DNA of 64,000 nucleotides, taken from the NCBI RefSeq assembly GCF_017874375.1, contig NZ_JAGGLK010000003.1, forward strand, positions 124,001 through 188,000, given 5' to 3'. The notes below the pieces were generated by a model that saw only the letters and a program-made list of their open reading frames with translations, ran no database searches and was not told the DNA's origin. How positions within the stretch are numbered: the first letter of the stretch is position 1; the number at the start of each line of letters is the position of its first letter. This document shows positions 1 through 64,000 of this stretch, one piece after another. The stretch comes from Methanohalophilus levihalophilus (GTDB taxonomy: Archaea; Halobacteriota; Methanosarcinia; Methanosarcinales; Methanosarcinaceae). The translations under genes and the position numbers were made by a program.

Positions 1-1126
1 GTCGGTTTGTGTATGTTGTGAAGTTCATCTTCCATGGGTTGTAAAATGGTATTATCCCCGAGAGGGCTACAGGTCACCTGAGTTTGAAACATATTTTGAT
101 CAGCAAAAAATATATTCAGCGTTTGAACAATTCGCTTCAGATATCCTTCTTGCAAACGAGGCTTTACTGGATTCGATTGATAACGGCGGAAAGTACACTT
201 TTGACATTTCCGGAATTTTCCTGGAACAATGTAAATGGGATCCATCAATAATAGAATCATTCCGAACACTAAGGGATAGGGGAAGTGTTTTTGCCAGCTC
301 TCCTTATTTTCATTCCGTCTCTTCCCTGTTTCCCGATGACACTGAGTTCAGGGAACAGGTGAATATGCATCGGAACAGGATAAAAGAGCTTTTTGATTAT
401 ACGCCTGATACTTTCATAAACACGGAATTGATTCTTTCAAAAGGGCTTGGAGAATCCATTAAAGATATGGGATTCAAAGGTTTTGTGTCAGAGGGTTCAG
501 AAAATCTTTTACATGGCAGTGAACCGGCGTATGTTTATGGCGATCATGTCCCGACTTTACTTCGCCACATTTCATTAAGTGAAGATATCGAGCACCGCTT
601 TTCAAATAAAGACTGGGTGGCTTATCCTCTGATTGCTGACAAGTTTGCTTCCTGGATAGCAAGTATGGAGGGCGATGTTACAACATTATACTTCAAATAC
701 GGTTCGATTGGAACACATCACAGGAACGATGGTGGGATTCTGCAATTTCTCGCAGATTTGCCGGAAAGTCTTGAAAAACATGGTATAGACATGATAACTC
801 CTGAGCAGGCCAGGAAGAAATTTGAACCAAAATATCTGCCTTCCATCTGGAACAAATCAACTGCGCGTTATGGAATGCATAATATCCTGGGTAATCATTC
901 ACAGCATCTCTATATTCATGAACTGGTAGGGATTGGGAAAGCCCTTCAGGAGATACAAGGCGGGAAAGAATACGAACATCTGAAGCACATATATCGCTGT
1001 CTCCAGCAAAGCGAGATATTACTTGAGATGAATGATGAAAACAAACATTTCGGGCCCGAAAGGGCGGTTAATGTATTTTCTATCATTTCAGATCTTAAGC
1101 GTGCAATACTGGAGAATGGAACATGA
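1..1126 (+). CDS. GH57-like protein lacking the catalytic acid (5' end cut by window)
   Basis: The frame is open from base 2, and its first residues align with the start of the next gene (VCMYFQLHQPYRLKWFWP there, VCVCCEVHLPWVVKWYYP here). Only the start codon seems to be missing; base 1 could be the last base of ATG. The protein is a paralogue of the GH57 alpha-amylase-type enzyme that follows. The region of the catalytic nucleophile is kept (INTEL). The region of the catalytic acid, DFETFGEH in the neighbour, is replaced by KYGSIGTHH, so the Asp is gone. GH57 alpha-amylase-like homologues without catalytic residues are known; a binding, regulatory or subunit role is inferred. The stop overlaps the next start (ATGA), so the two are translationally coupled. 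The protein has about 375 residues. Confidence 0.85.
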   Translation, partial: SVCVCCEVHLPWVVKWYYPREGYRSPEFETYFDQQKIYSAFEQFASDILLANEALLDSIDNGGKYTFDISGIFLEQCKWDPSIIESFRTLRDRGSVFASSPYFHSVSSLFPDDTEFREQVNMHRNRIKELFDYTPDTFINTELILSKGLGESIKDMGFKGFVSEGSENLLHGSEPAYVYGDHVPTLLRHISLSEDIEHRFSNKDWVAYPLIADKFASWIASMEGDVTTLYFKYGSIGTHHRNDGGILQFLADLPESLEKHGIDMITPEQARKKFEPKYLPSIWNKSTARYGMHNILGNHSQHLYIHELVGIGKALQEIQGGKEYEHLKHIYRCLQQSEILLEMNDENKHFGPERAVNVFSIISDLKRAILENGT

Positions 1127-2325
1127 CGTCAGTTTGCATGTATTTCCAGTTACATCAGCCATATCGGCTGAAGTGGTTCTGGCCGGATGAATCAAAAGGC
1201 TTTGAAAGGTATTTTGATGTTGCAATAAACAGTTCCATTTTTGAAAAAGTAGCTGAAAAATGCTATCTTCCGGCTACAAATACCTTATTGCAGCTTATTG
1301 ATCAAAATGGTGGGGACTTCAAATTCAGTGTTTCGGTAACCGGAACGCTATTGAGCCAGTGTGAACAATGGGGATCTGAGGTGCTTGAGTGTTTCAGGGA
1401 TCTGGCGGATTCGGGGTATGTGGAATTCCTTGATGAAACAAATTATCATTCTCTTGCAGGCCTTTTCGATGATAAGGAAGAGTTCATTGAAGAAGTTAAG
1501 GCTCACAATGAAACAATTACTGGCCTTTTGGGTATGAAACCGCAGGTTTTCCGCAACACTGAGCTTCTTTACAATAACAGTATTGCCAAAACAGTATCTG
1601 AGATGGGATACAAGGCAATACTTACCGAAGGGGTTGACAGCTTATTGGAATCACGGTCATCAAACTACGTTTATGAGGCTAATAACTGCGATATTGCCGT
1701 ACTTCTCAGGAACTACAAACTAAGCGATGACATAGGTTATCGCTTCTCTGCAAAATGGTGGGAAGAATATCCTCTTACTGCTGATAAATGGGCTAAGTGG
1801 GCATCCTTTGAAAAAGGGGATTCAATAAATATTTTCATGGATTTCGAGACTTTCGGAGAACACCAATGGGCGGATACAGGCATTTTTGATTTTCTTCGGG
1901 CGTTACCTTCAGAAGTCCTGGACAGGGATATGGATTTTAAAACACCCTCTGAAGTGGTTGATGATTACAAACCAGCAGGAAAAATAGATGTGGGGGATTT
2001 CAGTACAATTTCCTGGGCGGACATGGAACGGGATACAAGCGCATGGCTTGGAAATGACATGCAAAGACGGTGTTTTGAGGAAGCAAAACTGTTGGGTTCC
2101 TACGTGAAAAAAACCCGGGATCCCGAATTGATCTCAATCTGGAAGCACTTGCTGACCTCTGATCACTATTACTACATGTCTACCAAATGGTTAGGTGACG
2201 GTGATGTGCATTCCTACTTCAGTATTCATACTTCACCCTATGATGCAGCGATAAATTTCATGGCGGTAATGATGGATTTTAAAGCCCGGGTTTTCAGGAA
2301 ATTATCTGAGATTAATAATTTGTAA
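1123..2325 (+). CDS. GH57 alpha-amylase-type glycoside hydrolase
   Basis: A cytoplasmic retaining glycoside hydrolase of family 57, expected to act on alpha-1,4-glucans such as intracellular glycogen. It has 400 residues and no signal peptide. Family motifs are visible in order: HQP near residue 11, the nucleophile region FRNTEL near residue 147, and the acid region MDFETFGEHQW near residue 240. The ATG overlaps the stop of the preceding degenerate paralogue, and the GH15 and debranching-enzyme genes follow at once, so the gene belongs to a glycogen-turnover operon. The exact activity (amylase versus 4-alpha-glucanotransferase) cannot be settled from motifs alone. Confidence 0.9.
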   Translation: MTSVCMYFQLHQPYRLKWFWPDESKGFERYFDVAINSSIFEKVAEKCYLPATNTLLQLIDQNGGDFKFSVSVTGTLLSQCEQWGSEVLECFRDLADSGYVEFLDETNYHSLAGLFDDKEEFIEEVKAHNETITGLLGMKPQVFRNTELLYNNSIAKTVSEMGYKAILTEGVDSLLESRSSNYVYEANNCDIAVLLRNYKLSDDIGYRFSAKWWEEYPLTADKWAKWASFEKGDSINIFMDFETFGEHQWADTGIFDFLRALPSEVLDRDMDFKTPSEVVDDYKPAGKIDVGDFSTISWADMERDTSAWLGNDMQRRCFEEAKLLGSYVKKTRDPELISIWKHLLTSDHYYYMSTKWLGDGDVHSYFSIHTSPYDAAINFMAVMMDFKARVFRKLSEINNL

Positions 2326-2346
2326 GAGTTAACAGGAGACAGGCAT

Positions 2347-4281
2347 TTGATACGCCATCCCAATGTTATAATCGGAAACAGCAAAATGCTCGTGACTATG
2401 GGTGAGAGGGGTGAATTATTTTCACTTTTTTACCCCGGCAGGGATCAGGAGCAGCATTTGTCTGGTTCGAAGGGCTATTTGTATTTCGATGGAAACCTGC
2501 TTTCCCAGGATTCAAAACATTGGTCACGAAAACAAATGTATCTGGAAAACACGAACATAGTGAACACCATACTTGACCACACATCCGGCCTTGGGATTTC
2601 GATTCATGATTTTGTGCATCCTGATAAGGATGTTCTGATACGTAATTATGAAATCAGTGCGAAAAATGGTATTGAAGGCAAATTCTTCTACTATTCTGAT
2701 TTTCAGGTAGGAGGTAAGCAGAATCAAAATTCCGCCTTCTGTGATACGGATGCAGGGTTGCTTATCCAGTACAATCGGCAATTCCATGTTGGAGTTGCAT
2801 CAAAACCAGACTTTGAGGAATGGCAGGTAGGTAAAATATCTGCAAAAGGCTGGGTGGAAGCTGCTGAAAGTGATATGACTGACGGCAAACTCCAGGGAAA
2901 TCTGGAAGAAATAGGAAACCTTGATAATGCAATAGGGTGGAACCTTGATCTGAAAGCAGGAGAGCGTGTCAATTACACAATATTAATAGGAGTATCACAG
3001 GATAAATCAGGGCTTTACAATGCGATGTCAGATCTTCTGGAAACACATCCTGACGTTCTCATGGATGAGACTGCCAAATACTGGAAGGACTGGATTTCAG
3101 AAAGCCGGATCCTGAAACTTCCTGTGTTGTCCGGGAATCCAACTTTGCAGCGGCAGATCTTCGCTATATACAATCGTTCATTGCTGTGCCTTACTCTTCT
3201 GGGAGACCCTGCCTCAGGTGCGTTAATCGCAGCCCCCGAGTTCGATCCTGATTTTGAGATGTGTGGAGGGTATGGTTTTTGCTGGAACAGGGACTCAGCC
3301 GAGGTTGCACAATCCCTTCTCAATGCAAGTTATCCGCAATATTGTGGGAATTTTATAGAGTGGTGTAAAAAAACCCAGATGAAAGACGGTTCCTGGTTCC
3401 AGCGCTACTGGCTTGACGGCAAGGCAGCTCCATCATGGGGTAATTTTGATGATTCCACCCAGATTGATGAGACCGGTTCAACTCTCCAGGCGTTTGAAAA
3501 ATACTATTCAAGTCTGGAAGGGGCAAATAAAACCGAATTCCTGCAGGATTCATGGAAAACCGTTAGCAATGCTGCAGGTTACCTGTTCAATCGCTCCTCA
3601 AAGGGAGTCCATGATACCTGCAGATGTCTCTGGGAATCGGAAAAAGGTATTTTCTGTTACACCAATGCTGCGGTTTATGCAGGACTGATAATCGGCTCCC
3701 ATTTTGCAGAGGATTATGGTGAAAAGGAGCTTGCAGAAAAATGGCTTGAGAGAGCGGCTCTAATTAAGAAAAACACCCTTGAGCAAATGTGGCTTGAGGA
3801 TGGATATTTCGCAAAGGGGATTGTTGAAGGCAGTGTTGATTCGCGGGTTGATGCCAGCATTCTTGGGGCATTTATTCCTTTCAGGATGCTTTCTCCTCAG
3901 GAGCCACAGGAAAAGGCTATGATTCTGTCCATGATTCGGAATATTGAAACAAAACTTAAAGTTCCTGTTAACGGTTATTCCGGAATCAGACGCTATGAAT
4001 ATGACAATTATGTCGGGGGGAATCCCTGGATTGTTACGACATTATGGCTTTCTGCTGCTCTTTTAAATCTTGCGAAATATTCAGAAAACAAACATGAGCG
4101 CGATGTGATGGTAAACAAGGCAGTGGAATACATAATGTGGTCAGTTAAAGGTGCCACCGATACAGGTCTTCTGCCGGAACAGGTTGATGGGGAATCCGGC
4201 CGTCCGGCATGGGCGATTCCGTTAAGCTGGAGTTGTGCCTTAATGGTTAACAATGCGATACTTCTTGATGAACTCGAATAA
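2347..4281 (+). CDS. GH15 glucoamylase-like glycoside hydrolase
   Basis: An inverting glucoamylase or glucodextranase-type enzyme that should release glucose from the non-reducing ends of alpha-glucans. An N-terminal beta-rich domain (about residues 1-250) is followed by an (alpha/alpha)6 barrel containing CWNRDSAEVA, the likely general-acid region QIDETGSTLQAF and the likely general-base region LLPEQ before PLSWSCALM. It has 644 residues, usual for archaeal GH15, and no signal peptide, so it is cytoplasmic. The start is TTG, with GGAGAC seven bases upstream. It lies 21 bp behind the GH57 gene in the same operon. The substrate could be glycogen or trehalose; some GH15 members are trehalases. 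Confidence 0.88.
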   Translation: MIRHPNVIIGNSKMLVTMGERGELFSLFYPGRDQEQHLSGSKGYLYFDGNLLSQDSKHWSRKQMYLENTNIVNTILDHTSGLGISIHDFVHPDKDVLIRNYEISAKNGIEGKFFYYSDFQVGGKQNQNSAFCDTDAGLLIQYNRQFHVGVASKPDFEEWQVGKISAKGWVEAAESDMTDGKLQGNLEEIGNLDNAIGWNLDLKAGERVNYTILIGVSQDKSGLYNAMSDLLETHPDVLMDETAKYWKDWISESRILKLPVLSGNPTLQRQIFAIYNRSLLCLTLLGDPASGALIAAPEFDPDFEMCGGYGFCWNRDSAEVAQSLLNASYPQYCGNFIEWCKKTQMKDGSWFQRYWLDGKAAPSWGNFDDSTQIDETGSTLQAFEKYYSSLEGANKTEFLQDSWKTVSNAAGYLFNRSSKGVHDTCRCLWESEKGIFCYTNAAVYAGLIIGSHFAEDYGEKELAEKWLERAALIKKNTLEQMWLEDGYFAKGIVEGSVDSRVDASILGAFIPFRMLSPQEPQEKAMILSMIRNIETKLKVPVNGYSGIRRYEYDNYVGGNPWIVTTLWLSAALLNLAKYSENKHERDVMVNKAVEYIMWSVKGATDTGLLPEQVDGESGRPAWAIPLSWSCALMVNNAILLDELE

Positions 4282-4348
4282 ACCGTATATTCCAGACTAA
4301 ATCCGTATTTCAACTGCATCAGGGTGTTACTTTGGTGAGTGGATTTCT

Positions 4349-6307
4349 ATGCATCGGGAAAAATATGATTATGGTTGTGGCATCGAAAGGGAATGGCTTG
4401 TCACAAACGGCATCGGAGGTTATGCATCCTCCACAGTAATAGGCTCAAATACCCGGAAATACCACGGTCTGCTTGTGGCTTCCCTGAAGCCTCCTGTTGA
4501 CAGGAGAGTATTGTTGTCTTCCCTTGATGAGGAGATCACCTGTGGAAACGAGGTTTATCGCTTTTCTGTCCATGAATATCCGGGTGTTGTGTACCCCGAA
4601 GGTTTCAGACATCTGCACAAATTTTCATCGTCTCCTATTCCGGTTTTTGAATATCATGCAGGGAATATCAAGGTGGAAAAAAGTATATTCATGGTACATG
4701 GGGAGAATACAACAGTAGTCCAATACGCAGTTTTCAATCCTGAGAAAGAGAAAATTAATTTCCGAATTTTTCCTCTGGTAACAGATCGTGATTTCCATGC
4801 CGTAAAGCGAGAGCGTGAGCTTTCTTTTCCCCAGTCCTCATATACAAGCGGTGTATACATAGGAAGCAATACCCTTGATTTGAAGCTGGATTCAAATTTG
4901 CACTATTGCGAAATGCCTCAATGGTATTACAATTTTGAGTATTGTGCTGAACGCGAGCGTGGACAGGCTTTTGAGGAAGACCTTTTTAATCCCGGTTATT
5001 TTGATCTTGAACTGCAGAAGGATGTCAGCCACTTATATGTAGTGGCTTCCACCCAACTTTCAGATGGCATAAATGAGGAATACGTAAAGGAGGCATTTGC
5101 CCGTGAGCTTGAGAGGCAGAAAAACCTGATTACCAGCTTTGATGCTGCTACTACCTTTCTGCAAAAACTCGTAAAGGCCTCGGATTCTTTTATTGTTAAA
5201 CGTGGCACAACAGGAGAATGCTCTATAATTGCAGGATATCACTGGTTTGCAGACTGGGGTCGGGATACCATGATTTCCCTTCCCGGTCTTACCCTTGCTA
5301 CAGGCAGGTTTGATGATGCCCGAAACATCCTTATCACGTTTTCCAAAAACCGTTCAAGGGGCTTGATTCCTAATAGTTTCCCGGATAATCCCGTTGATCT
5401 TCCTTCCTATAACTCCGCCGATGCCTCTCTTTGGTTTATCCACACGGTTGGAAGATACTATTCCTATACAGAGGATACCGAATTTGTCAGGGAGATTTTT
5501 CCGGCAATTGAAGACATAATCGAAAACTACAGGAAAGGTACTTCCTTTGGAATTGCCATGGATGATGACGGCCTCATTGGTCACGGTGGACAGCTTACAT
5601 GGATGGACGCGAAGATCGGTGAGCATGAAATTACCCCAAGAAGAGGGAAAGCTTGCGAGATCAATGCCCTGTGGTACAATGCCCTTTGTACTGCTTCTCT
5701 TCTGGCGGAAATAATTGGTGAAGATCCCATTCCTTATGACGAAATCTCAAAGCTTGTCAGGGATAATTATGAAAAGCAATACTGGAATCCGGCTGCTGAA
5801 TGCCTTTATGACTGCATTGGCATAACCAAAAGCAATGGAAATGAAAAGGATGCTTCGGTCCGTCCAAACCAGATTTTCGCAGTGTCCCTGCCCTTTACAA
5901 TGCTCAAACACAAAAAGGAGAAATTGGTTCTCAAAAAGGTAACGGAAAAACTCCTGACTCCATGCGGTCTCCGGACGTTATCTCCAGATGACATCCAATA
6001 TATGGGGAAGTATGGGGGAGATCAGGTCTCAAGGGACATGGCATATCACAATGGAACAGTCTGGCCATGGCTTATGGGCCCTTATGTGAGTGCACATACA
6101 AAAGTGCATAACAAATCAAAACCAAGCATACAGCATTGCCGGGAATTATTGCTTAATTTTGACCCACATCTTGATGACGCTGGAATAGGATCAATTTCAG
6201 AACTTTTTGATGGCGATTATCCCCACAAACCCGGTGGATGCATTTCCCAGGCATGGAGTGTGGCAGAAATACTGCGTGCATGGGTCGAGGACCTGGATGG
6301 TTTGTGA
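4349..6307 (+). CDS. archaeal-type glycogen debranching enzyme (amylo-alpha-1,6-glucosidase)
   Basis: Hydrolyses alpha-1,6 branch points of glycogen in the cytoplasm. The N-terminal domain has the typical GDE_N opening (GCGIEREWLVTNGIGGYASS), and the C-terminal (alpha/alpha)6 domain carries FADWGRDTMISLPGL, SADASLWFIHTVGRYY and AYHNGTVWPWLMGPY. The length of 652 residues is normal for the archaeal and bacterial short form. The gene follows GH15 with a 67-bp gap. With the two GH57 proteins, GH15 and the downstream GT4 synthase it makes a compact set for glycogen breakdown and synthesis. Confidence 0.93.
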   Translation: MHREKYDYGCGIEREWLVTNGIGGYASSTVIGSNTRKYHGLLVASLKPPVDRRVLLSSLDEEITCGNEVYRFSVHEYPGVVYPEGFRHLHKFSSSPIPVFEYHAGNIKVEKSIFMVHGENTTVVQYAVFNPEKEKINFRIFPLVTDRDFHAVKRERELSFPQSSYTSGVYIGSNTLDLKLDSNLHYCEMPQWYYNFEYCAERERGQAFEEDLFNPGYFDLELQKDVSHLYVVASTQLSDGINEEYVKEAFARELERQKNLITSFDAATTFLQKLVKASDSFIVKRGTTGECSIIAGYHWFADWGRDTMISLPGLTLATGRFDDARNILITFSKNRSRGLIPNSFPDNPVDLPSYNSADASLWFIHTVGRYYSYTEDTEFVREIFPAIEDIIENYRKGTSFGIAMDDDGLIGHGGQLTWMDAKIGEHEITPRRGKACEINALWYNALCTASLLAEIIGEDPIPYDEISKLVRDNYEKQYWNPAAECLYDCIGITKSNGNEKDASVRPNQIFAVSLPFTMLKHKKEKLVLKKVTEKLLTPCGLRTLSPDDIQYMGKYGGDQVSRDMAYHNGTVWPWLMGPYVSAHTKVHNKSKPSIQHCRELLLNFDPHLDDAGIGSISELFDGDYPHKPGGCISQAWSVAEILRAWVEDLDGL

Positions 6308-6657
6308 TATACAAGTTCGTCCATAAATCGGTTGCCAAATATTATCTAAAACAGCTGTATACTAGTGATTTTATTTAATCGGATGGCATATTATTTTACG
6401 ATTATAATTTACTATGTAACTTTATTTTCCCATGTAAATCAGTTAATATAGCAGATCGAACTATCGTTGATTGGTGGGGAAATAGTAGTTCATCCTGTTA
6501 CCAGACGCTAAGCTGGATTCTCCGGGGGGAGTTGGGATGAATTATGACATAATTTGGGTACAAAAAACGATGCTCTCAATTGCATATGTCTCCCTGTCGC
6601 CCAATTCTCAAAGAGCTTGGGATTTGGGAATTGAATGGGTAATGGGGAAGTAGAATA
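6308..6657 (+). other. 350-bp intergenic region between debranching enzyme and GT4 synthase
   Basis: An AT-rich stretch (6340-6460) that could hold the promoter of the glycosyltransferase gene is followed by a short open frame (listed separately). Around 6600-6640, CCCAATTC faces GAATTG plus GGG, giving a weak inverted repeat. No convincing RNA gene is visible. Confidence 0.5.
6537..6653 (+). CDS. possible 38-residue leader or microprotein
   Basis: An ATG at 6537, just behind a G-rich run (GGGGGGAGTTGGG), opens a frame that ends at 6653, four bases before the ATG of the glycosyltransferase gene. The product would start MNYDIIWVQK and end EWVMGK. It has no recognisable domain. The close coupling to the next gene is what suggests a translated leader, but a chance frame is equally possible. 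Confidence 0.25.
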   Translation: MNYDIIWVQKTMLSIAYVSLSPNSQRAWDLGIEWVMGK

Positions 6658-7830
6658 ATGGAATCTTTACGGATAGGAATGTTTTCATGGGAGAGTCCGC
6701 ACTCTGTAAAAGTAGGCGGCATATCTCCTCACGTAACGGAACTTTCAGAAACACTTGCCAAAATGGGCCACGAAGTGCATATATTCACGCGTAAGGGGTG
6801 GTACAGGGATTATGATGAGATTAATGGTGTACACTACGAACGCTGTGGGAATGATAATTCCGGGGATATAATCTGGCAGATGGACAGTATGTGCGGTTCA
6901 ATGTATGACAGGCTGACATCTTTTAAGAAAAAATACGGCGACTTCGATGTACTGCATGGTCATGACTGGCATCCTGTAAAGGCATTGTGTAAGATTAAGG
7001 AAGATCATGGAAATCCCTTCGTTCTGACATATCACAGCACCGAGTGGGGAAGAAACGGGAATAATGAGGGTAACTGGTGGGGCTCAAAAGAGATTTCACA
7101 CCGGGAATGGCTTGGGGGTTATGAAAGTTCTCAGGTTATAGCAACGCAGGAGCAGTTCAAAAAGGAGATTATGAACCTTTATCAGATACCTGAGGACAAG
7201 ATTTCAGTCATTCCAAACGGGATATACGACGGGAAGATGCAGAAAGATGTTGAGCCTGAGGAGATTAAGTTACAAAACGGTATTGATCCCTCTTCTCCGG
7301 TGGTATTATTTACTGGCCGTATGAACTACCAGAAGGGTCCTGACATGTTGGCGAGGGCAATTCCATGGGTGCTTAACAATGAAAGGGATGCAAATTTTGT
7401 GTTTATAGGCGAAGGTGACATGAGAGGACATTGTGAGCAGCTGGTTTATGAAATGGGAGTGCAGGACTCGTGCCATTTTCTTGGATATGCTCCAAATGAT
7501 GTATTGACTGACTGGATGAACACCGCGGACATTGCCTGTGTCCCAAGCCGCAACGAGCCTTTTGGAATAGTGGTGCTTGAAGCATGGGATGCCAGCAGAC
7601 CTGTCATTGCAACCGACGCCATACACCTGATAGACAATTTCTCAAACGGAATTGTGGGATACCAGACCCCGGAGTCAATTGGCTGGTGTCTTAATTATGC
7701 ACTGGACGGGTTGAATAGTTCTACAAAACAGATGGGAATAAACGGTAAGAAAATGATAAAAGCAAAATATTGCTGGGAAAAAATCGCAAAATCCACTCTT
7801 GATACCTACAACAATGCTATGGGTAAGTGA
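6658..7830 (+). CDS. GT4-type glycosyltransferase, probable glycogen synthase
   Basis: A GT-B fold glycosyltransferase that would transfer glucose from a nucleotide sugar to a growing alpha-glucan. The N-terminal Rossmann domain contains the GGISPHVTEL acceptor/nucleotide loop near residue 20 and HGHDWHP near residue 100. The C-terminal domain has FTGRMNYQKGPD and the retaining-GT E-x7-E motif in EPFGIVVLEAWD near residue 300. The length of 390 residues and the position behind glycogen-degrading genes fit the archaeal glycogen synthase group. Another alpha-glucosyl acceptor cannot be excluded. Confidence 0.85.
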   Translation: MESLRIGMFSWESPHSVKVGGISPHVTELSETLAKMGHEVHIFTRKGWYRDYDEINGVHYERCGNDNSGDIIWQMDSMCGSMYDRLTSFKKKYGDFDVLHGHDWHPVKALCKIKEDHGNPFVLTYHSTEWGRNGNNEGNWWGSKEISHREWLGGYESSQVIATQEQFKKEIMNLYQIPEDKISVIPNGIYDGKMQKDVEPEEIKLQNGIDPSSPVVLFTGRMNYQKGPDMLARAIPWVLNNERDANFVFIGEGDMRGHCEQLVYEMGVQDSCHFLGYAPNDVLTDWMNTADIACVPSRNEPFGIVVLEAWDASRPVIATDAIHLIDNFSNGIVGYQTPESIGWCLNYALDGLNSSTKQMGINGKKMIKAKYCWEKIAKSTLDTYNNAMGK

Positions 7831-7840
7831 GGCGGGGTTT

Positions 7841-8056
7841 ATGGTTGAAGATAGCATCATCAAAATCGGGAATGCCGCCGGAGTGATATATCATTTTCTT
7901 GAGAACGGGGAGTGTAACCTCTCCCGTTTGAAACAACACCTCTTTGCAAAGGGATACGATTCAAACACTTATTTGATGGCTATAGGATGGCTTGCAAGGG
8001 AAGGCAAAATCAATATCTCAAAAACCAACAATAAGTGGTCTATAAGTCTCAGGTGA
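7841..8056 (+). CDS. small winged-helix protein (DUF2582 type)
   Basis: A 71-residue protein starting MVEDSIIKIGNAAGVIY, with a helix-turn-helix region around residues 28-60 and a C-terminal strand pair typical of winged-helix domains. It resembles the DUF2582 winged-helix family. The ATG at 7841 is preferred because it follows GAGGCGGGG and lies just after the synthase stop; an open frame extends further upstream inside the synthase gene. Its position at the end of the glycogen block suggests a regulator or accessory protein, but the target is unknown. Confidence 0.7.
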   Translation: MVEDSIIKIGNAAGVIYHFLENGECNLSRLKQHLFAKGYDSNTYLMAIGWLAREGKINISKTNNKWSISLR

Positions 8057-8085
8057 ACATTCATTGGGAAAAGGAAGTATTGATA

Positions 8086-10878
8086 TCACCAACCCAATGT
8101 TTTGTTCACGATTGAAACATTTTTCCTTATCAGGTATTTTCGGATCTCGTCTATGGAAAATATAAGCATTGCAAAGGGGATTGCAAGGAATATATATTCC
8201 GGCTTAAGAGGTGCCGTGTTGAATATCAGGTTTGCAACCGGATTCCACATTATGAATGAAAGAATGAGAAGTTCGCTTGCAATTCCAACAAATACGTATT
8301 TGTTGCTGAAAAAATTCCCTGAAAATGCCGAATCCCTTCTTGTTCTGGATATGAAGAGATTTGCAATCTGACAAATGATTACAGCGGCAAAAAAGGCTGT
8401 TATTGATTGCCGGTACAAGGGATTATCAAAGGCAAGCTGTTGTCCCCATACCCATCCGCCTTCAAAAAGAACTGCGAAATAGCAGACGAATCCGGCCAAA
8501 GCCTCAATAGGTCCCTTTATTCCGTAGGATGTTAAGAGCATCGGAGCTGTCAGGAGTTTTTCAGATCTTGATCTGGGGGGGCGGTTCATAATATCTCCTT
8601 CGCTTTTTTCCATAGCAAGGGCAAGGGCCGGGATAAGATCTGTTCCGAGGTCAATAGCCAGTATCAATTGTACAGGCATTGGAAGTGGAAGGGCAAGAAG
8701 AACGAATGCTATAAAGGGTATTATTTCAGGTGTATTGCTTGTCAGGATGTAGGCTATAAACTTCTTGATATTGTCAAAAACACGCCTTCCCTCTTCAACT
8801 GCATTTACTATTGATGCAAAGTTGTCGTCCAGAAGTACCATGTCGGCTGCCTCCCTGGCAACATCCGTGCCACTTCCCATGGCAACACCCATGTCTGCGT
8901 TCTTTATTGCAGGTGCGTCATTAACACCATCCCCCGTCATGGTAACAACTTCGCCCTCTGCTTGGAATGCCTGTACGATCTTTAATTTCTGCACAGGAGA
9001 TGTCCGGGCAAATACGATACTTCTCTTCTTCAATCTGGCCGACAAATCTCCCATTGAAAGTTCTTCAAGTTCTGATCCGGTGATGATCTCCAGATTCTCA
9101 CCGTTTTCATTCAAACCAACTTTCTTTGCTATTGATCTGGCGGTAACAGGATGATCCCCTGTGATCATAACAACTTTTATTCCGGCACTGTGACATTTGG
9201 AGATTGCATCTTTTATTTCCGGACGTGGAGGATCTACTGTTCCAGCGAAGCCTGTGAAAATGAACCCTTCATTGTGTTCCTTAATCTCTGTAGTTGGTCT
9301 GTAGGCAAAGGCGATGACCCTTTCTCCTTTTTCGGCAAGTTCAATGTCTTTTTGAATCAATTGCTTTTTGTCTTCCCCGCTAAGTTTCACAACACCATTT
9401 TCCGTTATTATCGAATCGCACATCTCAATTACAACTTCGGGGGCCCCTTTAAGATAGGATTCAAGTTTCTTTTCGGGTGTAGAACAAATTACCTGCATAT
9501 TCTTCGTGAGGGAGTCAAATGGGAATTCTTCAACCCTCGGGTATTTTTCGTTCAAGTTCTCTATATCAATATATTTTCCTGCATAAACCAGCAATGAACC
9601 TTCAGTAGGGTCCCCTATGTAACCTTGTGGCGATTCATCGGATAAACTGGAATTATTGCAAAGTCCCATAATTCGGGTTAGAATATTTCCGCTATCCGGA
9701 TATTGATCCGGGCCTATTTCTTCAAAACCAGTTACTATAGAGCTCACAGCCATTTTGTTCTGTGTCAGGGTGCCAGTTTTGTCAGTACAAATAACCGTAG
9801 TAGAACCCAGAGTTTCAACGGATTCAAGTTGCTTAATGAGAGCATTCTTTTTTGCCATTTTTTTGGAAGAGATGCTAAGGGCCAGGGTGACTGTCGGAAG
9901 TAGTCCTTCCGGTACATTCGCAACAATGATACCGATTGCAAATATCAGGTTTGCAAGAAAGATTTCCTGAAGGAAATAACCAACAGCAAAGAAAGATATT
10001 CCCAGAAACATTGCAATGGAAGAAATCACGTGTATAAAATGATTCAGTTCCTTCCGGAGTGGTGTTTCGACGGATTCAGTTTGGTGAGTTAATGCGGCCA
10101 GTTGTCCTATTTGGGTATTGCTTCCTGTTCCGGTAACTATTGCTCTTCCATTACCTGTCTGAACAAGGGTGCCGGAAAAAACCATGTTCCTGCATTCAAG
10201 TATGTTTGGGTGAGTGCAATCAAGTGACCTTAATTGGGGTTCAGCTTCCCCGGTCAATGGTGAGTTATCTACTTTCAGGGCACTTAGATCAATGAGCCTC
10301 CCATCCGCAGGTACTTTGTCTCCTTCTTCAACAATCATTATGTCCCCGGGAACCAGATCGTGGGCCAGTATGTCCGCCATCTCGCCGTCTCTCAATACCC
10401 TGCAATGCGGTGGCAGTAGTTTGTGGAAGCTTGCCATTATTTTTTCTGCCTGGTATTCCTGAATAAAAGTAAAAGTCGCATTGAGAATAACTACTCCCAG
10501 AAGTGCTATTCCGATGTAGATATTCCCCTGGCCGGGACTCAGATACTCGGCAAGAAGGGATAGAAGTGCACCAATTGTCAGAAGGATGGAGAAAAAGTTT
10601 CTGTACTGCTTTACGTACATGCGGACAGGTGATGTCTTACCGATGTCACTCAGTACATTCGGACCAATTCGTCCTAGCCTCTGAAGAGCTTCCTTTTTTG
10701 AAAGACCGTGCTCATTCGTTTCAAGTTTTGAGAATAGCTCATCTATCCCGATTGTATGAACATTTTCGGGAAGCTGGAATGATCTACCACTTTCCCCCAA
10801 TTTATTTCCCCAAAGGAGTTCATAGTCTTGCAAGATAATAAGGGCATCGATGGTCTTGGCCCAGGATATACAGTTCAT
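8086..10878 (-). CDS. P-type ATPase, Na+,K+-ATPase-like (type IIC) cation pump
   Basis: An integral-membrane cation pump. It has an N-terminal cytoplasmic segment, the actuator motif TGEAEP, the phosphorylation motif CTDKTGTLT, hinge motifs TGDHPVTA and TGDGVNDAPA, and about ten membrane segments. M4 reads IVANVPEGLLPTVTLA, and M5-M6 contains AYILTSNTPEIIPF and ILAIDLGTDLIPALALAME followed by EGDIMNRPPR. These are very close to animal Na+,K+-ATPase alpha subunits, more than to plasma-membrane H+ pumps. No beta subunit is adjacent. The first ATG at 10878 has no ribosome site; TTG at 10800, seven bases after GGGGA, is an attractive alternative start. Sodium or potassium transport is inferred from family. 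Confidence 0.92.
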   Translation of the reverse strand: MNCISWAKTIDALIILQDYELLWGNKLGESGRSFQLPENVHTIGIDELFSKLETNEHGLSKKEALQRLGRIGPNVLSDIGKTSPVRMYVKQYRNFFSILLTIGALLSLLAEYLSPGQGNIYIGIALLGVVILNATFTFIQEYQAEKIMASFHKLLPPHCRVLRDGEMADILAHDLVPGDIMIVEEGDKVPADGRLIDLSALKVDNSPLTGEAEPQLRSLDCTHPNILECRNMVFSGTLVQTGNGRAIVTGTGSNTQIGQLAALTHQTESVETPLRKELNHFIHVISSIAMFLGISFFAVGYFLQEIFLANLIFAIGIIVANVPEGLLPTVTLALSISSKKMAKKNALIKQLESVETLGSTTVICTDKTGTLTQNKMAVSSIVTGFEEIGPDQYPDSGNILTRIMGLCNNSSLSDESPQGYIGDPTEGSLLVYAGKYIDIENLNEKYPRVEEFPFDSLTKNMQVICSTPEKKLESYLKGAPEVVIEMCDSIITENGVVKLSGEDKKQLIQKDIELAEKGERVIAFAYRPTTEIKEHNEGFIFTGFAGTVDPPRPEIKDAISKCHSAGIKVVMITGDHPVTARSIAKKVGLNENGENLEIITGSELEELSMGDLSARLKKRSIVFARTSPVQKLKIVQAFQAEGEVVTMTGDGVNDAPAIKNADMGVAMGSGTDVAREAADMVLLDDNFASIVNAVEEGRRVFDNIKKFIAYILTSNTPEIIPFIAFVLLALPLPMPVQLILAIDLGTDLIPALALAMEKSEGDIMNRPPRSRSEKLLTAPMLLTSYGIKGPIEALAGFVCYFAVLFEGGWVWGQQLAFDNPLYRQSITAFFAAVIICQIANLFISRTRRDSAFSGNFFSNKYVFVGIASELLILSFIMWNPVANLIFNTAPLKPEYIFLAIPFAMLIFSIDEIRKYLIRKNVSIVNKTLGW

Positions 10879-11102
10879 TTAACAGTCTGAGTGCATCACT
10901 ATTTTTGGATTTATCAGTACAGAAATTGTATCTCTGGAAATCCCAAACGTTTATATGAGACTCCAATAATATTTTACTTCGGTAAAGGGTTTGGTAGTAT
11001 AGTTTGATTCCGTTACGAAAACGAAGGTGTGCTATGGAATTCAATCCTTATTTTGGCATGCCGTGAGTTGAGTAGTTAACCATTAATTCAAAGGGTATTC
11101 AC

Positions 11103-12365
11103 ATGAAAGAAATTTTAACTGAAGAATTATCTGAAAACCTGAATAAGTATAAGGTGATTGATGTAAGGTCTGTTGATGCTTATAATGGGTGGAAAGAAGG
11201 TGGGGAAACAAGGGGCGGTCACATAAGGGGTGCAAAATCGCTGCCCTATAAATGGTTACATTTTATTGACTGGATAGAAATTGTAATGGACAAGAATATC
11301 CATCCAGATGATTCCCTTGTCATCTATGGCTATGAGGCCGACAAGACTGAAGAAGTGGCAAAGCAGTTTGAAAAAGCCGGCTATCCGGATGTAAGTGTTT
11401 ACAACTCTTTTTTGGAATGGGCGGAAAACGGATTGCCCATGGAACATCTTGCACGATATCGCCAGCTGGTATCGGCAGACTGGCTCAACCAGCTGATTAC
11501 AACCGGTGATGCTCCTGAATATGGCAATGACAAGTTCGTGGTTTGTCATGGACACTACCGTAACCCTGCGGACTATGATGAAGGTCATATCCCGGGTTCA
11601 ATTCCAATTGACACGAATTCCCTTGAATCGACTAAAACCTGGAATCGTCGTACTCCCGAGGAAATCAAAGAAACCCTGGAGAATGCAGGCATCAGTCACG
11701 ACACAACAGTAATTCTCTATGGAAGATTCTCCTCCCCGAACAACGATGATCCGTTCCCCGGAAGCAGTGCCGGGCATCTGGGATCAATTAGGGCTGCATT
11801 CATCATGCTTTATGCCGGTGTCAAGGATGTTCGCATCCTGAACGGCGGTCTCCAGTCCTGGCTTGATTCTGGATACGAGATTACCAAAGTTCCTGCTGAA
11901 AAAGAGAGGGTATCCTTTGGAGTTGATATTCCTCAGAAACCTGAAATTGCAGTAGATCTCGAAGAAGCAAAAGAAATTCTTGCATCCCCTGACAAGAACC
12001 TTGTATGCGTCAGGAGCTGGAGGGAGTACATTGGTGAGGTAAGCGGTTATAATTATATTGAGAAAAAAGGCCGGATTCCGGGATGTGTATTCGGGGATTG
12101 CGGTTCGGATGCTTATCACATGGAAAATTACCGGAATCTTGATCATACGATGCGTGAGTATCAGGAAGTTGAGGAAAGCTGGAAGAAGATTGGGATTACC
12201 CCGGAAAAGCGCAATGCTTTCTATTGCGGAACCGGCTGGAGGGGAAGCGAGGCTTTCTTCAACGCCTGGCTCATGGGCTGGGATAAAGCAGCAGTCTATG
12301 ACGGCGGCTGGTTTGAATGGAGCAACAATGATCTTCCGTATGAGACAGGGGTTCCCGAAGAATGA
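11103..12365 (+). CDS. eanB: multi-domain rhodanese, EanB-like (hercynine sulfur transferase)
   Basis: A 420-residue protein of three rhodanese-like units. The first two (about residues 1-115 and 125-270) lack an active-site Cys. The third ends in an active loop YCGTGWRGSE with Cys375 directly preceded by Tyr. In anaerobic ergothioneine biosynthesis, known from Chlorobium limicola, EanB is such a rhodanese; its persulfidated Cys sits next to a Tyr and inserts sulfur into the imidazole C-H of hercynine without oxygen. Here the next gene encodes the matching histidine methyltransferase and overlaps it (ATGA). The function is inferred from architecture and gene pairing; a plain thiosulfate sulfurtransferase is the main alternative. 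Confidence 0.8.
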   Translation: MKEILTEELSENLNKYKVIDVRSVDAYNGWKEGGETRGGHIRGAKSLPYKWLHFIDWIEIVMDKNIHPDDSLVIYGYEADKTEEVAKQFEKAGYPDVSVYNSFLEWAENGLPMEHLARYRQLVSADWLNQLITTGDAPEYGNDKFVVCHGHYRNPADYDEGHIPGSIPIDTNSLESTKTWNRRTPEEIKETLENAGISHDTTVILYGRFSSPNNDDPFPGSSAGHLGSIRAAFIMLYAGVKDVRILNGGLQSWLDSGYEITKVPAEKERVSFGVDIPQKPEIAVDLEEAKEILASPDKNLVCVRSWREYIGEVSGYNYIEKKGRIPGCVFGDCGSDAYHMENYRNLDHTMREYQEVEESWKKIGITPEKRNAFYCGTGWRGSEAFFNAWLMGWDKAAVYDGGWFEWSNNDLPYETGVPEE

Positions 12366-13324
12366 TTATTGAAGATTACATGCCCAAGGTTGGGGATAAC
12401 GGAACACAGGAGTTACTGCTGTCCTGTCTGAAATCAAATCCGAAAACACTCCCTTCGGTGTTTTTTTATGATCATCACGGATCTGAGTTATATGAAGAAA
12501 TAACCCGGCTGGATGAGTATTATCCCCCGAAGATAGAGATTCCGCTACTCAGGTCAACAGCCCGGAAACTGAAAAGCGAGTTGAAAGACTGCGATATAGT
12601 GGAGCTTGGCAGCGGGGATTGCTCAAAGATTTCAGTGCTGCTGGATGAGGTTCCCGAGAAGATTCGCCGGACTATAGTTTATTATCCGGTTGACGTTAGC
12701 AAAAACGCAATTGAGAAGTCTGCCTGCAATCTTCAGGAAAAGTATCCTGAAATGGGAATTCATGGTATTACTGCTGATTTCCTCAAGCATATTGAAAAAA
12801 TACCCGGGGACAGAAAACGATTCTTTTGTTTTTTTGGAAGCACAATAGGCAACCTGTCTGAAGAAAAGGCAATAGAATTCATGGGCAACCTCGGAAAAGA
12901 GATGAATGAAAATGACCGGCTTCTTCTCGGGATGGATATGGTAAAAGACATCGACGTGCTCGAGAAAGCCTATAATGACAGCAAGGGTGTAACTGCAGAA
13001 TTTAATAAGAACATACTGATTGTTACAAACAACCATCTTGGAACCAATTTCAATCCGGATGACTTCGAACACGTTGCTTTCTTCAATAAGGAATATTCCC
13101 GCATAGAGATGCACTTGAGAGCAAAAAAGGATCTTGAAGTTTCAAGTCCCCTGTTAAATGAGGCTATAAGAGTCAAAAAAGGCGAGACCATTCACACTGA
13201 AAATTCCCATAAGTATACCGTTGAAGGAATCCGGAAGATGGCAGATGCTGCGGGGCTTTCCGTAGCACAGATTTTTTCCGATGATAAAAGATGGTTCTCT
13301 CTTGTTGAAATGGTGAAAAAATGA
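12362..13324 (+). CDS. eanA: L-histidine N-alpha-methyltransferase (EgtD/EanA-like)
   Basis: An SAM-dependent enzyme of the EgtD family that trimethylates histidine to hercynine. It is 320 residues long, the usual length. The N-terminal signature FFYDHHGSELYEEI leads to TRLDEYYPPK (residues 49-57), the SAM motif is ELGSGD (81-86) and FFGSTIGN ends at Asn164. Near the C-terminus TENSHKYT provides Glu280 and Ser282, which match the pair that contacts the substrate imidazole in mycobacterial EgtD. This supports histidine rather than another amine as substrate. The gene overlaps the rhodanese gene by 4 bp and the cysteine desulfurase gene by 4 bp. No oxygen-dependent EgtB is present in the window. 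Confidence 0.85.
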   Translation: MIIEDYMPKVGDNGTQELLLSCLKSNPKTLPSVFFYDHHGSELYEEITRLDEYYPPKIEIPLLRSTARKLKSELKDCDIVELGSGDCSKISVLLDEVPEKIRRTIVYYPVDVSKNAIEKSACNLQEKYPEMGIHGITADFLKHIEKIPGDRKRFFCFFGSTIGNLSEEKAIEFMGNLGKEMNENDRLLLGMDMVKDIDVLEKAYNDSKGVTAEFNKNILIVTNNHLGTNFNPDDFEHVAFFNKEYSRIEMHLRAKKDLEVSSPLLNEAIRVKKGETIHTENSHKYTVEGIRKMADAAGLSVAQIFSDDKRWFSLVEMVKK

Positions 13325-14502
13325 CTGGTTTTGCAAATGACTTCCCTATACTTGCACAGGAGGTATACGGGAGACGATTGGTTTACCTTGATAATGCTGC
13401 AACTACGCAAAAACCGGATTGTGTGATTGATGCAATATCTGATTTTTACAGGAAAGACAACAGTAACATCCATCGCGGTGTTCATTACCTTAGTGAGGTT
13501 GCCAGTGAGAAGTACGAAGAGGCACGCAAAAAAGTGAGTGATTTCATAGGTGCGCCAGAACAGAGCGAAGTGACATTCACTTCCGGAACAACCGGCTCAA
13601 TCAATCAGGTTGCTCGTTCTCTCGAACCTACATTGAAGGGAAACGAGGTTCTCGTAACAGGCGTGGAGCACCACTCAAATATCGTTCCCTGGCAGCTCGC
13701 AGGAGCAAAACTAAGGGCAATACAGGTTGACGATGATTGTAATCTTCTTCTGGACTCGATGGAATTCACAGATAAAACCAGACTGGTTGCCATAACCCAT
13801 GTTTCCAACGTACTTGGCTGCATTAATGAAATCAGGGAAGTTGTGAAAATAGCAAAGGAGCACGATGTTCCTGTACTGGTTGATGCAGCCCAGTCAATAC
13901 AACACATACCCATTGATGTCAAAGACATTGGGTGCGATTTCCTTGCATTTTCAGGTCACAAGATGTATGCCTCAACAGGTGTCGGAGTGCTTTATACAAG
14001 CGAGCGTTTCAGCGATGTCATGCCTGCAATAGGAGGCGGAGGCATGGTTGAAAAAGTTGAGCTTGAAAAAACAACCTTCCTGAAACCTCCCCTCAGGTTT
14101 GAAGCAGGGACACCGGATATTGCAGGAGCAATCAGTATTGGTTCTGCAATTGATTATTTGCAGAAAATAGGAATGGACAAAGTAAAGAAGCATGAGCATG
14201 ACGTCTATTCCTACGCAAGGGATAAACTGATGGAAATGGACATTGTCAGGATTTATGGAACCGCAGATGAGATGTGTGGGGCTATCTCATTCAATCTGGA
14301 AGATATTCATCACTATGATGCAGGGTTGATACTGGACAAGATGGGTGTTGCTGTCAGGACCGGTCATCACTGTGCCCAGCCATTAATGCGATTCCTTGGC
14401 GTGGAAGGAACAGTTCGGGCAAGTTTTGCATTGTACAACACAAAAGAAGATGTGGACATGCTTGTTGAAGGAATACAGAAAGTAGAGATGATTCACAATT
14501 GA
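13321..14502 (+). CDS. sufS: cysteine desulfurase, SufS type
   Basis: A PLP enzyme that takes sulfane sulfur from cysteine and leaves a persulfide on its own Cys. It has 393 residues of the group II (SufS/CsdA) type. The PLP lysine is in SGHK (Lys214), with LVDAAQS before it for the cofactor ring and GVEHHSN for the phosphate side. The catalytic Cys351 lies in RTGHHCAQP. It overlaps the methyltransferase gene upstream and SufE downstream. Many methanogens lack or sparingly use cysteine desulfurases, so its fixed place behind the EanA/EanB pair suggests it feeds sulfur to EanB rather than only to Fe-S clusters; this is inference. Confidence 0.93.
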   Translation: MTGFANDFPILAQEVYGRRLVYLDNAATTQKPDCVIDAISDFYRKDNSNIHRGVHYLSEVASEKYEEARKKVSDFIGAPEQSEVTFTSGTTGSINQVARSLEPTLKGNEVLVTGVEHHSNIVPWQLAGAKLRAIQVDDDCNLLLDSMEFTDKTRLVAITHVSNVLGCINEIREVVKIAKEHDVPVLVDAAQSIQHIPIDVKDIGCDFLAFSGHKMYASTGVGVLYTSERFSDVMPAIGGGGMVEKVELEKTTFLKPPLRFEAGTPDIAGAISIGSAIDYLQKIGMDKVKKHEHDVYSYARDKLMEMDIVRIYGTADEMCGAISFNLEDIHHYDAGLILDKMGVAVRTGHHCAQPLMRFLGVEGTVRASFALYNTKEDVDMLVEGIQKVEMIHN

Positions 14503-14906
14503 GAGACGCTATTCAAGATGAAATAATAAAGGAATTCGACGGCCTTGAATGGTTTGACAAATACGGTCTCCTCATTTCCTTTGGCAAAGTTCTCGAACCG
14601 ATGGATGCTGAGTTTAAAACAGAAGAAAATGCAATCAGCGGATGCCAGTCGAAAGTCTGGATCAATAGTTTAGTTAATGACGGAAAATTGGTTTTCAGCC
14701 TTGATAGTGATGCAATGATTACCAAGGGAATAATTTCCCTTTTGATGAAAGTGATAAATAATCGGTCTCCCCAGGAGATTCTGGATCTCGATTTGTATTT
14801 CATTGATGATATTGGCTTGAAGTCAAATCTATCACCTGCCCGATCAAACGGTCTGGCGTCGATTATTAGCAGGATCAGGGAAATAGCTAAAGAGAAGGCA
14901 GATTGA
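14499..14906 (+). CDS. sufE: SufE-like sulfur acceptor
   Basis: A 135-residue SufE-fold protein that accepts persulfide sulfur from SufS and stimulates its turnover. The acceptor Cys49 lies in the canonical SGCQSKVW loop. The start is TTG, overlapping the SufS stop by 4 bp, so translation is coupled. It closes the four-gene operon. No SufB, SufC, SufD or IscU gene is nearby, which fits a dedicated sulfur relay to the rhodanese encoded three genes upstream. Confidence 0.92.
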   Translation: MRDAIQDEIIKEFDGLEWFDKYGLLISFGKVLEPMDAEFKTEENAISGCQSKVWINSLVNDGKLVFSLDSDAMITKGIISLLMKVINNRSPQEILDLDLYFIDDIGLKSNLSPARSNGLASIISRIREIAKEKAD

Positions 14907-14913
14907 TTTCCTG

Positions 14914-15357
14914 TCATCGCATTGCAATCTGGACAACCGTGGGGTACTTCTTCAGAATTGAATATGCAATGCTTTTTCCGACCCAAACTTTGCCGTCATG
15001 GAACTCGCGTTTTTCACCAAGTTCTCCAAGAATCTGGAATGCCTTTAATGCAGTTTTGTCATTGAGGAAACAGCTATCATCAACTTTGATGTCCGTAAAA
15101 AACAGGATTGGAAGTTTCAGTCTTTCCCTAACTTCCCATGGGAGCTTGTCTCCTAGTGCTTTGATTATTTTTGTATCAAATACATAATCATCGCCATCCT
15201 TTGTCTTTGAGGATGGTTTTTCTTCCTTTAGCAGTGTGGCAAGAGTTTTCCTGTCTGCTACAATTCCCCTGTTGATTTTACTGATTTCTCCCCGAACCCA
15301 TCTTGTGAAAACAGAATCTTCTCCGGGAGCTCTTCCTGTCATATTGCACTTCCCCAT
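14914..15357 (-). CDS. DUF61 / UPF0216 family protein
   Basis: A 147-residue protein of an archaeal family of unknown function. After an N-terminal tail it shows the family pattern: WVRGEISKINRGIVADRKTL, then DDYVFDTKIIKAL, then RLKLPILF and a C-terminal KKYPTVVQIA segment. There is no membrane segment or metal motif. It is convergent with SufE, with only 7 bp between the stop codons, so it belongs to a separate transcript. Confidence 0.7.
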   Translation of the reverse strand: MGKCNMTGRAPGEDSVFTRWVRGEISKINRGIVADRKTLATLLKEEKPSSKTKDGDDYVFDTKIIKALGDKLPWEVRERLKLPILFFTDIKVDDSCFLNDKTALKAFQILGELGEKREFHDGKVWVGKSIAYSILKKYPTVVQIAMR

Positions 15358-15479
15358 TTCACAGCGCCATATTTGGATTTCGCATTCTGTGTGATTTAAA
15401 AATAGATCTGAAATTGATTGTAAATCACATTTTCCTTTGTTTTGCTAACTTCAGTTTAATTCCTTTGGATAAGAATAAC

Positions 15480-15486
15480 TATATAC
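15480..15486 (+). promoter_or_regulatory. TATA box of the lipoprotein gene
   Basis: TATATAC lies 21-27 bases before the ATG at 15507. At the usual archaeal spacing, transcription would start at or a few bases before the start codon, suggesting a leaderless or near-leaderless mRNA. Confidence 0.5.
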
Positions 15487-15506
15487 AACGGTGCAAGTGA
15501 CTACAT

Positions 15507-16577
15507 ATGAAAAAAATTGTCCTTCTAATCATGCTCGCTCTCCTGTTTTCCGGATGCACAGGTGATGAAGCAGCTGAAGATGGCGAGAATATAGTCAATG
15601 ATGATTCACTGGGACTCGGATTTACTGATTTTCCTTATGCAGGAACCTCGGAAGGGTATCAGGACACTTTTCTGACAATCATAAATGATGGCAATATGGT
15701 TGCAATGCATTTTGATGATGGCATTCCATGGGAGCAGGCACTAAGTGGTGAATACAGCGAAGATTATATTGGCTTGATGCAGGCCAAATCCGATGCAATC
15801 CCGAAGTCCCATAGGGTATACCTCGCAATAACTCCCATCAATTTTGAGAGGGATGATTTAGCGACAAATCTGGATGGAAACGGAGTCTGGCGCTCTACTC
15901 TGGATGATGAAGATGTTATTCGGGCTTACACCAATCATGCGCTTACAATGATTGATATTTTTGAACCGGATTACTTTGCCTATGCCATTGAACCAAATTT
16001 GTTTTATTTCAGGGAACCTGCACGATGGGACGAGTTTTCCACTCTGTCTGAATCAGTATATGCTGAAATAAAAGCAGAACATCCTGATCTTCCGGTTTTC
16101 TTTACAATTCAGGCGGAAACCTATCATGCGGATAAGGCAGGGCAGACTGAAGCTCTTAAGGCTGTACTTCCGAACTCCGACATCATTGCCATCAGCACGT
16201 ATCCATTTGCAGGAAGTTATACGGCATTCGGTATCCCGGGCAATTACTTTGCGGATATAAAGGCACTCGATAATTCAAAACCATACGCAATATCTGAAAC
16301 TTCCTGGCCAGCAGAGGATATTGCAGATCCATATCCTGTTTTGATTGCCGGAAGTGAGGAAGATCAATACATCTATCTTGATAGGATATTTGATGAATTT
16401 GGCGAAGGTGAATTTATCGTCTGGTTTTTCTCAAGGGATTTTGACGAATTCTGGGATGATGAATTGAAGGATTCACCAATGGCTCCCACGATACGTTTGT
16501 GGAAAGATAGTGGCCTGTATGATGGAAATGGGAATGCAAGGGATGCTTTAGAGTTGTGGAAGCAAAAATTAGGATAA
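15507..16577 (+). CDS. lipoprotein with TIM-barrel glycoside hydrolase-like domain
   Basis: A 356-residue exported protein. The N-terminus is a lipoprotein-like signal: KK, a hydrophobic core, then FSGCTGDE with Cys at residue 17, followed by an acidic linker. The mature part resembles clan GH-A barrels: YAIEPNLF near residue 155 could hold the acid/base Glu, and YAISETSWPAE near residue 260 the nucleophile Glu. The family is not identified (GH53- or GH17-like are guesses). It might trim surface or extracellular polysaccharide outside the membrane. It is transcribed alone, convergent with the ribonucleotide reductase gene. Confidence 0.7.
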   Translation: MKKIVLLIMLALLFSGCTGDEAAEDGENIVNDDSLGLGFTDFPYAGTSEGYQDTFLTIINDGNMVAMHFDDGIPWEQALSGEYSEDYIGLMQAKSDAIPKSHRVYLAITPINFERDDLATNLDGNGVWRSTLDDEDVIRAYTNHALTMIDIFEPDYFAYAIEPNLFYFREPARWDEFSTLSESVYAEIKAEHPDLPVFFTIQAETYHADKAGQTEALKAVLPNSDIIAISTYPFAGSYTAFGIPGNYFADIKALDNSKPYAISETSWPAEDIADPYPVLIAGSEEDQYIYLDRIFDEFGEGEFIVWFFSRDFDEFWDDELKDSPMAPTIRLWKDSGLYDGNGNARDALELWKQKLG

Positions 16578-16606
16578 ATGAGCCGTTAATGGGAAAGAGG
16601 CAGGAA

Positions 16607-18691
16607 TCAGATGTTGCACTCTTTCCTCAAACATTCCCCCGAAAACTCCGAATCCGCAACGATGCTTTCCTGCTTTCCTCCGGTAAGCCCGCCAAGAACC
16701 AATACCTGTTCATCCTTGCTGCCATAACGGTATGCGGTGATGCCCTTACATTTAAGCTTGTAAGCCAGCATGTAGATCTTCCTGATATCCTCAAGCGTGG
16801 CATTCTCAGGCAGGTTCACAGTTTTCGAGACTGCATTATCCACATGTTTCTGGAACGCTGCCTGCATCCTTACATGCCACTCAGGGGAAATATCAAGTGC
16901 TGTAACAAACAACGCCTTGATATCTTCCGGAATTGTAGGAATATCCTGAATGGAACCAGATCTGGAAATCTTGATCATCAGGTCTTTGCTGTAAAATCCT
17001 CTCTCCCGGGCAATATCCTCAAAAACCGGATTGATCTCCAGCAGCTGGGTTCCCATAACATTTCGTACGAAAGAAATTGCAAAAATAGGTTCTATGCTGG
17101 GACTTGTGCCTGCTATGATACTAAGGGTTCCGGTGGGAGCAACAGTGTTGAGTGTCGCATTACGCATTGTTCTGTATGTTCTTGATTGAACGTTTCCATC
17201 AAAATTCGGGAAACTGCCTCTTTCAGTTCCCAATTCTGCCGATTTCTTCATTGACTCAACTTTGATGAAATCCATAATGCGTTCTGCAATACCCAGAGCT
17301 TCTTCCGAGTTGTAGGGAATGGAAAGCTTTGCAAGAAGCTCCGCAAATCCCATCACCCCAAGGCCGATTTTACGGTTTTGCGTTGTAGTTGTTTCTATTT
17401 CTTCCAGTGGGTAGTTGTTGGCATCAATGACATTGTCGAGGAAATGGATAGCTTTGTGGACTGTGTCCCTCAGTTTGTCCCAGTCAATTCCGCTATCATC
17501 AACCATTGCAGACAGATTGATTGATCCAAGGTTGCAGGATTCATACGGCAGTAGTGGAATTTCACCGCATGGGTTTGTGCTTTCGATTTCTCCTATATGC
17601 TGCAACGGGTTTTCTCGGTTAATCTCATCTAGGAAAATCATTCCGGGATCCCCGGTCTGCCATACCATTGTGGTAATTAGGTCGAATACATCCCTTGCCC
17701 TTAACTTTTGGGTAATTTCTCCGGTCCGGGGGTTGATGAGTTCATACTCCTGATCTTCCTCTACGGCTTTCATGAATTTGTCTGTAACAGCTACGGAAAT
17801 GTTGAAGTTCCTGAGAAATCCCTCTTTTTCCTTGGAAGTTATGAATTCAATTATGTCAGGATGATCAACCCGGAGGATGCCCATGTTTGCTCCTCTTCTT
17901 CTCCCTCCCTGTTTAACCACTTCAGTTGCCTGATCGAAGATAGTCATAAAGGACACTGGTCCTGATGCTATTCCTTTTGTGGACTGCACCATGTCACCCT
18001 TTGGTCGCAGTCTCGAAAAGGAAAAACCCGTCCCTCCACCGGATTGATGTATAAGGCTCATGTTTGCCAGGGTTCCGAAAATACCTTTCAGTGAATCCTC
18101 AATCGGCAGGACAAAACAGGCACTCAGTTGTCCCATATTTGTTCCGGCATTCATAATTGTGGGTGAGTTTGGGAGGAACTCCAGATTCGTCATCATCTCG
18201 TAAAACTCTTCTTCGGTATGCTTCACATCGCCGCCGTAATTATCATCAATTGCGGCTATTTCCCTTGCAACCCGTCGGAACATTTCAGCAGGGGTTTCCA
18301 CAATCCTGCCGGATTCATCTTTCAGGAGATATCTTCTTTCCAGCACCCTTATCGCATTAAGTGAGAGTTTCAGTTCATCCTTTTCAACGCCCAGGAGTTT
18401 TTTTGCATCCCTTGCCTCGGTTTTTTTCTGTCGGTAAAGGATGTAGGCTTTTGCAACTTTTGCATGCCCGTTCAAAATCAAGATTTCTTCAACAATATCC
18501 TGCACATCTTCAACACCCGGGATAGAACTTCCAAAATTCTCTGCTATCCGCCTTACAACCTGTCCCGCGATGTTTTCGGCAAGTTTGCCATCGTGTTCCC
18601 CAACTGCCAGGATTGCCTTATGTACGGCTATAGCAATCTTTTCGGGTTCAAATCGGACAATCCTTCCGTCCCGCTTCCTGATTTCTTCCAC
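16607..18691 (-). CDS. nrdJ: adenosylcobalamin-dependent (class II) ribonucleotide reductase
   Basis: Reduces ribonucleotides to deoxyribonucleotides using B12 as the radical source, which works without oxygen. An N-terminal ATP-cone (MEEIRKRDGRIVRFEPEK onward, about residues 1-90) precedes the barrel. Active-site features include GQLSACFVLP, NPCGEIPLLPYESCNLGS and NTVAPTGTLSIIAGTSPSIE. The C-terminus ends with the redox pair CLRKEC. At 694 residues it is intein-free and normal. The start is GTG at 18691 with GGGGA upstream. A single gene without an activase or small subunit fits class II. Confidence 0.93.
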   Translation of the reverse strand: MEEIRKRDGRIVRFEPEKIAIAVHKAILAVGEHDGKLAENIAGQVVRRIAENFGSSIPGVEDVQDIVEEILILNGHAKVAKAYILYRQKKTEARDAKKLLGVEKDELKLSLNAIRVLERRYLLKDESGRIVETPAEMFRRVAREIAAIDDNYGGDVKHTEEEFYEMMTNLEFLPNSPTIMNAGTNMGQLSACFVLPIEDSLKGIFGTLANMSLIHQSGGGTGFSFSRLRPKGDMVQSTKGIASGPVSFMTIFDQATEVVKQGGRRRGANMGILRVDHPDIIEFITSKEKEGFLRNFNISVAVTDKFMKAVEEDQEYELINPRTGEITQKLRARDVFDLITTMVWQTGDPGMIFLDEINRENPLQHIGEIESTNPCGEIPLLPYESCNLGSINLSAMVDDSGIDWDKLRDTVHKAIHFLDNVIDANNYPLEEIETTTTQNRKIGLGVMGFAELLAKLSIPYNSEEALGIAERIMDFIKVESMKKSAELGTERGSFPNFDGNVQSRTYRTMRNATLNTVAPTGTLSIIAGTSPSIEPIFAISFVRNVMGTQLLEINPVFEDIARERGFYSKDLMIKISRSGSIQDIPTIPEDIKALFVTALDISPEWHVRMQAAFQKHVDNAVSKTVNLPENATLEDIRKIYMLAYKLKCKGITAYRYGSKDEQVLVLGGLTGGKQESIVADSEFSGECLRKECNI

Positions 18692-18761
18692 TAACTATCC
18701 CCATTAAGATCTATTGATCTTCTGGATTAAATTATTATTTGCCTTGAATTACTGTTAGTCT

Positions 18762-19877
18762 TCAGTTTTCACAGCATTTGCTTTCCTGTTTTCCGAGATA
18801 GAAAGCGTAAGCAATCAGGATTGTGAGAAGTAGGGCAAAGAAGGTTTTCACGTCATCAGGCAGGACATCGCTTGCAGTACCCACTATGGATGTTGCTTCA
18901 ATTCCCAGTCGGAAATAGATAAAATCAAGCAGGAGTCCGAATGCAAGGGCAAATATCGCGATGGTTGCAAGGTACAGGGTAGCTGCTCTTTTTCCGAGGA
19001 ATCTCGTCACAACTGTAATTGTAGCTGCATTGGTTGCAGGCCCGGCAAGCAGGAACACAAAGGCGGTTCCCGGACTCATTCCCTTTGCAATAAGGGCTGC
19101 AGCAAGGGGTGTTGATGCTGTGGCGCATATGTAGAGCGGAATTCCTATTAGCAGCATAAGGAACATTGATGCGGCTCCTCCACCCAGATAGTTACGGATG
19201 AGATCTTCGGGGATCATGAAGGAAATTATTCCAGCGAGGACAAGTCCCACAATCAGCCATTTAGCAATATCTCCCAGTAGCTCAACGTATGCATACCTGA
19301 GGGCTCCGGTTATCTTTTGTGTGAATCCTTTTTCTGCATTGCCTTTTTCAATGCTGCAACTGCATGATGCTCCACAATCGGAAGTTTTTGTCGAAAGCGA
19401 GAGGCTAATAAGATTTTTCTGTTCAGGTTTTTTTTCTTCCCGGATCAGGAAATTATTTGCAACACCTGCTCCCAGTGCTGTTACAAAAGCTGCCAGTGGC
19501 CTGAACACAGTCATTATTGGATCGAGAAGTGCATATGTGATTGCAATAGAATCAGCCCCTGTTTCCGGGGTGGATATCAGAAATGAAAGTGTGGCGCCAT
19601 CACTGGCTCCCCTCTTCTTGAGCGATATAGCAGCAGGAATAACTCCACATGAACAGAGGGGTATGGGTACTCCTGCGAGGGATGCTTTAAGTACGGATTT
19701 GAATTTCCCGGCACTTGCTCCCAGATGAGTTACAATTTTCTCTTCCGAAACGACCATTTCCAAGAGTGCAGCGATGCCAAATCCAAGGAAGAGATAGGGG
19801 GCAGCTTCTTCAAAGAGGCGCCATGTTTCTATTGAAACTCCGAGGAATACTTCAATTATTGTCTCTTTAAGGGTCAT
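18762..19877 (-). CDS. SO_0444/YraQ-type permease (ArsP_1 family), probable metal or metalloid exporter
   Basis: A 371-residue membrane protein with two repeated halves of four to five helices and a central cytoplasmic loop carrying CGASCSCS, a likely metal-binding cluster. The family motif IPLCSCGVIPAA is in the first half and the matching IPLYICATASTPLAAAL in the second. Members of this family export copper, zinc or methylarsenite. The ATG overlaps the stop of the ArsR-type regulator upstream by 4 bp, so the two form an operon under metal control. The substrate is unknown; the CXC cluster favours a soft metal or arsenic. Confidence 0.85.
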   Translation of the reverse strand: MTLKETIIEVFLGVSIETWRLFEEAAPYLFLGFGIAALLEMVVSEEKIVTHLGASAGKFKSVLKASLAGVPIPLCSCGVIPAAISLKKRGASDGATLSFLISTPETGADSIAITYALLDPIMTVFRPLAAFVTALGAGVANNFLIREEKKPEQKNLISLSLSTKTSDCGASCSCSIEKGNAEKGFTQKITGALRYAYVELLGDIAKWLIVGLVLAGIISFMIPEDLIRNYLGGGAASMFLMLLIGIPLYICATASTPLAAALIAKGMSPGTAFVFLLAGPATNAATITVVTRFLGKRAATLYLATIAIFALAFGLLLDFIYFRLGIEATSIVGTASDVLPDDVKTFFALLLTILIAYAFYLGKQESKCCEN

Positions 19878-20224
19878 TTGCCCTCCTCAATTACATGCTG
19901 CTTGCACATTTCGATTAGCAGTCTCACATGATCGTCTGCAATGTGATATACTGCATACCTGCCTTCCTTTTTTACCCTTACAAGGTCAAGCTGCCTCAGG
20001 GTTCGCAGACTATGAGAGATAGCCGATTGTGTTACGTCCAGTGCGTAATTGAGCTCACAAACACACATTTCCTTATTTGTAAGCAAAAACAAAATTTTCA
20101 GTCTGGTTTCCGACTGGAGGGCCTGGAAAACATTGCCCATCCGGCTGATGTTTTCATCCGATGGAATTATTTCCATCATCTGTTTGATGAGTGTCTCATC
20201 AATATGATCGCATTTTTCTTCCAT
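19874..20224 (-). CDS. ArsR-family metal-responsive repressor
   Basis: A 116-residue winged-helix repressor. The recognition region TQSAISHSLRTLRQLDLVRV is typical, and the alpha3 motif NKEMCVCELNYAL contains the CVCE metal-sensing pair known from ArsR, CadC and SmtB relatives. His residues in the C-terminal helix (DDHVRLLIEMCKQHV) could add a second site. It is first in an operon with the permease and sits directly behind a perfect palindrome, so it should repress its own operon and release it on metal binding. Confidence 0.92.
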   Translation of the reverse strand: MEEKCDHIDETLIKQMMEIIPSDENISRMGNVFQALQSETRLKILFLLTNKEMCVCELNYALDVTQSAISHSLRTLRQLDLVRVKKEGRYAVYHIADDHVRLLIEMCKQHVIEEGK

Positions 20225-20229
20225 GAATG

Positions 20230-20247
20230 TATGAACAACTGTTCATA
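20230..20247. promoter_or_regulatory. ArsR/SmtB-type operator
   Basis: TATGAACAACTGTTCATA is a perfect 8-2-8 palindrome whose core TGAACA...TGTTCA matches ArsR/SmtB operators. It begins five bases upstream of the regulator's ATG (minus strand), where bound repressor would block transcription. Confidence 0.8.
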
Positions 20248-20302
20248 TATTTAGTATTATGGTTCCAACGTAGTTATGAAACTAGTCAGAAAACCAGGCA
20301 AA

Positions 20303-21460
20303 TCACTCGGGACGGATGCCAAGTTCAACATCAACAGTGATTTTTTCTCCACTGCGATAGAGGCTAATGCTGATTATGTCTCCGGGATGTTTGGAGTTTA
20401 CGTATGCAATGATCTCATTGATTGCGGATATTGGAACTCCATCGACTCCAACAATGATGTCCCCATTAACAAAAACAGTTTCTCCGGCGATATTTTTTTC
20501 TTCCGCAGCAATCAGGCCCGCTTTATCCGATGGTCCGTCCTCAACTACCACTATAAGCATAATTCCGCTCGCAGCTTCTGTATTGAGCCCCATGTCCTCG
20601 GCAGCAAGAGGATCTACTGCCAGCATTCTTATTCCAAGCCATGCGTGTTCGAATTTACCCGTTTCAATTATGGAATCCGCTACCTCACGTACACGGTTTG
20701 AGGGAATGGAAAAGCCAACATTATCTCCGCTTTTAGCGCGATTTACACCTATTACTTCACCTGAGAGGGAAAGCAGCGGCCCACCTGAATTTCCCGGATT
20801 CAGGGCCGCGTCTGTCTGGATTACATCGGAAATTGAAAACCCATCCTCAGTTGAAAGGGTTCTTCCGGTTGCACTTACGATTCCCTGGGTAACACTTCCC
20901 TCAAGTCCAAAAGGACTTCCGATTGCCAGCACAATTTGTCCCGGACGCACTTCCGATGAATTGGCAAGCGGCAGTGGAACGGGGCAACAGCTCTCATCCG
21001 ATGGGATGGATGAAATTTTCAATACGGCAATATCCGAAAATTTGTCTTCTCCTATGATCTCAGCTTTTCCGCCCTTTCCATTGTTAAAATGAACTTCCAC
21101 AGTCTTTGCATTCTCAACAACATGCTGGTTCGTAATAATATGGCCTGCAGAATCGTAGAGAAAACCGGATCCACCAGAGGTAAACTCTGTACCATCTTCT
21201 TCCCCTTCAACTCTTACGGACACGACAGAATCCTGGACTTCGGAATAAAGCATTTCATAGATTTCAAATGAACTTGTGTTGAATTGAATCGTGGATTCGA
21301 TATCGCAATTTGCATCAGTACCCAGCGGTTCCTGTGTTCCTGAATTATAGAACATTGCAGCAAAGGTAATCCCAATTACAAAACCAAGAATGAGGATTGC
21401 AAAGGCGACTGCATAGTTTGCTTCTTCGCTTCTTACGAATCCTTTTCCCGAGGCCATCAC
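20303..21460 (-). CDS. HtrA/DegP-like trypsin-type serine protease with PDZ domain
   Basis: A membrane-anchored protease with its domain outside the cell. One hydrophobic helix (about residues 15-38) is followed by a linker, the protease domain and one PDZ domain (about residues 275-380). The catalytic triad is visible: His in NQHVVE, Asp in SDIAVLK and Ser in GNSGGPL. The length of 385 residues is normal for a single-PDZ member. It likely degrades damaged exported proteins. Either of the first two Met codons could be the start. The ArsR operon lies just downstream on the same strand but has its own operator. Confidence 0.92.
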   Translation of the reverse strand: MMASGKGFVRSEEANYAVAFAILILGFVIGITFAAMFYNSGTQEPLGTDANCDIESTIQFNTSSFEIYEMLYSEVQDSVVSVRVEGEEDGTEFTSGGSGFLYDSAGHIITNQHVVENAKTVEVHFNNGKGGKAEIIGEDKFSDIAVLKISSIPSDESCCPVPLPLANSSEVRPGQIVLAIGSPFGLEGSVTQGIVSATGRTLSTEDGFSISDVIQTDAALNPGNSGGPLLSLSGEVIGVNRAKSGDNVGFSIPSNRVREVADSIIETGKFEHAWLGIRMLAVDPLAAEDMGLNTEAASGIMLIVVVEDGPSDKAGLIAAEEKNIAGETVFVNGDIIVGVDGVPISAINEIIAYVNSKHPGDIISISLYRSGEKITVDVELGIRPE

Positions 21461-21590
21461 ATCAATTATATCTACTGGGATTATTTAGTCCTATCTTTCA
21501 GGCACAATTACTTATTTTTGGAAGCACATCTTGGACTATTATTACGGGTAATTCCTGTTTTTCCGGAACTATGCAATGGGGGAAATACAA

Positions 21591-21932
21591 ATGAGTAAAG
21601 AAAATTTATGGATGGCTTCAATGGATAAGGGGTTTTCAAGAGATTTAACTGAATTAATGCAATTTCCTACGGAAGGTATATTCAGTACTGTTCTTGCGAA
21701 ATCAGAAAATTACAATTACACTCTTATGTGCCTTGCTGCAGGCTCTGATATTGACGAGCACACTTCAACAAAAAATGGTGTTGTTCAGGTTTTGAAAGGC
21801 AAGGGTAAATTCAGGCTTTTTGATCAGGATATTGAAATGAAAGAGGGTGTCTTTATCTTCATGCCGAAAAATGCTCCTCATTCCCTGAAAGCGGATGAAG
21901 ACCTTTCAATATTGCTTTGCCTGACAACCTGA
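21591..21932 (+). CDS. small cupin-domain protein
   Basis: A 113-residue single-domain cupin. The first cupin motif is degenerate (EHTSTKNGVVQVLKGKGKF) and the second is FMPKNAPHSLKA. The ATG at 21591 is preferred because GGGGGA lies six bases upstream; an in-frame ATG at 21576 lies before that site. The function is unknown; some relatives sense small molecules or bind metal. It is a single-gene transcript followed by a terminator hairpin. Confidence 0.8.
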   Translation: MSKENLWMASMDKGFSRDLTELMQFPTEGIFSTVLAKSENYNYTLMCLAAGSDIDEHTSTKNGVVQVLKGKGKFRLFDQDIEMKEGVFIFMPKNAPHSLKADEDLSILLCLTT

Positions 21933-21961
21933 TGGAAAACACTTATTTTTATTTGAAAACA

Positions 21962-21990
21962 GCCCTGCAGCTGTAAAATAGTTGCAGGGC
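21962..21990 (+). terminator. hairpin terminator behind the cupin gene
   Basis: GCCCTGCA pairs perfectly with TGCAGGGC across a 13-base loop, followed by a T-rich stretch (21996-22010). It lies 30 bp after the cupin stop. Confidence 0.6.
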
Positions 21991-22158
21991 AGCAGTTTCT
22001 TTTGTAGTTTCCAACTGCTAGTACAGATTCATTTTTTGAATGGGCATATGTTTCATTTTTTACGAAATTTATATTATAAAGATCTACTATTATGCAATAC
22101 TCTCCACAATTTTAGAAAGTATTATATGTAGCTATGTCTTCTCAGGTTACTGGTTGAT

Positions 22159-23589
22159 ATGATACGAAAAGAGGTCTTTCTCCAAAGACATTTAATCATC
22201 TTTTTAGCAATTCTTGTGCTGATTCCTGCATTCTGGTTTCTCTTGTTTCCGCTGAAATCTCCTTTTGATATCGAGGATGTTTTTATTGAAGGAATATATC
22301 TTTTGTTTGCTCTTTTTTCACTTTACATGATATACAGGCTTGGAAGCTTCTCACTCTTGCTTGGGTGGTTTATTTTTATTTACGGGCTAACTTTTGATTT
22401 TCTGGATGAGTTCACAAAAGAACCTGATCTTTTTAGCGTACACCTTGAGGGATTTCTCACAGCTGCAGGCCTTCTTATAATTGCTGTAGGCTTCTATCGC
22501 GAGTATGACTCATTACAATCCCTGAAATCTTCCTTGCAAAGAAGCAATCATAGGCTTGAACTGGCACATGAGCTCTCCCATCAGGGTGTATGGGAATATG
22601 ATCCGGATACAAAGGATTCATATTTCAGCCAACGCTGTTTGGAAATTGCGGGGTATGATTCAGGACGACCATTCAATTACTCCACATGGATGGATCTTAT
22701 TCATGAGGATGATCGCGGGTTGATGTCTTCTACAATTGACAATCTTAATGAAAGCGGAAACCCTGCGGAGATAAACCTTCGCATAATTGATCTCTCCGGC
22801 AATCTGAAATGGATAAGAATGCGATTGGGCCTTGATTCAACGGATTCAAGTAACTATTCCCACAAGATTGTGGGTATATGCCTTGATATCACCTCACAAA
22901 AACATGCTGAAGACGATTTAACTCGCTCCAAAGAGCTAAGGGAAATGTTTGTTGACATCCTGAGGCATGATTTGCTAAACCCCATCGGTGTGATTCAGGG
23001 CTATGCGGGACTCCTTTCCAAGGGAGATCATGACGAGGCAACAAAAAAGTATTTGCAAAGGATAATCCAGAGCACAAAAAAGCTGGTGGAAATGGTTACT
23101 GACGCATCTTCTTTTGCAAAAGTTGAATCCCAGAAAGATGTCGAATTTACACGTATAGATCTCCGAAGGGTTGTTGTAACAACCATTGATGAAATGAGGC
23201 CTGCGTGGAATGAAAAGGGGATACATATCAATTTTTTCGGAGAACATGAGGTTCTTGTGAAATCTTCAAAATTTATCAAAAATGCTTTTGAAAATCTCCT
23301 CTCCAACGCTATTAAGTATTCACCGGATGGAAGTACAGTAAGAGTTTCCATTGAAGATATGGACACCTACTGGAAAATCAATGTTTTGGATAACGGGCCC
23401 GGGGTACTTGATGAAGATAAAGGCGAAATATTCGAGAGGTTTAGCCGGGCTCATAAGGGTGCGATAAAAGGTACGGGTCTGGGTCTTGCTATTGTTAAAC
23501 GTGTTATGGAATTAAGCAACGGCGAAGCTGGTGTTTCTGATAACCCGGAGGGTGGTAGCATCTTCTGGATTAGCGGACCTAAGTTTTAA
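22159..23589 (+). CDS. membrane sensor histidine kinase with PAS domain
   Basis: A 476-residue sensor kinase. About four hydrophobic helices lie in residues 10-120. A PAS/PAC domain follows (about 130-255, with QGVWEYD and GICLDIT). The dimerisation helix has the phospho-acceptor His in ILRHDLLNPI. The ATPase domain has the N box ENLLSNAIKYSP, G1 DNGPG, the F box ERFSR and G2 GTGLGLAI. No response-regulator gene is next to it, as is common for methanogen kinases. The signal is unknown. Confidence 0.93.
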   Translation: MIRKEVFLQRHLIIFLAILVLIPAFWFLLFPLKSPFDIEDVFIEGIYLLFALFSLYMIYRLGSFSLLLGWFIFIYGLTFDFLDEFTKEPDLFSVHLEGFLTAAGLLIIAVGFYREYDSLQSLKSSLQRSNHRLELAHELSHQGVWEYDPDTKDSYFSQRCLEIAGYDSGRPFNYSTWMDLIHEDDRGLMSSTIDNLNESGNPAEINLRIIDLSGNLKWIRMRLGLDSTDSSNYSHKIVGICLDITSQKHAEDDLTRSKELREMFVDILRHDLLNPIGVIQGYAGLLSKGDHDEATKKYLQRIIQSTKKLVEMVTDASSFAKVESQKDVEFTRIDLRRVVVTTIDEMRPAWNEKGIHINFFGEHEVLVKSSKFIKNAFENLLSNAIKYSPDGSTVRVSIEDMDTYWKINVLDNGPGVLDEDKGEIFERFSRAHKGAIKGTGLGLAIVKRVMELSNGEAGVSDNPEGGSIFWISGPKF

Positions 23590-23590
23590 G

Positions 23591-24007
23591 TTATTGGAAA
23601 TTGCCCAGTACCTGTTTTGCCAAATCTTCCAGATCCCCGGTATCCACTTCACTGCTGACTATTGAATGCATGGAGCCTCCGCCATCATTTTCGTAGCGTG
23701 GTATTATGTGAACGTGGACATGTGGCACGACCTGTCCGGCGAGTTCCCCGTTGTTGAGTCCTATATTTGCCGCAGGTGCACCAAGGGTCTCCAGTAATGT
23801 TTTCGTTACTTTATTCACGGATGAAAAAAGAAGGGCAGCATCGTCAGGTTTCATTTCAGTAAAGGCACTTACATGAATTTTAGGAATTACTACGGCGTGA
23901 CCCCTTGAAACCGGATTTATGTCCAGAAATGCGAGCGTGAAATAATCTTCAAAGATCTTGTATGATGGAATTTCCCCTGAAACAATTTTGCAAAACAGAC
24001 AGTCCAT
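23591..24007 (-). CDS. HIT-family nucleotide hydrolase or transferase
   Basis: A 138-residue histidine-triad protein. The active-site motif HVHVHIIPR is near residue 99, and the N-terminus has the usual CLFCKIVSGEIPS. HIT proteins of the HinT/Fhit branch hydrolyse nucleoside phosphoramidates or dinucleoside polyphosphates. The two N-terminal Cys (CLFC) could bind zinc with downstream His. It is a single gene, convergent with the kinase (1 bp apart). Confidence 0.93.
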   Translation of the reverse strand: MDCLFCKIVSGEIPSYKIFEDYFTLAFLDINPVSRGHAVVIPKIHVSAFTEMKPDDAALLFSSVNKVTKTLLETLGAPAANIGLNNGELAGQVVPHVHVHIIPRYENDGGGSMHSIVSSEVDTGDLEDLAKQVLGNFQ

Positions 24008-24067
24008 TTTAACACCATTTCCGGATTGGTTTTTCTTTATTTAATGTTTCTGTCAAACGACAAAAAG

Positions 24068-24130
24068 TTAGGGTTGCCGAAAACTATATATCAAAGCAAG
24101 TTATTCACTAATAAAATTAGGAAAACCTAA
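24068..24130 (+). promoter_or_regulatory. feo promoter with two DtxR-like operator candidates
   Basis: A TATA box (ACTATATATC, about 24083-24092) is flanked by TTAGGGTTGCCGAA at 24068-24081 and the inverted repeat TTAGGAAAACCTAA at 24117-24130. Both resemble the TTAGG...CCTAA pattern of DtxR/IdeR-family iron repressors. The second ends four bases before the ribosome site of feoA. No DtxR gene lies in the window. Confidence 0.6.
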
Positions 24131-24144
24131 AAAAGGTGGATAAA

Positions 24145-24381
24145 ATGTCAGGTTATACATTAGATTTACTGGAAACGGGGTCAAACGGGCGTATAATTGA
24201 AGTCAAAGGCCGTGGTAGTGCACGCAGAAGGCTTCTTGATATGGGGATGATTCCTGGTGCTATAGTCCACATTACTAAAAAAGCACCATTGGGAGATCCC
24301 ATTGACATTAAGGTAAAGGGCTACAACCTTTCCCTCAGAAAACAGGAATCCGGATTGATTGTTGTAGAAACTGTGGAGTGA
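24145..24381 (+). CDS. feoA: FeoA ferrous-iron transport protein (first copy)
   Basis: A 78-residue SH3-like protein that works with FeoB in Fe(II) uptake. Family features are LLETGSNGRIIEVKGRG, RRLLDMGMIPGA and GDPIDIKVKGYNLSLRK. The ATG at 24145 follows AAGGTGG by five bases; a GTG nine bases earlier lies inside that ribosome site and is not preferred. It is the first gene of the feo operon, directly behind DtxR-like sites. Confidence 0.93.
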   Translation: MSGYTLDLLETGSNGRIIEVKGRGSARRRLLDMGMIPGAIVHITKKAPLGDPIDIKVKGYNLSLRKQESGLIVVETVE

Positions 24382-24386
24382 TCTGA

Positions 24387-24635
24387 ATGGGGTCAAAAAT
24401 GCCGCTTTGCATGGCACCCAAAGGACAGGACTGCAAGGTATGCGAAATATGTGCGGGTAAAGCATTGGGCCACAGGCTAACTGAAATTGGATTCAATCAG
24501 CACTCCTGCCTGAAGGTTGTCGGCAGTGAAAGAGGATCTGTCGTCGTTCATATTAATGGGAGCAAGTATGCCCTTGGGCGCGGAATGGCCATGAAAATAA
24601 TAGTTGAACCAGTGGCAGGTGGTGAAGCAACTTGA
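24387..24635 (+). CDS. feoA: FeoA-domain protein with N-terminal Cys motif (second copy)
   Basis: An 82-residue FeoA-like protein. It differs from the first copy by an N-terminal cysteine cluster, CMAPKGQDCKVCEICAG, giving four Cys in about 20 residues that could bind iron or an Fe-S cluster. The FeoA core follows (HRLTEIGFNQHS, VVHINGSKYALGRGMAMKI). It overlaps feoB by 4 bp. Iron sensing or gating of FeoB is a reasonable guess. Confidence 0.88.
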   Translation: MGSKMPLCMAPKGQDCKVCEICAGKALGHRLTEIGFNQHSCLKVVGSERGSVVVHINGSKYALGRGMAMKIIVEPVAGGEAT

Positions 24636-26626
24636 AACAAAAGATCACTGTAGCTGTTGCCGGTAATCCTAACGTTGGGAAAACAACTTTGTTTAATGCG
24701 CTTACAGGTGCCCGTCAGAAGGTCGGGAACTGGGCAGGAGTAACCGTTGAGAAAAAGGTAGGTACAAGGGAACACGGCAACTATGAAATCGAAATAGTTG
24801 ACTTGCCCGGAACATACAGTCTTACTGCTTACTCCATGGACGAGGTTGTTGCCAGGGATTTCATCATAAACGAGAAACCGGATATTGTACTTCAGGTTGT
24901 GGATTCCACAAATCTTGAGAGAAACATGTATCTGACAACCCAATTGCTGGAACTTGGTTCAAGGCTTGTGCTTGCACTCAACATGTCTGATCTCGCAGAA
25001 TCGAGGGGGGAATCAGTTGATCATGATAAACTTCAGGAATTCCTGAAAGTCCCTGCAATAAAAACAGTTGCAAGCAGCAAGGAAGGAATAACTCTCCTTC
25101 TGGATGAAATTGTGAATCAATTCGAGAATCCGGGCCAGCCGGAACATGAAATTGGTTATGGGAAGGAACTCGAAGATATCATTTGCAAACTTGAAAGTAT
25201 CCTTGAAAAGGACGAAGTCTTTTCCTCCCTTTATCCACTGCGCTGGCTAAGTGTAAAACTCCTTGAAGGGGATGCAGACGCTCTTGAAAAACTCAGGGAA
25301 AGCAAAGTGGGGAAAGATGTTCAGAATCTGCTTTCAGGTCTGGATACTGATATTTATGAAGCCGAAATGGCTGATAAGAGGTACGAATTCATCGGTAGTC
25401 TTCTCCCACAGGTTTGCACCGGTTGCTCTGAACAGGTAACAGCTTCCGACCTTATCGATAAGGTTGTGACAAACAAGTATCTCGGAATTCCAATTTTTCT
25501 TTCACTCATGTGGGGAATGTTTGAACTTACATTTGCATTTGCCACTCCTTTCATGGACATGATTGACATGTTCTTTGGTTGGCTTGGAGGGTTTGTAGCA
25601 GCAAACATTGAGACACAATGGCTTGCTTCCCTGCTTGGTGATGGAATAGTCGCAGGTGTTGGATCAGTTGTACTGTTTGTCCCCAACATTTTCATTCTGT
25701 TCTTCATCCTTGCACTTCTGGAAGGTAGCGGATACCTTGCAAGAGCTGCGTTTATCATGGACAGGATAATGTATTCTGTGGGCCTTCAGGGTAAATCATT
25801 CATACCCATGCTTATGGGATTTGGGTGTTCTGTCCCTGCAATCATGGCTACGCGGACACTTGAAGATGAAAAGGATCGTCTGGTAACCATGCTTGTGGCT
25901 CCGTTCATGTCCTGCGGTGCCAGACTTCCTGTCTATGTACTGCTTGCTGGAACTTTCTTCGGCAGGCAGGCCGGAACAATCATCTTCGGTCTCTATGTGC
26001 TGGGAATCCTTGTTGCAATAGCATCAGCGAAGTTGTTCAGGAGCACATTGCTCAGAGGTGAATCATCACCGTTCATCATGGAATTACCCCCTTACAGAAG
26101 TCCATCACTGAAGACATCCGTTCTGCACATGTGGGCACAGGGATACCTGTATCTCAGGAAAGTTGGGACAGTCATTGTTGGTGGTGTCACCATCATATGG
26201 TTGCTTGCTTCCTTCCCGTCGGGTGTGGAATACGGTAGTGAGCAAAGTTTCATCGGGATACTCGGTCATCTCATCGAACCTCTGGTTGCACCACTTGGCT
26301 TCGATTGGAAGATTGCAGTCTCTCTTGTGTTTGGATTTGTTGCCAAGGAAGTAGTAGTTGGTTCACTTGGTGTCCTTTATGGCTCAGGTGAGGACGAAGC
26401 TCTTCTTTCAGGCGCACTTCTTGCAGATCCGACATTCACTCCGGCAATTGCCCTCGGACTGATGGTATTCACATTGCTCTATGTGCCGTGTATTGGTACA
26501 GTGGCTGTGATTAAGAAAGAATCCGGCTCATGGAGATGGATGGGATTCGCTGCGGCCTATACAACATTTGTTGCCTGGATGCTTGCATTCATCACAGTGA
26601 AGTTTGGAGGATTTGTGCTCGGATAA
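24632..26626 (+). CDS. feoB: FeoB ferrous-iron transporter
   Basis: A 664-residue membrane GTPase importing Fe(II). The N-terminal G domain shows G1 GNPNVGKTT, G2 WAGVTVEKK, G3 DLPGTYSL and G4 LNMSD. The membrane half carries the two Gate motifs, including the conserved Cys in GFGCSVPAIMATR and LYVPCIGTVAVIK. The start is TTG, overlapping the second feoA. The order feoA-feoA-feoB suits coordinated expression under iron limitation. Confidence 0.97.
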   Translation: MKQKITVAVAGNPNVGKTTLFNALTGARQKVGNWAGVTVEKKVGTREHGNYEIEIVDLPGTYSLTAYSMDEVVARDFIINEKPDIVLQVVDSTNLERNMYLTTQLLELGSRLVLALNMSDLAESRGESVDHDKLQEFLKVPAIKTVASSKEGITLLLDEIVNQFENPGQPEHEIGYGKELEDIICKLESILEKDEVFSSLYPLRWLSVKLLEGDADALEKLRESKVGKDVQNLLSGLDTDIYEAEMADKRYEFIGSLLPQVCTGCSEQVTASDLIDKVVTNKYLGIPIFLSLMWGMFELTFAFATPFMDMIDMFFGWLGGFVAANIETQWLASLLGDGIVAGVGSVVLFVPNIFILFFILALLEGSGYLARAAFIMDRIMYSVGLQGKSFIPMLMGFGCSVPAIMATRTLEDEKDRLVTMLVAPFMSCGARLPVYVLLAGTFFGRQAGTIIFGLYVLGILVAIASAKLFRSTLLRGESSPFIMELPPYRSPSLKTSVLHMWAQGYLYLRKVGTVIVGGVTIIWLLASFPSGVEYGSEQSFIGILGHLIEPLVAPLGFDWKIAVSLVFGFVAKEVVVGSLGVLYGSGEDEALLSGALLADPTFTPAIALGLMVFTLLYVPCIGTVAVIKKESGSWRWMGFAAAYTTFVAWMLAFITVKFGGFVLG

Positions 26627-26642
26627 AAAGGAGATGTTAAAA

Positions 26643-27080
26643 ATGGAAAATCACAAAACAATGGAATTGTTTTCCTTCATATTGGGTCTGAGCTATTCAC
26701 TGGCTGGGATTGTGCAGATTGGAAAGGGTATTGGTCTCCTGAATTCAGCCTTTGCAGAGAGTCTGTTTATTCCCGGGGAAACAGCAGGTGGATTTGTGCT
26801 TCTGGTAGTGGGTGCCGTGTTTATCGCTGGATGGAATACTTTCCGGGCAGATCAGCAGGAAGGAATTGCTTATGTTTATGTAGGGATTCTGCTTTCACTG
26901 ATCTTTGCAGCAGTTTACATGCTCTCAATGGTTGCGAACGGTATGGAAGCCTACCTGCTTTCAGCAGAAGGATTTGAAAACTGGACTCCGCTTTCAGACC
27001 TGAAGCCGGCTGTATATTTGGGTCTGGCTGCACTTGGAGCTTATCTCGGGTGGAAGGAAAAATTCTCCTTCTCCGCCTGA
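26643..27080 (+). CDS. four-helix membrane protein of the feo operon
   Basis: A 145-residue protein with four predicted membrane helices (about residues 8-30, 45-65, 72-97 and 120-140) and no recognised domain. ATG 26643 is chosen because GGAG lies nine bases upstream; ATG 26634 would abut that site. It lies 16 bp behind feoB and before a FeoC-like gene, so a role in iron uptake or FeoB assembly is inferred from context alone. Confidence 0.8.
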   Translation: MENHKTMELFSFILGLSYSLAGIVQIGKGIGLLNSAFAESLFIPGETAGGFVLLVVGAVFIAGWNTFRADQQEGIAYVYVGILLSLIFAAVYMLSMVANGMEAYLLSAEGFENWTPLSDLKPAVYLGLAALGAYLGWKEKFSFSA

Positions 27081-27119
27081 ATTAATACTTGAAAATAAAA
27101 AGGAGGTGCAATTCTGGTA

Positions 27120-27410
27120 ATGGGATACAAGGCAGTGCTGAAGAATTTTGATGATTTCAGCAAAACCGGTTCCTTCTCATTTAATGAGATGGCTGCAAAA
27201 ATGAATATGAGTTCAGGACAGCTAAAAGGTATGATTGATATGATGGAACGCATGGGTCACATTGAAGAAGTAAAAACCTCGTGTTCTGCTTCAGGTTCCG
27301 GATGTTCCAAATGCCATAGTTCCGGCTGTGGAAGCGGCATGTCTCCAACTCTTCTTGGTGTCACATACCGGCTTACAGAAAAAGGTAGAAAGGTTTGTGC
27401 AGAAGCATAA
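27120..27410 (+). CDS. FeoC-like winged-helix protein with Cys cluster
   Basis: A 96-residue protein. An N-terminal winged helix (residues 1-50, with FNEMAAKMNMSSGQLKGMID) is followed by a cysteine-rich loop, CSASGSGCSKCHSSGCG, and a C-terminal wing (GVTYRLTEKGRKV). This matches FeoC, a small Fe-S-binding regulator or stabiliser of FeoB, although the Cys loop here is longer than in enterobacterial FeoC. AGGAGGTG lies 11 bases upstream of the ATG. It is the last gene of the feo operon. Confidence 0.85.
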   Translation: MGYKAVLKNFDDFSKTGSFSFNEMAAKMNMSSGQLKGMIDMMERMGHIEEVKTSCSASGSGCSKCHSSGCGSGMSPTLLGVTYRLTEKGRKVCAEA

Positions 27411-27431
27411 ACCTTTTTTGTTTAATAAAAA

Positions 27432-28394
27432 TCACTCAACTTTTCTTCTGACAAGGGATCCATCACGCATCTTAATGGTGATATATTTCCCCTCATCCGA
27501 AGCTTCATATTTGTTGTACTGGAGGGAAGCAAATCTTCCGGCATCGAGATATTTTTTGAGTAACTCAATGTCCTGTTTTTCCAGTTTTCCTTTTTGGGCA
27601 GGTGGGCTAATACTTGCTTTCTTGTGAGAAAGGATGGTGCCATCTTTCATGTCTGCCCCAACATATCCCTGCATTTCCTCAGCAATCAAATAACCGGCTT
27701 TCATGAAAGCGCCTGCAAATTCCCCGCATTTACCCTTTACAACAACAGTGCCACCGTTAAGATGGGATGCTGTATTCATCCCTGCATTTCCTTCAATAAT
27801 GAGAGTTCCTTTTTGCATCAGCAAGCCGGAACCATTGTACACATTACCTGTGACCTGGATTTCGACATCACAACTGCAACGAGCTGCGATAGTGCCTCTT
27901 AGGACATTATCGGAAAGAACAAGTTTATGCCCTTCCAGCTTGTTGGAAATCGGAGTTTCGTCCGGATTATTGCATAATAAATCCGTGATGGATACGAATT
28001 TCCTGTAGCCTTCACTATCTGATTCAACTTCAATGATGTTCCCCAAAGGCTCGGCAATTTCCCCGCTCACATACATCGTACCGGAAACCATGCCCATTCC
28101 GGCTTCAATGCCTACATTCCCGTCGACGATAATTGTTCCTGCTTTCTCGACACCGCCGTTTCCTCCCAGATGCTCAATGCTTGCTCCCATGCTATGTGCA
28201 AGCTGCTCTCCGGTGTCTCCTTTTATGTGCACGGTTTCCCCGGCCTTCAGGGCCTCAACAATTTCCCTGTAAGTATGGGTGGATCCTTTCTGGCCTGGAA
28301 TGACGGTATCCCGCTCAAAGTTGCTGCTCCAGCAGAAGTCAAAGGTATAGTCACACAGCTTATCAACCGGGTTTTCAAGTTCAAGCAGGATCAT
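27432..28394 (-). CDS. GXGXG-repeat protein (GltB alpha-domain / FwdC-like)
   Basis: A 320-residue beta-helix protein built of repeats such as GTIIVDGNVGIEAGMG, GTLIIEGNAGMNTASH and GGTVVVKGKCGEFAGAF. This is the GXGXG domain shared by the C-terminal part of glutamate synthase and subunit C of formylmethanofuran dehydrogenase. It is not the glutamate synthase subunit itself, which is encoded at 57310-58050. A ferredoxin gene lies 6 bp upstream, followed by CGGC and DUF166 genes. A scaffold role in a redox complex is plausible; the reaction is unknown. Confidence 0.85.
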   Translation of the reverse strand: MILLELENPVDKLCDYTFDFCWSSNFERDTVIPGQKGSTHTYREIVEALKAGETVHIKGDTGEQLAHSMGASIEHLGGNGGVEKAGTIIVDGNVGIEAGMGMVSGTMYVSGEIAEPLGNIIEVESDSEGYRKFVSITDLLCNNPDETPISNKLEGHKLVLSDNVLRGTIAARCSCDVEIQVTGNVYNGSGLLMQKGTLIIEGNAGMNTASHLNGGTVVVKGKCGEFAGAFMKAGYLIAEEMQGYVGADMKDGTILSHKKASISPPAQKGKLEKQDIELLKKYLDAGRFASLQYNKYEASDEGKYITIKMRDGSLVRRKVE

Positions 28395-28400
28395 TTATTC

Positions 28401-28799
28401 TCATCCGTGAATAAGTGCAGGGAGACAGCGGGTACATACCCAGATGCTTTCCTTACCATGCCTGAGTGGCATGAGGTATCTTTCATTTTCGCTGAGGCCG
28501 CACTGGAAGCAGTGGATTGATGTGTCTTCATGCTTTGTTTCTTTTGCTTCTTCATCCCTTTTCACCTTAGCAGCAGCTACGGCTTCCGGACTGAAATCCA
28601 CGGTTTGTCTTTCTTCAATGGAAATTGCATCCTGTGGGCAGACTCCGATACAGAATCCCATTCCGTCACAGAGCTCCTCGGATACAACCTTTGCTTTACC
28701 ATCGATTATCTGGATAGCTCCCTCAGCACAGGGCGAAACACACTTTCCACAACCGTTACACTTTTCCTCATCGATATGTACTATCATTCTCTTTACCAT
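28401..28799 (-). CDS. 4Fe-4S ferredoxin-type protein with Cys tail
   Basis: A 132-residue protein. Two ferredoxin motifs lie at the N-terminus: CNGCGKCVSPCAEGAI, then a second with spacing CDGMGFCIGVCP, followed by a linker. A C-terminal zinc-ribbon-like part (HCFQCGLSENERY ... CTRCLP) adds two more CxxC pairs. The ATG at 28799 sits six bases after GGAGGT. It is placed between the GXGXG and CGGC genes, so it is probably the electron carrier of that cluster. Confidence 0.88.
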   Translation of the reverse strand: MVKRMIVHIDEEKCNGCGKCVSPCAEGAIQIIDGKAKVVSEELCDGMGFCIGVCPQDAISIEERQTVDFSPEAVAAAKVKRDEEAKETKHEDTSIHCFQCGLSENERYLMPLRHGKESIWVCTRCLPALIHG

Positions 28800-28812
28800 T
28801 CACAAACCTCCA

Positions 28813-29145
28813 TTAGTGATGTGTACCTTCAACAACTTCAAACCCGGCGTCTTCGAAAGTTTTCCTGATAGAATCCACATGCGGGCATTCCGGATAATTT
28901 TCCATCAGCATGCAGGAACTCAGGTGAACCGTATCTATTCCGGATTTTTTCAGGGATTTGGCAAGCCGGTATGTTCGTCTTCCCGGGCAGCCACCACAGG
29001 TGAAAAAGGCCGCCATCTCCGTATCATCGTCATAATCGCTAAATTTCACTTTCCGCCCGTTGAAAGCCTTAAAACAACCGGTTCCGGGACAGGCTTCCGC
29101 TGTGATGTCACAGCGAACTACGGCTATCTTCCTTTTGCCTTCCAT
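28813..29145 (-). CDS. CGGC-domain protein
   Basis: A 110-residue protein of the CGGC family, named for the motif seen here as FFTCGGCPGRR near residue 54. It also has VVRCDITAEACPGTGC at the N-terminus and HLSSCMLMENYPECPH near residue 80, giving at least seven Cys that could bind metal or an Fe-S cluster. ATG 29145 follows GAGGG by six bases. The biochemical function of the family is unknown. The gene is co-directional and nearly overlapping with DUF166. Confidence 0.88.
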   Translation of the reverse strand: MEGKRKIAVVRCDITAEACPGTGCFKAFNGRKVKFSDYDDDTEMAAFFTCGGCPGRRTYRLAKSLKKSGIDTVHLSSCMLMENYPECPHVDSIRKTFEDAGFEVVEGTHH

Positions 29146-29147
29146 AA

Positions 29148-29930
29148 TCAACCCTCATTTTGCGCTTCTTTGATTGCGGAATCAACGCTTTCTCTTATTA
29201 TGTATCCTGCTTCGTGGAGAATTGTGTCCCCGATCTCCGGATCCTGCTGCATACTTGCAGTACATGGGTATGCATGGTGTGCCTTTGAGACAGTTTCCTT
29301 GAACTCTTCCACATCTGAATGTGAGAGTTTCCTTGCAACGTACCATGTGCATCCACATGGGGCATCCCTTATCACCCTTGCAAGGGCAATTCCTTTTCCT
29401 GAATCATCAAGCTCCAGATAGAGTTTTGGTCTTCCAAACCCGAGGTTCACAAAGGAATCAATATAATGTTTCCCGGTTTTTTGCAGGCTGCAGAAAGGCT
29501 TTGGGAATTCACACTCTACTCCCATGTCTTCAAGTTTTTTCCTCAACTGCCCTACTAGCCCTGCCGGTGCAAGAGAGGGATTTTCTCCGGGAGCGATTAC
29601 AGCTTTTGCATTTGACCTTTTTGCAAGTTCCGGGAGTGCAGCCAGAATGTCCGGATGCAGGTTGAGTGCAAGCAGGAGGTCACATGATGCCATTTTTTCC
29701 GGGAGGAACTCTTCTGGTTCTTCAATAAACTCCGGGAGATCAGAGGTAAACTCATGCAACTCAACAATATCCATTGCATAAGAGGGCCGGAATTCCCTGC
29801 AGTGATCGCAGAGTTCTCCGCAGGAAGTACAGAATCCGTTGTCATTGATGAGATTACCGATAACCTTCCTTCCAAACTCATCGCCGTAACAAATGCTAAT
29901 TCTGATTTTTTCAACGTCTGTCTCTGTTAT
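29148..29930 (-). CDS. DUF166 family protein, apparently starting at ATA
   Basis: A protein of the archaeal DUF166 family (sometimes labelled thymidylate synthase-like, function unproven). The conserved N-terminal part, IRISICYGDEFGRKVIGNL and CTSCGELCDHC, is encoded upstream of the first in-frame ATG at 29774, so that ATG cannot be the true start. No ATG, GTG or TTG occurs in frame between the preceding stop and 29774. A strong ribosome site GGAGGG (29936-29941) stands five to six bases before an ATA codon at 29930, giving a 260-residue product. Alternatively, one missing A in the six-A run at 29906-29911 would put TTG 29914 in frame. Four clustered Cys suggest metal binding. Confidence 0.75.
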   Translation of the reverse strand: MTETDVEKIRISICYGDEFGRKVIGNLINDNGFCTSCGELCDHCREFRPSYAMDIVELHEFTSDLPEFIEEPEEFLPEKMASCDLLLALNLHPDILAALPELAKRSNAKAVIAPGENPSLAPAGLVGQLRKKLEDMGVECEFPKPFCSLQKTGKHYIDSFVNLGFGRPKLYLELDDSGKGIALARVIRDAPCGCTWYVARKLSHSDVEEFKETVSKAHHAYPCTASMQQDPEIGDTILHEAGYIIRESVDSAIKEAQNEG

Positions 29931-29953
29931 ATGATCCCTCCGGGCAGGCAGAA

Positions 29954-29997
29954 TATACTCTGTATACCTAGTATATTATAGATACCGCTATATATAG
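29954..29997 (-). promoter_or_regulatory. promoter with tandem TATAC/GTATA dyads before DUF166
   Basis: TATAC-TCT-GTATA (29954-29966) overlaps TATAC-CTA-GTATA (29963-29975), giving two linked 13-bp dyads with 3-base centres. Upstream on the minus strand the palindrome CTATATATAG (29988-29997) can serve as TATA box. The dyads would overlie the expected start of transcription, as expected for a repressor site. The regulator is unknown. Confidence 0.45.
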
Positions 29998-30022
29998 ACT
30001 GTGGTCTGCTACCAAGTACTTA

Positions 30023-30049
30023 AAAAAAGAAACGCCTGTTATAACAGGC
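30023..30049 (-). terminator. hairpin plus T-run terminator
   Basis: On the minus strand GCCTGTTATAACAGGC (perfect 16-base palindrome, 30034-30049) is followed by GTTTCTTTTTTTAA. It overlaps the last codons of the small membrane protein gene and would end the cyclophilin transcript. Confidence 0.7.
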
Positions 30050-30167
30050 TAAAAACTACGTTGTACGTGAGTATGAAAATCAATACCAGTATGACCATGA
30101 GGAAGAGCTTTTTAAGCTCTGAATAATTCCTTCCTATGGCATTTCCAAGCCTTAACCAGAATCCCAT
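30039..30167 (-). CDS. 42-residue single-span membrane microprotein
   Basis: A short gene: ATG at 30167 behind AAAAGGT, stop inside the terminator hairpin. The product starts MGFWLRLGNAIGRNYSELKK and ends with one hydrophobic helix (about residues 21-40, LFLMVILVLIFILTYNVVFS). A basic and polar N-terminus followed by a clean helix suggests a real tail-anchored microprotein, not chance. It lies 21 bp behind the cyclophilin gene and shares its terminator. The function is unknown; a Sec61/SecE-like or accessory role is speculation. Confidence 0.7.
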   Translation of the reverse strand: MGFWLRLGNAIGRNYSELKKLFLMVILVLIFILTYNVVFSLL

Positions 30168-30188
30168 ATCATACCTTTTTCTTAATTT

Positions 30189-30620
30189 TTATTCTTCTTC
30201 TATCCGAAGCCTGGTCATTACGTCTCCCTGTCTGACTTTATGGACCACGTCCATTCCATCAATGACTTTCCCGAATACTGTATGAACACCATCAAGATGG
30301 GGCTGTGGGGAATGGGTTATGAAGAACTGGCTTCCTCCGGTGTTTTTACCTGCATGTGCCATTGAAAGTGCACCGGTTCCGTGTTTTTGTGGATTTCCTT
30401 TAGTTTCACATTTAATTGTCCATCCAGGTCCGCCTGTGCCATCTCCCTTTGGACAACCGCCCTGGATCACGAAGTCGGAAATTACTCTGTGGAATGTAAG
30501 GCCATTGTAGAATCCTTGCTTGATAAGTTTTTCAAAGTTAGCCACTGTTTTAGGTGCATCCTTTTCAAATAGTTCAAGAACAATGTCGCCACTCTCAGTT
30601 TCGATAATTGCTTTTTTCAT
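30189..30620 (-). CDS. cyclophilin-type peptidyl-prolyl cis-trans isomerase
   Basis: A 143-residue cytoplasmic cyclophilin that speeds proline isomerisation during folding. The catalytic Arg is in [13 protein letters not shown], and [23 protein letters not shown] and HTVFGKV complete the active groove. It is the short single-domain form without signal peptide. The small membrane protein gene follows in the same transcript. Confidence 0.95.
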
Positions 30621-30762
30621 TTTAAGACTCCATAGATATAAGATTAAAATACGTCTGGCTTTTTTAGCTTTCGCTTTACGGCTGTTTTTATTCCTTATAG
30701 TAAATAAAGGTGGTTAGTATTTACCCTTTTGCAAAACACAAAACTTAAGGAACTAAGAAAAC

Positions 30763-30775
30763 ACGGAAAATCCGT
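30763..30775 (-). terminator. terminator behind thiC
   Basis: ACGGATTTTCCGT (minus strand) forms a short perfect stem and stands between T-rich tracts (CTTTTTTT before, GTTTTCTT after). It lies 42 bp beyond the thiC stop. Confidence 0.5.
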
Positions 30776-30816
30776 AAAAAAAGAAAGAAAAGAAAGGATA
30801 AGTAATGCCAGAGGCA

Positions 30817-32103
30817 TTACTTGCAGAGGTCGTAACTCTGGTTAACGATCTTGAGTGCGCAGAAGTCACCGCACATGGTGCATGCATCTGTGTCTTCTGG
30901 GGCACGACTGTTTCTGATTTCTCTTGCGAGTTCTGGGTCAAGTGCCTGCTCGTACATTGCTTCCCAGTCAAGTTTTGCGCGTGCTCTGCCCATTGCGAGG
31001 TCAACGTCACGGCTTTCCTTGTACTTTACCATGTCACCAACGTGTGCTGCAATCCTTGATGTCTTGACACCTTCAATTACATCTTCTTTGTTTGGAAGTG
31101 CAAGGTGTTCTGCTGGTGTTACGTAGCAGAGGAAGTCACAGCCCACGGATGCGGATGTGGCTGCTCCGATTGCTGTTACGATGTGGTCGCGACCTGCGCC
31201 GATGTCTGATACGAGTGGACCAAGCATGTAGAATGGCTTTCCATCGCTCATTGATTTCATCAGTTTAACGTTCATCTCTACTTCGTCGAGTGGAACGTGG
31301 CCTGGACCTTCGACAATGACCTGAAGACCATATTTGTCGTGTGCTTTCTGTGCACATTCTGAGTTGATAATCAATTCCTGAATCTGTGCCCTGTCGGTAG
31401 CATCGTGGATTGCACCTGCGCGCATTCCGTTACCTGTGGAAAGGGTAACTTCGTGTTCCTTGAGGATTTCACAGAGATAATCGAAGTCTGCGTAAAGTGG
31501 GTTTTCCTTTTCGTTGTGGAGCATCCATGTGCTCATGAAAGCACCGCCACGGGAACAGAGTCCGCCATAGCGACCGTGTGCTTTGAGCCTGTCGAGAACA
31601 ATGTTGTTGATACCAGTGTGAATTGCCATGAAGTTGGTACCGAGTTTTGCCTGTTCTTCGGTTGCGTTCCAGAGGTCGTCTTCTGTCATGTGGACAATAG
31701 AGCCGTCTCTCTTGGCTGCTGATATGAATGCCTGGTACAGTGGGACTGAACCAACAGACAGGGAAATTGCGTCACAGACTTTCTTCCTGATGCCGAGGAA
31801 ATCTCCACCGGTTCCGAGCTCCATGAGGGTGTCTGCACCGGCTGCTTCTGCTGCCTTTGCTTTTTCAACTTCTGCTTCTTCGTCAATGATGTCGGAGGAA
31901 GCACCAATGGATGCGTTCACTTTTGTCCTTAATCCTTCACCAATTCCGCAGTGTTTGATGTCCCTGTATGGAGTTACCGGGATTACAATTCTTCCTGCAG
32001 CGATTCCGCGGCGGATAAATTCAGGATCTTTGCCTTCATTTGCTGCCACAATCTTCATTTCTTCGGTGATTACACCACGTTTTGCATCTTCTACGAGTGA
32101 CAT
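30817..32103 (-). CDS. thiC: phosphomethylpyrimidine synthase ThiC
   Basis: A radical-SAM enzyme converting aminoimidazole ribotide to hydroxymethylpyrimidine phosphate in thiamine synthesis. It has 428 residues of the short archaeal and bacterial form. The Fe-S motif CTMCGDFC lies near the C-terminus, as required for this unusual radical-SAM family. Conserved blocks include GADTLMELGTGGDF, EGPGHVPLDEVEMN and YMLGPLVSDIGAGRDH. GAGGT lies seven bases upstream of the ATG. The 259-bp upstream region shows no TPP riboswitch pattern. The YjbQ gene at 48060 may also belong to thiamine metabolism. Confidence 0.97.
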   Translation of the reverse strand: MSLVEDAKRGVITEEMKIVAANEGKDPEFIRRGIAAGRIVIPVTPYRDIKHCGIGEGLRTKVNASIGASSDIIDEEAEVEKAKAAEAAGADTLMELGTGGDFLGIRKKVCDAISLSVGSVPLYQAFISAAKRDGSIVHMTEDDLWNATEEQAKLGTNFMAIHTGINNIVLDRLKAHGRYGGLCSRGGAFMSTWMLHNEKENPLYADFDYLCEILKEHEVTLSTGNGMRAGAIHDATDRAQIQELIINSECAQKAHDKYGLQVIVEGPGHVPLDEVEMNVKLMKSMSDGKPFYMLGPLVSDIGAGRDHIVTAIGAATSASVGCDFLCYVTPAEHLALPNKEDVIEGVKTSRIAAHVGDMVKYKESRDVDLAMGRARAKLDWEAMYEQALDPELAREIRNSRAPEDTDACTMCGDFCALKIVNQSYDLCK

Positions 32104-32362
32104 GATTATACCTCACTGTGTATGGTCGTGAGATGAAACAGATTTTATTTAAAGGTTCTCAAAAAATCAACTTTAGTTGTTCTCCAACGAAATTGTTTAA
32201 TCCTCAGAAGAATGCTTCTGTATTGTTTCAGATAAAAGAGAAAAATCGCTCTTAGGATCTGCTTTTCTAGGCGTGATAATATGAAGTGTGAAGAGTTTGC
32301 TATGTGCAAAAAACAATGGGATTTAACTTGAAATCAAATAAAACTGATTGAAAACTCTTGCA

Positions 32363-33280
32363 TCATTTTTGGTTTTTACGCATCATTCTCATGGTTTCCC
32401 TGTGAAGTGAAACAACCAGATCGCTTAGCATACCAAAAATCAGCATCTGAATTCCCGAAATAATCAACAGTGCTGTCAGGATTGTCATGGGAATACGTGT
32501 GACACCTTGCAGCCATTCACTTATGACAAAAATGCCTGTTATTGTTCCAGCAACTACAAATCCGCCGCCTATGGCTCCAAAATAGAACATTGGATTATGT
32601 AGTTTTGCCAGCTTGTAGATGGTAGTGCCAATTTTAAATCCGTCTGTTAAGGGATTGAGCTTTGTAGCTCCGCTTGAATGCCGGGTAATGTAGGTAATGG
32701 GGACCACTTCAATCCTGTGCTCCTTCCTTACACTATCAACGGCAATTTCCGTTTCAATCTCAAAGCCGGTTTCATTAAGGTGGAAATCCTTTATTGCCCT
32801 CTTTGTAAATCCCCTGTAACCTGATAAAATATCTTCAAGCCAGATCCCGTATGCCAGGCCAAAAAGCTTGTTAAGCATCTGGTTTCCCAGGAGATTTAGT
32901 TTTGTGAAAGCACCTTTTTCATAATTAGCAAACCGATTTCCAATTACCTGGTCTGCTTTGCCTTCAACAAGTGGTTCAATCATCGTATAAATATCACTTG
33001 CAAGATATGTCCTGTCCCCATCAGTCATCACTACGTAGGGGCTGTCAATCATCTCGAAAGCCTGCTGAACAGCCTGACCTTTTCCCTTTGCATGCTGCAC
33101 TTCGACACGCGCACCCTCGGCTTCTGCCAATTCACGGGTTTTGTCGGAACTATTACCATCAATGACAAAAATATTGTGGAACCCTTCTTCATGAAAGTCC
33201 CGGATAAGTTGCTGGATAGTTGCTTCCTCATTCAGGGTTGGAATGAGGATGCAAACACTATCCTTATCAAAATCAATCAT
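32363..33280 (-). CDS. aglJ: GT2 dolichol-phosphate glycosyltransferase, AglJ-like
   Basis: A 305-residue membrane-associated GT2 enzyme that adds the first sugar to dolichol phosphate for S-layer N-glycans. The N-terminal GT-A domain has CILIPTLNEE, FVIDGNSSDKT and the DxD-like VMTDGDRTY. Two C-terminal membrane helices (about 230-260 and 265-295) match the AglJ group. It ends the minus-strand run from Mre11, 4 bp behind the TBP gene. Confidence 0.88.
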   Translation of the reverse strand: MIDFDKDSVCILIPTLNEEATIQQLIRDFHEEGFHNIFVIDGNSSDKTRELAEAEGARVEVQHAKGKGQAVQQAFEMIDSPYVVMTDGDRTYLASDIYTMIEPLVEGKADQVIGNRFANYEKGAFTKLNLLGNQMLNKLFGLAYGIWLEDILSGYRGFTKRAIKDFHLNETGFEIETEIAVDSVRKEHRIEVVPITYITRHSSGATKLNPLTDGFKIGTTIYKLAKLHNPMFYFGAIGGGFVVAGTITGIFVISEWLQGVTRIPMTILTALLIISGIQMLIFGMLSDLVVSLHRETMRMMRKNQK

Positions 33281-33284
33281 TTAA

Positions 33285-33836
33285 TTACAACAATCCCATA
33301 TTTTCAAGCTGCTGCCTGACGACCTCAACACCCTGCTCACAGTTCTCAGGTGATTTTCCGCCGGTGACAACAAGCTTCCCTGAACTGAAAATAAGGACAA
33401 CAACTTTTGGTTCGTCAATCCTGTAAACAAGTCCCGGGAATTGTTCTGGCTCATACTCAATGTTTTCAAGACCAAGGCCAATAGCGATTGCATTAAGGTT
33501 CAACACGGCTTTCAGGTCTGCTGATGCAACAATATTCTGCACTGTAATTTCAGGGTTCTTGATTGTCTCAATTCCAATTCCATTGAGTTTCTTTGCCATG
33601 TCTGCAATTACAGTGTGTACGTCATCAACGTTTTTTGCACCGGTGCATACTACTTTACCTGAAGTGAAAACAAGGAATGCAGCCTTTGGATCAGACACAC
33701 GGTAAACAAGTCCGGGGAACTTCTGTTTATTGTATTCCGCACCTTCAAACTCTGCTTCGATTTTAGTAAGATCAAATTCTTCGGCAAGTTTTGTGGAAGC
33801 CACCACATTTTCGATTTTAATGTTATAATCAGCCAT
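33285..33836 (-). CDS. tbp: TATA-box-binding protein
   Basis: The general transcription factor that binds archaeal TATA boxes. It has 183 residues: two direct repeats (about 1-90 and 91-178) each carrying FPGLVYR and the [13 protein letters not shown] / [13 protein letters not shown] blocks. No acidic tail is present. The gene has its own TATA-like elements in the 77-bp gap behind ScpB. Confidence 0.98.
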
Positions 33837-33879
33837 GATTTCTATTCCTTGTATTTAAAAAATATAAGTATTGATGTAG

Positions 33880-33908
33880 CTTATATAAGCACCCTTTTCA
33901 TTTATAAA
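33880..33908 (-). promoter_or_regulatory. promoter of the TBP gene
   Basis: CTTATATAAG (33880-33889) and TTTATAAA (33901-33908) are TATA-box candidates 44-72 bases before the ATG on the minus strand. The first gives a transcription start near 33855. Confidence 0.5.
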
Positions 33909-33913
33909 CCTAT

Positions 33914-35032
33914 TTAAATGCTTTTACCTTCAGCCTTTACATTTTTGAGCCCATTTATTATGGTTTCGTATTTTTTAGATACTCTTTCCACTATATTTCC
34001 ATCTATGGATTTGTGGGTTGGGATAAGCAAAGCAGCATCAGAATCGATCTCTGTGCTATCGCTTGTGGTGCCGTAATCAGGTGCTATTTTCACTCCTTCA
34101 GGAGAGATGCCTATATGGAGATCATTAAGAATCCTCGAAACCATTTCCGTTGCAGGATAGGCTTTGAGTTCAATTGTCATGGCCTTTGATACATATTCTT
34201 CCCGAAGTTCCTTTACACGGGAAATATTTTGTTCCGTAATTTCAGGGTCACCTGATTCCTTCAGGATTTCCATAATTCCAATAATATCATCAAATGTCGT
34301 GGAGCCAGCTTCAATAATTTCCCCTGCATAATTGGTGGAAACCTTTTCAGTGTAACCCTTTGAAATAATTAGCTTGAAAACAGTGTCCAGAGTGTCCAGA
34401 TCTTCTTCGGTGGGGCTGTAAGCATTTACAACCTTGAAATCCTTTATTCCACACAATTCCGCCAGGGATTCGTACATAGGGGTAAATCCGATATACCTGC
34501 GCCCAAGCCAGCGATCCAGTCCTTCTTTGCCACTTTGCTCTCTGGAAAGTTCCATGATCTTCTTTCTGATAGCTTCAGGATTGTTTTCTTCCAGATTGAA
34601 GTAATCGGCAAAAAGAAGTGTTGTGGTCAGTATCTTTGAACGCCCTTGTGGTTCTGCTTCCACCAATCCCCTTCCAATCAGTTCCTTGATGTGATCGTAG
34701 GCTGTATTTCCTCTCAGATCAACAATGTCGGATTGTATGACCGGCTGGTGATAGGCAATCATTGAAAGAGTTCGCAAGAGGGGCGCAGTCATTTCCTTTG
34801 GAGCAAAGGGACGTACTTTATCCGAATACTGAGGCTTGACCTGCATCACATAACGCTTGCCAAGATCGATTATTTCAAGGCCTGCATCCCGGGTTTCATA
34901 ATCGAGAATAAGTTCCTCTACGATTGTGAGTGTTGTTTTTTGCTTTTTACCTACAAGTTTTGCCAGTTTGTCCAGTTCTACTGCTTCCCCTGCTGCAAAA
35001 AGCGCTGCTTCGATAGCGTTCTTTTCACTCAT
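33914..35032 (-). CDS. scpB: ScpB-like condensin subunit with long C-terminal extension
   Basis: The winged-helix (kite) partner of ScpA and SMC. The N-terminal half (about residues 1-190) is canonical, with AALFAAGEAVELDKLA, LSMIAYHQPVIQSDI and IGRGLVEAEPQGRSKILTTT. A C-terminal half of about 180 residues, not present in bacterial ScpB (usually near 200 residues), contains predicted helices and charged segments but no domain I recognise. It overlaps scpA by 8 bp. Confidence 0.88.
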   Translation of the reverse strand: MSEKNAIEAALFAAGEAVELDKLAKLVGKKQKTTLTIVEELILDYETRDAGLEIIDLGKRYVMQVKPQYSDKVRPFAPKEMTAPLLRTLSMIAYHQPVIQSDIVDLRGNTAYDHIKELIGRGLVEAEPQGRSKILTTTLLFADYFNLEENNPEAIRKKIMELSREQSGKEGLDRWLGRRYIGFTPMYESLAELCGIKDFKVVNAYSPTEEDLDTLDTVFKLIISKGYTEKVSTNYAGEIIEAGSTTFDDIIGIMEILKESGDPEITEQNISRVKELREEYVSKAMTIELKAYPATEMVSRILNDLHIGISPEGVKIAPDYGTTSDSTEIDSDAALLIPTHKSIDGNIVERVSKKYETIINGLKNVKAEGKSI

Positions 35033-35858
35033 TTACCTCGTTCACTCCTTCAGTAAGCGCGCTCATCCCATTTCGCGGATATATGTATAGTTCGCCGAAC
35101 AGCTCTTTCTGGCAAAGGCATACTCCTTTATCGGCAGCCAGGAAAAGGAGGGATAAATATGTCATAATTCGCTCGGATCTCTCGGGAAGTTGCTCGGTAA
35201 CTTCGGAAAACGTAATGCATTCCTTTCCCTGGAGCATTTCCTCAATCATCTCTTGAAGACTCTCCGATCTTCCTTTTATGTCTTCCTCGTGTGCAATTTC
35301 AAGAACATCGTCGGTTGAAGGGATCTCCGCCTGTCGTTCGGCATTTTTTCTCCTTCTTTCCGTCCTTTTTGTTTCAACCCTCTCAGCTTTCTTGAGTTCG
35401 TTAATCAATTCCTGCAAGGTTACAGGACGGGTGGCGCTTCTGCGAACAGGCAGGCTCGGTACGGGATAATCATCAACATCCTGAAAATCAAGGTCATCGT
35501 CAAGAGGCTCTTCAAGTTCATCTTCTTCCTCCTGTACGATTCCGGTTGATTTCATTCTCAGGAGAATAGCAGCATAGAGTAGTGTTCTTCCTGAAATTCT
35601 CAGGTCCATCATTTTCATTTCTTCGATTTTTTCGAGGAATTTGTCAGTAACCTGAACGATATCGATGTCCCAGGGATTAATGCTTCCGCCTTTTGCAAAA
35701 TTAACCAGGATTTCCACAGGCTCACAGAGAATGTCTTCGGGAATTTCGATATCTTCTTCTGCAACCCCAAGACTCCTCAAGGTCTCTATAAATTCAGGAT
35801 TAACGGCATTTCCATTCTCGATTACGAGATGGGCGGATTCTTCCTGTCCTTCCATCAC
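35025..35858 (-). CDS. scpA: ScpA kleisin subunit
   Basis: The kleisin that bridges the SMC heads. It has 277 residues. The N-terminal domain shows VEILVNFAKGGSINPWDIDIV and LRISGRTLLYAAILLRMKS, which contact the SMC neck. A charged middle is followed by a C-terminal winged helix (about 200-265, FLAADKGVCLCQKELFGELYI) for the SMC cap. The start overlaps the smc stop by 4 bp, and scpB overlaps its end. Confidence 0.93.
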   Translation of the reverse strand: MMEGQEESAHLVIENGNAVNPEFIETLRSLGVAEEDIEIPEDILCEPVEILVNFAKGGSINPWDIDIVQVTDKFLEKIEEMKMMDLRISGRTLLYAAILLRMKSTGIVQEEEDELEEPLDDDLDFQDVDDYPVPSLPVRRSATRPVTLQELINELKKAERVETKRTERRRKNAERQAEIPSTDDVLEIAHEEDIKGRSESLQEMIEEMLQGKECITFSEVTEQLPERSERIMTYLSLLFLAADKGVCLCQKELFGELYIYPRNGMSALTEGVNEVNE

Positions 35859-38800
35859 CTGATTTTCACACCTGTGATGCTGGTAATGTTCTTCTGCTGC
35901 ATTGTAACACCGATGGTGCGTGCAGCACTTTCAATCATTGGTTTCCTCAGGGATACTACAATAAACTGTGCGTTATCTGCGGATTTTCGGATGCGTTGTG
36001 CGACCCTGTCAGCATTGTAACCGTCAAGGAACATATCAATTTCATCAAATGCGTAGAATGGAGCCGGGCGGAATTGCTGGATTGCAAAAATAAATGCAAG
36101 TGCAGTTAGACTCTTTTCACCACCTGACATGGCTTCAAGACGCTGCAGTGTTTTTTCTTTTGGTGAAGCTTTGAGGGTCATACCTCCGGAGAACGGCTCT
36201 TCCGGATCATCAAGTACAAGCTCTCCTTCACCATCTGAGAGTTCATGGAAGATGTCCTTGAATGCTTCATTGATACCATTATAGGATTCCATGAATGTGT
36301 CTTTCTTGAGTTGCTCATACTGATCAATACGCTCAAGAATCTGCTCCCTTTCATTGAACAGGATAGCACGGCGACTCTTCAAATCCACAAGCCTGCCTTC
36401 GACGTCTTCGTATTCGTCGATAGCTCGCATGTTGACAGGTTCCATGGCCTCCATTGCTTTTTCAATGGAAGCAATACGTGTGCGCACTGTTTCATATCCC
36501 GGAACCTCGTCGGTTTCTTCAATACCGCGTCTTTCAAGCTCGGTTTTGAGTTCTTCTGCCTGTTCATCGAGTGCCTTGCGGGTGGCTTCAAGAGCTTCCA
36601 GTTGAGTAAGAGCTTTCTCATGCCTTTCGCGGGCATTTTCGAAATCTTTCCTGAACAGTTCGTATTGTGATTCCTTATCACTGCGTTCCTGTTGCAATTG
36701 CCTGAGCTCTCCTTCAAGCTCCTGCTCACGGTTGCTTTTCTCTTCAAGTAGTTTTTCGAAATCTGTAATCTGGTTCTTAAGTTCAGCAATACGTCCCTGG
36801 CTCTCTTTCTTCTTGCTGTCAAGCTCTTCAATGTCCTGACGATGCTGCTGAATACCCTTGTCCGCATATTCCCTATCTAGATTCAGAGCGTTGATCTGCC
36901 CTTCAATATCCCTTATCCTGCCGTCAAGCCTGCGCATTTCTTCATCCATTTCCTCTGCCTGGCGGTTAAGTTCTGGAATTTCGGACCCTTCCAGTTCTTC
37001 TTCCAGACCACGAATGCGGCCGGAAATGTCTTTCTCAAGAGTTTCCTTCTCTGCCTTTTCAGAGACGACAGTTTCCATCTCTTCCTTGAGCTCTTTTCTG
37101 CTGGCTTCTATTTCTTTCAGGTCTTCATCACGGCCTGCAATAAGCTGACTGAGTCTTTCACCACGACTTGCTATTTCCTCAAGTTCCATCTGTTTTCTGG
37201 AAATATCCTTCTCAAACTGCTGCATGTCCCTGTTTATGGAAGAAATATGTCCCTCAACAGAATCCAGTTTGCGAATCATTGATTCCCTTCTGGATTCAAG
37301 CTCCGTGAGTTCCTCTGCAAGTTTGGTAAGTTTTCCCTTCTCAGATGCGGCAAATGATAATCCTGATTTTTTCTGGGAACCGCCTGTCATGGCACCACTT
37401 TTTTCGACTAGTTCTCCTTCGAGGGTAACCATTCGAAGACCGCCCATGAGCTTGCGAGCGTTCTCAAGGGTATCCACTACAAGGGTATCCCTGAATACGT
37501 ACCAGAAAGCACCTGCGAATTTGGATTCAAAATTAATGAGATCAATTGCATAGCCTACAACTCCCTTCCTATCAGACATATTCTTGTAAGGCCGTCCTTC
37601 TTCCAGCTTATTCATCGGGAGGAATGTAGCTCTTCCCGCACGTCTTCTTTTCAGGAAATCAATTGCTCGGGAGGCGTCCTCGTCGCTGTCAACAACAACA
37701 GCCTGCATTCTCCCGCCTGCCGCAATTTCAAGTGCAGTGGAATACTTCTGGTCCGCCCTGCCAAGTTGTGCGATAGTTCCGTGTATACCGGGTAAACCGT
37801 GATGTTTTTTCTCCTGCAGAACGGCTTCAACCGCCCTTGAATATCCGCTAGAATCCTCTGCGGCACGAACCCGGGCTTCAAGCATAGCATAAGAGTGCTG
37901 TTTGTTGCGAACTTCTTCAACGAGTTCGGACATCACCTGTTTTACCTGGTGACGGTTGCTTTCCAGATCATCAATATCTTTGGTGAGGGCTTCAACCTGC
38001 TCGTTGAGCTTATCAATGTCATATTGGACGGATTTTGTATCGCTTTCTGCTGATTCCGCCTTTTGCTTTGCTTCTTCGATCTCTTTCTGGATATCCATGG
38101 CGTCTGCAGACTTTCTCCTCAGGGCATCAAGAATGCGATCTTCCTGTCGCATTAGTTCGTTTTTATCGCTTTTCGTCTTCTCAAGCTCATCCCTTAGAGA
38201 CGTAAGCTGATCCCTTGTCTGGGCAAATTTCTCATCAACGTCAGCAATCCTGCTTTGCAGGATCATCCTTTGGGTTTTTTTGTCGGAACTTTCCGCTTCC
38301 ACAACTTCTTTCTGAGCGTTACGCTCCTCTATTTCAGAGTCAAGAGCTGTAATTTTCCCTTTTGCTTCATCAATCTCGACAAAAGTCCTGCGCCTTCTGC
38401 TTTCGATCTCCTCAATCTCTTTTTCGGAAAGCTCGATGCGATCATTGCATCTTCCAATATCCCCGCGTATACCTTCGATTTCCTTGCGGATCAATATCTG
38501 CTCGTCTTCACCCTTTTTCTGGATATTGGCATTGAGTTCCTTGAGCTCTTTTTCGATGGAGTCCAGTTTCTCTTTCCTGTTCTCAAGTTCCTGCTCCAGC
38601 CCTTCTATTTTCTCGCTTTTTTCAGAGAATTCCTCTTCCACGCGACTAAGCTCGGTTTTGGCATCCTTGAGTTTTGCGAGGAGAACAAATCCCTCATACT
38701 TCATTTTCTCTTCTTTGAGGGTGCGGTATTTGACAGCCTGATCGCGTTCGCCTTTGAGTTTGTTAAGCTGGGTTTCAACCTCATCAATAAGGATGTCCGC

Positions 38801-39376
38801 ACGTTCAACTCTCTCACGGACGATTTCCAGCTCATTAAGGGCCCTGTCCTTCTTGCTGTCAAATTCAGAAACACCTGCAATCTCATCAATAATCTTGCGG
38901 CGTTCTGTAGGTGTCATTGTAATGATACGGGTGACATCTCCCTGCATTACCACATTGTAGCCTTCAGGGGTCACTTTTGCTTTTGCAAGGTAATTATGGA
39001 CATCCGTTAAGCTCACGGATTTCCCGTTAAAATAAAAATAGCTGTAGTAGCCGTTTTCCGTACTTCGGACTTTTCGGGAAATTATGACTTCATCAGCATC
39101 CACAGGCAGTTCCCGATCTTCATTGTTAAAATGGATTGTAACCTGTGCATAATCGGGTTTTTTGTTTTTATCGCCGTTGTAAATTAAATCTGTTAGTTTT
39201 TCAGCTCGTAAAGTACGTGAGCTTGAAAGACCGAGAACAAAGAGCACACCGTCTATGATGTTTGATTTACCGCTCCCGTTAGGGCCGGAAATCGTTGTAA
39301 AATCGTCAAAAAAAGGAATTTTCACTTTTTTGCCGAAGGATTTGAAATTAACAAATTCTATTTCCTTAATGTACAC
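35855..39376 (-). CDS. smc: SMC chromosome condensation ATPase
   Basis: A 1173-residue SMC protein. Walker A is GPNGSGKSNIIDG near residue 35. Two long coiled coils flank a hinge around residues 510-660 (HGLPGIHGTIAQL through the GG-containing SGAMTGGSQ). The C-terminal head has the signature LEAMSGGEKSLTALAF and Walker B FYAFDEIDMFLDG. It dimerises through the hinge and loops DNA with ScpA/ScpB. All three genes overlap, so they are one translational unit. Confidence 0.98.
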   Translation of the reverse strand: MYIKEIEFVNFKSFGKKVKIPFFDDFTTISGPNGSGKSNIIDGVLFVLGLSSSRTLRAEKLTDLIYNGDKNKKPDYAQVTIHFNNEDRELPVDADEVIISRKVRSTENGYYSYFYFNGKSVSLTDVHNYLAKAKVTPEGYNVVMQGDVTRIITMTPTERRKIIDEIAGVSEFDSKKDRALNELEIVRERVERADILIDEVETQLNKLKGERDQAVKYRTLKEEKMKYEGFVLLAKLKDAKTELSRVEEEFSEKSEKIEGLEQELENRKEKLDSIEKELKELNANIQKKGEDEQILIRKEIEGIRGDIGRCNDRIELSEKEIEEIESRRRRTFVEIDEAKGKITALDSEIEERNAQKEVVEAESSDKKTQRMILQSRIADVDEKFAQTRDQLTSLRDELEKTKSDKNELMRQEDRILDALRRKSADAMDIQKEIEEAKQKAESAESDTKSVQYDIDKLNEQVEALTKDIDDLESNRHQVKQVMSELVEEVRNKQHSYAMLEARVRAAEDSSGYSRAVEAVLQEKKHHGLPGIHGTIAQLGRADQKYSTALEIAAGGRMQAVVVDSDEDASRAIDFLKRRRAGRATFLPMNKLEEGRPYKNMSDRKGVVGYAIDLINFESKFAGAFWYVFRDTLVVDTLENARKLMGGLRMVTLEGELVEKSGAMTGGSQKKSGLSFAASEKGKLTKLAEELTELESRRESMIRKLDSVEGHISSINRDMQQFEKDISRKQMELEEIASRGERLSQLIAGRDEDLKEIEASRKELKEEMETVVSEKAEKETLEKDISGRIRGLEEELEGSEIPELNRQAEEMDEEMRRLDGRIRDIEGQINALNLDREYADKGIQQHRQDIEELDSKKKESQGRIAELKNQITDFEKLLEEKSNREQELEGELRQLQQERSDKESQYELFRKDFENARERHEKALTQLEALEATRKALDEQAEELKTELERRGIEETDEVPGYETVRTRIASIEKAMEAMEPVNMRAIDEYEDVEGRLVDLKSRRAILFNEREQILERIDQYEQLKKDTFMESYNGINEAFKDIFHELSDGEGELVLDDPEEPFSGGMTLKASPKEKTLQRLEAMSGGEKSLTALAFIFAIQQFRPAPFYAFDEIDMFLDGYNADRVAQRIRKSADNAQFIVVSLRKPMIESAARTIGVTMQQKNITSITGVKIR

Positions 39377-39401
39377 GTCAATCCTCGTTAACTTGGAAGG
39401 A

Positions 39402-40115
39402 TTATTTCCTGCGGGTAGTGGTTATAACCGTGTCTTCATCTTCCCTGTTTTCAACGGTTTCGAATTCAGTTTCCTGTTTTCTTCTGATGCGGCTTTTTTC
39501 TTCGGCAACTATATACTCACAATCGTCGCCCGCTCTTTCGTTGCAAGGTCTGGATGTGGTGGTATTTTCTGGTATGATCAGTAAATCATCCTGTGCTTCA
39601 TTCACGACGCTTGATTCGCTTTTCGGAACACTTTCATTTATATCCCTTATATTAAAACTCATGGTGCGTCGTGGTTTTTCTGGCTCAGGTATTGTGGCTT
39701 CTTCAGGCTCAGGCGTGGGCGGTATTTCAGGTTCAATTCTTTCAATAACCGGAGGTTGTGGAGGTGTCCTTCTAACAAATAGATTGTCGGAGATTCCGGT
39801 GTGTGGTCTGGGTTCCACTGGAGTATTGTCTTCTCGTTCAGGAGTTTTGATTTTCTGGATCATGGATTTCTGATCAAGCAGTTCATCCATAACTCCACTA
39901 ACAGTATTGGTAAGTTCCTGAACTTTTTGTTCAAGCCTTATAAGGCGGTTGTTAATCTCCAGATCGCTTCGGAGATCATCGCGTAATTCACGAATAATAG
40001 AGTCTCTGAGTGTGGTTTTGATCTGTTCCACTTCTTCGCTCTTCTGTAAAAGCTGCTTTTCAAGCCTTTCTATTACAAAATCCCTTTGGCCCGCTTCCAA
40101 TTTTGCACCTCGCAA
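39402..40115 (-). CDS. coiled-coil protein between Rad50 and SMC
   Basis: A 237-residue protein without a known domain. Residues 5-90 form heptad-rich coiled coil (ERLEKQLLQKSEEVEQIK, NRLIRLEQKVQELTNTV). Residues 95-150 are a Pro/Glu-rich linker (PPTPEPEEATIPEPEKPRR), and the rest is charged and probably disordered, ending TTTRRK. Its place between rad50 and smc, 25 bp before smc, suggests a partner of one of the two complexes. A similar coiled-coil gene next to smc in other euryarchaea is possible but cannot be checked here. Confidence 0.7.
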   Translation of the reverse strand: MRGAKLEAGQRDFVIERLEKQLLQKSEEVEQIKTTLRDSIIRELRDDLRSDLEINNRLIRLEQKVQELTNTVSGVMDELLDQKSMIQKIKTPEREDNTPVEPRPHTGISDNLFVRRTPPQPPVIERIEPEIPPTPEPEEATIPEPEKPRRTMSFNIRDINESVPKSESSVVNEAQDDLLIIPENTTTSRPCNERAGDDCEYIVAEEKSRIRRKQETEFETVENREDEDTVITTTRRK

Positions 40116-40179
40116 ACCTGTCTTTCCCTCTTTGTTTTATTTAAAAGGCAATTCTATATAACTTATTGCTTTTCGTTCG

Positions 40180-42849
40180 TTACCGGGAACTAATTGTGGA
40201 AATATTCGTTGTTGGATCTTTTTCAACCTCAAACACATTGTCTGCCGAATCAATAAGCGTTTCGTCGTGTGATACAATAATAATCTGTCCGGCTCCGGTT
40301 TCCCGCATTAGGTCAATAAGTTTGATAAGCTGGTGAACATGTCCTCGATCAAGGAATACAGTTGGTTCATCCAGTATCAACGGAGGCATCTCATTATTGT
40401 AGGCGCCGCCATCCAGTCCCCTTGAAAGCAGACGGTAAATTGCACACCGCAACACCAGATTAAATATTGCCCGCTCTCCTCCGCTAAGGAGTTTTGGTTC
40501 CAGAGGTGTTCCGTCTTTCTCGTAAACCGTAAGCTCGTAATCACTGTCCAGTTGTATTCTGGAATATGCATTGTTGGTATACATGAAAGAGAAGATTTCA
40601 TTGAGCAACCTGTCAAGAGCTTCGATATTGCGTGCACGTAAATCTGCCCTCAGTCTCAGGTACATCTCTTCAAGTTCTTCCGCTTCTTTGTAAACGCCAT
40701 CAAGATATGTTTTCTTATTGAGGAACAGCTTTAATCGATCTTTGAGTTCTTTCTGTCTCTCAATTGCACTCTCAACCTGCCCCATCTCCACCAATGCTTC
40801 ATCCTTCTGGCTGCGAGTCCTGTCTATTTCCCCTGACAGGCCGGTGTAAGCCATTTCCAGTTTTTTGTGATTCTTCCGCAACTGGATCGGGTCATTTTCC
40901 CCCATATTTCTCTTAATTTCATCCACATGTTTTTTCTGGGACAGGATCTGCTTCTCAATAAGATCGGCTTTTTCCTGCAACTCTTTTTCCTTTTCATGCA
41001 GGTGTTTTGTCTCGGCTTTCATTTCCCTGTACTCAAGCATGTTCCGGGAAAGCCTTTTCATCTGGTTCAATTTTCCTTCAAGCAGCTTATGCTGTAATTC
41101 TGCTTTCTCTTTTTCAGCATTCAGGTTTTCCAGTTGTATTCCAAAACTGGAAATGTCCTGACTGGATTTTTCCAATTGTTCCTGTAGCTGTTCTCTTATC
41201 TTTGTTTCTTCTTCAATTTGAAAATAGTAGTCTGCAATGGTACTTCTCGAAGTGGTGAGTTGGTTCTCAGCAAGCTGAATCTGATGCTCTAGTCCTGTTA
41301 TTTTGTCCCGGTACTTTTTTGCCAGATTCACCAGTTCCACTTTGGCAAGAATCTCCTTTTCCTCAGCTTCCACTTCACCAAACTGCTTCTTTAGTCCATC
41401 AAGCTCTTTTTCTTCGGTTTCAGTGCTTTCGTTAATAGGAGATCCGTGCATGTCCTGTCCGCAGGTGGGACAAAAACCCTTGTCAATAAGCGCATAGTTC
41501 TTGGCAATCTGCTCCGATAATCTGGTGATGTTTGTCTCCAATTCCACACGCTTGCCGTGGAATTGGTGCCTTCGGTTTACTATCAGGTCATCAATCTCAT
41601 CAAGATTTTCCGATTTTTTCCGGTCAAAACCGATTTCGTCAAGTTGCCGGTAGATGCTGTCAATTTCTTTTTGCAGCTCTGAAATTCGCATTTCTGAACT
41701 TGAAGAGGCATTCTCCTTTTCGCGAATTTGCTCCTGTAATCGGGATATTTTTGCAGTGATATCAGTCTGGCGTTTTTGCAGATTATCAACTTGCTGCTTA
41801 GCATTTTGCTGGCTTTGAAGGGTAGTTTTTTCATCTGTTTTGATGTTTTCAATGGAAGTATAGGCTTTTCTCTCCTCATCCCTTGCATTTTCCAGCAACA
41901 CATCAATGTCCGAGTCAGTTTCAATTTCGATTTCTCTTTGGAGCATTCCGATCTCTTCACTAAGATCGTGGCAGGATTTTTCCAATTCGAGAATTCTGCT
42001 GCGGGAATCACTTCCTGACTTCAATACAGTGCTTTTCTGCCCCTGAAGTTCCTTAATTTCACCCATCAACTTGTTTTTCTGCTTTTCCATTTCAGTATAG
42101 GTTTCAATTTGTTTCAGGATGAGGTCAATTGCACTTTTTGCACGTTCCCTTTTGTCACGCATATCGTTTAACTCGAGGTCAAACTTGCCGATCTTTTCTT
42201 TAAGCGTATTTAGCTGTTTTATGGGGGAGTGGGATTCTATTTTCTCAATCTCGTCTTTATGATCGCCAATCCTTGCTTCCACTTCGGTAATATGCCTTCG
42301 GAGCCCGGTCCGTGCTCCTTTTGCACGCTCCCTGTATTCCTCAAGCTTGCCTATCTGGAGCAGGTCATCAATCATACGTTGCCGTTCCTTTGGCTTGGCA
42401 TTGATCAGAATGTCGATTTCTCCCTGCCGGATGTAGACGCAATTCCTATAAGCTTCTTCATCCATCCGAAGCAGTGCCCGGATATTGTCATATGTGAGGT
42501 TAGCATGGTCTGCAATAAGTTCCCCATCCTTCTCCAGACTCGTTTGGGAAGTAGCTGCTTTCCCGGTCTCCGGATTATTCCTGAATTGCTGTGCAATTTC
42601 GTAGTTATGCTCCTGATGCTCAAATTCAAGGACAATAGATGCGCTATCAGATCCCTTTCTAACCATGTCGGAAAGGACAAAATTTTTCGGGATTCCCTTA
42701 CTGCCGAATAAACCAATAAAACATGCTTCAAGAAGGCTTGATTTCCCACTTCCATTGACGCCCGAAACTACCGTTACCCCGTCGTCAAAATCGAGTTCCA
42801 TCTCCTCATAGCTTCGGATATTGTTTACCTGCAGTCGCTTGATTTTCAC
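40180..42849 (-). CDS. rad50: Rad50 double-strand break repair ATPase
   Basis: An 889-residue ABC-type ATPase of the Mre11-Rad50 complex. Walker A is GVNGSGKSSLLEA near residue 34. The coiled-coil arms enclose the zinc hook CPTCGQD near residue 465. The C-terminal lobe has the signature LLSGGERAIFNLVLR and Walker B LILDEPTVFLD. It overlaps mre11 by 4 bp. It tethers and opens DNA ends for Mre11. Confidence 0.97.
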   Translation of the reverse strand: MKIKRLQVNNIRSYEEMELDFDDGVTVVSGVNGSGKSSLLEACFIGLFGSKGIPKNFVLSDMVRKGSDSASIVLEFEHQEHNYEIAQQFRNNPETGKAATSQTSLEKDGELIADHANLTYDNIRALLRMDEEAYRNCVYIRQGEIDILINAKPKERQRMIDDLLQIGKLEEYRERAKGARTGLRRHITEVEARIGDHKDEIEKIESHSPIKQLNTLKEKIGKFDLELNDMRDKRERAKSAIDLILKQIETYTEMEKQKNKLMGEIKELQGQKSTVLKSGSDSRSRILELEKSCHDLSEEIGMLQREIEIETDSDIDVLLENARDEERKAYTSIENIKTDEKTTLQSQQNAKQQVDNLQKRQTDITAKISRLQEQIREKENASSSSEMRISELQKEIDSIYRQLDEIGFDRKKSENLDEIDDLIVNRRHQFHGKRVELETNITRLSEQIAKNYALIDKGFCPTCGQDMHGSPINESTETEEKELDGLKKQFGEVEAEEKEILAKVELVNLAKKYRDKITGLEHQIQLAENQLTTSRSTIADYYFQIEEETKIREQLQEQLEKSSQDISSFGIQLENLNAEKEKAELQHKLLEGKLNQMKRLSRNMLEYREMKAETKHLHEKEKELQEKADLIEKQILSQKKHVDEIKRNMGENDPIQLRKNHKKLEMAYTGLSGEIDRTRSQKDEALVEMGQVESAIERQKELKDRLKLFLNKKTYLDGVYKEAEELEEMYLRLRADLRARNIEALDRLLNEIFSFMYTNNAYSRIQLDSDYELTVYEKDGTPLEPKLLSGGERAIFNLVLRCAIYRLLSRGLDGGAYNNEMPPLILDEPTVFLDRGHVHQLIKLIDLMRETGAGQIIIVSHDETLIDSADNVFEVEKDPTTNISTISSR

Positions 42850-44201
42850 AGGTAATCCCCCAGGTTATATTGGCGAGGCTTCCTTTCCTTCTGTTTTTCC
42901 TCTCTTTCACTGACAGCTGGTTCTTCGGGTTCAACGCTATCATCTTCAGGAGTTTGTGGAAGAAATTCCGGTGTTTCCTGAATTTCAGTATGGATGGTTT
43001 CCTCCACTTTTTCAGGTATCTCTTCCTTTTCGATTTCATCCGTTTTGCTTGCAGTTTCTGGAAGCTTGCTGAAGTCCATCTCCTCCAGCATTTTTCGGAA
43101 AGCATCTTCGGAAGCGTGATCGATATTGGATTTAGGAATTGTTAAGTCCCTGACAATTTCATCTATCAGGAGGCCACCTTTGGTAAGTCCCATTTTCCTG
43201 ATTTCTTCTTTTACGGCTAAATCAGGATCTGCAAAACTGATTTTGGGTCTCTCTTCATCTCCTTCCTGTCCTGAAATTCTTTTATCATTGATCCTGCAGG
43301 CAATTGCTCCTTCTTTCAGAATGAACTCTTCAATCTGGTTATAGGAAACATCCTGGGATGTGTCTCCATCGATTTCCAGGAAAACGACACTATCAAGGAC
43401 ATCGTTTTCCTTAATTGCGTTAAAAATATCCCTGTAGGTTTCGGAATCCGGTTTGAGACTTACTTTGAGGTACAGGAAATCCCTTGTCTGGAGATTACGT
43501 CTTCCAATATCAATGTCCATGTCACTTATTGTAATCAGGTTGTAGCCACGCGTCTCCTTCTCCGCAGCACTGTTTCTCTCGGTACTGCCCGGGTAAGTAA
43601 GCCATGTATCACCGATCTTTGTTTTTTCATACTTATGGTAGTCCCCCAGAAGCAAGGCATCTATCGAAAAAGGCATTGATGAGATGAGTTTTTCGGTATC
43701 CCACTCCCCGAACGGAAACGGAGTTACAAGTTGGTGCATCGCAAGAAAAACGTGATTGATATTTTCTGGAGGGTTGGAAAAAACAGAATAATCAAATCCT
43801 GCAATTTTTGGTTTCGGGATGCTGTCAATTCCATAGATTGCACAGTTGCTGAGAACATACGGCTCGCTTCCTAACCTTGCTGCAAGTTCCATGCTCTGGA
43901 AAAGATCCAGCCACTGTGTATTTTGTTTACTTTCGTGGTTCCCGACGATTGCAAGAAAAGGAATGTTTGAAGCTTTTAGGCGGGAAAGAATTTCCATTGT
44001 CTGTAGAATGTCTTCCAGAGTTGGATTCCTTGAGTCAAACAAGTCGCCGGCATGGATTATCGCAGCAACATCCATCTCAATTGCATCATTGACAATGTTT
44101 TCAAAAGCTTTCAGGAAATCATGCCTTCGGATATCGCTGTGATACTGCCTGTATCCAATGTGTGTATCAGCGGTGTGTATCAGTTTGATTTCCTCTGCCA
44201 T
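42846..44201 (-). CDS. mre11: Mre11 nuclease
   Basis: A metallophosphoesterase-type nuclease for DNA end processing. Motifs in order are HTADTHIGYRQ, HAGDLFDSRNP, VGNHESKQ, LAMHQLV and LLLGDYHKYE. The last is normally GH(I/L)H, so one metal-ligand His is Asp here. The C-terminal 80 residues are acidic and Pro/Glu-rich and end with a basic stretch. With 451 residues it is of normal size. It is first in the minus-strand run containing Rad50 and SMC, divergent from the PGI gene. Confidence 0.95.
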   Translation of the reverse strand: MAEEIKLIHTADTHIGYRQYHSDIRRHDFLKAFENIVNDAIEMDVAAIIHAGDLFDSRNPTLEDILQTMEILSRLKASNIPFLAIVGNHESKQNTQWLDLFQSMELAARLGSEPYVLSNCAIYGIDSIPKPKIAGFDYSVFSNPPENINHVFLAMHQLVTPFPFGEWDTEKLISSMPFSIDALLLGDYHKYEKTKIGDTWLTYPGSTERNSAAEKETRGYNLITISDMDIDIGRRNLQTRDFLYLKVSLKPDSETYRDIFNAIKENDVLDSVVFLEIDGDTSQDVSYNQIEEFILKEGAIACRINDKRISGQEGDEERPKISFADPDLAVKEEIRKMGLTKGGLLIDEIVRDLTIPKSNIDHASEDAFRKMLEEMDFSKLPETASKTDEIEKEEIPEKVEETIHTEIQETPEFLPQTPEDDSVEPEEPAVSEREEKQKERKPRQYNLGDYL

Positions 44202-44302
44202 CGTCTCTCCTTTCTTATGAAGGGGTCATTGATCTTAAGCATTTTCATGGAAACGTTTAACATTTTTGTACTTTTAGTACCTATAGTTATTTAGGGGTAG
44301 AA

Positions 44303-45043
44303 ATGAGGGATTTGATGGATAATAAGATTACATTCGGAGGAAAAAAGCATACGCCCAATGTTCGTATGCTCAGCGACATGGATGAAGTAGTCTATGATCG
44401 CAAATGGCTGGAAAATGCCGAAGACAGGGAACTTTACTATATGTATCGTGACCTGTACCTTACAGAAGATGATCACACAGTAATCTCTGAATATGATTTG
44501 AGATATGATATTACTATAATTCCTGCCGGGATGCTTGGGGACGAATACATTAAGACAGCAGGGCATTTTCATCCGGTAGTTCCAGGGACTATTATTGCCT
44601 ATCCAGAGGTTTATCAGGTTCTTGAAGGGGAAGCAACATACCTTCTGCAGCATGATGATTCAACGGATGTTTCCGATGTGGTGGTCATACGTGCTTCAAA
44701 AGGGGACATTGTAGTCATTCCTCCAGATTACGGGCACATTACAATAAATGCTTCATCAGAAGATCTTAAAATGGCTAACTGGGTTTGTACCAGTTTTTCT
44801 TCCATATACCGCCCAATACAGGAAAAGGCAGGGGCTGCCTACTACCTGCTTAAGGATGGTTTTGTGAGAAATCCTTCCTATAACAGTGCGGCTGAAATCA
44901 GGTATGTAAAGCCTCGTGAATTGCCTGAATTTGGTCTGGTTCATGGAAAAGACATGTATGAGCTTGTCAAAGATCCGGAAAAACTCCGTTTCCTGACAAG
45001 GCCGCAGGAATTTATGGGGTCTTTGTCCCGGCTTATTTCCTGA
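44303..45043 (+). CDS. cupin-type phosphoglucose isomerase
   Basis: Interconverts glucose-6-phosphate and fructose-6-phosphate in the archaeal Embden-Meyerhof route. It is of the metal-dependent cupin PGI type. Ligands are visible as [11 protein letters not shown], the Glu in [12 protein letters not shown] and the His in [10 protein letters not shown]. It has 246 residues, somewhat longer than Pyrococcus cPGI because of a C-terminal extension (after about residue 190). ATG 44303 follows GGGG by five bases; ATG 44315 after GAGGG is equally possible. It links to the glycogen genes metabolically. Confidence 0.92.
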
Positions 45044-45102
45044 GACATCAAACATATATCCAATGGGCTTCATTCCCTATACAAACACATTCAGGTGTAG
45101 GG

Positions 45103-45861
45103 ATGCAGGAATATAACAACCCTGTCTTATTCATGTCTTCAAAGATTGAGAACATGATGTTTAAGACAACTCTTGATCTCAGTACAATGGAAGGGGACAT
45201 TATTGTAAATGTTTCCCTTGTGGATGAAGTTGATCTTGACCGTGTTCTTGAAGTGATGGGCGTGGCTTTCAATAGTGGCCTGTCAATCAGTCCTTTTCTT
45301 AAGTTATTGCATGCTGGTGAGACGATCGGCGGCTTTAAAGTACCTTCCGGGAAAGTCGGTATTGCCACCATGTGCAGTATTACAATTGATGGACTTCTGT
45401 TGAAATCAGGTGTTTTGGCCAATCCTAAGTTTGGAGGAGTTGTCCAGATACATAACGGCTTACCGGTTAGGTTCACCGATGTGTTGACCTACGCAAGTAC
45501 TACCATTGATCCGCTTGAAGTCCTGATGTCCCAGGATATTACTTCGGTTTTGCAGATGTTGCATACCGGTTCCGGGAAAATCCTCGCAAACCTGAGAGAA
45601 GTGCACATGTCTGCGAGGGATGAGATCGACAGGATTCTCTACGAGATGATGGAAGTCGGTATCAGCGGAATTCTGGAAGTCGGCGAGCCCAATAGCCGTG
45701 TGCTGGATGTGCCGGTGGAACGTGATCACCTTGGTCTGGTGGTCATAGGCGGGACAAACCCAATGGCCATTGTGAAAGAGCAGGGCATGCACATAAAAAC
45801 AAATGCAATGTCAAGCATTGTTGACATTGGTTCCATGGGTCATATAGAAGACTTCATCTGA
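45103..45861 (+). CDS. nrpRII: stand-alone NrpR effector-domain protein (NrpRII type)
   Basis: A 252-residue protein consisting of one NrpR regulatory domain (DUF128), with no helix-turn-helix. NrpR represses nitrogen-assimilation genes and is released by 2-oxoglutarate. In Methanosarcina the function is split: NrpRI has the DNA-binding helix-turn-helix, and NrpRII, the domain alone, contacts the basal factors. Typical blocks are [31 protein letters not shown] and [21 protein letters not shown] lies five bases before the ATG. NrpRI is not in the window; glnA is, at 60683. Confidence 0.88.
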
Positions 45862-47251
45862 CCTGCTGGCCGATTATCTGGTTAAGTCTGGTTACAAATT
45901 CCTGTTTTGAAGCTGCTGGTATTGTGGCACCGGCTGCGATATCATGTCCTCCGCCTGCTCCCCCGACTTCGGCTGAAGCTTCAGACATTGCTTTTGAAAG
46001 ATTAAGTCCACGGCGGATAAGATCCTGACTTCCCCGGGCTGAAACCTTTACGCCGGAATCCGCATCTGCAAACGCTATTATAGGCTTGTTCCGGTTTCCG
46101 ATGGCTGTAGTACTCATTCCTGCAATAATGCCTACAATTGTTTCCTTGATGTTGTTTCCTGCATCGAAGTATTGCAGGTTTTCCATCTGGATGATGCCGT
46201 TTTCTTTTACAAACATCAGACCCTTTACAAGGTTTTGCCTGTGTTCGTAAAGCAATGTTTTAGCGCTATCATAAGCTTCCCCGCGATCTCCCATACAAAC
46301 GGCCAGCCCTACATCAGCGTGTTCATATCTGGCTGTGGCATTCAGCAGTGTGGAAAACTCGGACGCATCCCGCATTTCCTGTCCCTCCTTTTCATTTAGC
46401 AGGAGGTAGACTTCACCTATCATTCTCTCCACTTTGTAGGATGGAATTCCGGACTGAACGCAATGCTGTACAAGTGCCGACACTATCTTTTGTTTTTCCG
46501 GGATTTCGAGATCTATCCAGCGTCTCCAGCGCTCATCCCCGCTAAACCGGATTCCTATATCTGCAAGGAATTTAATGCATGCATCCTCGTCTCCTGTGAG
46601 CCCCGGGAGATATGGATCAGATGCGAATTGTAATAATTTGAAGACGGGTCGCGTTTGCTTCCCGAAAAGTGTTATGTCTTTATTGTAGCTTACAACACCG
46701 TTTTTGCTGCCTTCCTCCAGTATTATGCGATTGATTCCGGTTAGTTCCCCTTTTTTGAGGTGCTGGAGATCTCCCACAGCTCCCACGATTGCAAGGCCGG
46801 CAAGATCACGGTTATCTCCAAGTTCATTTGCAAGTATGTAGGTGGTACCCGATCCGCTTAACTGGTAGGAACCGTTAATCCCGAAAAGGTGGGGATTGAG
46901 GTGGAATTTCCCTGTTCCCTGTGGCTGGTGATGATCGGACACGACTGCATTAATCCCGTATTTGTTCATAGTTTCCAGCATTCCACTGCCCAGATCGGTG
47001 AAAATCACTACTTCAGGATTGATGTTAGCAATTTCCTCAATTATTGTTTCATCGAGTTGCTTCACAAACCGGATGTCGTATTCCAGTCCTGCTCTCTCCA
47101 GTGCGGTGCATATTATGGCTGCAGATGTCAATCCGTCAGCATCAATATGTGAGACTACGGATACAGAATCATGGTTCTGTATTTCAGTTGCACAGAAATA
47201 CGCAGTTTCTTTCATCTGCGCAAACACAGTGTTCATATCACTTGTTTCCAA
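45854..47251 (-). CDS. RecJ-like DHH-family exonuclease
   Basis: A 465-residue single-strand exonuclease of the DHH/DHHA1 superfamily (archaeal RecJ/GAN type). Motifs are [29 protein letters not shown] and, at the C-terminus, the DHHA1 [13 protein letters not shown]. Archaeal members associate with the replisome or repair complexes. The end overlaps the convergent NrpRII gene by 8 bp, and the start overlaps the nuclease gene upstream by 14 bp. Confidence 0.92.
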
Positions 47252-47741
47252 TGTTGCAGTCTCCTTTTTCCCAGCATTCCGGCTCTATTAAATAGAATTT
47301 TCCGCTTCGTTTGATTTCGGGAAAATCCTGTATTTCCGATATCGTGTATTTCAGTTTTCCACTGGTATATTTCTCGGTTATGTTTGCCCAGGGTATTGCA
47401 TAGGCTTCTCTTGTTTTCCCAACCCCGTGGCGCAGCTCAACCGCTAAAAATCCATTTCTGCCGGATTTATTAATATAATCTCCTATTCTTTCCACCTGAT
47501 GAACCCCATTTTTGTCAACAGTAAAATGCTGGCTGAAATATAATGCATTAGCTCCCTTGTCTACAGAGATACTTTTGCACTCGATGCCAAGATAGTAATC
47601 CGGGTTAAGGGAATCAACAAGAACGTCCAGAAACTGCGGTGTAAAGCGGTGTTGCTTGATACGGTGTGCAACAGCCCGGATATTCTTTTCCTCAAAAAAC
47701 TGGTTAAATGATTGTACCAGAGTTCTTTCAAATTCGGTCAT
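47238..47741 (-). CDS. PD-(D/E)XK nuclease-like protein (Hjc-like fold)
   Basis: A 167-residue protein. The core FTPQFLDVLVDSLNPDYY then LGIECKS carries the D...ExK pattern of Holliday-junction-resolvase-type nucleases. The family member is uncertain; it is not classical Hjc, which is shorter and begins with a basic helix. It is translationally coupled to the RecJ-like gene (14-bp overlap). A helper nuclease in the same repair step is a reasonable inference. Confidence 0.7.
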   Translation of the reverse strand: MTEFERTLVQSFNQFFEEKNIRAVAHRIKQHRFTPQFLDVLVDSLNPDYYLGIECKSISVDKGANALYFSQHFTVDKNGVHQVERIGDYINKSGRNGFLAVELRHGVGKTREAYAIPWANITEKYTSGKLKYTISEIQDFPEIKRSGKFYLIEPECWEKGDCNIGNK

Positions 47742-47847
47742 ATGTATCCTGAATGTGTTTTACTGTAGTTTTATCAGGATGTTCCTTAAATGTTGCCTTA
47801 AGCTTACTGCGTTAGTTTCATGTATGAGATATGCAATTCTATTTAGC

Positions 47848-48045
47848 ATGGACAAGAAACCACTTGAAATTCTTCTTGCAATTGGATCCATTATCCTTTT
47901 CACCCTGATGCTTGTTATCGTACATTCAACATTTGGCGGTTCAGAAAGCGCTACCAATTATGAAGGATACGGCTATGTGGCTGTCTTAATGTTGTTTGTT
48001 CTTGGCGTTTCAGCTGCCGGCCTCAAGCTTGTGGATGTGAAGTAA
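47848..48045 (+). CDS. 65-residue two-helix membrane protein
   Basis: The product starts MDKKPLEILLAIGS. Two hydrophobic helices (about residues 8-27 and 43-60) are joined by a short polar loop (STFGGSESATNYEG). No ribosome site precedes ATG 47848, so a leaderless mRNA or an upstream start (ATG 47824) is possible. The gene is co-directional with YjbQ, 14 bp ahead of its start. The function is unknown. Confidence 0.65.
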   Translation: MDKKPLEILLAIGSIILFTLMLVIVHSTFGGSESATNYEGYGYVAVLMLFVLGVSAAGLKLVDVK

Positions 48046-48059
48046 ACTAGGTGTTCCAA

Positions 48060-48479
48060 ATGGCCGTTTACTCGGATGATTTTTCTTTTGAAATGGCCAA
48101 AGGCACTGATATTGTTGACATAACATCCCGGATTCTGGAATCCGTGGAATCTTCTTCTGTAAAAAACGGCATTGTCTGCGTATTCTCGCCGGGATCCACC
48201 GGCGCATTGACGACAATTGAGTATGAACCGGGTCTAGTTCATGATCTGGGAAATGCACTTGAGAGAATAATTCCTGAATTTCTTGAGTACAGGCATAATG
48301 AGCGCTGGCATGACGGGAATGGACATTCCCATGTGCGTGCATCACTTATCGGGCAAAGCATTTCATTTCCACTGATAAACGGTGAAATTCCACTGGGAAC
48401 ATGGCAGCAGGTTATCTGCCTGAATCTTGACAACCGGTCAAGGACGAGAAAAGTAATAGTTCAGGTAGTCGGTGAATAA
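48060..48479 (+). CDS. YjbQ / UPF0047 family protein
   Basis: A 139-residue protein of the UPF0047 family. The characteristic His-rich stretch RHNERWHDGNGHSHVRASLIG is near residue 80, with GTWQQVICLNLD near the C-terminus. E. coli YjbQ has weak thiamine-phosphate synthase activity, so a role in thiamine supply beside thiC is possible but unproven. ATG 48060 follows AGGTG by six bases; the GTG at 48051 is part of that site. Confidence 0.9.
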   Translation: MAVYSDDFSFEMAKGTDIVDITSRILESVESSSVKNGIVCVFSPGSTGALTTIEYEPGLVHDLGNALERIIPEFLEYRHNERWHDGNGHSHVRASLIGQSISFPLINGEIPLGTWQQVICLNLDNRSRTRKVIVQVVGE

Positions 48480-48483
48480 AAAA

Positions 48484-48502
48484 GAAGCCCTGGCAGGACT
48501 TC
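48484..48502. terminator. bidirectional terminator between convergent genes
   Basis: GAAGCCCTGGCAGGACTTC forms a hairpin (GAAG/CTTC and CCTG/CAGG with one-base bulges), with T-rich DNA on both sides, between the YjbQ and DUF1699 stops. Confidence 0.6.
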
Positions 48503-48506
48503 GATT

Positions 48507-48905
48507 TTATTGCTGTTGCATTATGAAGTTGATGAAATCAGGGCTGAGTCTGGTTTCTTTTACCATTTTATCGGCAATTTTGTCTTCTGCAAGCCCTTCC
48601 TTCCTGTATTCGTCAATGCGGTCATAGACGTTCCTGGATACTTCGGAATACTCGTTGATATCCTTCCTGTGTCCCCAGACATCGCCTTCAAGAAGCTCTA
48701 TTCCCTGCATTTCAAGATACATTTTTGCGGAAGAGGATATTGTTCTCTTGTAAGAGCTGGGTATGTGCAATGCTTTCACCTTTGGGCATTTGAGCACAAG
48801 GGTGAAGATGTCCGTGTTTGAAGGACGGAATGCGAGATGCACAATTTCCTCATCTTCATTTAATGTGTTTATTTCTTCTTTTGAGCTAACTACACGTATT
48901 TTCAT
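48507..48905 (-). CDS. DUF1699 family protein
   Basis: A 132-residue protein of a family I know mainly from Methanosarcinales. It starts MKIRVVSSKEEINTLNE and contains VHLAFRPSNTDIFTLVLKCP and ALHIPSSYKRTIS, which looks like a small alpha/beta domain with a helical C-terminus (DKIADKMVKETRLSPDFINF). The function is unknown. It supports the taxonomic placement. It is a single gene with AT-rich promoter DNA upstream. Confidence 0.78.
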   Translation of the reverse strand: MKIRVVSSKEEINTLNEDEEIVHLAFRPSNTDIFTLVLKCPKVKALHIPSSYKRTISSSAKMYLEMQGIELLEGDVWGHRKDINEYSEVSRNVYDRIDEYRKEGLAEDKIADKMVKETRLSPDFINFIMQQQ

Positions 48906-49147
48906 TGTTGGTCCCTTCTGTCTTTGTTCAAGACTAATTTGTGAGGAAAAAATCTTTCAGATCTTCCACCAAAGTGTATATACAGAATCTATTCTATATA
49001 AAATTTATTCGAAACGGCAAAAGATTAATTTGGAGTATTTTTATCATCTGCATAACAGGCAGAAAAATCCTTTCGAATGCATTTTTTCATCTGAATCAGA
49101 AAGATTATACGCCTTGATAACTATCACAGCTAGCAGGAAGGTTGTTC

Positions 49148-49819
49148 ATGAAAAGCTTTCAAACTGGATCCGTTACAATTGAATGGCTGGGCCATGCAGG
49201 TTTTGTTCTCAAGGACAGAGAGCATGTTGTTTACATTGATCCGTATAAAGTACCTCCATACGTAGGCCACGATTTGCAGGCGGATCTTCTTCTGATTACC
49301 CATGAACATCATGATCATTGTTCTCCGCAATCAATCACAAAAGTGAGGAAAAGTACGGCTACAACATTGATCCCGGAAAGCTGTAATCTTGAATTCCGTG
49401 GTGATGCAAGACGGATTGATGCAGGAGACATTTTGCATGATGAGCTTTCCATTAAAGGGCTCAATATAGAAGTTGTTCCTGCTTATAACATTGAGAAATC
49501 CAATCATCCAAAGGGAATGGGTGTTGGTTATATCGTTGAAATTGGTGGAAAGCGGATCTATCACGCAGGTGATACCGATCTGATTGAGGAAATGAAAAAA
49601 ATCGATGCAGATGTTGCCCTCCTGCCCATTGCAGGATACGGAATGGATGAGAAAGCAGCTTCAGAAGCAGTTTCCTGGATTAGGCCTGAAGTCGTAATTC
49701 CAATGCATTATGGAACTCTGGAAGGAATGGATGGGGATCTCGATCTTTTTATTTCCCTTGTAAAAGAAAAAGCGCAGGATGTTGAAGTAGTCATTCTCGA
49801 AAACATTGTTGAAGGATAA
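49148..49819 (+). CDS. metallo-beta-lactamase-fold hydrolase (UPF0173-like)
   Basis: A 223-residue zinc-dependent hydrolase of unknown substrate. Metal motifs are THEHHDHCS near residue 60, YHAGDT near residue 140 and PMHYGT near residue 190. It is the compact UlaG/UPF0173 form. ATG 49148 lies six bases after GGAAGG and is preferred over TTG 49142. It is followed after 17 bp by the RNase P subunit gene. Confidence 0.92.
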   Translation: MKSFQTGSVTIEWLGHAGFVLKDREHVVYIDPYKVPPYVGHDLQADLLLITHEHHDHCSPQSITKVRKSTATTLIPESCNLEFRGDARRIDAGDILHDELSIKGLNIEVVPAYNIEKSNHPKGMGVGYIVEIGGKRIYHAGDTDLIEEMKKIDADVALLPIAGYGMDEKAASEAVSWIRPEVVIPMHYGTLEGMDGDLDLFISLVKEKAQDVEVVILENIVEG

Positions 49820-49836
49820 AGAATAACAGGTGTAAT

Positions 49837-50151
49837 ATGTCACGCTCCCGCAAACAACAGAAATCTCTCATTAAAGAAATGGCTGCACAGCGCATACGCC
49901 GTCTTTTCGAGCTTGCGGAAGCGGAGTTTGAAACTCATCCTGAAAGAAGTTCAAGGTATGCTGCTCTTGCACGCAGGATGGGGATGCGACACCGTGTCCG
50001 CCTTCCGCGGGATTTGCGCCAAAAGGTATGCAGAAGCTGTGATTCTTATCTTGTTCCCGGAAGTACTTCAAGGGTCAGATTGCAGAAAAATAATGTTTGC
50101 ATTACCTGCCTTAAATGCGGAAGAATAATGCGCTATCCTTACAAGCGTTGA
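49837..50151 (+). CDS. rnp4: RNase P protein component 4 (Rpp21 homologue)
   Basis: A 104-residue subunit of archaeal RNase P, which trims tRNA 5' ends. Two N-terminal helices rich in basic residues (RKQQKSLIKEMAAQRIRRLF) precede a zinc ribbon with CRSC (residues 66-69) and CITCLKCG. The Lys/Arg-rich C-terminus (MRYPYKR) is typical. It is co-directional with the hydrolase gene; tRNA-Ser lies just beyond on the other strand. Confidence 0.95.
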   Translation: MSRSRKQQKSLIKEMAAQRIRRLFELAEAEFETHPERSSRYAALARRMGMRHRVRLPRDLRQKVCRSCDSYLVPGSTSRVRLQKNNVCITCLKCGRIMRYPYKR

Positions 50152-50385
50152 TCAGGATAAAACCAGTGACATAAGGTTTTTGAGAATATAGGCCCCGACA
50201 ACTATGACAACCAGCAGTATGAGATAAATTGTCAGATTTCGATAGACCTCTTCTTTTTCAGCGCCTGCACGAATCCCAAGGGCGCCACAGCATCCTTTTG
50301 TTTCACATCCGTCGCAAGCGGAGGACTTTTTTTCATCTTGAGATGATTTTTGAATGACCGGAAGTTCATTCATGTGTTCTGACAT
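50152..50385 (-). CDS. 77-residue Cys-containing single-span membrane protein
   Basis: The product starts MSEHMNELPVIQKSS. A Cys-rich motif, CDGCETKGCCGALG (residues 24-37), precedes a charged helix and one C-terminal membrane helix (about residues 53-75, IYLILLVVIVVGAYIL). The start at 50385 is chosen because AGAGGT precedes it and because longer forms would run into the tRNA gene. Its end abuts the convergent rnp4 stop. The function is unknown; metal or Fe-S binding at the membrane is possible. Confidence 0.7.
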   Translation of the reverse strand: MSEHMNELPVIQKSSQDEKKSSACDGCETKGCCGALGIRAGAEKEEVYRNLTIYLILLVVIVVGAYILKNLMSLVLS

Positions 50386-50439
50386 GTGACAACCTCTGTG
50401 ATTCTTATAGATATAAGTGACGACAAAAAAGTGTTGAAG

Positions 50440-50524
50440 CGACGAGAGGGGGATTCGAACCCCCGAGGCGCATAGCACCACAGGATTAGCAATCCTGCGC
50501 CATACCGGGCTTGGCTATCTCGTC
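50440..50524 (-). tRNA. tRNA-Ser (anticodon GCU)
   Basis: An 85-nt cloverleaf on the minus strand. The acceptor arms GACGAGA/TCTCGTC pair perfectly, with G as discriminator base. The anticodon stem CAGGA/TCCTG carries the loop TTGCTAA (GCU, reading AGC/AGU). A long variable arm and a T arm GGGGG-TTCGAAT-CCCCC are present, as expected for serine tRNA. No CCA is encoded. It lies 54 nt behind the SRP RNA on the same strand. Confidence 0.97.
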
Positions 50525-50578
50525 ACGCATCAGTCCATAAAGACTAACAGATATTTAATGTTTTTCTAGGTATAAGTT

Positions 50579-50891
50579 GACAGGCACGCCTTGGGTCGAT
50601 GTCCTTCACACCAACAAGTGGTCTGCAATCTCTCCTCCACTCCGCAACCCTGAAAGCGATGTATGCTCACGGTAAGCCTGCTCCCTTCCGGGCCTCGGCC
50701 GTTCTCCACGATGAAGATGCAGAAACTGATTCTCCAACCAGTCCCCATATCACCACCATCCAGACAGGACGGGGCTTCGCAGTTGAGATCACAGGTTTGA
50801 AGATGATCCAGAGACCTTCCTTCGGCTTCGTCCCCCGCTTATCGACGATTTCGGGTTATAGATAACGCCGAGCTACCCGGACTAGCCTGCC
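50579..50891 (-). ncRNA. ffs: SRP RNA (7S RNA)
   Basis: The RNA of the signal recognition particle, about 313 nt. The ends pair: GGCAGGC at the 5' side with GCCTGTC at the 3' side (helix 1). Near the 5' end, TAGCTCGGCG...AACCCGAAATCGTCGATAAGCGGGGG and ACGAAGCC match the archaeal Alu domain. The SRP54-binding helix 8 is marked by GGAAGGGAGCAG (50678-50689). The exact ends are estimated from pairing and the TATA box. It and tRNA-Ser probably form one transcript, an arrangement also known in other methanogens. Confidence 0.95.
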
Positions 50892-50914
50892 ATGCCCTAA
50901 ATGGGCACGCTGGG

Positions 50915-50922
50915 TTATAAAA
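50915..50922 (-). promoter_or_regulatory. TATA box of the SRP RNA gene
   Basis: TTTTATAA on the minus strand lies about 24 bases before the predicted 5' end of the SRP RNA, the usual archaeal spacing. Confidence 0.65.
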
Positions 50923-51112
50923 GTATTCCTTTTGTGTTTTTCTCGTCATGTTTAGCTATGATTTTTGATGGGTCATGCATCATTAACACAGCTGTCATTT
51001 TTTATTTTAACAAAATCGTCTAAGGAATAACCATGATTCACAAATTTTAATGGGAATTTATTAGTAAATCTATAGCGGTCATATCTGTGGCAAAGTTTTG
51101 TAGATGTAATTA

Positions 51113-51120
51113 TTTTATAC
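51113..51120 (+). promoter_or_regulatory. TATA box before the candidate structured RNA
   Basis: TTTTATAC stands 25-30 bases before 51141-51148, where the paired region of the candidate RNA begins. Confidence 0.5.
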
Positions 51121-51147
51121 TTTGAAGCCTTAAAAAGGAGTAACATA

Positions 51148-51265
51148 GTGGGGTGGTACCGACGGAGGCAGATGGTTCAAAAAGCATCGCCTTCATGGGC
51201 CGTCTGCCCATCTCGTTTAAACACATGGGACGTCGGTGGTTTGTATAACAGCATTTCCACCCCAC
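51148..51265 (+). ncRNA. candidate structured RNA of unknown class
   Basis: About 118 nt with nested pairing: GTGGGGTGG (51148-51156) with CCACCCCAC (51257-51265), ACCGACG (51158-51164) with CGTCGGT (51231-51237), and GGCAGATGG (51167-51175) with CCGTCTGCC (51200-51208, one G-U). CCCAT (51207-51211) can also pair with ATGGG (51225-51229). ACA follows the closing stem at 51264-51266, as in H/ACA guide RNAs, but the loops do not obviously form a guide pocket. It is not 5S rRNA, tRNA or a known riboswitch as far as I can see. A GTG frame begins at 51148 behind GGAG, but its product has no domain. Confidence 0.55.
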
Positions 51266-51423
51266 AAATTCTTATCCTGCACACTTATTCCCTTTTTGAT
51301 TCTTTTGAGAAGTTGAAATCCAAACGAACCTCTTATATACAAATCACTTCACTTAATCCATACCGAGTTTGAATTGTATTACAAATCCATTTTATTTCAA
51401 CACCAAAATCTCCGGAATTACGA

Positions 51424-52074
51424 ATGTCAGTCGATGAAAACACAAAAACAGTTCTGAAGGAAATCGGAAATGTTAAACTCGTTTCCGTCACCAAGACCGT
51501 GGACGCTGAGCGGATAAATCAGTCTATCAGGGCAGGTGCAACAATCATAGGGGAGAACAGGGTTCAGGAATTTGAAGACAAGTGTGCTGAAATCCTGCCC
51601 TGTGAAAGGCATCTGATTGGTCATTTGCAGTCCAACAAGGTCAAAAAAGCTGTCCAGTATTTTGATATCATACAGTCAGTTGACTCCCTGAAGCTGATTC
51701 AGGACATTGACGGGAAAGCCGAAGCAATTGGAAAAGTACAGGAAGTTTTTCTTCAGGTAAATATCGGAGATGAACCTCAGAAATATGGCTTTGATCTCGA
51801 TGAAATCAACTCTGTAGTATCCGAAATTCATTCATACGACAACATCCTTGTGAAAGGTCTTATGTGCATACCTCCGTATGGGTCTCCTGAGGAAACTCGT
51901 TTGTATTTCAGGAAAATGAAAGCGCTTTTTGATGAGATGAAAGGGGAGAATAGCGGCAATATCGATATTCAGGAACTTTCCATGGGTATGTCCGGTGATT
52001 ACAGGGTGGCCATTGAGGAAGGGGCTACGATGGTGCGTGTCGGTTCCGGAATTTTCGGGAATAGGAAATATTGA
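51424..52074 (+). CDS. YggS/PROSC pyridoxal-phosphate homeostasis protein
   Basis: A 216-residue PLP-binding TIM barrel that buffers free PLP rather than catalysing a known reaction. The PLP lysine is in LVSVTKTVDAE near residue 24. Conserved blocks IGENRVQEF, HLIGHLQSNK, GLMCIPPYG and LSMGMSGDY plus VRVGSGIFG follow. A TATA-like TTATATAC at 51333-51340 precedes the gene. It is downstream of the candidate RNA but separated by 158 bp. Confidence 0.95.
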   Translation: MSVDENTKTVLKEIGNVKLVSVTKTVDAERINQSIRAGATIIGENRVQEFEDKCAEILPCERHLIGHLQSNKVKKAVQYFDIIQSVDSLKLIQDIDGKAEAIGKVQEVFLQVNIGDEPQKYGFDLDEINSVVSEIHSYDNILVKGLMCIPPYGSPEETRLYFRKMKALFDEMKGENSGNIDIQELSMGMSGDYRVAIEEGATMVRVGSGIFGNRKY

Positions 52075-52096
52075 ATTTCCCATTACTTTTTCCATT

Positions 52097-52963
52097 TTAT
52101 TGTGAGTTTGAAGATTTCACAGTTTGTTTCAAGGTATCAGAATACACCTTAATGAATTCAATCATTACCGTTACGATAATAGCTGAATAATACAACCACA
52201 AAAACACTGCCAGAAAAGCTCCAATCTGCGTGTAGACCGTTGTCAGACTGCTATACGAAAGGTAGAGGCTAAAAAGGTATTTTCCAAGGGTTATGAAAGC
52301 AACTGTTAGTATTGAACCAGCAGCAATGAACTTTGTTTCAATGCTCTTTTCCGGAAGTAGTGTGTAGATATATATGAAAAATACGGTGAGTACCAGGAAG
52401 TTAATCACAGCAGATCCGTATTGTATCAAATCAAGGGAAAACGGCAGGATCTCGTTAAGGAATTTTGAGATTATTGCCAGGAAAATTTCTGCAAGGATGC
52501 TTAATATAAGCAACAAGCTAAACATAAAAACCGCAATAAAAGAAGAGAGGCGTTTTTGCAACAATTTGCGGTACCATTTTTCTCTGGATTCTTTCAATCC
52601 CCACATGATGTTGATGGTCTTCTGCAAATGGATGAAAATATTGCCGGCGCTCCAGAGGAACAACACAAAACTGCTCAACAACCCAATGGTAAGAGAGCCG
52701 GTTTCCGGTAATTGCTGAAAAAGTAGATTCAGGGAGTTTACTATTTGCTCGTCTGCAAAGGGTGAAATATAATTGATGATCGCACCCTGCAACCGTTCCA
52801 TTTTCAGAAACATTCCACCAAGGGAAAGCGAAAATAAAAACAGGGAAGGCAGGCTAAGGATCAGGTAGAAAGAAAGGGCTGCGCTGAACGAAGTTCCATT
52901 GTCAGCATTCCATTTTTTGATTGTCTGGATTGCAATCTTCCTGAGCTTTACCATAACATGCAA
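52097..52963 (-). CDS. YihY/BrkB-family membrane protein
   Basis: A 288-residue polytopic membrane protein of the YihY (formerly 'RNase BN') family, whose function is not established. Six hydrophobic segments are visible. Family features are NGTSFSAALSFYLILSLPSL near residue 20 and LLPEKSIETKFIAAGSILTV near residue 205, then LTTVYTQIGAFLAVFLWLYY. It is convergent with YggS (22 bp apart). Confidence 0.92.
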   Translation of the reverse strand: MHVMVKLRKIAIQTIKKWNADNGTSFSAALSFYLILSLPSLFLFSLSLGGMFLKMERLQGAIINYISPFADEQIVNSLNLLFQQLPETGSLTIGLLSSFVLFLWSAGNIFIHLQKTINIMWGLKESREKWYRKLLQKRLSSFIAVFMFSLLLILSILAEIFLAIISKFLNEILPFSLDLIQYGSAVINFLVLTVFFIYIYTLLPEKSIETKFIAAGSILTVAFITLGKYLFSLYLSYSSLTTVYTQIGAFLAVFLWLYYSAIIVTVMIEFIKVYSDTLKQTVKSSNSQ

Positions 52964-53080
52964 TTACCTTATTTCTACAATTAGTTTACTCGTCGTACAA
53001 TCTGGCTTCTTAAGGTTTTTTCGGAAACCTTAAGCAAGTGGTTTATAGTATGCGTCCCATATCGATAACTGGTGATATTT

Positions 53081-53323
53081 ATGGAAGAAGAACTCATGGG
53101 TTTTGTTACAGGAAACAATAACAGACAGAAACTTTTGACTCTTCTGGGTTCCAAAGGGGAACTGGATGTAAAACACATTTCTAAACTCATGCATGTGATC
53201 GAACCTTCGGTTGAAAAAATGGTTTCCGAACTTGAGGAGAAAGGTCTTCTTTCCGGGAACAATGGCTTGTATTCCCTCACTGAGGAAGGTACTGCCATTG
53301 AGAGGAAAATCCAGAATATCTGA
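53081..53323 (+). CDS. small winged-helix DNA-binding protein
   Basis: An 80-residue winged helix with NRQKLLTLLGSKGELDVKHI, then the recognition helix IEPSVEKMVSELEEKGLL and a wing NNGLYSLTEEGTAI. It resembles MarR/ArsR-type archaeal regulators lacking an effector domain. ATG 53081 follows GGTGAT by five bases; GTG 53072 lies in that site. It is convergent with the KaiC-like gene (1 bp apart). The target is unknown. Confidence 0.82.
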   Translation: MEEELMGFVTGNNNRQKLLTLLGSKGELDVKHISKLMHVIEPSVEKMVSELEEKGLLSGNNGLYSLTEEGTAIERKIQNI

Positions 53324-53324
53324 T

Positions 53325-54689
53325 TTATCCTAACGTTATTCCTTTTTCATCTATCTGGAACTCTTTCAGCGTAAGATTGCTGGGTATCCCTCTTGCTTTC
53401 ATTACCTGAAGGAGTCTTTTTGTAGTGTCTGCATCCTCGGTCATTTTGAGTACCAACAGAATATCCACTATAAAGGATGCTTCAAGGCTGTTTACTTTCT
53501 CCCATCCTGCACCTGTCATTTCGGTGGTGAAAAGTGAGGTTACACCTTTTTCCTTAAGGTAATTTGTGAGGGAATGCAGGAAACCCCTGAGTTTCATGGG
53601 ATCAGTAATTGAAAGTTCAATATTTGGCAATCCATCAATCATTACACGTTTGGCATTGGATTGCTCAATATTTTCCTTGATAAGGTTGGAATATTTTGCA
53701 AAACAGATGTCTTGCAGGCCGTCACTCACAATAACCAGATTCCCGGAATCAACGTGCTTCCTGAAATCCCATCCAAAGGAGGCAGCGTTTTCAATTATCT
53801 GATCAACGGTTTCGTAAAAGGTCAAAATAACACATTTATCGCCGTTCTCAAGGCTCTTATTTATGAATTGCAACCCAAAAACAGTCTTTCCACTCCCGGG
53901 TTCGCCAGCAACAAGGATTGAGCTTCCGGATTGTAGTTTGTTGGAAATCATTTCGTCAAAGCCTTCGATTCCTGAAGAGATGACTTCACCTTTGATAATT
54001 TCACCATTAGCCTTGATATCAGAAAAAACCCTGAAATTTTCTGGATTTACAGAATAATTGAAACTCTGGATCATACATCCAATGCTGTATGGTGGTTCAA
54101 CTCCTCTCATTTTCAGGATTTCCATTTCCTGGTATGAACGGGATTCCCGGCTGGATCTGGATAAGTAAATTATTCCATCCGTCAGGTGGCTTGCTACATT
54201 TTTGTGGATTTCTTCTTTCTCCAGCTCACCGATAAGGAAAGTCAATGCATTGGACTCCCGGATCATAGAATCAAGGGTGTAGAAAAAGCGTCTTCTTTCC
54301 TGTTCAACAAAACCAAAACCGATAGGTGTTATTGGATCAATTACTATCCTGTCAGGATTTACGGAAGTTATGACATTCCCGATATCAATAAGCGTGCTTA
54401 GGGGATCCTTTTCGGCATTTGCCCTATTAATTTCATGTACTTCTACGGAATCGTCAAGAAACTTGAATGTTGAAAGAGAAAGCCTGAACCTTTCGGCAGT
54501 TTCTGTAGTGAGAGGAATATACAGGGCTTTTTCTCCGGCTTTAGCGGCATTTGCCAGCATCTGTAAGGCCATTGTTGTCTTTCCCACGCCAGCACTGCCG
54601 GCAATGAGAATGGCGGCCGGTGACTTAAATCCCCCCAGGATATCATCCATTCCCTCGATATAACAAGGAACGTTCTGCAGTTCACTCAT
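53325..54689 (-). CDS. double-domain KaiC-like RecA-superfamily ATPase
   Basis: A 454-residue protein with two KaiC-type ATPase domains. Domain 1 (about 1-225) has Walker A GSAGVGKTTMA and Walker B DRIVIDPITP. Domain 2 (about 235-454) has Walker A GEPGSGKTVFG and Walker B RVMIDGLP. Methanogens have many such proteins, thought to take part in signalling; no output domain is fused here. The paired domains and the catalytic Glu pattern are less complete in domain 1. It stands upstream of xseB on the far side of a promoter gap, so probably separately transcribed. Confidence 0.88.
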   Translation of the reverse strand: MSELQNVPCYIEGMDDILGGFKSPAAILIAGSAGVGKTTMALQMLANAAKAGEKALYIPLTTETAERFRLSLSTFKFLDDSVEVHEINRANAEKDPLSTLIDIGNVITSVNPDRIVIDPITPIGFGFVEQERRRFFYTLDSMIRESNALTFLIGELEKEEIHKNVASHLTDGIIYLSRSSRESRSYQEMEILKMRGVEPPYSIGCMIQSFNYSVNPENFRVFSDIKANGEIIKGEVISSGIEGFDEMISNKLQSGSSILVAGEPGSGKTVFGLQFINKSLENGDKCVILTFYETVDQIIENAASFGWDFRKHVDSGNLVIVSDGLQDICFAKYSNLIKENIEQSNAKRVMIDGLPNIELSITDPMKLRGFLHSLTNYLKEKGVTSLFTTEMTGAGWEKVNSLEASFIVDILLVLKMTEDADTTKRLLQVMKARGIPSNLTLKEFQIDEKGITLG

Positions 54690-54762
54690 TGCATTTTCCT
54701 TATGAAATTAGGATTACTTATACTTTCTTGATTTCGATATGCAATGGAATTGACTTTGTTTT

Positions 54763-54999
54763 TTATTCCAGGAATGACTTCTCCAGAAGCCTGTCGCCTT
54801 CTTCCACGAGAACTTTGATCCTTTGTTCCATCTGGCTTAATTTTGTGTTGCAGGCAGCGGAGAGTTTCATTCCTCTCTCAAACATTTCCATGCTTTCTTC
54901 AAGGGAAAGTTCTCCTTCTTCAAGTCTTGAGACAATTTCCTCGAGTTCATGGAGATTGTCTTCAAAGCTGCGTTCATCGGGTTTTTCTTTATTTGCCAT
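54763..54999 (-). CDS. xseB: exonuclease VII small subunit
   Basis: A 78-residue helical protein with the classic XseB pattern SFEDNLHELEEIVSRLEEGELSLEESMEMFERGM. Several copies wrap each XseA and activate single-strand DNA digestion. ATG 54999 lies four bases after AAGGTGAA and overlaps the xseA end by 11 bp; the longer frame upstream is inside xseA. ExoVII is mainly bacterial, so this pair was probably acquired from bacteria. Confidence 0.95.
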   Translation of the reverse strand: MANKEKPDERSFEDNLHELEEIVSRLEEGELSLEESMEMFERGMKLSAACNTKLSQMEQRIKVLVEEGDRLLEKSFLE

Positions 55000-56215
55000 T
55001 ATCTTCACCTTTTGTTTTTGGTGATTCAGGTTTAACATTTTCTACTATGCAATCGGCTTTTCCGTCCCTTAACAACACTTCAATAGAACTTCCTTTGCTA
55101 AGTTTCGCTACCGTGTTAATGACAACTCCATTTTCATCAAGCACAATCCCATAGCCTCTTGCTAATGTATTAAGGGGACTAACCGCATTCAATCGCCCGG
55201 CAGCGGACGAAAGCATGGCTCCCTTTGCTTCGATTCTGTACCTCATAATTCCGGGTAATCGTCCTGAAATTTCGTCTACATGCTGCCATTGTTGCATGTA
55301 TAGACGTTCCAGTTTGGAAGGCTCGATGTGCCTTTTGAGACTCTCCAGAGACTGACGATGTCTCTGAAGAATGTGAATAATTTCGCTGCCAAGTGTTTTT
55401 TCGAGCTTTTCCACCCACCTTTTTGTTTCTTCCCTGTCAGGTGCTGCAATCTCGGCAGCAGCGGATGGCGTGGGTGCCCTTACATCAGCAACAAAATCTG
55501 CAATTGTGTAATCGGTTTCATGACCCACTGCAGAAATGATTGGAATCTTTGAGGAGTAAATAGCACGTGCAACCTTTTCCTCATTAAAAGACCACAAGTC
55601 CTCAAGGGAACCGCCGCCTCTCCCCAGAATGATAACGTCCACTTCTGCGCGGTCAAGCATTTCCAGTGACTTCACGATACTATCAGCAGATTGTTCTCCC
55701 TGCACAACGGTTGGTGCAAGTAGCATTTCAACTGGATAACGTCTTTTAAGGACATTTATGATGTCATGAACGGCGGCTCCTGTGGGGGATGTTGCAACTC
55801 CGACTTTCCGGGGGAAATCCGGCAGGAATTGCTTCTTTGCAGGATCAAAAAGACCCTCTTCATCAAGCCTCTTTTTCAATTGCTCGTAGGCTTTGTATAG
55901 TTCTCCGACTCCGTCAGGTCTCAGGTCAAGAACCTGAAACTGGTATTGTCCCCTTACAGTGTACAGGTCCACATTGCCGAAAACAAGGAGTTTCATATCT
56001 TTTTCAACTTCAAAACGAAGATTACGATTAACAGACCTGAAACTAACACAGCTGATCTGACTGTTTTCATCTTTTAGTGTAAAATAGTAATGTCCCGAAC
56101 TGTGTTTGGTGAGGTTGGAAACTTCTCCCTGAAGCCACACTTGCTGGAGGGTTGGTTCGTATGTAATAACTTCACGTACGTGTTTGTTCAGCTCGGAAAC
56201 TGTGTAGATGGCCAT
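54989..56215 (-). CDS. xseA: exonuclease VII large subunit
   Basis: A 408-residue catalytic subunit that degrades single-stranded DNA from both ends. The N-terminal OB fold has VWLQGEVSNLTKHSSGHYYF. The catalytic domain has SPTGAAVHDI, LGRGGGSLEDLW, SAVGHETDYTIADFVADVRA and TPSAAAE. The C-terminus carries ARGYGIV and the helical region binding XseB. All expected parts are present. The operon with xseB is tight. Confidence 0.97.
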   Translation of the reverse strand: MAIYTVSELNKHVREVITYEPTLQQVWLQGEVSNLTKHSSGHYYFTLKDENSQISCVSFRSVNRNLRFEVEKDMKLLVFGNVDLYTVRGQYQFQVLDLRPDGVGELYKAYEQLKKRLDEEGLFDPAKKQFLPDFPRKVGVATSPTGAAVHDIINVLKRRYPVEMLLAPTVVQGEQSADSIVKSLEMLDRAEVDVIILGRGGGSLEDLWSFNEEKVARAIYSSKIPIISAVGHETDYTIADFVADVRAPTPSAAAEIAAPDREETKRWVEKLEKTLGSEIIHILQRHRQSLESLKRHIEPSKLERLYMQQWQHVDEISGRLPGIMRYRIEAKGAMLSSAAGRLNAVSPLNTLARGYGIVLDENGVVINTVAKLSKGSSIEVLLRDGKADCIVENVKPESPKTKGEDNGK

Positions 56216-56293
56216 TAAGTCGGTGCTCCTAAAAGGAAAATATCAGGCCATGGGTATTATACTTTGGCGCAAGCTCCCTGAAACTATTAAAAG

Positions 56294-57304
56294 TTACTTT
56301 TCATGCAGACGCTCTTTTTTTCTGGAAGCCATTTTCTCAATGATGCTCCTTTCAACATCATCTGAGGTTAGCAGCTTTCCGGAATTTTTAGCGCTGCTGA
56401 CAAATCGCTCACCAACTGGATTGCGAATAATCAGGGTAGTATGATTTTCCGGACTTCCAATTGAACCGGCCGAAATATCAGCTCTCTCAGCCGCAAAGTC
56501 ATCACAATGATGGCACCCCCGCAGGATGCAGTCATCCAGTTCCTCAATGGGTATTACTTCTTTCCCGTCCTGAAGGACAAGTTCAAGTGCTCCCTTTACG
56601 TCCATACGCCGGATCTGCCAGGGTTCGATGTTCCTTTCCTTTTTGATTTTGGTGTCCATCAATTTGTCATAACTAAAACTTTCGGTACAGAATAGTCCGA
56701 TGACCAGGGATATGGATTTTCCATATGGTTTCAGGAGTTCATGTTCACTTGTGCGAATCCTTTCTACTGCTTCAACCACACATGGGAGTCCCACAATGGC
56801 GATTTTCCTGTATCCTTTTGTAACGACAGCTTCCTTCAGGGCTGACAGGAGGGGTACCCACCAACTGTATCGACTTCCTGCACGGTAAATAAGGGCTTCT
56901 GAGGATGTGAGGACAACAGATGAAGGTTTGAGTGTCCACGGATTTTCTTCCACCGTGACGACTGCATCGAGTAATCCTTCTTCAATCCCGTTAACAAGAA
57001 TTGCAGAAACCGCTCCTCCGCTCTGTTTCTTTTCCACTTCAAACCCGGCTTTGGCAGCGAGAATTTCAAATATCTCTCCCTCTTTTGTTTCCTCGCCGGA
57101 AAGGCGTGGACAGACTTCATAACAGGCGCCACAGGGAACTCCGTCGGAGACTTCCTTGCAGTAGCCTGTGGTTGTCGGCCTGACTTCGGTCTCATTATTG
57201 TCAAAATAAAGGGCATCTGCCGGGCAGATTGCTGTACAGCCTCCGCAACCGCTACAACGTCCGGTTTCCCAGACTTTCTCTTTAAGATCGAGGTAGTTTC
57301 CCAT
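56294..57304 (-). CDS. FrhB/FpoF-like coenzyme F420 oxidoreductase subunit
   Basis: A 336-residue protein of the F420 hydrogenase/dehydrogenase beta family, which binds FAD and exchanges hydride with F420. The N-terminus has two 4Fe-4S motifs: CSGCGGCTAICP and CGACYEVCP. The flavin domain carries KQSGGAVSAILVNGI and AIVGLPCVVEAV. ATG 57304 follows GGAGTGA by five bases and is preferred over GTG 57313, which overlaps the upstream stop. As last gene of the glutamate synthase cluster, it probably passes electrons from reduced F420 to GltB. Confidence 0.88.
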   Translation of the reverse strand: MGNYLDLKEKVWETGRCSGCGGCTAICPADALYFDNNETEVRPTTTGYCKEVSDGVPCGACYEVCPRLSGEETKEGEIFEILAAKAGFEVEKKQSGGAVSAILVNGIEEGLLDAVVTVEENPWTLKPSSVVLTSSEALIYRAGSRYSWWVPLLSALKEAVVTKGYRKIAIVGLPCVVEAVERIRTSEHELLKPYGKSISLVIGLFCTESFSYDKLMDTKIKKERNIEPWQIRRMDVKGALELVLQDGKEVIPIEELDDCILRGCHHCDDFAAERADISAGSIGSPENHTTLIIRNPVGERFVSSAKNSGKLLTSDDVERSIIEKMASRKKERLHEK

Positions 57305-57309
57305 GATGC

Positions 57310-58050
57310 TCACTCCCAGGTATATTTGCCCGCAAAGGGTCTGCTGCTTGCAGGGACTATGCGTGTGTATTTAGTATCAAGATACTGTTTTGGATCAAGA
57401 CTGAAGCTTTCACAGAACTCAAGGATGAGTGGCTTAATTGCATCCAGGTCCTCTTTCCCGAAATCCTCGGTTATTGCTCCTACGCCAAGCTGTTTTTCAT
57501 CAACATCTCCCCGGACAATGATTTCTCCGCCGTGGATTCCGCTTCCAATTTCCCTTCCGTCCACAGCTCGATCGCTTCCTGAGCCAAGCACAATGATTTT
57601 TCCTCCTGCCATATATTCCCCGAGGAATGCCTGTGCTAATCCTCCGACTATCAGGACTGCAGGATTGTCTCCATATTCTTTCATATGGATACCTCCGCGG
57701 TATCCGATATTGTCCCTCACGAATATTTTCCCGCCACGCATGCTGTGGGCTACGGCATCACCTGCGCTTCCGTGGATGGCTATTTTTCCCTTTGCCATGG
57801 TGTTTCCGGGGGCATGCTCACAGTTTCCGTGAACGATGCATGTGGGTCCGCTCATAAACATTCCCAGATCTCCTCCAGGTACCCCGTGAATATGAATTGT
57901 AACCTTGCCTCGGAGTCCGTTTGCGATAAACCGCTGCCCAAGAACGTTTTCAAGGACTATTTCCTGAACTCCTGTTTTGACGAGTTCCTTAATCCTTTTG
58001 TTCAGGGGTGTGTAATGCATATTTTTTGCATTAATGGTTCTGCTTGTCAT
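57310..58050 (-). CDS. glutamate synthase GXGXG-domain subunit (archaeal GltB3)
   Basis: A 246-residue beta-helix, the detached C-terminal domain of glutamate synthase. It has repeats such as GTIVHGNC-like GPTCIVHGNCEHAPGN, GKIAIHGSAGDAVAHSM and GGLAQAFLGEYMAGGKIIV. In the fused bacterial enzyme this domain links the amidotransferase and synthase centres. Its start is 2 bp behind the synthase stop, and its end overlaps the FrhB-like gene. Confidence 0.93.
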   Translation of the reverse strand: MTSRTINAKNMHYTPLNKRIKELVKTGVQEIVLENVLGQRFIANGLRGKVTIHIHGVPGGDLGMFMSGPTCIVHGNCEHAPGNTMAKGKIAIHGSAGDAVAHSMRGGKIFVRDNIGYRGGIHMKEYGDNPAVLIVGGLAQAFLGEYMAGGKIIVLGSGSDRAVDGREIGSGIHGGEIIVRGDVDEKQLGVGAITEDFGKEDLDAIKPLILEFCESFSLDPKQYLDTKYTRIVPASSRPFAGKYTWE

Positions 58051-58052
58051 GT

Positions 58053-59564
58053 TCAGGCCCCCACAGGCTTGACTTCCAGTACTTCAAGAGTTCCTTCATC
58101 AAGCATGTAACCACGAAGTCTGCTGCGGTTGCTGCGAAGGCTTTCGATACTGTTGATTCCTGCAGCTCCCATGATTTCGCTCAGTTCAAGGGTCCATGAA
58201 TTGATCAGGTTTGCCACATGCTCGGACTCAATTTCAGGGTCAAGCCGCTGCACAAGATCCTCGCGCTGGGTTGCAATACCCCAGGGGCAGAGTCCGCGGT
58301 AACAGTTTCCACAAACCCTGCATCCCATCGAAACAAGGGCGGCAGTACCGATGTAAACTGCATCTGCACCAAGAGCGATAGCCTTGGCGATGTCGGCACT
58401 GTTACGGATTCCTCCACTTGCAATCACTGAGAGCTTGTTGCGTATTCCCTGATCGTGCAACTTCTGGTCCACGCTTGCAATGGCTGCTTCGATTGGTATT
58501 CCCACGTTGTCCCTGAATACCTTTGGAGCAGCTCCCGTACCTCCGCGGAAGCCGTCAATTACAACGGCATCAGCAGATGAACGGGCAATACCAGCAGCAA
58601 TGGCTGCAGTATTGTGGACTGCTGCAATCTTGACAAAAACCGGTTTCTCCCAGTTGGTGGCTTCCTTGAGGCTTCTCACAAGCTGGGCAAGATCCTCAAT
58701 ACTGTAAATATCGTGATGTGGTGCAGGGCTGATTGCATCGCTTCCCTGCGGGATCATCCTTGTGCATGAAATGTCTGCACACACTTTTTCGCCAGGAAGG
58801 TGTCCTCCAATTCCGGGTTTTGCTCCCTGCCCGATCTTAATTTCAATGGCAGCTCCTCTTTCAAGATAGTCAATATCGACACCAAATCTTCCGGATGCAA
58901 CCTGTACAATCATGTTGTTCTGGTAGGGATGCAAATGCTCGTGCAGCCCACCTTCCCCGGTTCCCATATAAGTTCCCACTTTGGCAGCCGCTTTTGCAAG
59001 GCTGAGCTGGGCATTTAGGCTGATTGCACCATAGCTCATGTGGCCTATCATAATGGGTGTGTCAAGTTTGAGGTTTGGTGATAGCTCAGTTTCAAGTTCG
59101 AGATCCCCTGCTTCGTTTTTCGTAATATGAAGCTGTTTGGGTTTTTTCCCGATATATGTGCGCAATTCCATTGGTTCACGCAGCGGATCAATGCTCGGGT
59201 TTGTAACCTGACAGGCATCCAGTACAAGCCTGTCGAAAATGACTGGATATGGCTTTGCATTTCCCATTCCGGAAAGTATGATTTTTCCGCCTCTTGCCTG
59301 GTTTATGATGTCCTCTCGGGCTTCAGGTGTCCAGAGGGGGTGGCTGCGGTAATCCACAGGCCTTTCATGCAAATCGATTGCGTCTCTGGGGCACATGGAA
59401 ATACAGCGGTGGCATACAGTACAGTTTCGGGAATCGATGTGGATTTTCCCGTTTTCTTCCCGGAAAACTCCGTAGGAACAGTTGTCGATACAGCGCATAC
59501 ATTCCATGCACTGCTCTCGGTCGATTTTTACTCGGTATCGCATAGGGATACTGCCAAGGCTCAT
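58053..59564 (-). CDS. glutamate synthase FMN domain with ferredoxin module (archaeal GltB2)
   Basis: The synthase subunit: a TIM-barrel FMN enzyme making glutamate from 2-oxoglutarate and ammonia, 503 residues. The N-terminus has two 4Fe-4S motifs, CMECMRCIDNC and CTVCHRCISMCP. The barrel has GHMSYGAISLNAQL, GEGGLHEH, AIEIKIGQGAKPGIGGHLPG and VIDGFRGGTGAAP, and near the C-terminus CRVCGNCYRGLCPWGIAT for the 3Fe-4S cluster. It overlaps gltB1 by 4 bp. Electrons probably come through the FrhB-like protein at the cluster's end. Confidence 0.95.
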   Translation of the reverse strand: MSLGSIPMRYRVKIDREQCMECMRCIDNCSYGVFREENGKIHIDSRNCTVCHRCISMCPRDAIDLHERPVDYRSHPLWTPEAREDIINQARGGKIILSGMGNAKPYPVIFDRLVLDACQVTNPSIDPLREPMELRTYIGKKPKQLHITKNEAGDLELETELSPNLKLDTPIMIGHMSYGAISLNAQLSLAKAAAKVGTYMGTGEGGLHEHLHPYQNNMIVQVASGRFGVDIDYLERGAAIEIKIGQGAKPGIGGHLPGEKVCADISCTRMIPQGSDAISPAPHHDIYSIEDLAQLVRSLKEATNWEKPVFVKIAAVHNTAAIAAGIARSSADAVVIDGFRGGTGAAPKVFRDNVGIPIEAAIASVDQKLHDQGIRNKLSVIASGGIRNSADIAKAIALGADAVYIGTAALVSMGCRVCGNCYRGLCPWGIATQREDLVQRLDPEIESEHVANLINSWTLELSEIMGAAGINSIESLRSNRSRLRGYMLDEGTLEVLEVKPVGA

Positions 59565-60613
59565 TCTATAACCCTCCCGATTACAGGCTCGCCTGCTTTT
59601 GGCATGTAAACTTTCTGGACATTTGGGTCCATTACACGTATAGCGGCTTCTTCGCTTGAAATGTACAAACGATCCCCGTTTTCCCCGACTACGAGAGGTC
59701 GGAGTTTGATACGATCGGTGAATCCTACCATCCAGTTCTGGGTTGCAACAACGATTGCGAAGGGGCCGTTCATCAGCGCAGGGCCGTATGTAAGCCTGAT
59801 TGCCTTATTGAGTTCGTGCTCCTTGTCTTCCATTGAATCAATTTCATCCCAGAAAGGCGGTGCAAGTGCTTTCACAATTGCTTCTTCGGGAAGCTTGTGG
59901 TGTCTCCCGAGCAGGTCAAAGAGGTATGCGACTACTTCAGTATCGGTAAACATGCTGCAGGTGTATCCATTGCTCTCAACAAACCTGCGGTTGGTTCCGT
60001 AAGATGTAATTTCCCCGTTGTGGACAACTCCCCAGTCGAGCAGGTTGAACGGGTGTGCTCCTCCCCACCATCCGGGAGTGTTGGTTGGATAGCGGTTATG
60101 TGCGATCCAGATGTGTCCTTCGTAATTTTCAATCCTGTAGAAGTTGGCGACATCCTCGGGCCATCCTGCTGCCTTGAACACGCCCATGTTCTTGCCGGAA
60201 GAGAATACAAGTGCACCTTTTATGTCAGAGTTAATATGCATGACAAGGTGCTTTACAATATCATCTTCAGGTGTGCTGCTTCCTGTCATGAGGTCACTGT
60301 AGGGTTTGAAGAAATATCTCCATGGTACGTGTGCTCTTTTTAGTCCCGGTTGCTGGTAGGTTGGTATTTCTTCCTGGTAGACAATCCTGCCCCATTTCTG
60401 GATCATATCATCTACTGTTGATTTTGGCTCAACGAGGTTGTCAAAGAATACGTGGAGGGCATAACAGTCTGCAAAATCGGGATATATCCCGTATGCAGCA
60501 TAGCCGGCACCTTCTCCGCTACCTCTTTCATTCATGAGGCTTAATGCATCACGGATACTGGAGCCATCCATTTTGTTCATTTTCCTGTCTATTACGCCTA
60601 TTATTCCACACAT
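59561..60613 (-). CDS. glutamate synthase glutaminase subunit, class II amidotransferase (archaeal GltB1)
   Basis: Releases ammonia from glutamine for the synthase subunit. It has 350 residues. ATG 60613 is chosen because it puts the catalytic Cys at position 2 (MCGIIGV), which is needed as N-terminal nucleophile after Met removal, and because GGTGA lies five bases upstream; a GTG 12 bases earlier falls in that site. Ntn-fold motifs include IWIAHNRYPTNTPGWWGGAHPF, HNGEITSYGTNRRF and FTDTEVVAYL. It is 69 bp behind glnA. Confidence 0.95.
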   Translation of the reverse strand: MCGIIGVIDRKMNKMDGSSIRDALSLMNERGSGEGAGYAAYGIYPDFADCYALHVFFDNLVEPKSTVDDMIQKWGRIVYQEEIPTYQQPGLKRAHVPWRYFFKPYSDLMTGSSTPEDDIVKHLVMHINSDIKGALVFSSGKNMGVFKAAGWPEDVANFYRIENYEGHIWIAHNRYPTNTPGWWGGAHPFNLLDWGVVHNGEITSYGTNRRFVESNGYTCSMFTDTEVVAYLFDLLGRHHKLPEEAIVKALAPPFWDEIDSMEDKEHELNKAIRLTYGPALMNGPFAIVVATQNWMVGFTDRIKLRPLVVGENGDRLYISSEEAAIRVMDPNVQKVYMPKAGEPVIGRVIE

Positions 60614-60659
60614 AAGTTTCACCAAGCACTTTTGTTAATTTGATTCAAATTTCCGAAAA

Positions 60660-60679
60660 GGAATGTGATTTTCACATCC
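60660..60679 (-). terminator. hairpin between glnA and gltB1
   Basis: On the minus strand GGATGTGAAAATCACATTCC forms a near-perfect hairpin followed by TTTTCGG. It starts directly after the glnA stop and could end part of the transcripts, leaving glnA more highly expressed than gltB. Confidence 0.55.
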
Positions 60680-60682
60680 CTT

Positions 60683-62029
60683 TCAGAGTATGCCAAGGTA
60701 TGTGTCCAGTTCCCACTGGTGTACCCTTGCCTTGTAATTGTCCCATTCCTTTGTTTTGGCACACAGGTAATTCTCGAACAGGTGATCACCTACAGTCTGG
60801 CGTACGAAATCACTGTTCTTCATTGCATCGATTGCCTCTCTCAGATTCCCCGGGAGAGAGTAAATCCCCATATCTTTCTTTTCTGTTTCTGTAAGTTCAA
60901 ATATGTTTCTTTTAACTGAGTCCCCGGGATCAGTTTTATTCTTGATTCCGTTTAGCCCTGCAGACAGCATCAGTGCAAATGCCAGATAGGGGTTGCATGC
61001 CGGGTCCGGGCAGCGGAGTTCCACACGGGTCCCCTTGCCTCTTGTTGCCGGAATCCTGATGAGTGAACTGCGGTTGCTGTCAGACCAGGTTATGTAAATC
61101 GGGGCTTCATAACCGGGAACCAGCCTCTTGTATGAGTTAACAGTCGGGTTTGTGATTGCTGTAAATTCACTGATGTGATCCAGCAGTCCGCCGATGTAGT
61201 ATCTTGCAGTATCTGAAAGCCCGTTTGGAGTTTCAGGGTCGTAGAACACATTGTTTCCGTTTTTATCAGTCAGTGACTGGTTGCTGTGCATGCCTGATCC
61301 GTTGACTCCGTACAGTGGTTTTGGCATGAAGGTTGCATAGTACCCGTGGTGGGTTGCTATGGATTTCACCACGTATTTGAATGTGATGACATTGTCAGCA
61401 GTGGTCAGGACGTCGCCGAACCTGAAGTTAATTTCATGCTGTGAAGGTGCAACCTCGTGGTGTGATGCCTCAAGTTTGAAGCCAGTGTCTTCAAGCGCAA
61501 AATCAATTGCCCTTCTGACATCCTGTGCCTTGTCAAGTGGCGCGAAATCAAAGTACCCTCCGGTATCGGTAAGCTCAGTGGTAGGATTGCCATGCTCATC
61601 CAGTTTGAACAGGAAGAATTCGAGCTCAGGCCCGACATCCATATTGTATCCCAATTCAGCAGCTTCAGCAATCGTTTTCTTCAGGACGTATCGTGGGTCG
61701 CCCTCAAAGGGTGTGCCGTCAGGCATCTTTATGTCGCCGATGATACGTGCAACCGCACCTTCGGATGGCCTCCATGGAAGCACCCTGAATGTAGATGGGT
61801 CCGGCATAAGGATCATGTCAGATTCCTCAATACGGGCAAATCCTTCGATTGAAGATCCGTCAAACATGACGCCGTCATTAAAGGCATCTTCCAAATCCTC
61901 GGATGGAATAGCCCAGCTTTTGATCATGCCCATGATGTCTGTAAACTGGGTCCTGATGAATTTGACATCGTTCTCGGTTACTGCTTGCAATACGTCTTCT
62001 TTTGTCTGGTACTTGTTCTCAATTTTCAT
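60683..62029 (-). CDS. glnA: glutamine synthetase
   Basis: Makes glutamine from glutamate, ammonia and ATP. It has 448 residues of the GlnA type I form. Visible motifs are MFDGSSIEGFARIEESDM, GPELEFFLF, HHEVAPSQHEINFRFGD, NGSGMHSNQS and the Arg-rich RGKGTRVELRCPDPACNPYL. ATG 62029 lies seven bases after GGAGGG; the GTG at 62044 overlaps that site. It heads the GS/GOGAT block. Regulation by 2-oxoglutarate and NrpR is expected in this group. Confidence 0.97.
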   Translation of the reverse strand: MKIENKYQTKEDVLQAVTENDVKFIRTQFTDIMGMIKSWAIPSEDLEDAFNDGVMFDGSSIEGFARIEESDMILMPDPSTFRVLPWRPSEGAVARIIGDIKMPDGTPFEGDPRYVLKKTIAEAAELGYNMDVGPELEFFLFKLDEHGNPTTELTDTGGYFDFAPLDKAQDVRRAIDFALEDTGFKLEASHHEVAPSQHEINFRFGDVLTTADNVITFKYVVKSIATHHGYYATFMPKPLYGVNGSGMHSNQSLTDKNGNNVFYDPETPNGLSDTARYYIGGLLDHISEFTAITNPTVNSYKRLVPGYEAPIYITWSDSNRSSLIRIPATRGKGTRVELRCPDPACNPYLAFALMLSAGLNGIKNKTDPGDSVKRNIFELTETEKKDMGIYSLPGNLREAIDAMKNSDFVRQTVGDHLFENYLCAKTKEWDNYKARVHQWELDTYLGIL

Positions 62030-62052
62030 AGTTTTGCCCTCCACATGGCAGG

Positions 62053-62085
62053 CAGTAACCCTTTACCGACTTAATATTATATAAA
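62053..62085 (-). promoter_or_regulatory. glnA promoter with NrpR-like dyad
   Basis: A TATA box, TTTATATAA, lies at 62077-62085 on the minus strand. About ten bases downstream, at 62053-62068, CGGTAAAGGGTTACTG forms an imperfect dyad (GTAA-N4-TTAC with outer C/G). It covers the expected transcription start, a good place for a repressor such as NrpR. The match to the NrpR site is my inference. Confidence 0.45.
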
Positions 62086-62237
62086 GATTTGCATTATTTG
62101 CTTCTGTTAAGCTAAGGAGTACGGAGAAAAGATAACTTTTCAACTAAATTTTGAAGTTTCAAGATTTGAAAAGAAAGTTATTTCTTGGTTTAACCAGATA
62201 GAAAAATAAGTTACATCGTGAAATGTGAGGTAATAAA

Positions 62238-62411
62238 ATGAATGAAGGGCTATCGAGTTCACTGCTAAAGTGCCACCACTCTCAAAACGGATGGTGTACT
62301 TTTGATAGAATGACAGAAAGAGGTCATGTTTGCTTAACCGGAATGCAATGCGATGGCTATGACGATTCTTGCCCATTTAAAGAGACGCCAGAAGACATTA
62401 AGATGAACTAA
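62238..62411 (+). CDS. 57-residue cysteine-rich microprotein
   Basis: ATG 62238 lies seven bases after GAGG. The product starts MNEGLSSSLLKCHHSQNGWC and contains five Cys (12, 20, 32, 38, 45) and His 13, 14 and 30, so it could fold around zinc or an Fe-S cluster; no family is recognised. Its codon use and ribosome site look genuine. It is divergent from glnA with about 200 bp between, and is followed 40 bp later by a membrane-protein gene. Confidence 0.65.
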   Translation: MNEGLSSSLLKCHHSQNGWCTFDRMTERGHVCLTGMQCDGYDDSCPFKETPEDIKMN

Positions 62412-62451
62412 ACTCAATCTTCCAGATCTTCAAATTTGGCTAGGGTTAAAT

Positions 62452-62898
62452 ATGGGGGAATTACAAGAAATACATGACAGTATTTTATTTCATGTAGGGC
62501 TGTTTATCTCAGGTATTGTTGCGGGAATAGCTGTTTTTGGAATTGAAATGGAATTTTTCGTTGGAAGCATGATTATAGAAGCACTTTCCAACTCTCTTCC
62601 AGCATCCGATACAACAAATTTAGCTATTTCTAATTATTACTCCATGATCTTTTTACTTACAATTGGAGGGATTATTCAAGGTATTTTGATTGGATTTTTG
62701 GATAAAATTTCCTTTTCGTTTGGATATATTTGTGGCGTTTTATTTATGGTTACAATACTAGGAGGTGTATTGTGGAGTGTGGCACCTTCGGTTGTTATTG
62801 GGATGGTAGTTGCTTTCATCGCTGTCTTAATCGGAATTTACTTAAGGATATTAATGAAAAATAAAACTGAACATAATTATGGAGATCATTACTGGTAA
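62452..62898 (+). CDS. four-helix membrane protein of unknown function
   Basis: A 148-residue protein with four hydrophobic helices (about residues 13-45, 60-85, 88-108 and 112-135). It has no known motif. It starts MGELQEIHDSILFHVGL and ends with a short His-containing tail (EHNYGDHYW). Its AT-rich codon use differs somewhat from the CPBP gene behind it. The coding end lies 34 bp before the CPBP start. Confidence 0.75.
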   Translation: MGELQEIHDSILFHVGLFISGIVAGIAVFGIEMEFFVGSMIIEALSNSLPASDTTNLAISNYYSMIFLLTIGGIIQGILIGFLDKISFSFGYICGVLFMVTILGGVLWSVAPSVVIGMVVAFIAVLIGIYLRILMKNKTEHNYGDHYW

Positions 62899-62932
62899 TA
62901 CGATTCCACTCAAAATCCAAAAGGAGAATACG

Positions 62933-63733
62933 ATGCAAACAGAACCAAACGCTGAAGGAATGACGGTAAAAACGCTCATTCCTTTCTTCTTGCTTTCCTT
63001 CGCCCTGACCTGGGGTCTCGCTGCTGTGCTGGTTTTCGTATCATTTAGCACTCCTGTATTTCTCCTTGCAGTGTATTCTCCCGGTATTGTCGGCATATTT
63101 CTGGTCTGGCGATATTACGGAACGCAAGGCTTGCGTAGCTTTTTCAGGCGACTAACCCTGTGGAGGATGCCCGGGGTTTGGTGGCTATTCTTAATCGTGG
63201 GCTTTCCGGCTATCATTTACCTTGGAGCCGCAATCAATGGTACCATCAGCGATCCGTTCCCCTTTTCCCCATGGTATCAGGTGCTTCCGGCGATAGCATT
63301 CTCCCTTTTCCTTCTGGGCACAAATGAGGAATTCGGATGGCGTGGAGTCGCCCTGCCCCTGTTGCAGCGCAAATACTCTCCCTTCTGGGCGGGCTTGATT
63401 CTGGGTGTCGTCTGGGCAGCCTGGCATATCCCTGCTTTCTTTATCAGCGGACTCCAATTTGAAAGCTGGTCAGTCTTGCCATACTTTGGCGGTGTGATTG
63501 TACTCTCCATAATCCTCACCCCCATTTTCAATAGCGCTAAAGGCAGCCTGTTAATAGCTTACCTGTTCCACTTTCAGGTAATGAATCCCATCTTTCCCGA
63601 TGCCCAACCCTGGGACAGCCTACTTCTCGCTCTCGCGGCAGTTGTCATCGTTGTCCTGAATCGGCGTACGATGTTCAAAAAAGGAACCGGAGTTACCGAT
63701 GTCCTGATGCCGGAACAAGAAAGCGGGGCTTAA
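62933..63733 (+). CDS. CPBP-family intramembrane metalloprotease
   Basis: A 266-residue multi-pass protein of the CAAX/Abi (CPBP) family. Motif 1 is NEEFGWRG (EExxxR) near residue 135, motif 2 is VVWAAWHIPAFF, and a third His-containing segment is AYLFHFQV. Eight helices are predicted. ATG 62933 lies six bases after AAGGAG. Family members process prenylated peptides or act in bacteriocin immunity; the role here is unknown. The GC-richer codon use than its neighbour may point to recent transfer. Confidence 0.9.
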   Translation: MQTEPNAEGMTVKTLIPFFLLSFALTWGLAAVLVFVSFSTPVFLLAVYSPGIVGIFLVWRYYGTQGLRSFFRRLTLWRMPGVWWLFLIVGFPAIIYLGAAINGTISDPFPFSPWYQVLPAIAFSLFLLGTNEEFGWRGVALPLLQRKYSPFWAGLILGVVWAAWHIPAFFISGLQFESWSVLPYFGGVIVLSIILTPIFNSAKGSLLIAYLFHFQVMNPIFPDAQPWDSLLLALAAVVIVVLNRRTMFKKGTGVTDVLMPEQESGA

Positions 63734-63792
63734 CCCTTCTTTCGAATCCTGCCATCATCAATTGTTAATACCAATAGATCCTCAGATCCATT

Positions 63793-64000
63793 ATGGAACA
63801 CGATCATCCCGAATCTGACGACTCCTTTGATGACACTTACAGGGAAAACACCGAGATGTTCGGTCACCCGTATCAGGAATTGCAGGATTACTTTTCTTCC
63901 AACCCTGTAAAAGGAACTCTCTTAGATCTGGGATGTGGTCAGGGTCGGGATTCCCTGTTCCTTGCATCACTGGGCTACGATGTCACAGCGGTTGATATTT
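63793..64000 (+). CDS. class I SAM-dependent methyltransferase (3' end outside window)
   Basis: An open frame from ATG 63793 to the window edge. The N-terminus starts [20 protein letters not shown] and includes the SAM motif [20 protein letters not shown] near residue 45, followed by VTAVDI. The arrangement resembles TehB/UbiE-like small methyltransferases. Substrate and length cannot be judged. Confidence 0.85.

Follow-up and report, generated by a model that had tools for sequence, protein, structure and literature searches.

The closest described system for anaerobic ergothioneine synthesis is the EanA/EanB pair of Chlorobium limicola (Clim_1148/Clim_1149; PDB 6KTV, 6H98), in which Tyr353, Cys412, Thr414 and Arg417 of EanB have been named as catalytic residues (PMC10903977; PMC9103826). 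The same gene pair is predicted in methanogens: Methanohalophilus mahii is listed among the organisms possessing eanA and eanB (Burn et al. 2017, as credited by a 2025 review, PMC11993508), and a 2020 review names the pair of Methanococcoides vulcani, ergothioneine not having been detected in archaea at that time (PMC7278568). SufS and SufE go unmentioned in the parts of these sources that deal with the pair. Another anaerobic system, the metallopterin ergothioneine synthase (MES) of Caldithrix abyssi, dedicates a cysteine desulfurase to the sulfuration of hercynine by means of a persulfide relay; its C-S bond is formed by a molybdopterin enzyme to which the desulfurase is fused as a domain, and a SufE does not figure in its description. 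Finally, the SufS-SufE and CsdA-CsdE pairs of E. coli associate a desulfurase with a sulfur acceptor, SufS-SufE adjoining SufABCD.

The locus analysed here belongs to the halophilic methanogen Methanohalophilus levihalophilus and lies in a window of 64,000 nucleotides, the whole stretch of DNA under analysis (contig NZ_JAGGLK010000003.1, positions 124,001 to 188,000). It assembles the two enzyme families of the C. limicola system with the desulfurase and acceptor families of E. coli, in an order that starts with eanB and places sufS and sufE downstream; the comparison with C. limicola was made at the level of the proteins. The four overlapping genes that the initial annotation had proposed at 11103-14906 are all present as open reading frames (Table 1) and match, in order, the Pfam profiles rhodanese (three domains), Methyltransf_33, Aminotran_5 and SufE. 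Each junction is a 4-bp overlap. At the last one, the TTG start of sufE overlaps the stop of sufS (TTGA), and most relatives have the same sufS/sufE overlap with an ATG or GTG start. The entire chain of overlaps is seen again in most relatives read, while the neighbours outside the operon vary between genomes. A TATA-like element, TTTATATG, is read ~150 bp 5' of eanB and is a candidate promoter element. As far as can be judged from the sequence, the four genes would form one translationally coupled unit whose pathway very likely makes the antioxidant ergothioneine without oxygen. The presence of ergothioneine genes in a methanogen, put forward initially, holds as regards EanA and EanB; it is not new for Methanohalophilus since M. 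mahii is already listed in the literature, nor for methanogens, M. vulcani having been published as well.

Table 1. Features of the ergothioneine locus in the window.
Feature	Coordinates	Strand	Description
upstream region	10879..11102	+	224 bp, divergent from cation-ATPase gene (sequence read)
eanB	11103..12365	+	420 aa, three-domain rhodanese-type ergothioneine synthase (predicted)
eanA/egtD	12362..13324	+	320 aa, predicted histidine N-alpha-trimethyltransferase
sufS	13321..14502	+	393 aa, predicted group II cysteine desulfurase
sufE	14499..14906	+	135 aa, TTG start, predicted sulfur acceptor/carrier

The window EanB is 61% identical to C. limicola EanB (405 aa) and 39% identical to E. coli YnjE, with phmmer scores of 589 bits over 407 residues against the C. 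limicola structures (6ktv/6h98) and 279 bits against YnjE. In the alignment, Tyr353, Cys412, Thr414 and Arg417 of C. limicola correspond to Tyr316, Cys375, Thr377 and Arg380, all conserved. An active Tyr-Cys loop had been recognized at the outset: Cys375 does lie in the YCGTGWR motif and aligns with Cys412, but the adjoining tyrosine is not the catalytic one, that role falling to Tyr316. The loop was discarded as proof of EanB identity; it is not diagnostic by itself because YnjE also carries equivalents of the four residues. These equivalents, with the 39% identity, are what the operon would have in common with a YnjE-like thiosulfate or molybdopterin-synthase sulfurtransferase serving some other function. 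Such an assignment is very improbable in view of the higher identity and score to EanB, of 29 positions that are invariant among the compared EanBs and different in YnjE, and of the fixed EanA neighbour, whose gene overlaps eanB by 4 bp here and in the majority of the methanogen operons read. Overall identity, the 29 further positions and this neighbour are what tells EanB from YnjE. Close homologues of the rhodanese grouping with thiosulfate sulfurtransferases and lacking EgtD neighbours, which the initial annotation had named as evidence against itself, were not what was found.

EanA scores 350.3 bits on TIGR03438 (EgtD; curated NCBIfam cut-off 290.9) and 355 bits on PF10017. Alignment to mycobacterial EgtD matches N166, E282, S284, M252, F216 and Y56 of the latter to N164, E280, S282, M250, F214 and Y53, and the equivalent of Y39 is also kept; the substrate Glu/Ser pair is present, as claimed, in the form of E280/S282. 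The C. limicola methyltransferase has the same EgtD-type substrate residues. The roles of individual residues in EanA, and in SufS and SufE below, are presumably those generally attributed to these enzymes. Profile score, identity and substrate residues support the equation of the rhodanese/methyltransferase pair with EanB/EanA, which would very likely constitute the anaerobic ergothioneine pathway. SufS-family enzymes are also able to use selenocysteine, so that a different histidine thiol or selenol (another methylation state, or selenoneine) might be thought of as the product. This is improbable, as the histidine-binding residues of EanA match those of EgtD and its score exceeds the EgtD cut-off, and as EanB did not yield selenoneine when its synthesis was tried (PMC9103826).

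A distant PF10017 relative occurs elsewhere in the Methanosarcinaceae (L247 5049-8335 in genus g13, probably Methanosarcina; L248 4562-8033 in genus g5), situated, by eye, between radical SAM/SPASM-like and arginine-deiminase-like proteins. The histidine motif Glu-x-Ser seems to be missing from this relative, which reads MGFTYKYT in place of TEVSCKF and may for this reason belong to another biosynthetic cluster.

The operon SufS is a stand-alone protein of 393 residues, devoid of the MES-type fusion of a molybdopterin module to the desulfurase. It reaches 519 bits on TIGR01979 (curated cut-off 475), and its PLP lysine Lys214, Cys351, His117 and Arg366 align with the catalytic columns of E. coli SufS. 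SufE scores 139.6 bits on PF02657 (cut-off 27), and Cys49 in its GCQS motif is the counterpart of Cys51 in E. coli SufE. Families and catalytic residues are thus those of the E. coli pairs, whereas the setting is different: sufB/sufC are not found beside sufS/sufE, the single SUFBD_core match lying on contig C1 and the operon on C3, where EanB is the neighbour. Searches by family identified IscS-IscU, SufBC and another SufS-like gene outside the operon in the source genome; since IscS-IscU and SufBC have separate genes there, the operon is not needed to provide these families. The second SufS-like cysteine desulfurase lies, by eye, near a YcaO-TfuA pair on contig C2 (L213 4436-7936), a position suggesting that it provides sulfur for thioamide formation. 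On the same contig, two DsrE-like small proteins precede the IscS-IscU pair (L214 2860-5873, by eye) and may form with it a separate sulfur relay.

The distribution of SufE was surveyed in 112 genomes of the family and in 375 genomes (130 genera) of the phylum. EanB is encoded by 29 of the 112 family genomes, in two of which the operon is split over contigs. SufE is present in all 29 and in two others, and absent from the remaining 81. In the first of the two, G051, sufE, sufS and part of eanA are present and the contig ends inside eanA. The second, G018, keeps nothing of sufE but its last 32 codons, followed by the gene that Methanococcoides operons have downstream (L211 1-700), from which it follows that everything upstream in the cassette was lost by deletion; G018, considered as a case of SufE without EanB, was dropped because its SufE is a pseudogene remnant, a deletion scar. 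Methanohalophilus, Methanococcoides, Methanolobus and Methanosalsum (genera assigned by sequence) each comprise genomes with and without the pair. At the level of the phylum, SufE occurs in 25 of 375 genomes and is restricted to the same four genera, as is full-length EanB; the remaining matches to the EanB query are weak rhodanese matches of 29-33% identity. SufS-like genes, for their part, exist in all 112 family genomes, and the discriminating partner is for this reason SufE and not SufS. The proposed genome survey of the four genes accordingly returns a SufE that tracks EanB across both samples.

This distribution bears on the possibility that SufS-SufE works in the assembly or repair of Fe-S clusters, its co-expression with the ergothioneine genes being no more than a stress response. 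SufS and SufE classically supply SufBC, and the source genome does have a SufBC pair. It is located on another contig (C1), however, a separate IscS-IscU pair exists as well, and 81 of the 112 family genomes do without any SufE while every EanB is accompanied by one; the Fe-S explanation consequently appears improbable.

The cassette recurs in other phyla, where most of the loci are MAGs. The order eanB-eanA-sufS-sufE is found in nine of them, on contigs named Aminicenantes, Elusimicrobia (2), Thermoplasmatales, Phycisphaerae (Planctomycetes), Omnitrophota (3) and Fibrobacter; one Thermoplasmata contig stops within sufS. Seven further loci have eanB adjacent to sufE and one has eanB-sufS-sufE, these arrangements being encountered in Caldithrix, Ignavibacteriales, Gemmatimonadetes, Chitinivibrionales and others. 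In one of the seven (L077), a long open frame had raised the suspicion of an EanB-SufE fusion, which was dropped because the two genes, although overlapping, are read in different frames. In these genomes, positions having been compared by hand for some of them, no SufE was detected besides the linked one, with the exception of Caldithrix, which has two. No SufE was seen in G117, whose contig ends before sufE. EanB is present in 2 of 237 Omnitrophota genomes, both with SufE, and three other Omnitrophota genomes carry a divergent, unlinked SufE. By eye, a NUDIX-like gene is near this SufE in the three loci (L242, L243, L244) and a dCTP-deaminase-like gene in two, and no SufS was detected nearby. 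The idea that SufE is exclusive to EanB everywhere was abandoned in view of these three genomes and of the Bacteroidota, which have SufEs of their own: many of their EanBs have no linked SufE, a SufE being encoded elsewhere. The EanB family as a whole thus needs no linked SufE.

Gene trees separate the linked proteins to different degrees. Linked SufEs form one clade versus unlinked ones (support 100/99), and linked and unlinked SufS separate weakly (69/86). Constraining the Omnitrophota SufEs to group by organism is rejected (p-AU 0.0035), so the cassette has probably moved between lineages. A quick tree also unites the linked EanBs, that of the window among them, in a single clade (SH-aLRT 92) to which neither C. 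limicola EanB nor most Bacteroidota proteins belong. The operon SufS of methanogens is dissimilar to the other SufS-like protein of the same genome, and that of the window groups with Methanococcoides SufS rather than with that of Methanohalophilus sp. RSK, a member of the genus to which the source genome belongs, which makes exchange between genera possible. Eight EanB positions distinguish SufE-linked from unlinked proteins, five of them within residues 208-231; this segment is a possible docking or tunnel region, a lead that is confounded by ancestry. There may be two EanB subtypes, a proposal for which the chances appear even: that of Chlorobium and Bacteroidota, without linked carrier, and that of a SufE-coupled four-gene cassette, which would have spread over bacteria and archaea and in which SufE would be a persulfide donor devoted to sulfurating the C-H bond of a small molecule, with no part in Fe-S assembly.

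From what is observed, namely the gene identities, the residues, the SufE-EanB association and the recurrence of the cassette, we infer each chemical step of the following scheme. EanA would methylate histidine to hercynine, while SufS would draw sulfur from cysteine, carry it as a Cys351 persulfide and deliver it to Cys49 of SufE. SufE would hand it on to Cys375 of EanB, which would insert it into the hercynine imidazole with Tyr316 as acid/base. Operon anatomy and SufE exclusivity favour such a private line from cysteine to EanB, and a SufE-coupled Ean pathway (SufS to SufE to EanB to hercynine), distinct from Fe-S assembly, is given a probability of about 0.75. The coupling to SufS-SufE advanced by the initial annotation holds in co-presence and co-absence over the 112 and 375 genomes, in the deletion remnant, in other phyla and in gene trees. 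As for the transfer itself, direct persulfide exchange from SufE to EanB would be the likeliest mode, slightly better than an even chance. It has to be weighed against a release of soluble polysulfide or perthiol from cysteine by SufS-SufE, taken up by EanB through its tunnel without specific contact with SufE. EanB was active in vitro with the cysteine desulfurase IscS and cysteine, a result later re-read as polysulfide; the latter is the best in vitro donor for C. limicola EanB, whose Cys412 ends a 13 Å tunnel, a position from which it was argued that no protein could be the donor (PMC9103826). The polysulfide route keeps some weight because of this buried cysteine and this in vitro use. It is nonetheless rather unlikely: the strict and private association between SufE and a single clade of EanBs exceeds a generic need for sulfane sulfur, and SufS alone could make polysulfide.

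A full-text search, covering few subscription papers, found no paper linking EanB or ergothioneine with SufE, and none of the papers containing both ergothioneine and SufS was about this pathway, as far as titles and the start of abstracts indicate. This is weak evidence that the novelty lies in the SufE-coupled Ean subtype. Whether a cysteine desulfurase or polysulfide provides EanB with its sulfur in nature is disputed, and the locus with its relatives offers a genome-based candidate, testable with four proteins. Should the relay prove true, SufE would gain a role outside Fe-S assembly. The locus would add a complete gene set for the anaerobic production of ergothioneine, whose presence in methanogens would become a simple measurement.

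Follow-up and report, generated by a model that had tools for sequence, protein, structure and literature searches.

A structured RNA gene outside the recognised archaeal RNA classes in Methanohalophilus levihalophilus and some Methanolobus species

In Methanohalophilus levihalophilus, the interval between the SRP RNA gene (50578-50892, minus strand) and a gene that we take to be YggS-like (51424-52074, plus strand) raises the question of whether it holds an RNA gene of its own and, if so, of what kind. An initial annotation of the window (the whole 64,000-nucleotide stretch of DNA analysed here) had placed at this locus a structured RNA that it left unexplained, preceded by a TATA box, built of three nested stems and belonging to no known archaeal class. 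The plus strand of 51148-51265 has a folding energy of -53.6 kcal/mol, against a mean of -34.7 kcal/mol (sd 3.4) for shuffled sequences (z -5.62; 0/200 shuffles match), and the minus strand of the same interval reaches -43.8 kcal/mol (z -3.58). Since the minus strand folds less well, the plus strand is the likely RNA strand. The flanks of this RNA core are AT-rich, as had been described. The stems themselves were thus supported by the fold, but their nesting was not: two stacked outer helices, P1 and P2, enclose two adjacent hairpins, P3 and P4, which stand side by side in a three-way junction.

All elements of the core lie on the plus strand. The closing helix P1 is made of nine perfect pairs between GTGGGGTGG (51148-51156) and CCACCCCAC (51257-51265), and P2 pairs 51157-51164 with 51231-51238. 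P3 (51167-51208) has a stem formed by 51167-51179 and 51196-51208, with a short inner stem, and P4 (51211-51230) has a stem formed by 51211-51216 and 51225-51230, with a loop that reads CGTTTAAACACAT in the window and mostly CGCTTGAAYAMAT in Methanolobus. P2 and P1 are separated by a long 3' bulge, 18 nt in the window, within which lies the unpaired conserved motif TAACAGCAT (51246-51254). Across the copies described below, the spacing between P1 and P2 is 0-1 nt on the 5' side and about 18-22 nt on the 3' side.

At the DNA level, homologues of this RNA were not detectable. BLASTN against 60 relatives gave nothing convincing (best match no better than E 0.02, all of at most 41 nt), and similarity in plasmids and phages came down to short chance matches. 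A covariance model made from the window copy alone (R1) was run on 111 genomes of the family and, besides the window, found four copies, all of one genus, Methanolobus (E 1e-14 to 5e-7). With a five-sequence model (R2), 12 copies were detected at E <= 5e-4 in 27 Methanolobus genomes, a 13th match (E 0.83) being left out of the copy count, and no further match below E 0.16 was observed in 185 genomes of the order. A third model (R3), made from 11 Methanolobus copies with the window excluded, recovered the window copy at 71.5 bits (E 1.1e-15). R1 and R3, built from the window only and from Methanolobus only, find each other's copies, and the discovery is therefore reciprocal and independent. In 38 further genomes, R3 detected an altered copy, in genome G085 (E 5.7e-10), and otherwise nothing below E 0.38. 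Together with the window copy, the 11 intact copies from Methanolobus and the much-altered one of G085 make up a set of 13 sequences. Each genome carries one copy, and the named hosts include Methanolobus vulcani (PL 12/M), M. bombayensis (DSM 7082) and M. profundi (Mob M).

Several weaker matches were examined and rejected. The only addition given by R3 in 392 genomes of the phylum (G386, E 0.051) and the only one in 40 more genomes of the family (G021, E 0.1) both lie inside long open frames. Locus L095 (E 0.051) falls in a frame of 486 codons and L169 (E 0.1) in one of 818 codons, both leaving out stems of the model, L072-L074 (E 0.16-0.9) are within coding frames of 170-odd codons, presumably McrD, and L088-L092 are in frames or in an array. 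No match to the RNA pattern was observed in a collection of viral contigs, and the YggS-like protein, used as a query against viral contigs, had no match there.

We then analyzed whether the pairing is conserved in the relatives, a check named in the initial annotation. Compensatory changes were found: in the alignment of the 13 copies, which was fitted to the model, 93.0% of cells pair and 20 of the 33 pairs show two-sided changes. The covariation score of these 13 rows was 0.410, compared to 0.210 for shuffled versions (0/500 as high) and at most 0.151 for slid ones. For the 11 Methanolobus copies by themselves, 92.6% of the 363 cells are paired, 12/33 pairs have two-sided changes and the score was 0.333 (0.189 when shuffled, at most 0.131 when slid); in the MAFFT alignment used (A6), P2 of L058 and L059 is one column off register, which lowers rather than raises these pair counts. 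RNAalifold, which made its own prediction on the first five copies, gave two-sided changes in 21/38 pairs. Within Methanolobus, the bulk of the covariation comes from P3 (two-sided changes in 9/12 modelled pairs), and P2 has such changes in 5/7 modelled pairs on 13 copies. P1 is paired in 97.4% of cells on 13 copies and nearly invariant in sequence; on the 11 Methanolobus copies none of its nine pairs shows two-sided changes and four never vary, its covariation (4/9 pairs) stemming from the window and G085. As judged from the aligned copies, paired mutations are shown to maintain the shape of the RNA: closing helix, P2 and three-way junction. The P4 loop is more conserved than most stems, and the UAACAGCAU bulge is likewise conserved though unpaired. 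As P3 is free to vary and sequence is retained in P1, in the P4 loop and in the bulge, these three elements would make up the functional surface of the molecule.

Two variations on this fold were observed. In the G085 copy (L070, 1501-1633), the formerly G/C-rich closing helix has become A/T-rich, several of its pairs persisting, and this copy may be either a live variant or a case of decay under way. In most Methanolobus copies (noted at L058, L062, L063, L065 and L066), UAUC before P1 and GAUA after it could pair as an additional outer helix, P0, separated from P1 by a 4x4 internal loop; P0 is absent from the window fold. On 12 of the 13 copies (L070 left out), the outer three positions of P0 are paired in 21/36 cases compared to 14.4 when shuffled (0.5% as high), and all seven positions in 56/84 compared to 48.6 (1.7% as high). 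P0 is likely to form in the Methanolobus copies.

The TATA box noted initially is present: TTTATA at 51114-51119 (plus strand), identified by sequence only, 34 nt before P1. A TATA-like box also precedes the other copies: it lies 37-39 nt from P1 in 9/13 copies and 32 nt from it in G085, with two more found by eye. In Methanolobus psychrophilus, the TATA-to-start distance is 19-22 nt according to PMC5378194, and this spacing, added to the TATA position, predicts a transcription start in the window near 51139-51145 (plus strand). Behind the core, a run of five T at 51293-51297 (plus strand), 28 nt after P1, is a possible terminator; a run of at least four T follows P1 at 9-18 nt in 11/13 copies and is lacking in L067. 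TATA distance, T-run, varied neighbours and a separable deletion, the latter two described below, are what an intergenic sRNA with its own transcription unit displays in sequence. Taken together, these features point to a non-coding RNA gene that stands by itself, about 145 nt long, with a predicted archaeal TATA promoter of its own and a T-run downstream. Its activity in M. levihalophilus is putative.

We also compared the RNA with known classes. Over the whole window, Rfam 15 at gathering scores recovered SRP RNA and tRNA (tRNA-Ser) alone, without a match in the RNA core; at E <= 10 the locus gave two chance matches, both outside the core, and in the six relative loci scanned (out of 12) no match at E <= 5 overlapped the RNA. 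This covariance-model search, also named initially as a check, thus agrees with the view that the RNA belongs to no known archaeal class. The ACA after the closing stem, which had been offered as a hint, did not hold: it occurs in 8/13 copies only, is missing in the alignment from L065, L067, L068, L069 and L070, and is partly paired, its A and C pairing with the 5' GTG. In those eight copies the hairpin followed by ACA recalls archaeal H/ACA guide RNAs, from which the family differs in having no internal pocket unpaired on both sides. With its ACA unconserved and partly paired, no two-sided guide pocket and no Rfam H/ACA match, an H/ACA guide RNA was rejected. A C/D box RNA was rejected as well, RTGATGA and CTGA boxes not being found when 51143-51270 was read by eye. 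A sequence-conserved closing helix bearing variable hairpins is a trait that, to our understanding, the RNA shares with Y RNAs and YrlA bound to Ro60. Y RNA/YrlA systems have Ro60, whereas the TROVE protein is absent from the genomes tested for it (0/28; the control of this search gave its match in Deinobacterium), and a Y RNA was rejected.

The comparison was extended to small RNAs of methanogens. R3 found no homologue in the g8 genomes searched, which we take to be Methanosarcina; sRNA154 was compared indirectly, via R3 and the promoter. No copy was found in G079, presumably the genome of M. psychrophilus R15, and on this assumption the R15 transcriptome cannot have shown this RNA. The cold-induced sRNAs of M. 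psychrophilus R15, a member of the same genus as the relatives found here, are stand-alone and have TATA promoters, as described in PMC5378194. In Methanosarcina mazei, of the same family Methanosarcinaceae, sRNA154 and sRNA41 are likewise stand-alone, intergenic, provided with their own promoter and limited to a genus-level lineage, and sRNA154 has a stable structure with two loops touching mRNAs (reviewed in PMC5867862). The NrpR operator of sRNA154 is GGTA-N6-TACC according to PMC3177094. A search for GG(A/T)A-N6-T(A/T)CC in the 200 nt upstream gave 0/13 copies, and NrpR control as in sRNA154 was rejected. No description of the RNA was found in the full-text literature collection searched. 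Overall, the RNA is a new family, and not a Y RNA, an H/ACA RNA, a C/D RNA or a detectable homologue of sRNA154.

Among the genomes searched, the RNA was found outside the window only in some Methanolobus species, and none of the seven genus-mates of M. levihalophilus has a copy. In 10 Methanolobus genomes without a copy, no remnant was observed in the matching neighbourhood (best E 0.051, unfiltered, for a stem-only match). The distribution was mapped on a tree of SMC from 29 genomes, among them 26/27 Methanolobus (no SMC was obtained for G082). The RNA occurs in 12/16 genomes of one Methanolobus clade and 0/10 of the other; it is present in the window's genome, G000, and absent from its sister, G002. 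This pattern requires four changes on the tree, compared to a shuffled mean of about 9.8 (0/500 as low). Since whole species are without it, the RNA gene is, judging by this distribution, accessory, dispensable and lineage-limited rather than housekeeping. The window copy has 53-60% identity to the intact Methanolobus copies, below most values between Methanolobus copies, and a recent transfer from Methanolobus is therefore unlikely. In G002, the SRP RNA faces mre11 and the gene presumed to be yggS-like is on another contig (50892-51292 compared with L049 and L032); given this difference in gene order, the RNA gene would lie at or near a rearrangement point.

The genes downstream of the RNA vary: yggS in the window and, elsewhere, a CxxCH protein, small membrane proteins or rubrerythrin. 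In Methanolobus, rubrerythrin is within 2.1 kb downstream in 7/12 cases and at about 4.5-6.4 kb in four more, whereas the genome of the window has it on a different contig. If the RNA were a cis-acting leader (a riboswitch or an attenuator), a gene on the same strand would be expected to follow, and one does start some 75-160 nt downstream in the window as well as for several copies in Methanolobus. However, no downstream gene class is constant, and in G088 both genes flanking the RNA are on the opposite strand, the next gene thus pointing the opposite way. The yggS gene, separate from the RNA unit, has its own TATA box at 51333-51339 (plus strand), and this BRE/TATA is conserved in relatives without the RNA. 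In G096, nested among the carriers, an alignment with four relatives showed that TATA box, RNA and T-run are gone and that both flanks and the TATA of the next gene are kept. The RNA unit is therefore separable, and a leader appears very improbable to us. The same presence or absence of about 200 nt could also be the mark of a mobile or selfish element, or its relic, carried as a compact RNA-coding unit, and so could a single copy in one of the eight genomes of the window's genus, at a site with a gene order unlike that of G002. We give this possibility about as little credit as the leader, as against it stand the one copy per genome, a Methanolobus site that is largely syntenic (rubrerythrin downstream in 11/12), a presence that tracks the species tree, and a search in which no flanking repeats were found and the viral contigs gave nothing.

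The 74-codon frame that is open from the GTG at 51148 has, 6-7 nt upstream, a textbook-like Shine-Dalgarno-like sequence, AAAAAGGAG (51133-51141), which appears fortuitous. Both would suit a small protein gene, which the initial annotation had found unconvincing. This judgement was borne out in the 10 intact Methanolobus copies counted (L068 not included), where the frame stops after 11-42 codons and the peptides are unlike; compared to all of these copies, the window lacks one G of P1, and its frame is shifted. Moreover, the frame crosses the conserved yggS promoter and, given the predicted start at 51139-51145, AAAAAGGAG would lie at or before the start of transcription. Of all the explanations weighed, a protein gene is the one we consider least probable. 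A separate observation concerns G002, which has a long CRISPR array (L089, about 930-2880) of about 32 repeats GAGTTCCCCACACACGTGGGGATGAACCG with 61-62 nt spacing, presumably type I-E-like from its repeat. P1 (GTGGGG/CCCCAC) could mimic such a repeat stem and bind the repeat-processing protein, and the repeat agrees in 12/14 letters with the 5' terminus of most copies from Methanolobus. Yet this resemblance is near chance, 6-19 of 300 shuffles being as good in the nine best copies and 148/300 for the window, the strand order of the stem is permuted, and G002 itself is without the RNA. A CRISPR-related RNA is accordingly close to implausible in our view, only slightly ahead of the protein gene.

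By analogy, the best explanation, which we favour with modest confidence, is a free-standing gene for an archaeal intergenic sRNA that regulates in trans. We put it first because the members of the same family, sRNA154 and sRNA41, act so according to PMC5867862, and because a patchy genus-level presence fits a regulator better than a housekeeping RNA. Transcription would proceed from the RNA's own TATA promoter and end at the T-run, P1-P3 would serve as a scaffold, P1, fixed in sequence, would be the likely protein-binding site, and the unpaired conserved P4 loop and TAACAGCAT bulge would contact targets, either mRNA or protein. Against this regulatory reading, the trans step is drawn by analogy and the window copy has no counterpart in the seven genus-mates; when complementarity to ribosome-binding sites was considered, no conserved case was noticed. 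A structural RNP scaffold or protein-sequestering RNA, which would work by retaining a protein at P1, at the P4 loop and at the bulge, without mRNA pairing, is a serious but distinctly less likely explanation. It would account for a P1 sequence fixed beyond pairing needs (4/9 pairs invariant, none two-sided, in 11 copies) and for the conservation of the unpaired motifs. On the other hand, no partner was found, the obvious candidate, the Ro/TROVE family, being absent in 28/28 genomes, and the patchy presence speaks against a housekeeping RNP. Similarly doubtful is that the molecule represents a new class of methanogen RNA, a compact RNP in which a protein would read the GUGGGGGUGG/CCACCCCCAC helix, the P4 loop and UAACAGCAU bulge would form one active surface, and the whole would have an accessory role, unserved by known RNA classes, in marine or halophilic methylotrophic methanogens. 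If true, it would be the first RNA of its class in methanogens.

Overall, these results confirm that the initial annotation was right in recognising an unrecognised structured RNA at this locus. Very few stand-alone structured archaeal RNAs outside the universal classes are backed by covariation. Within one archaeal family, a structured RNA gene can escape DNA similarity and yet surface via a single-sequence covariance model. Since the consensus fold is precise, at least three hosts are named and G096 offers a natural deletion, the role of this RNA is open to a comparison of close relatives with and without it.
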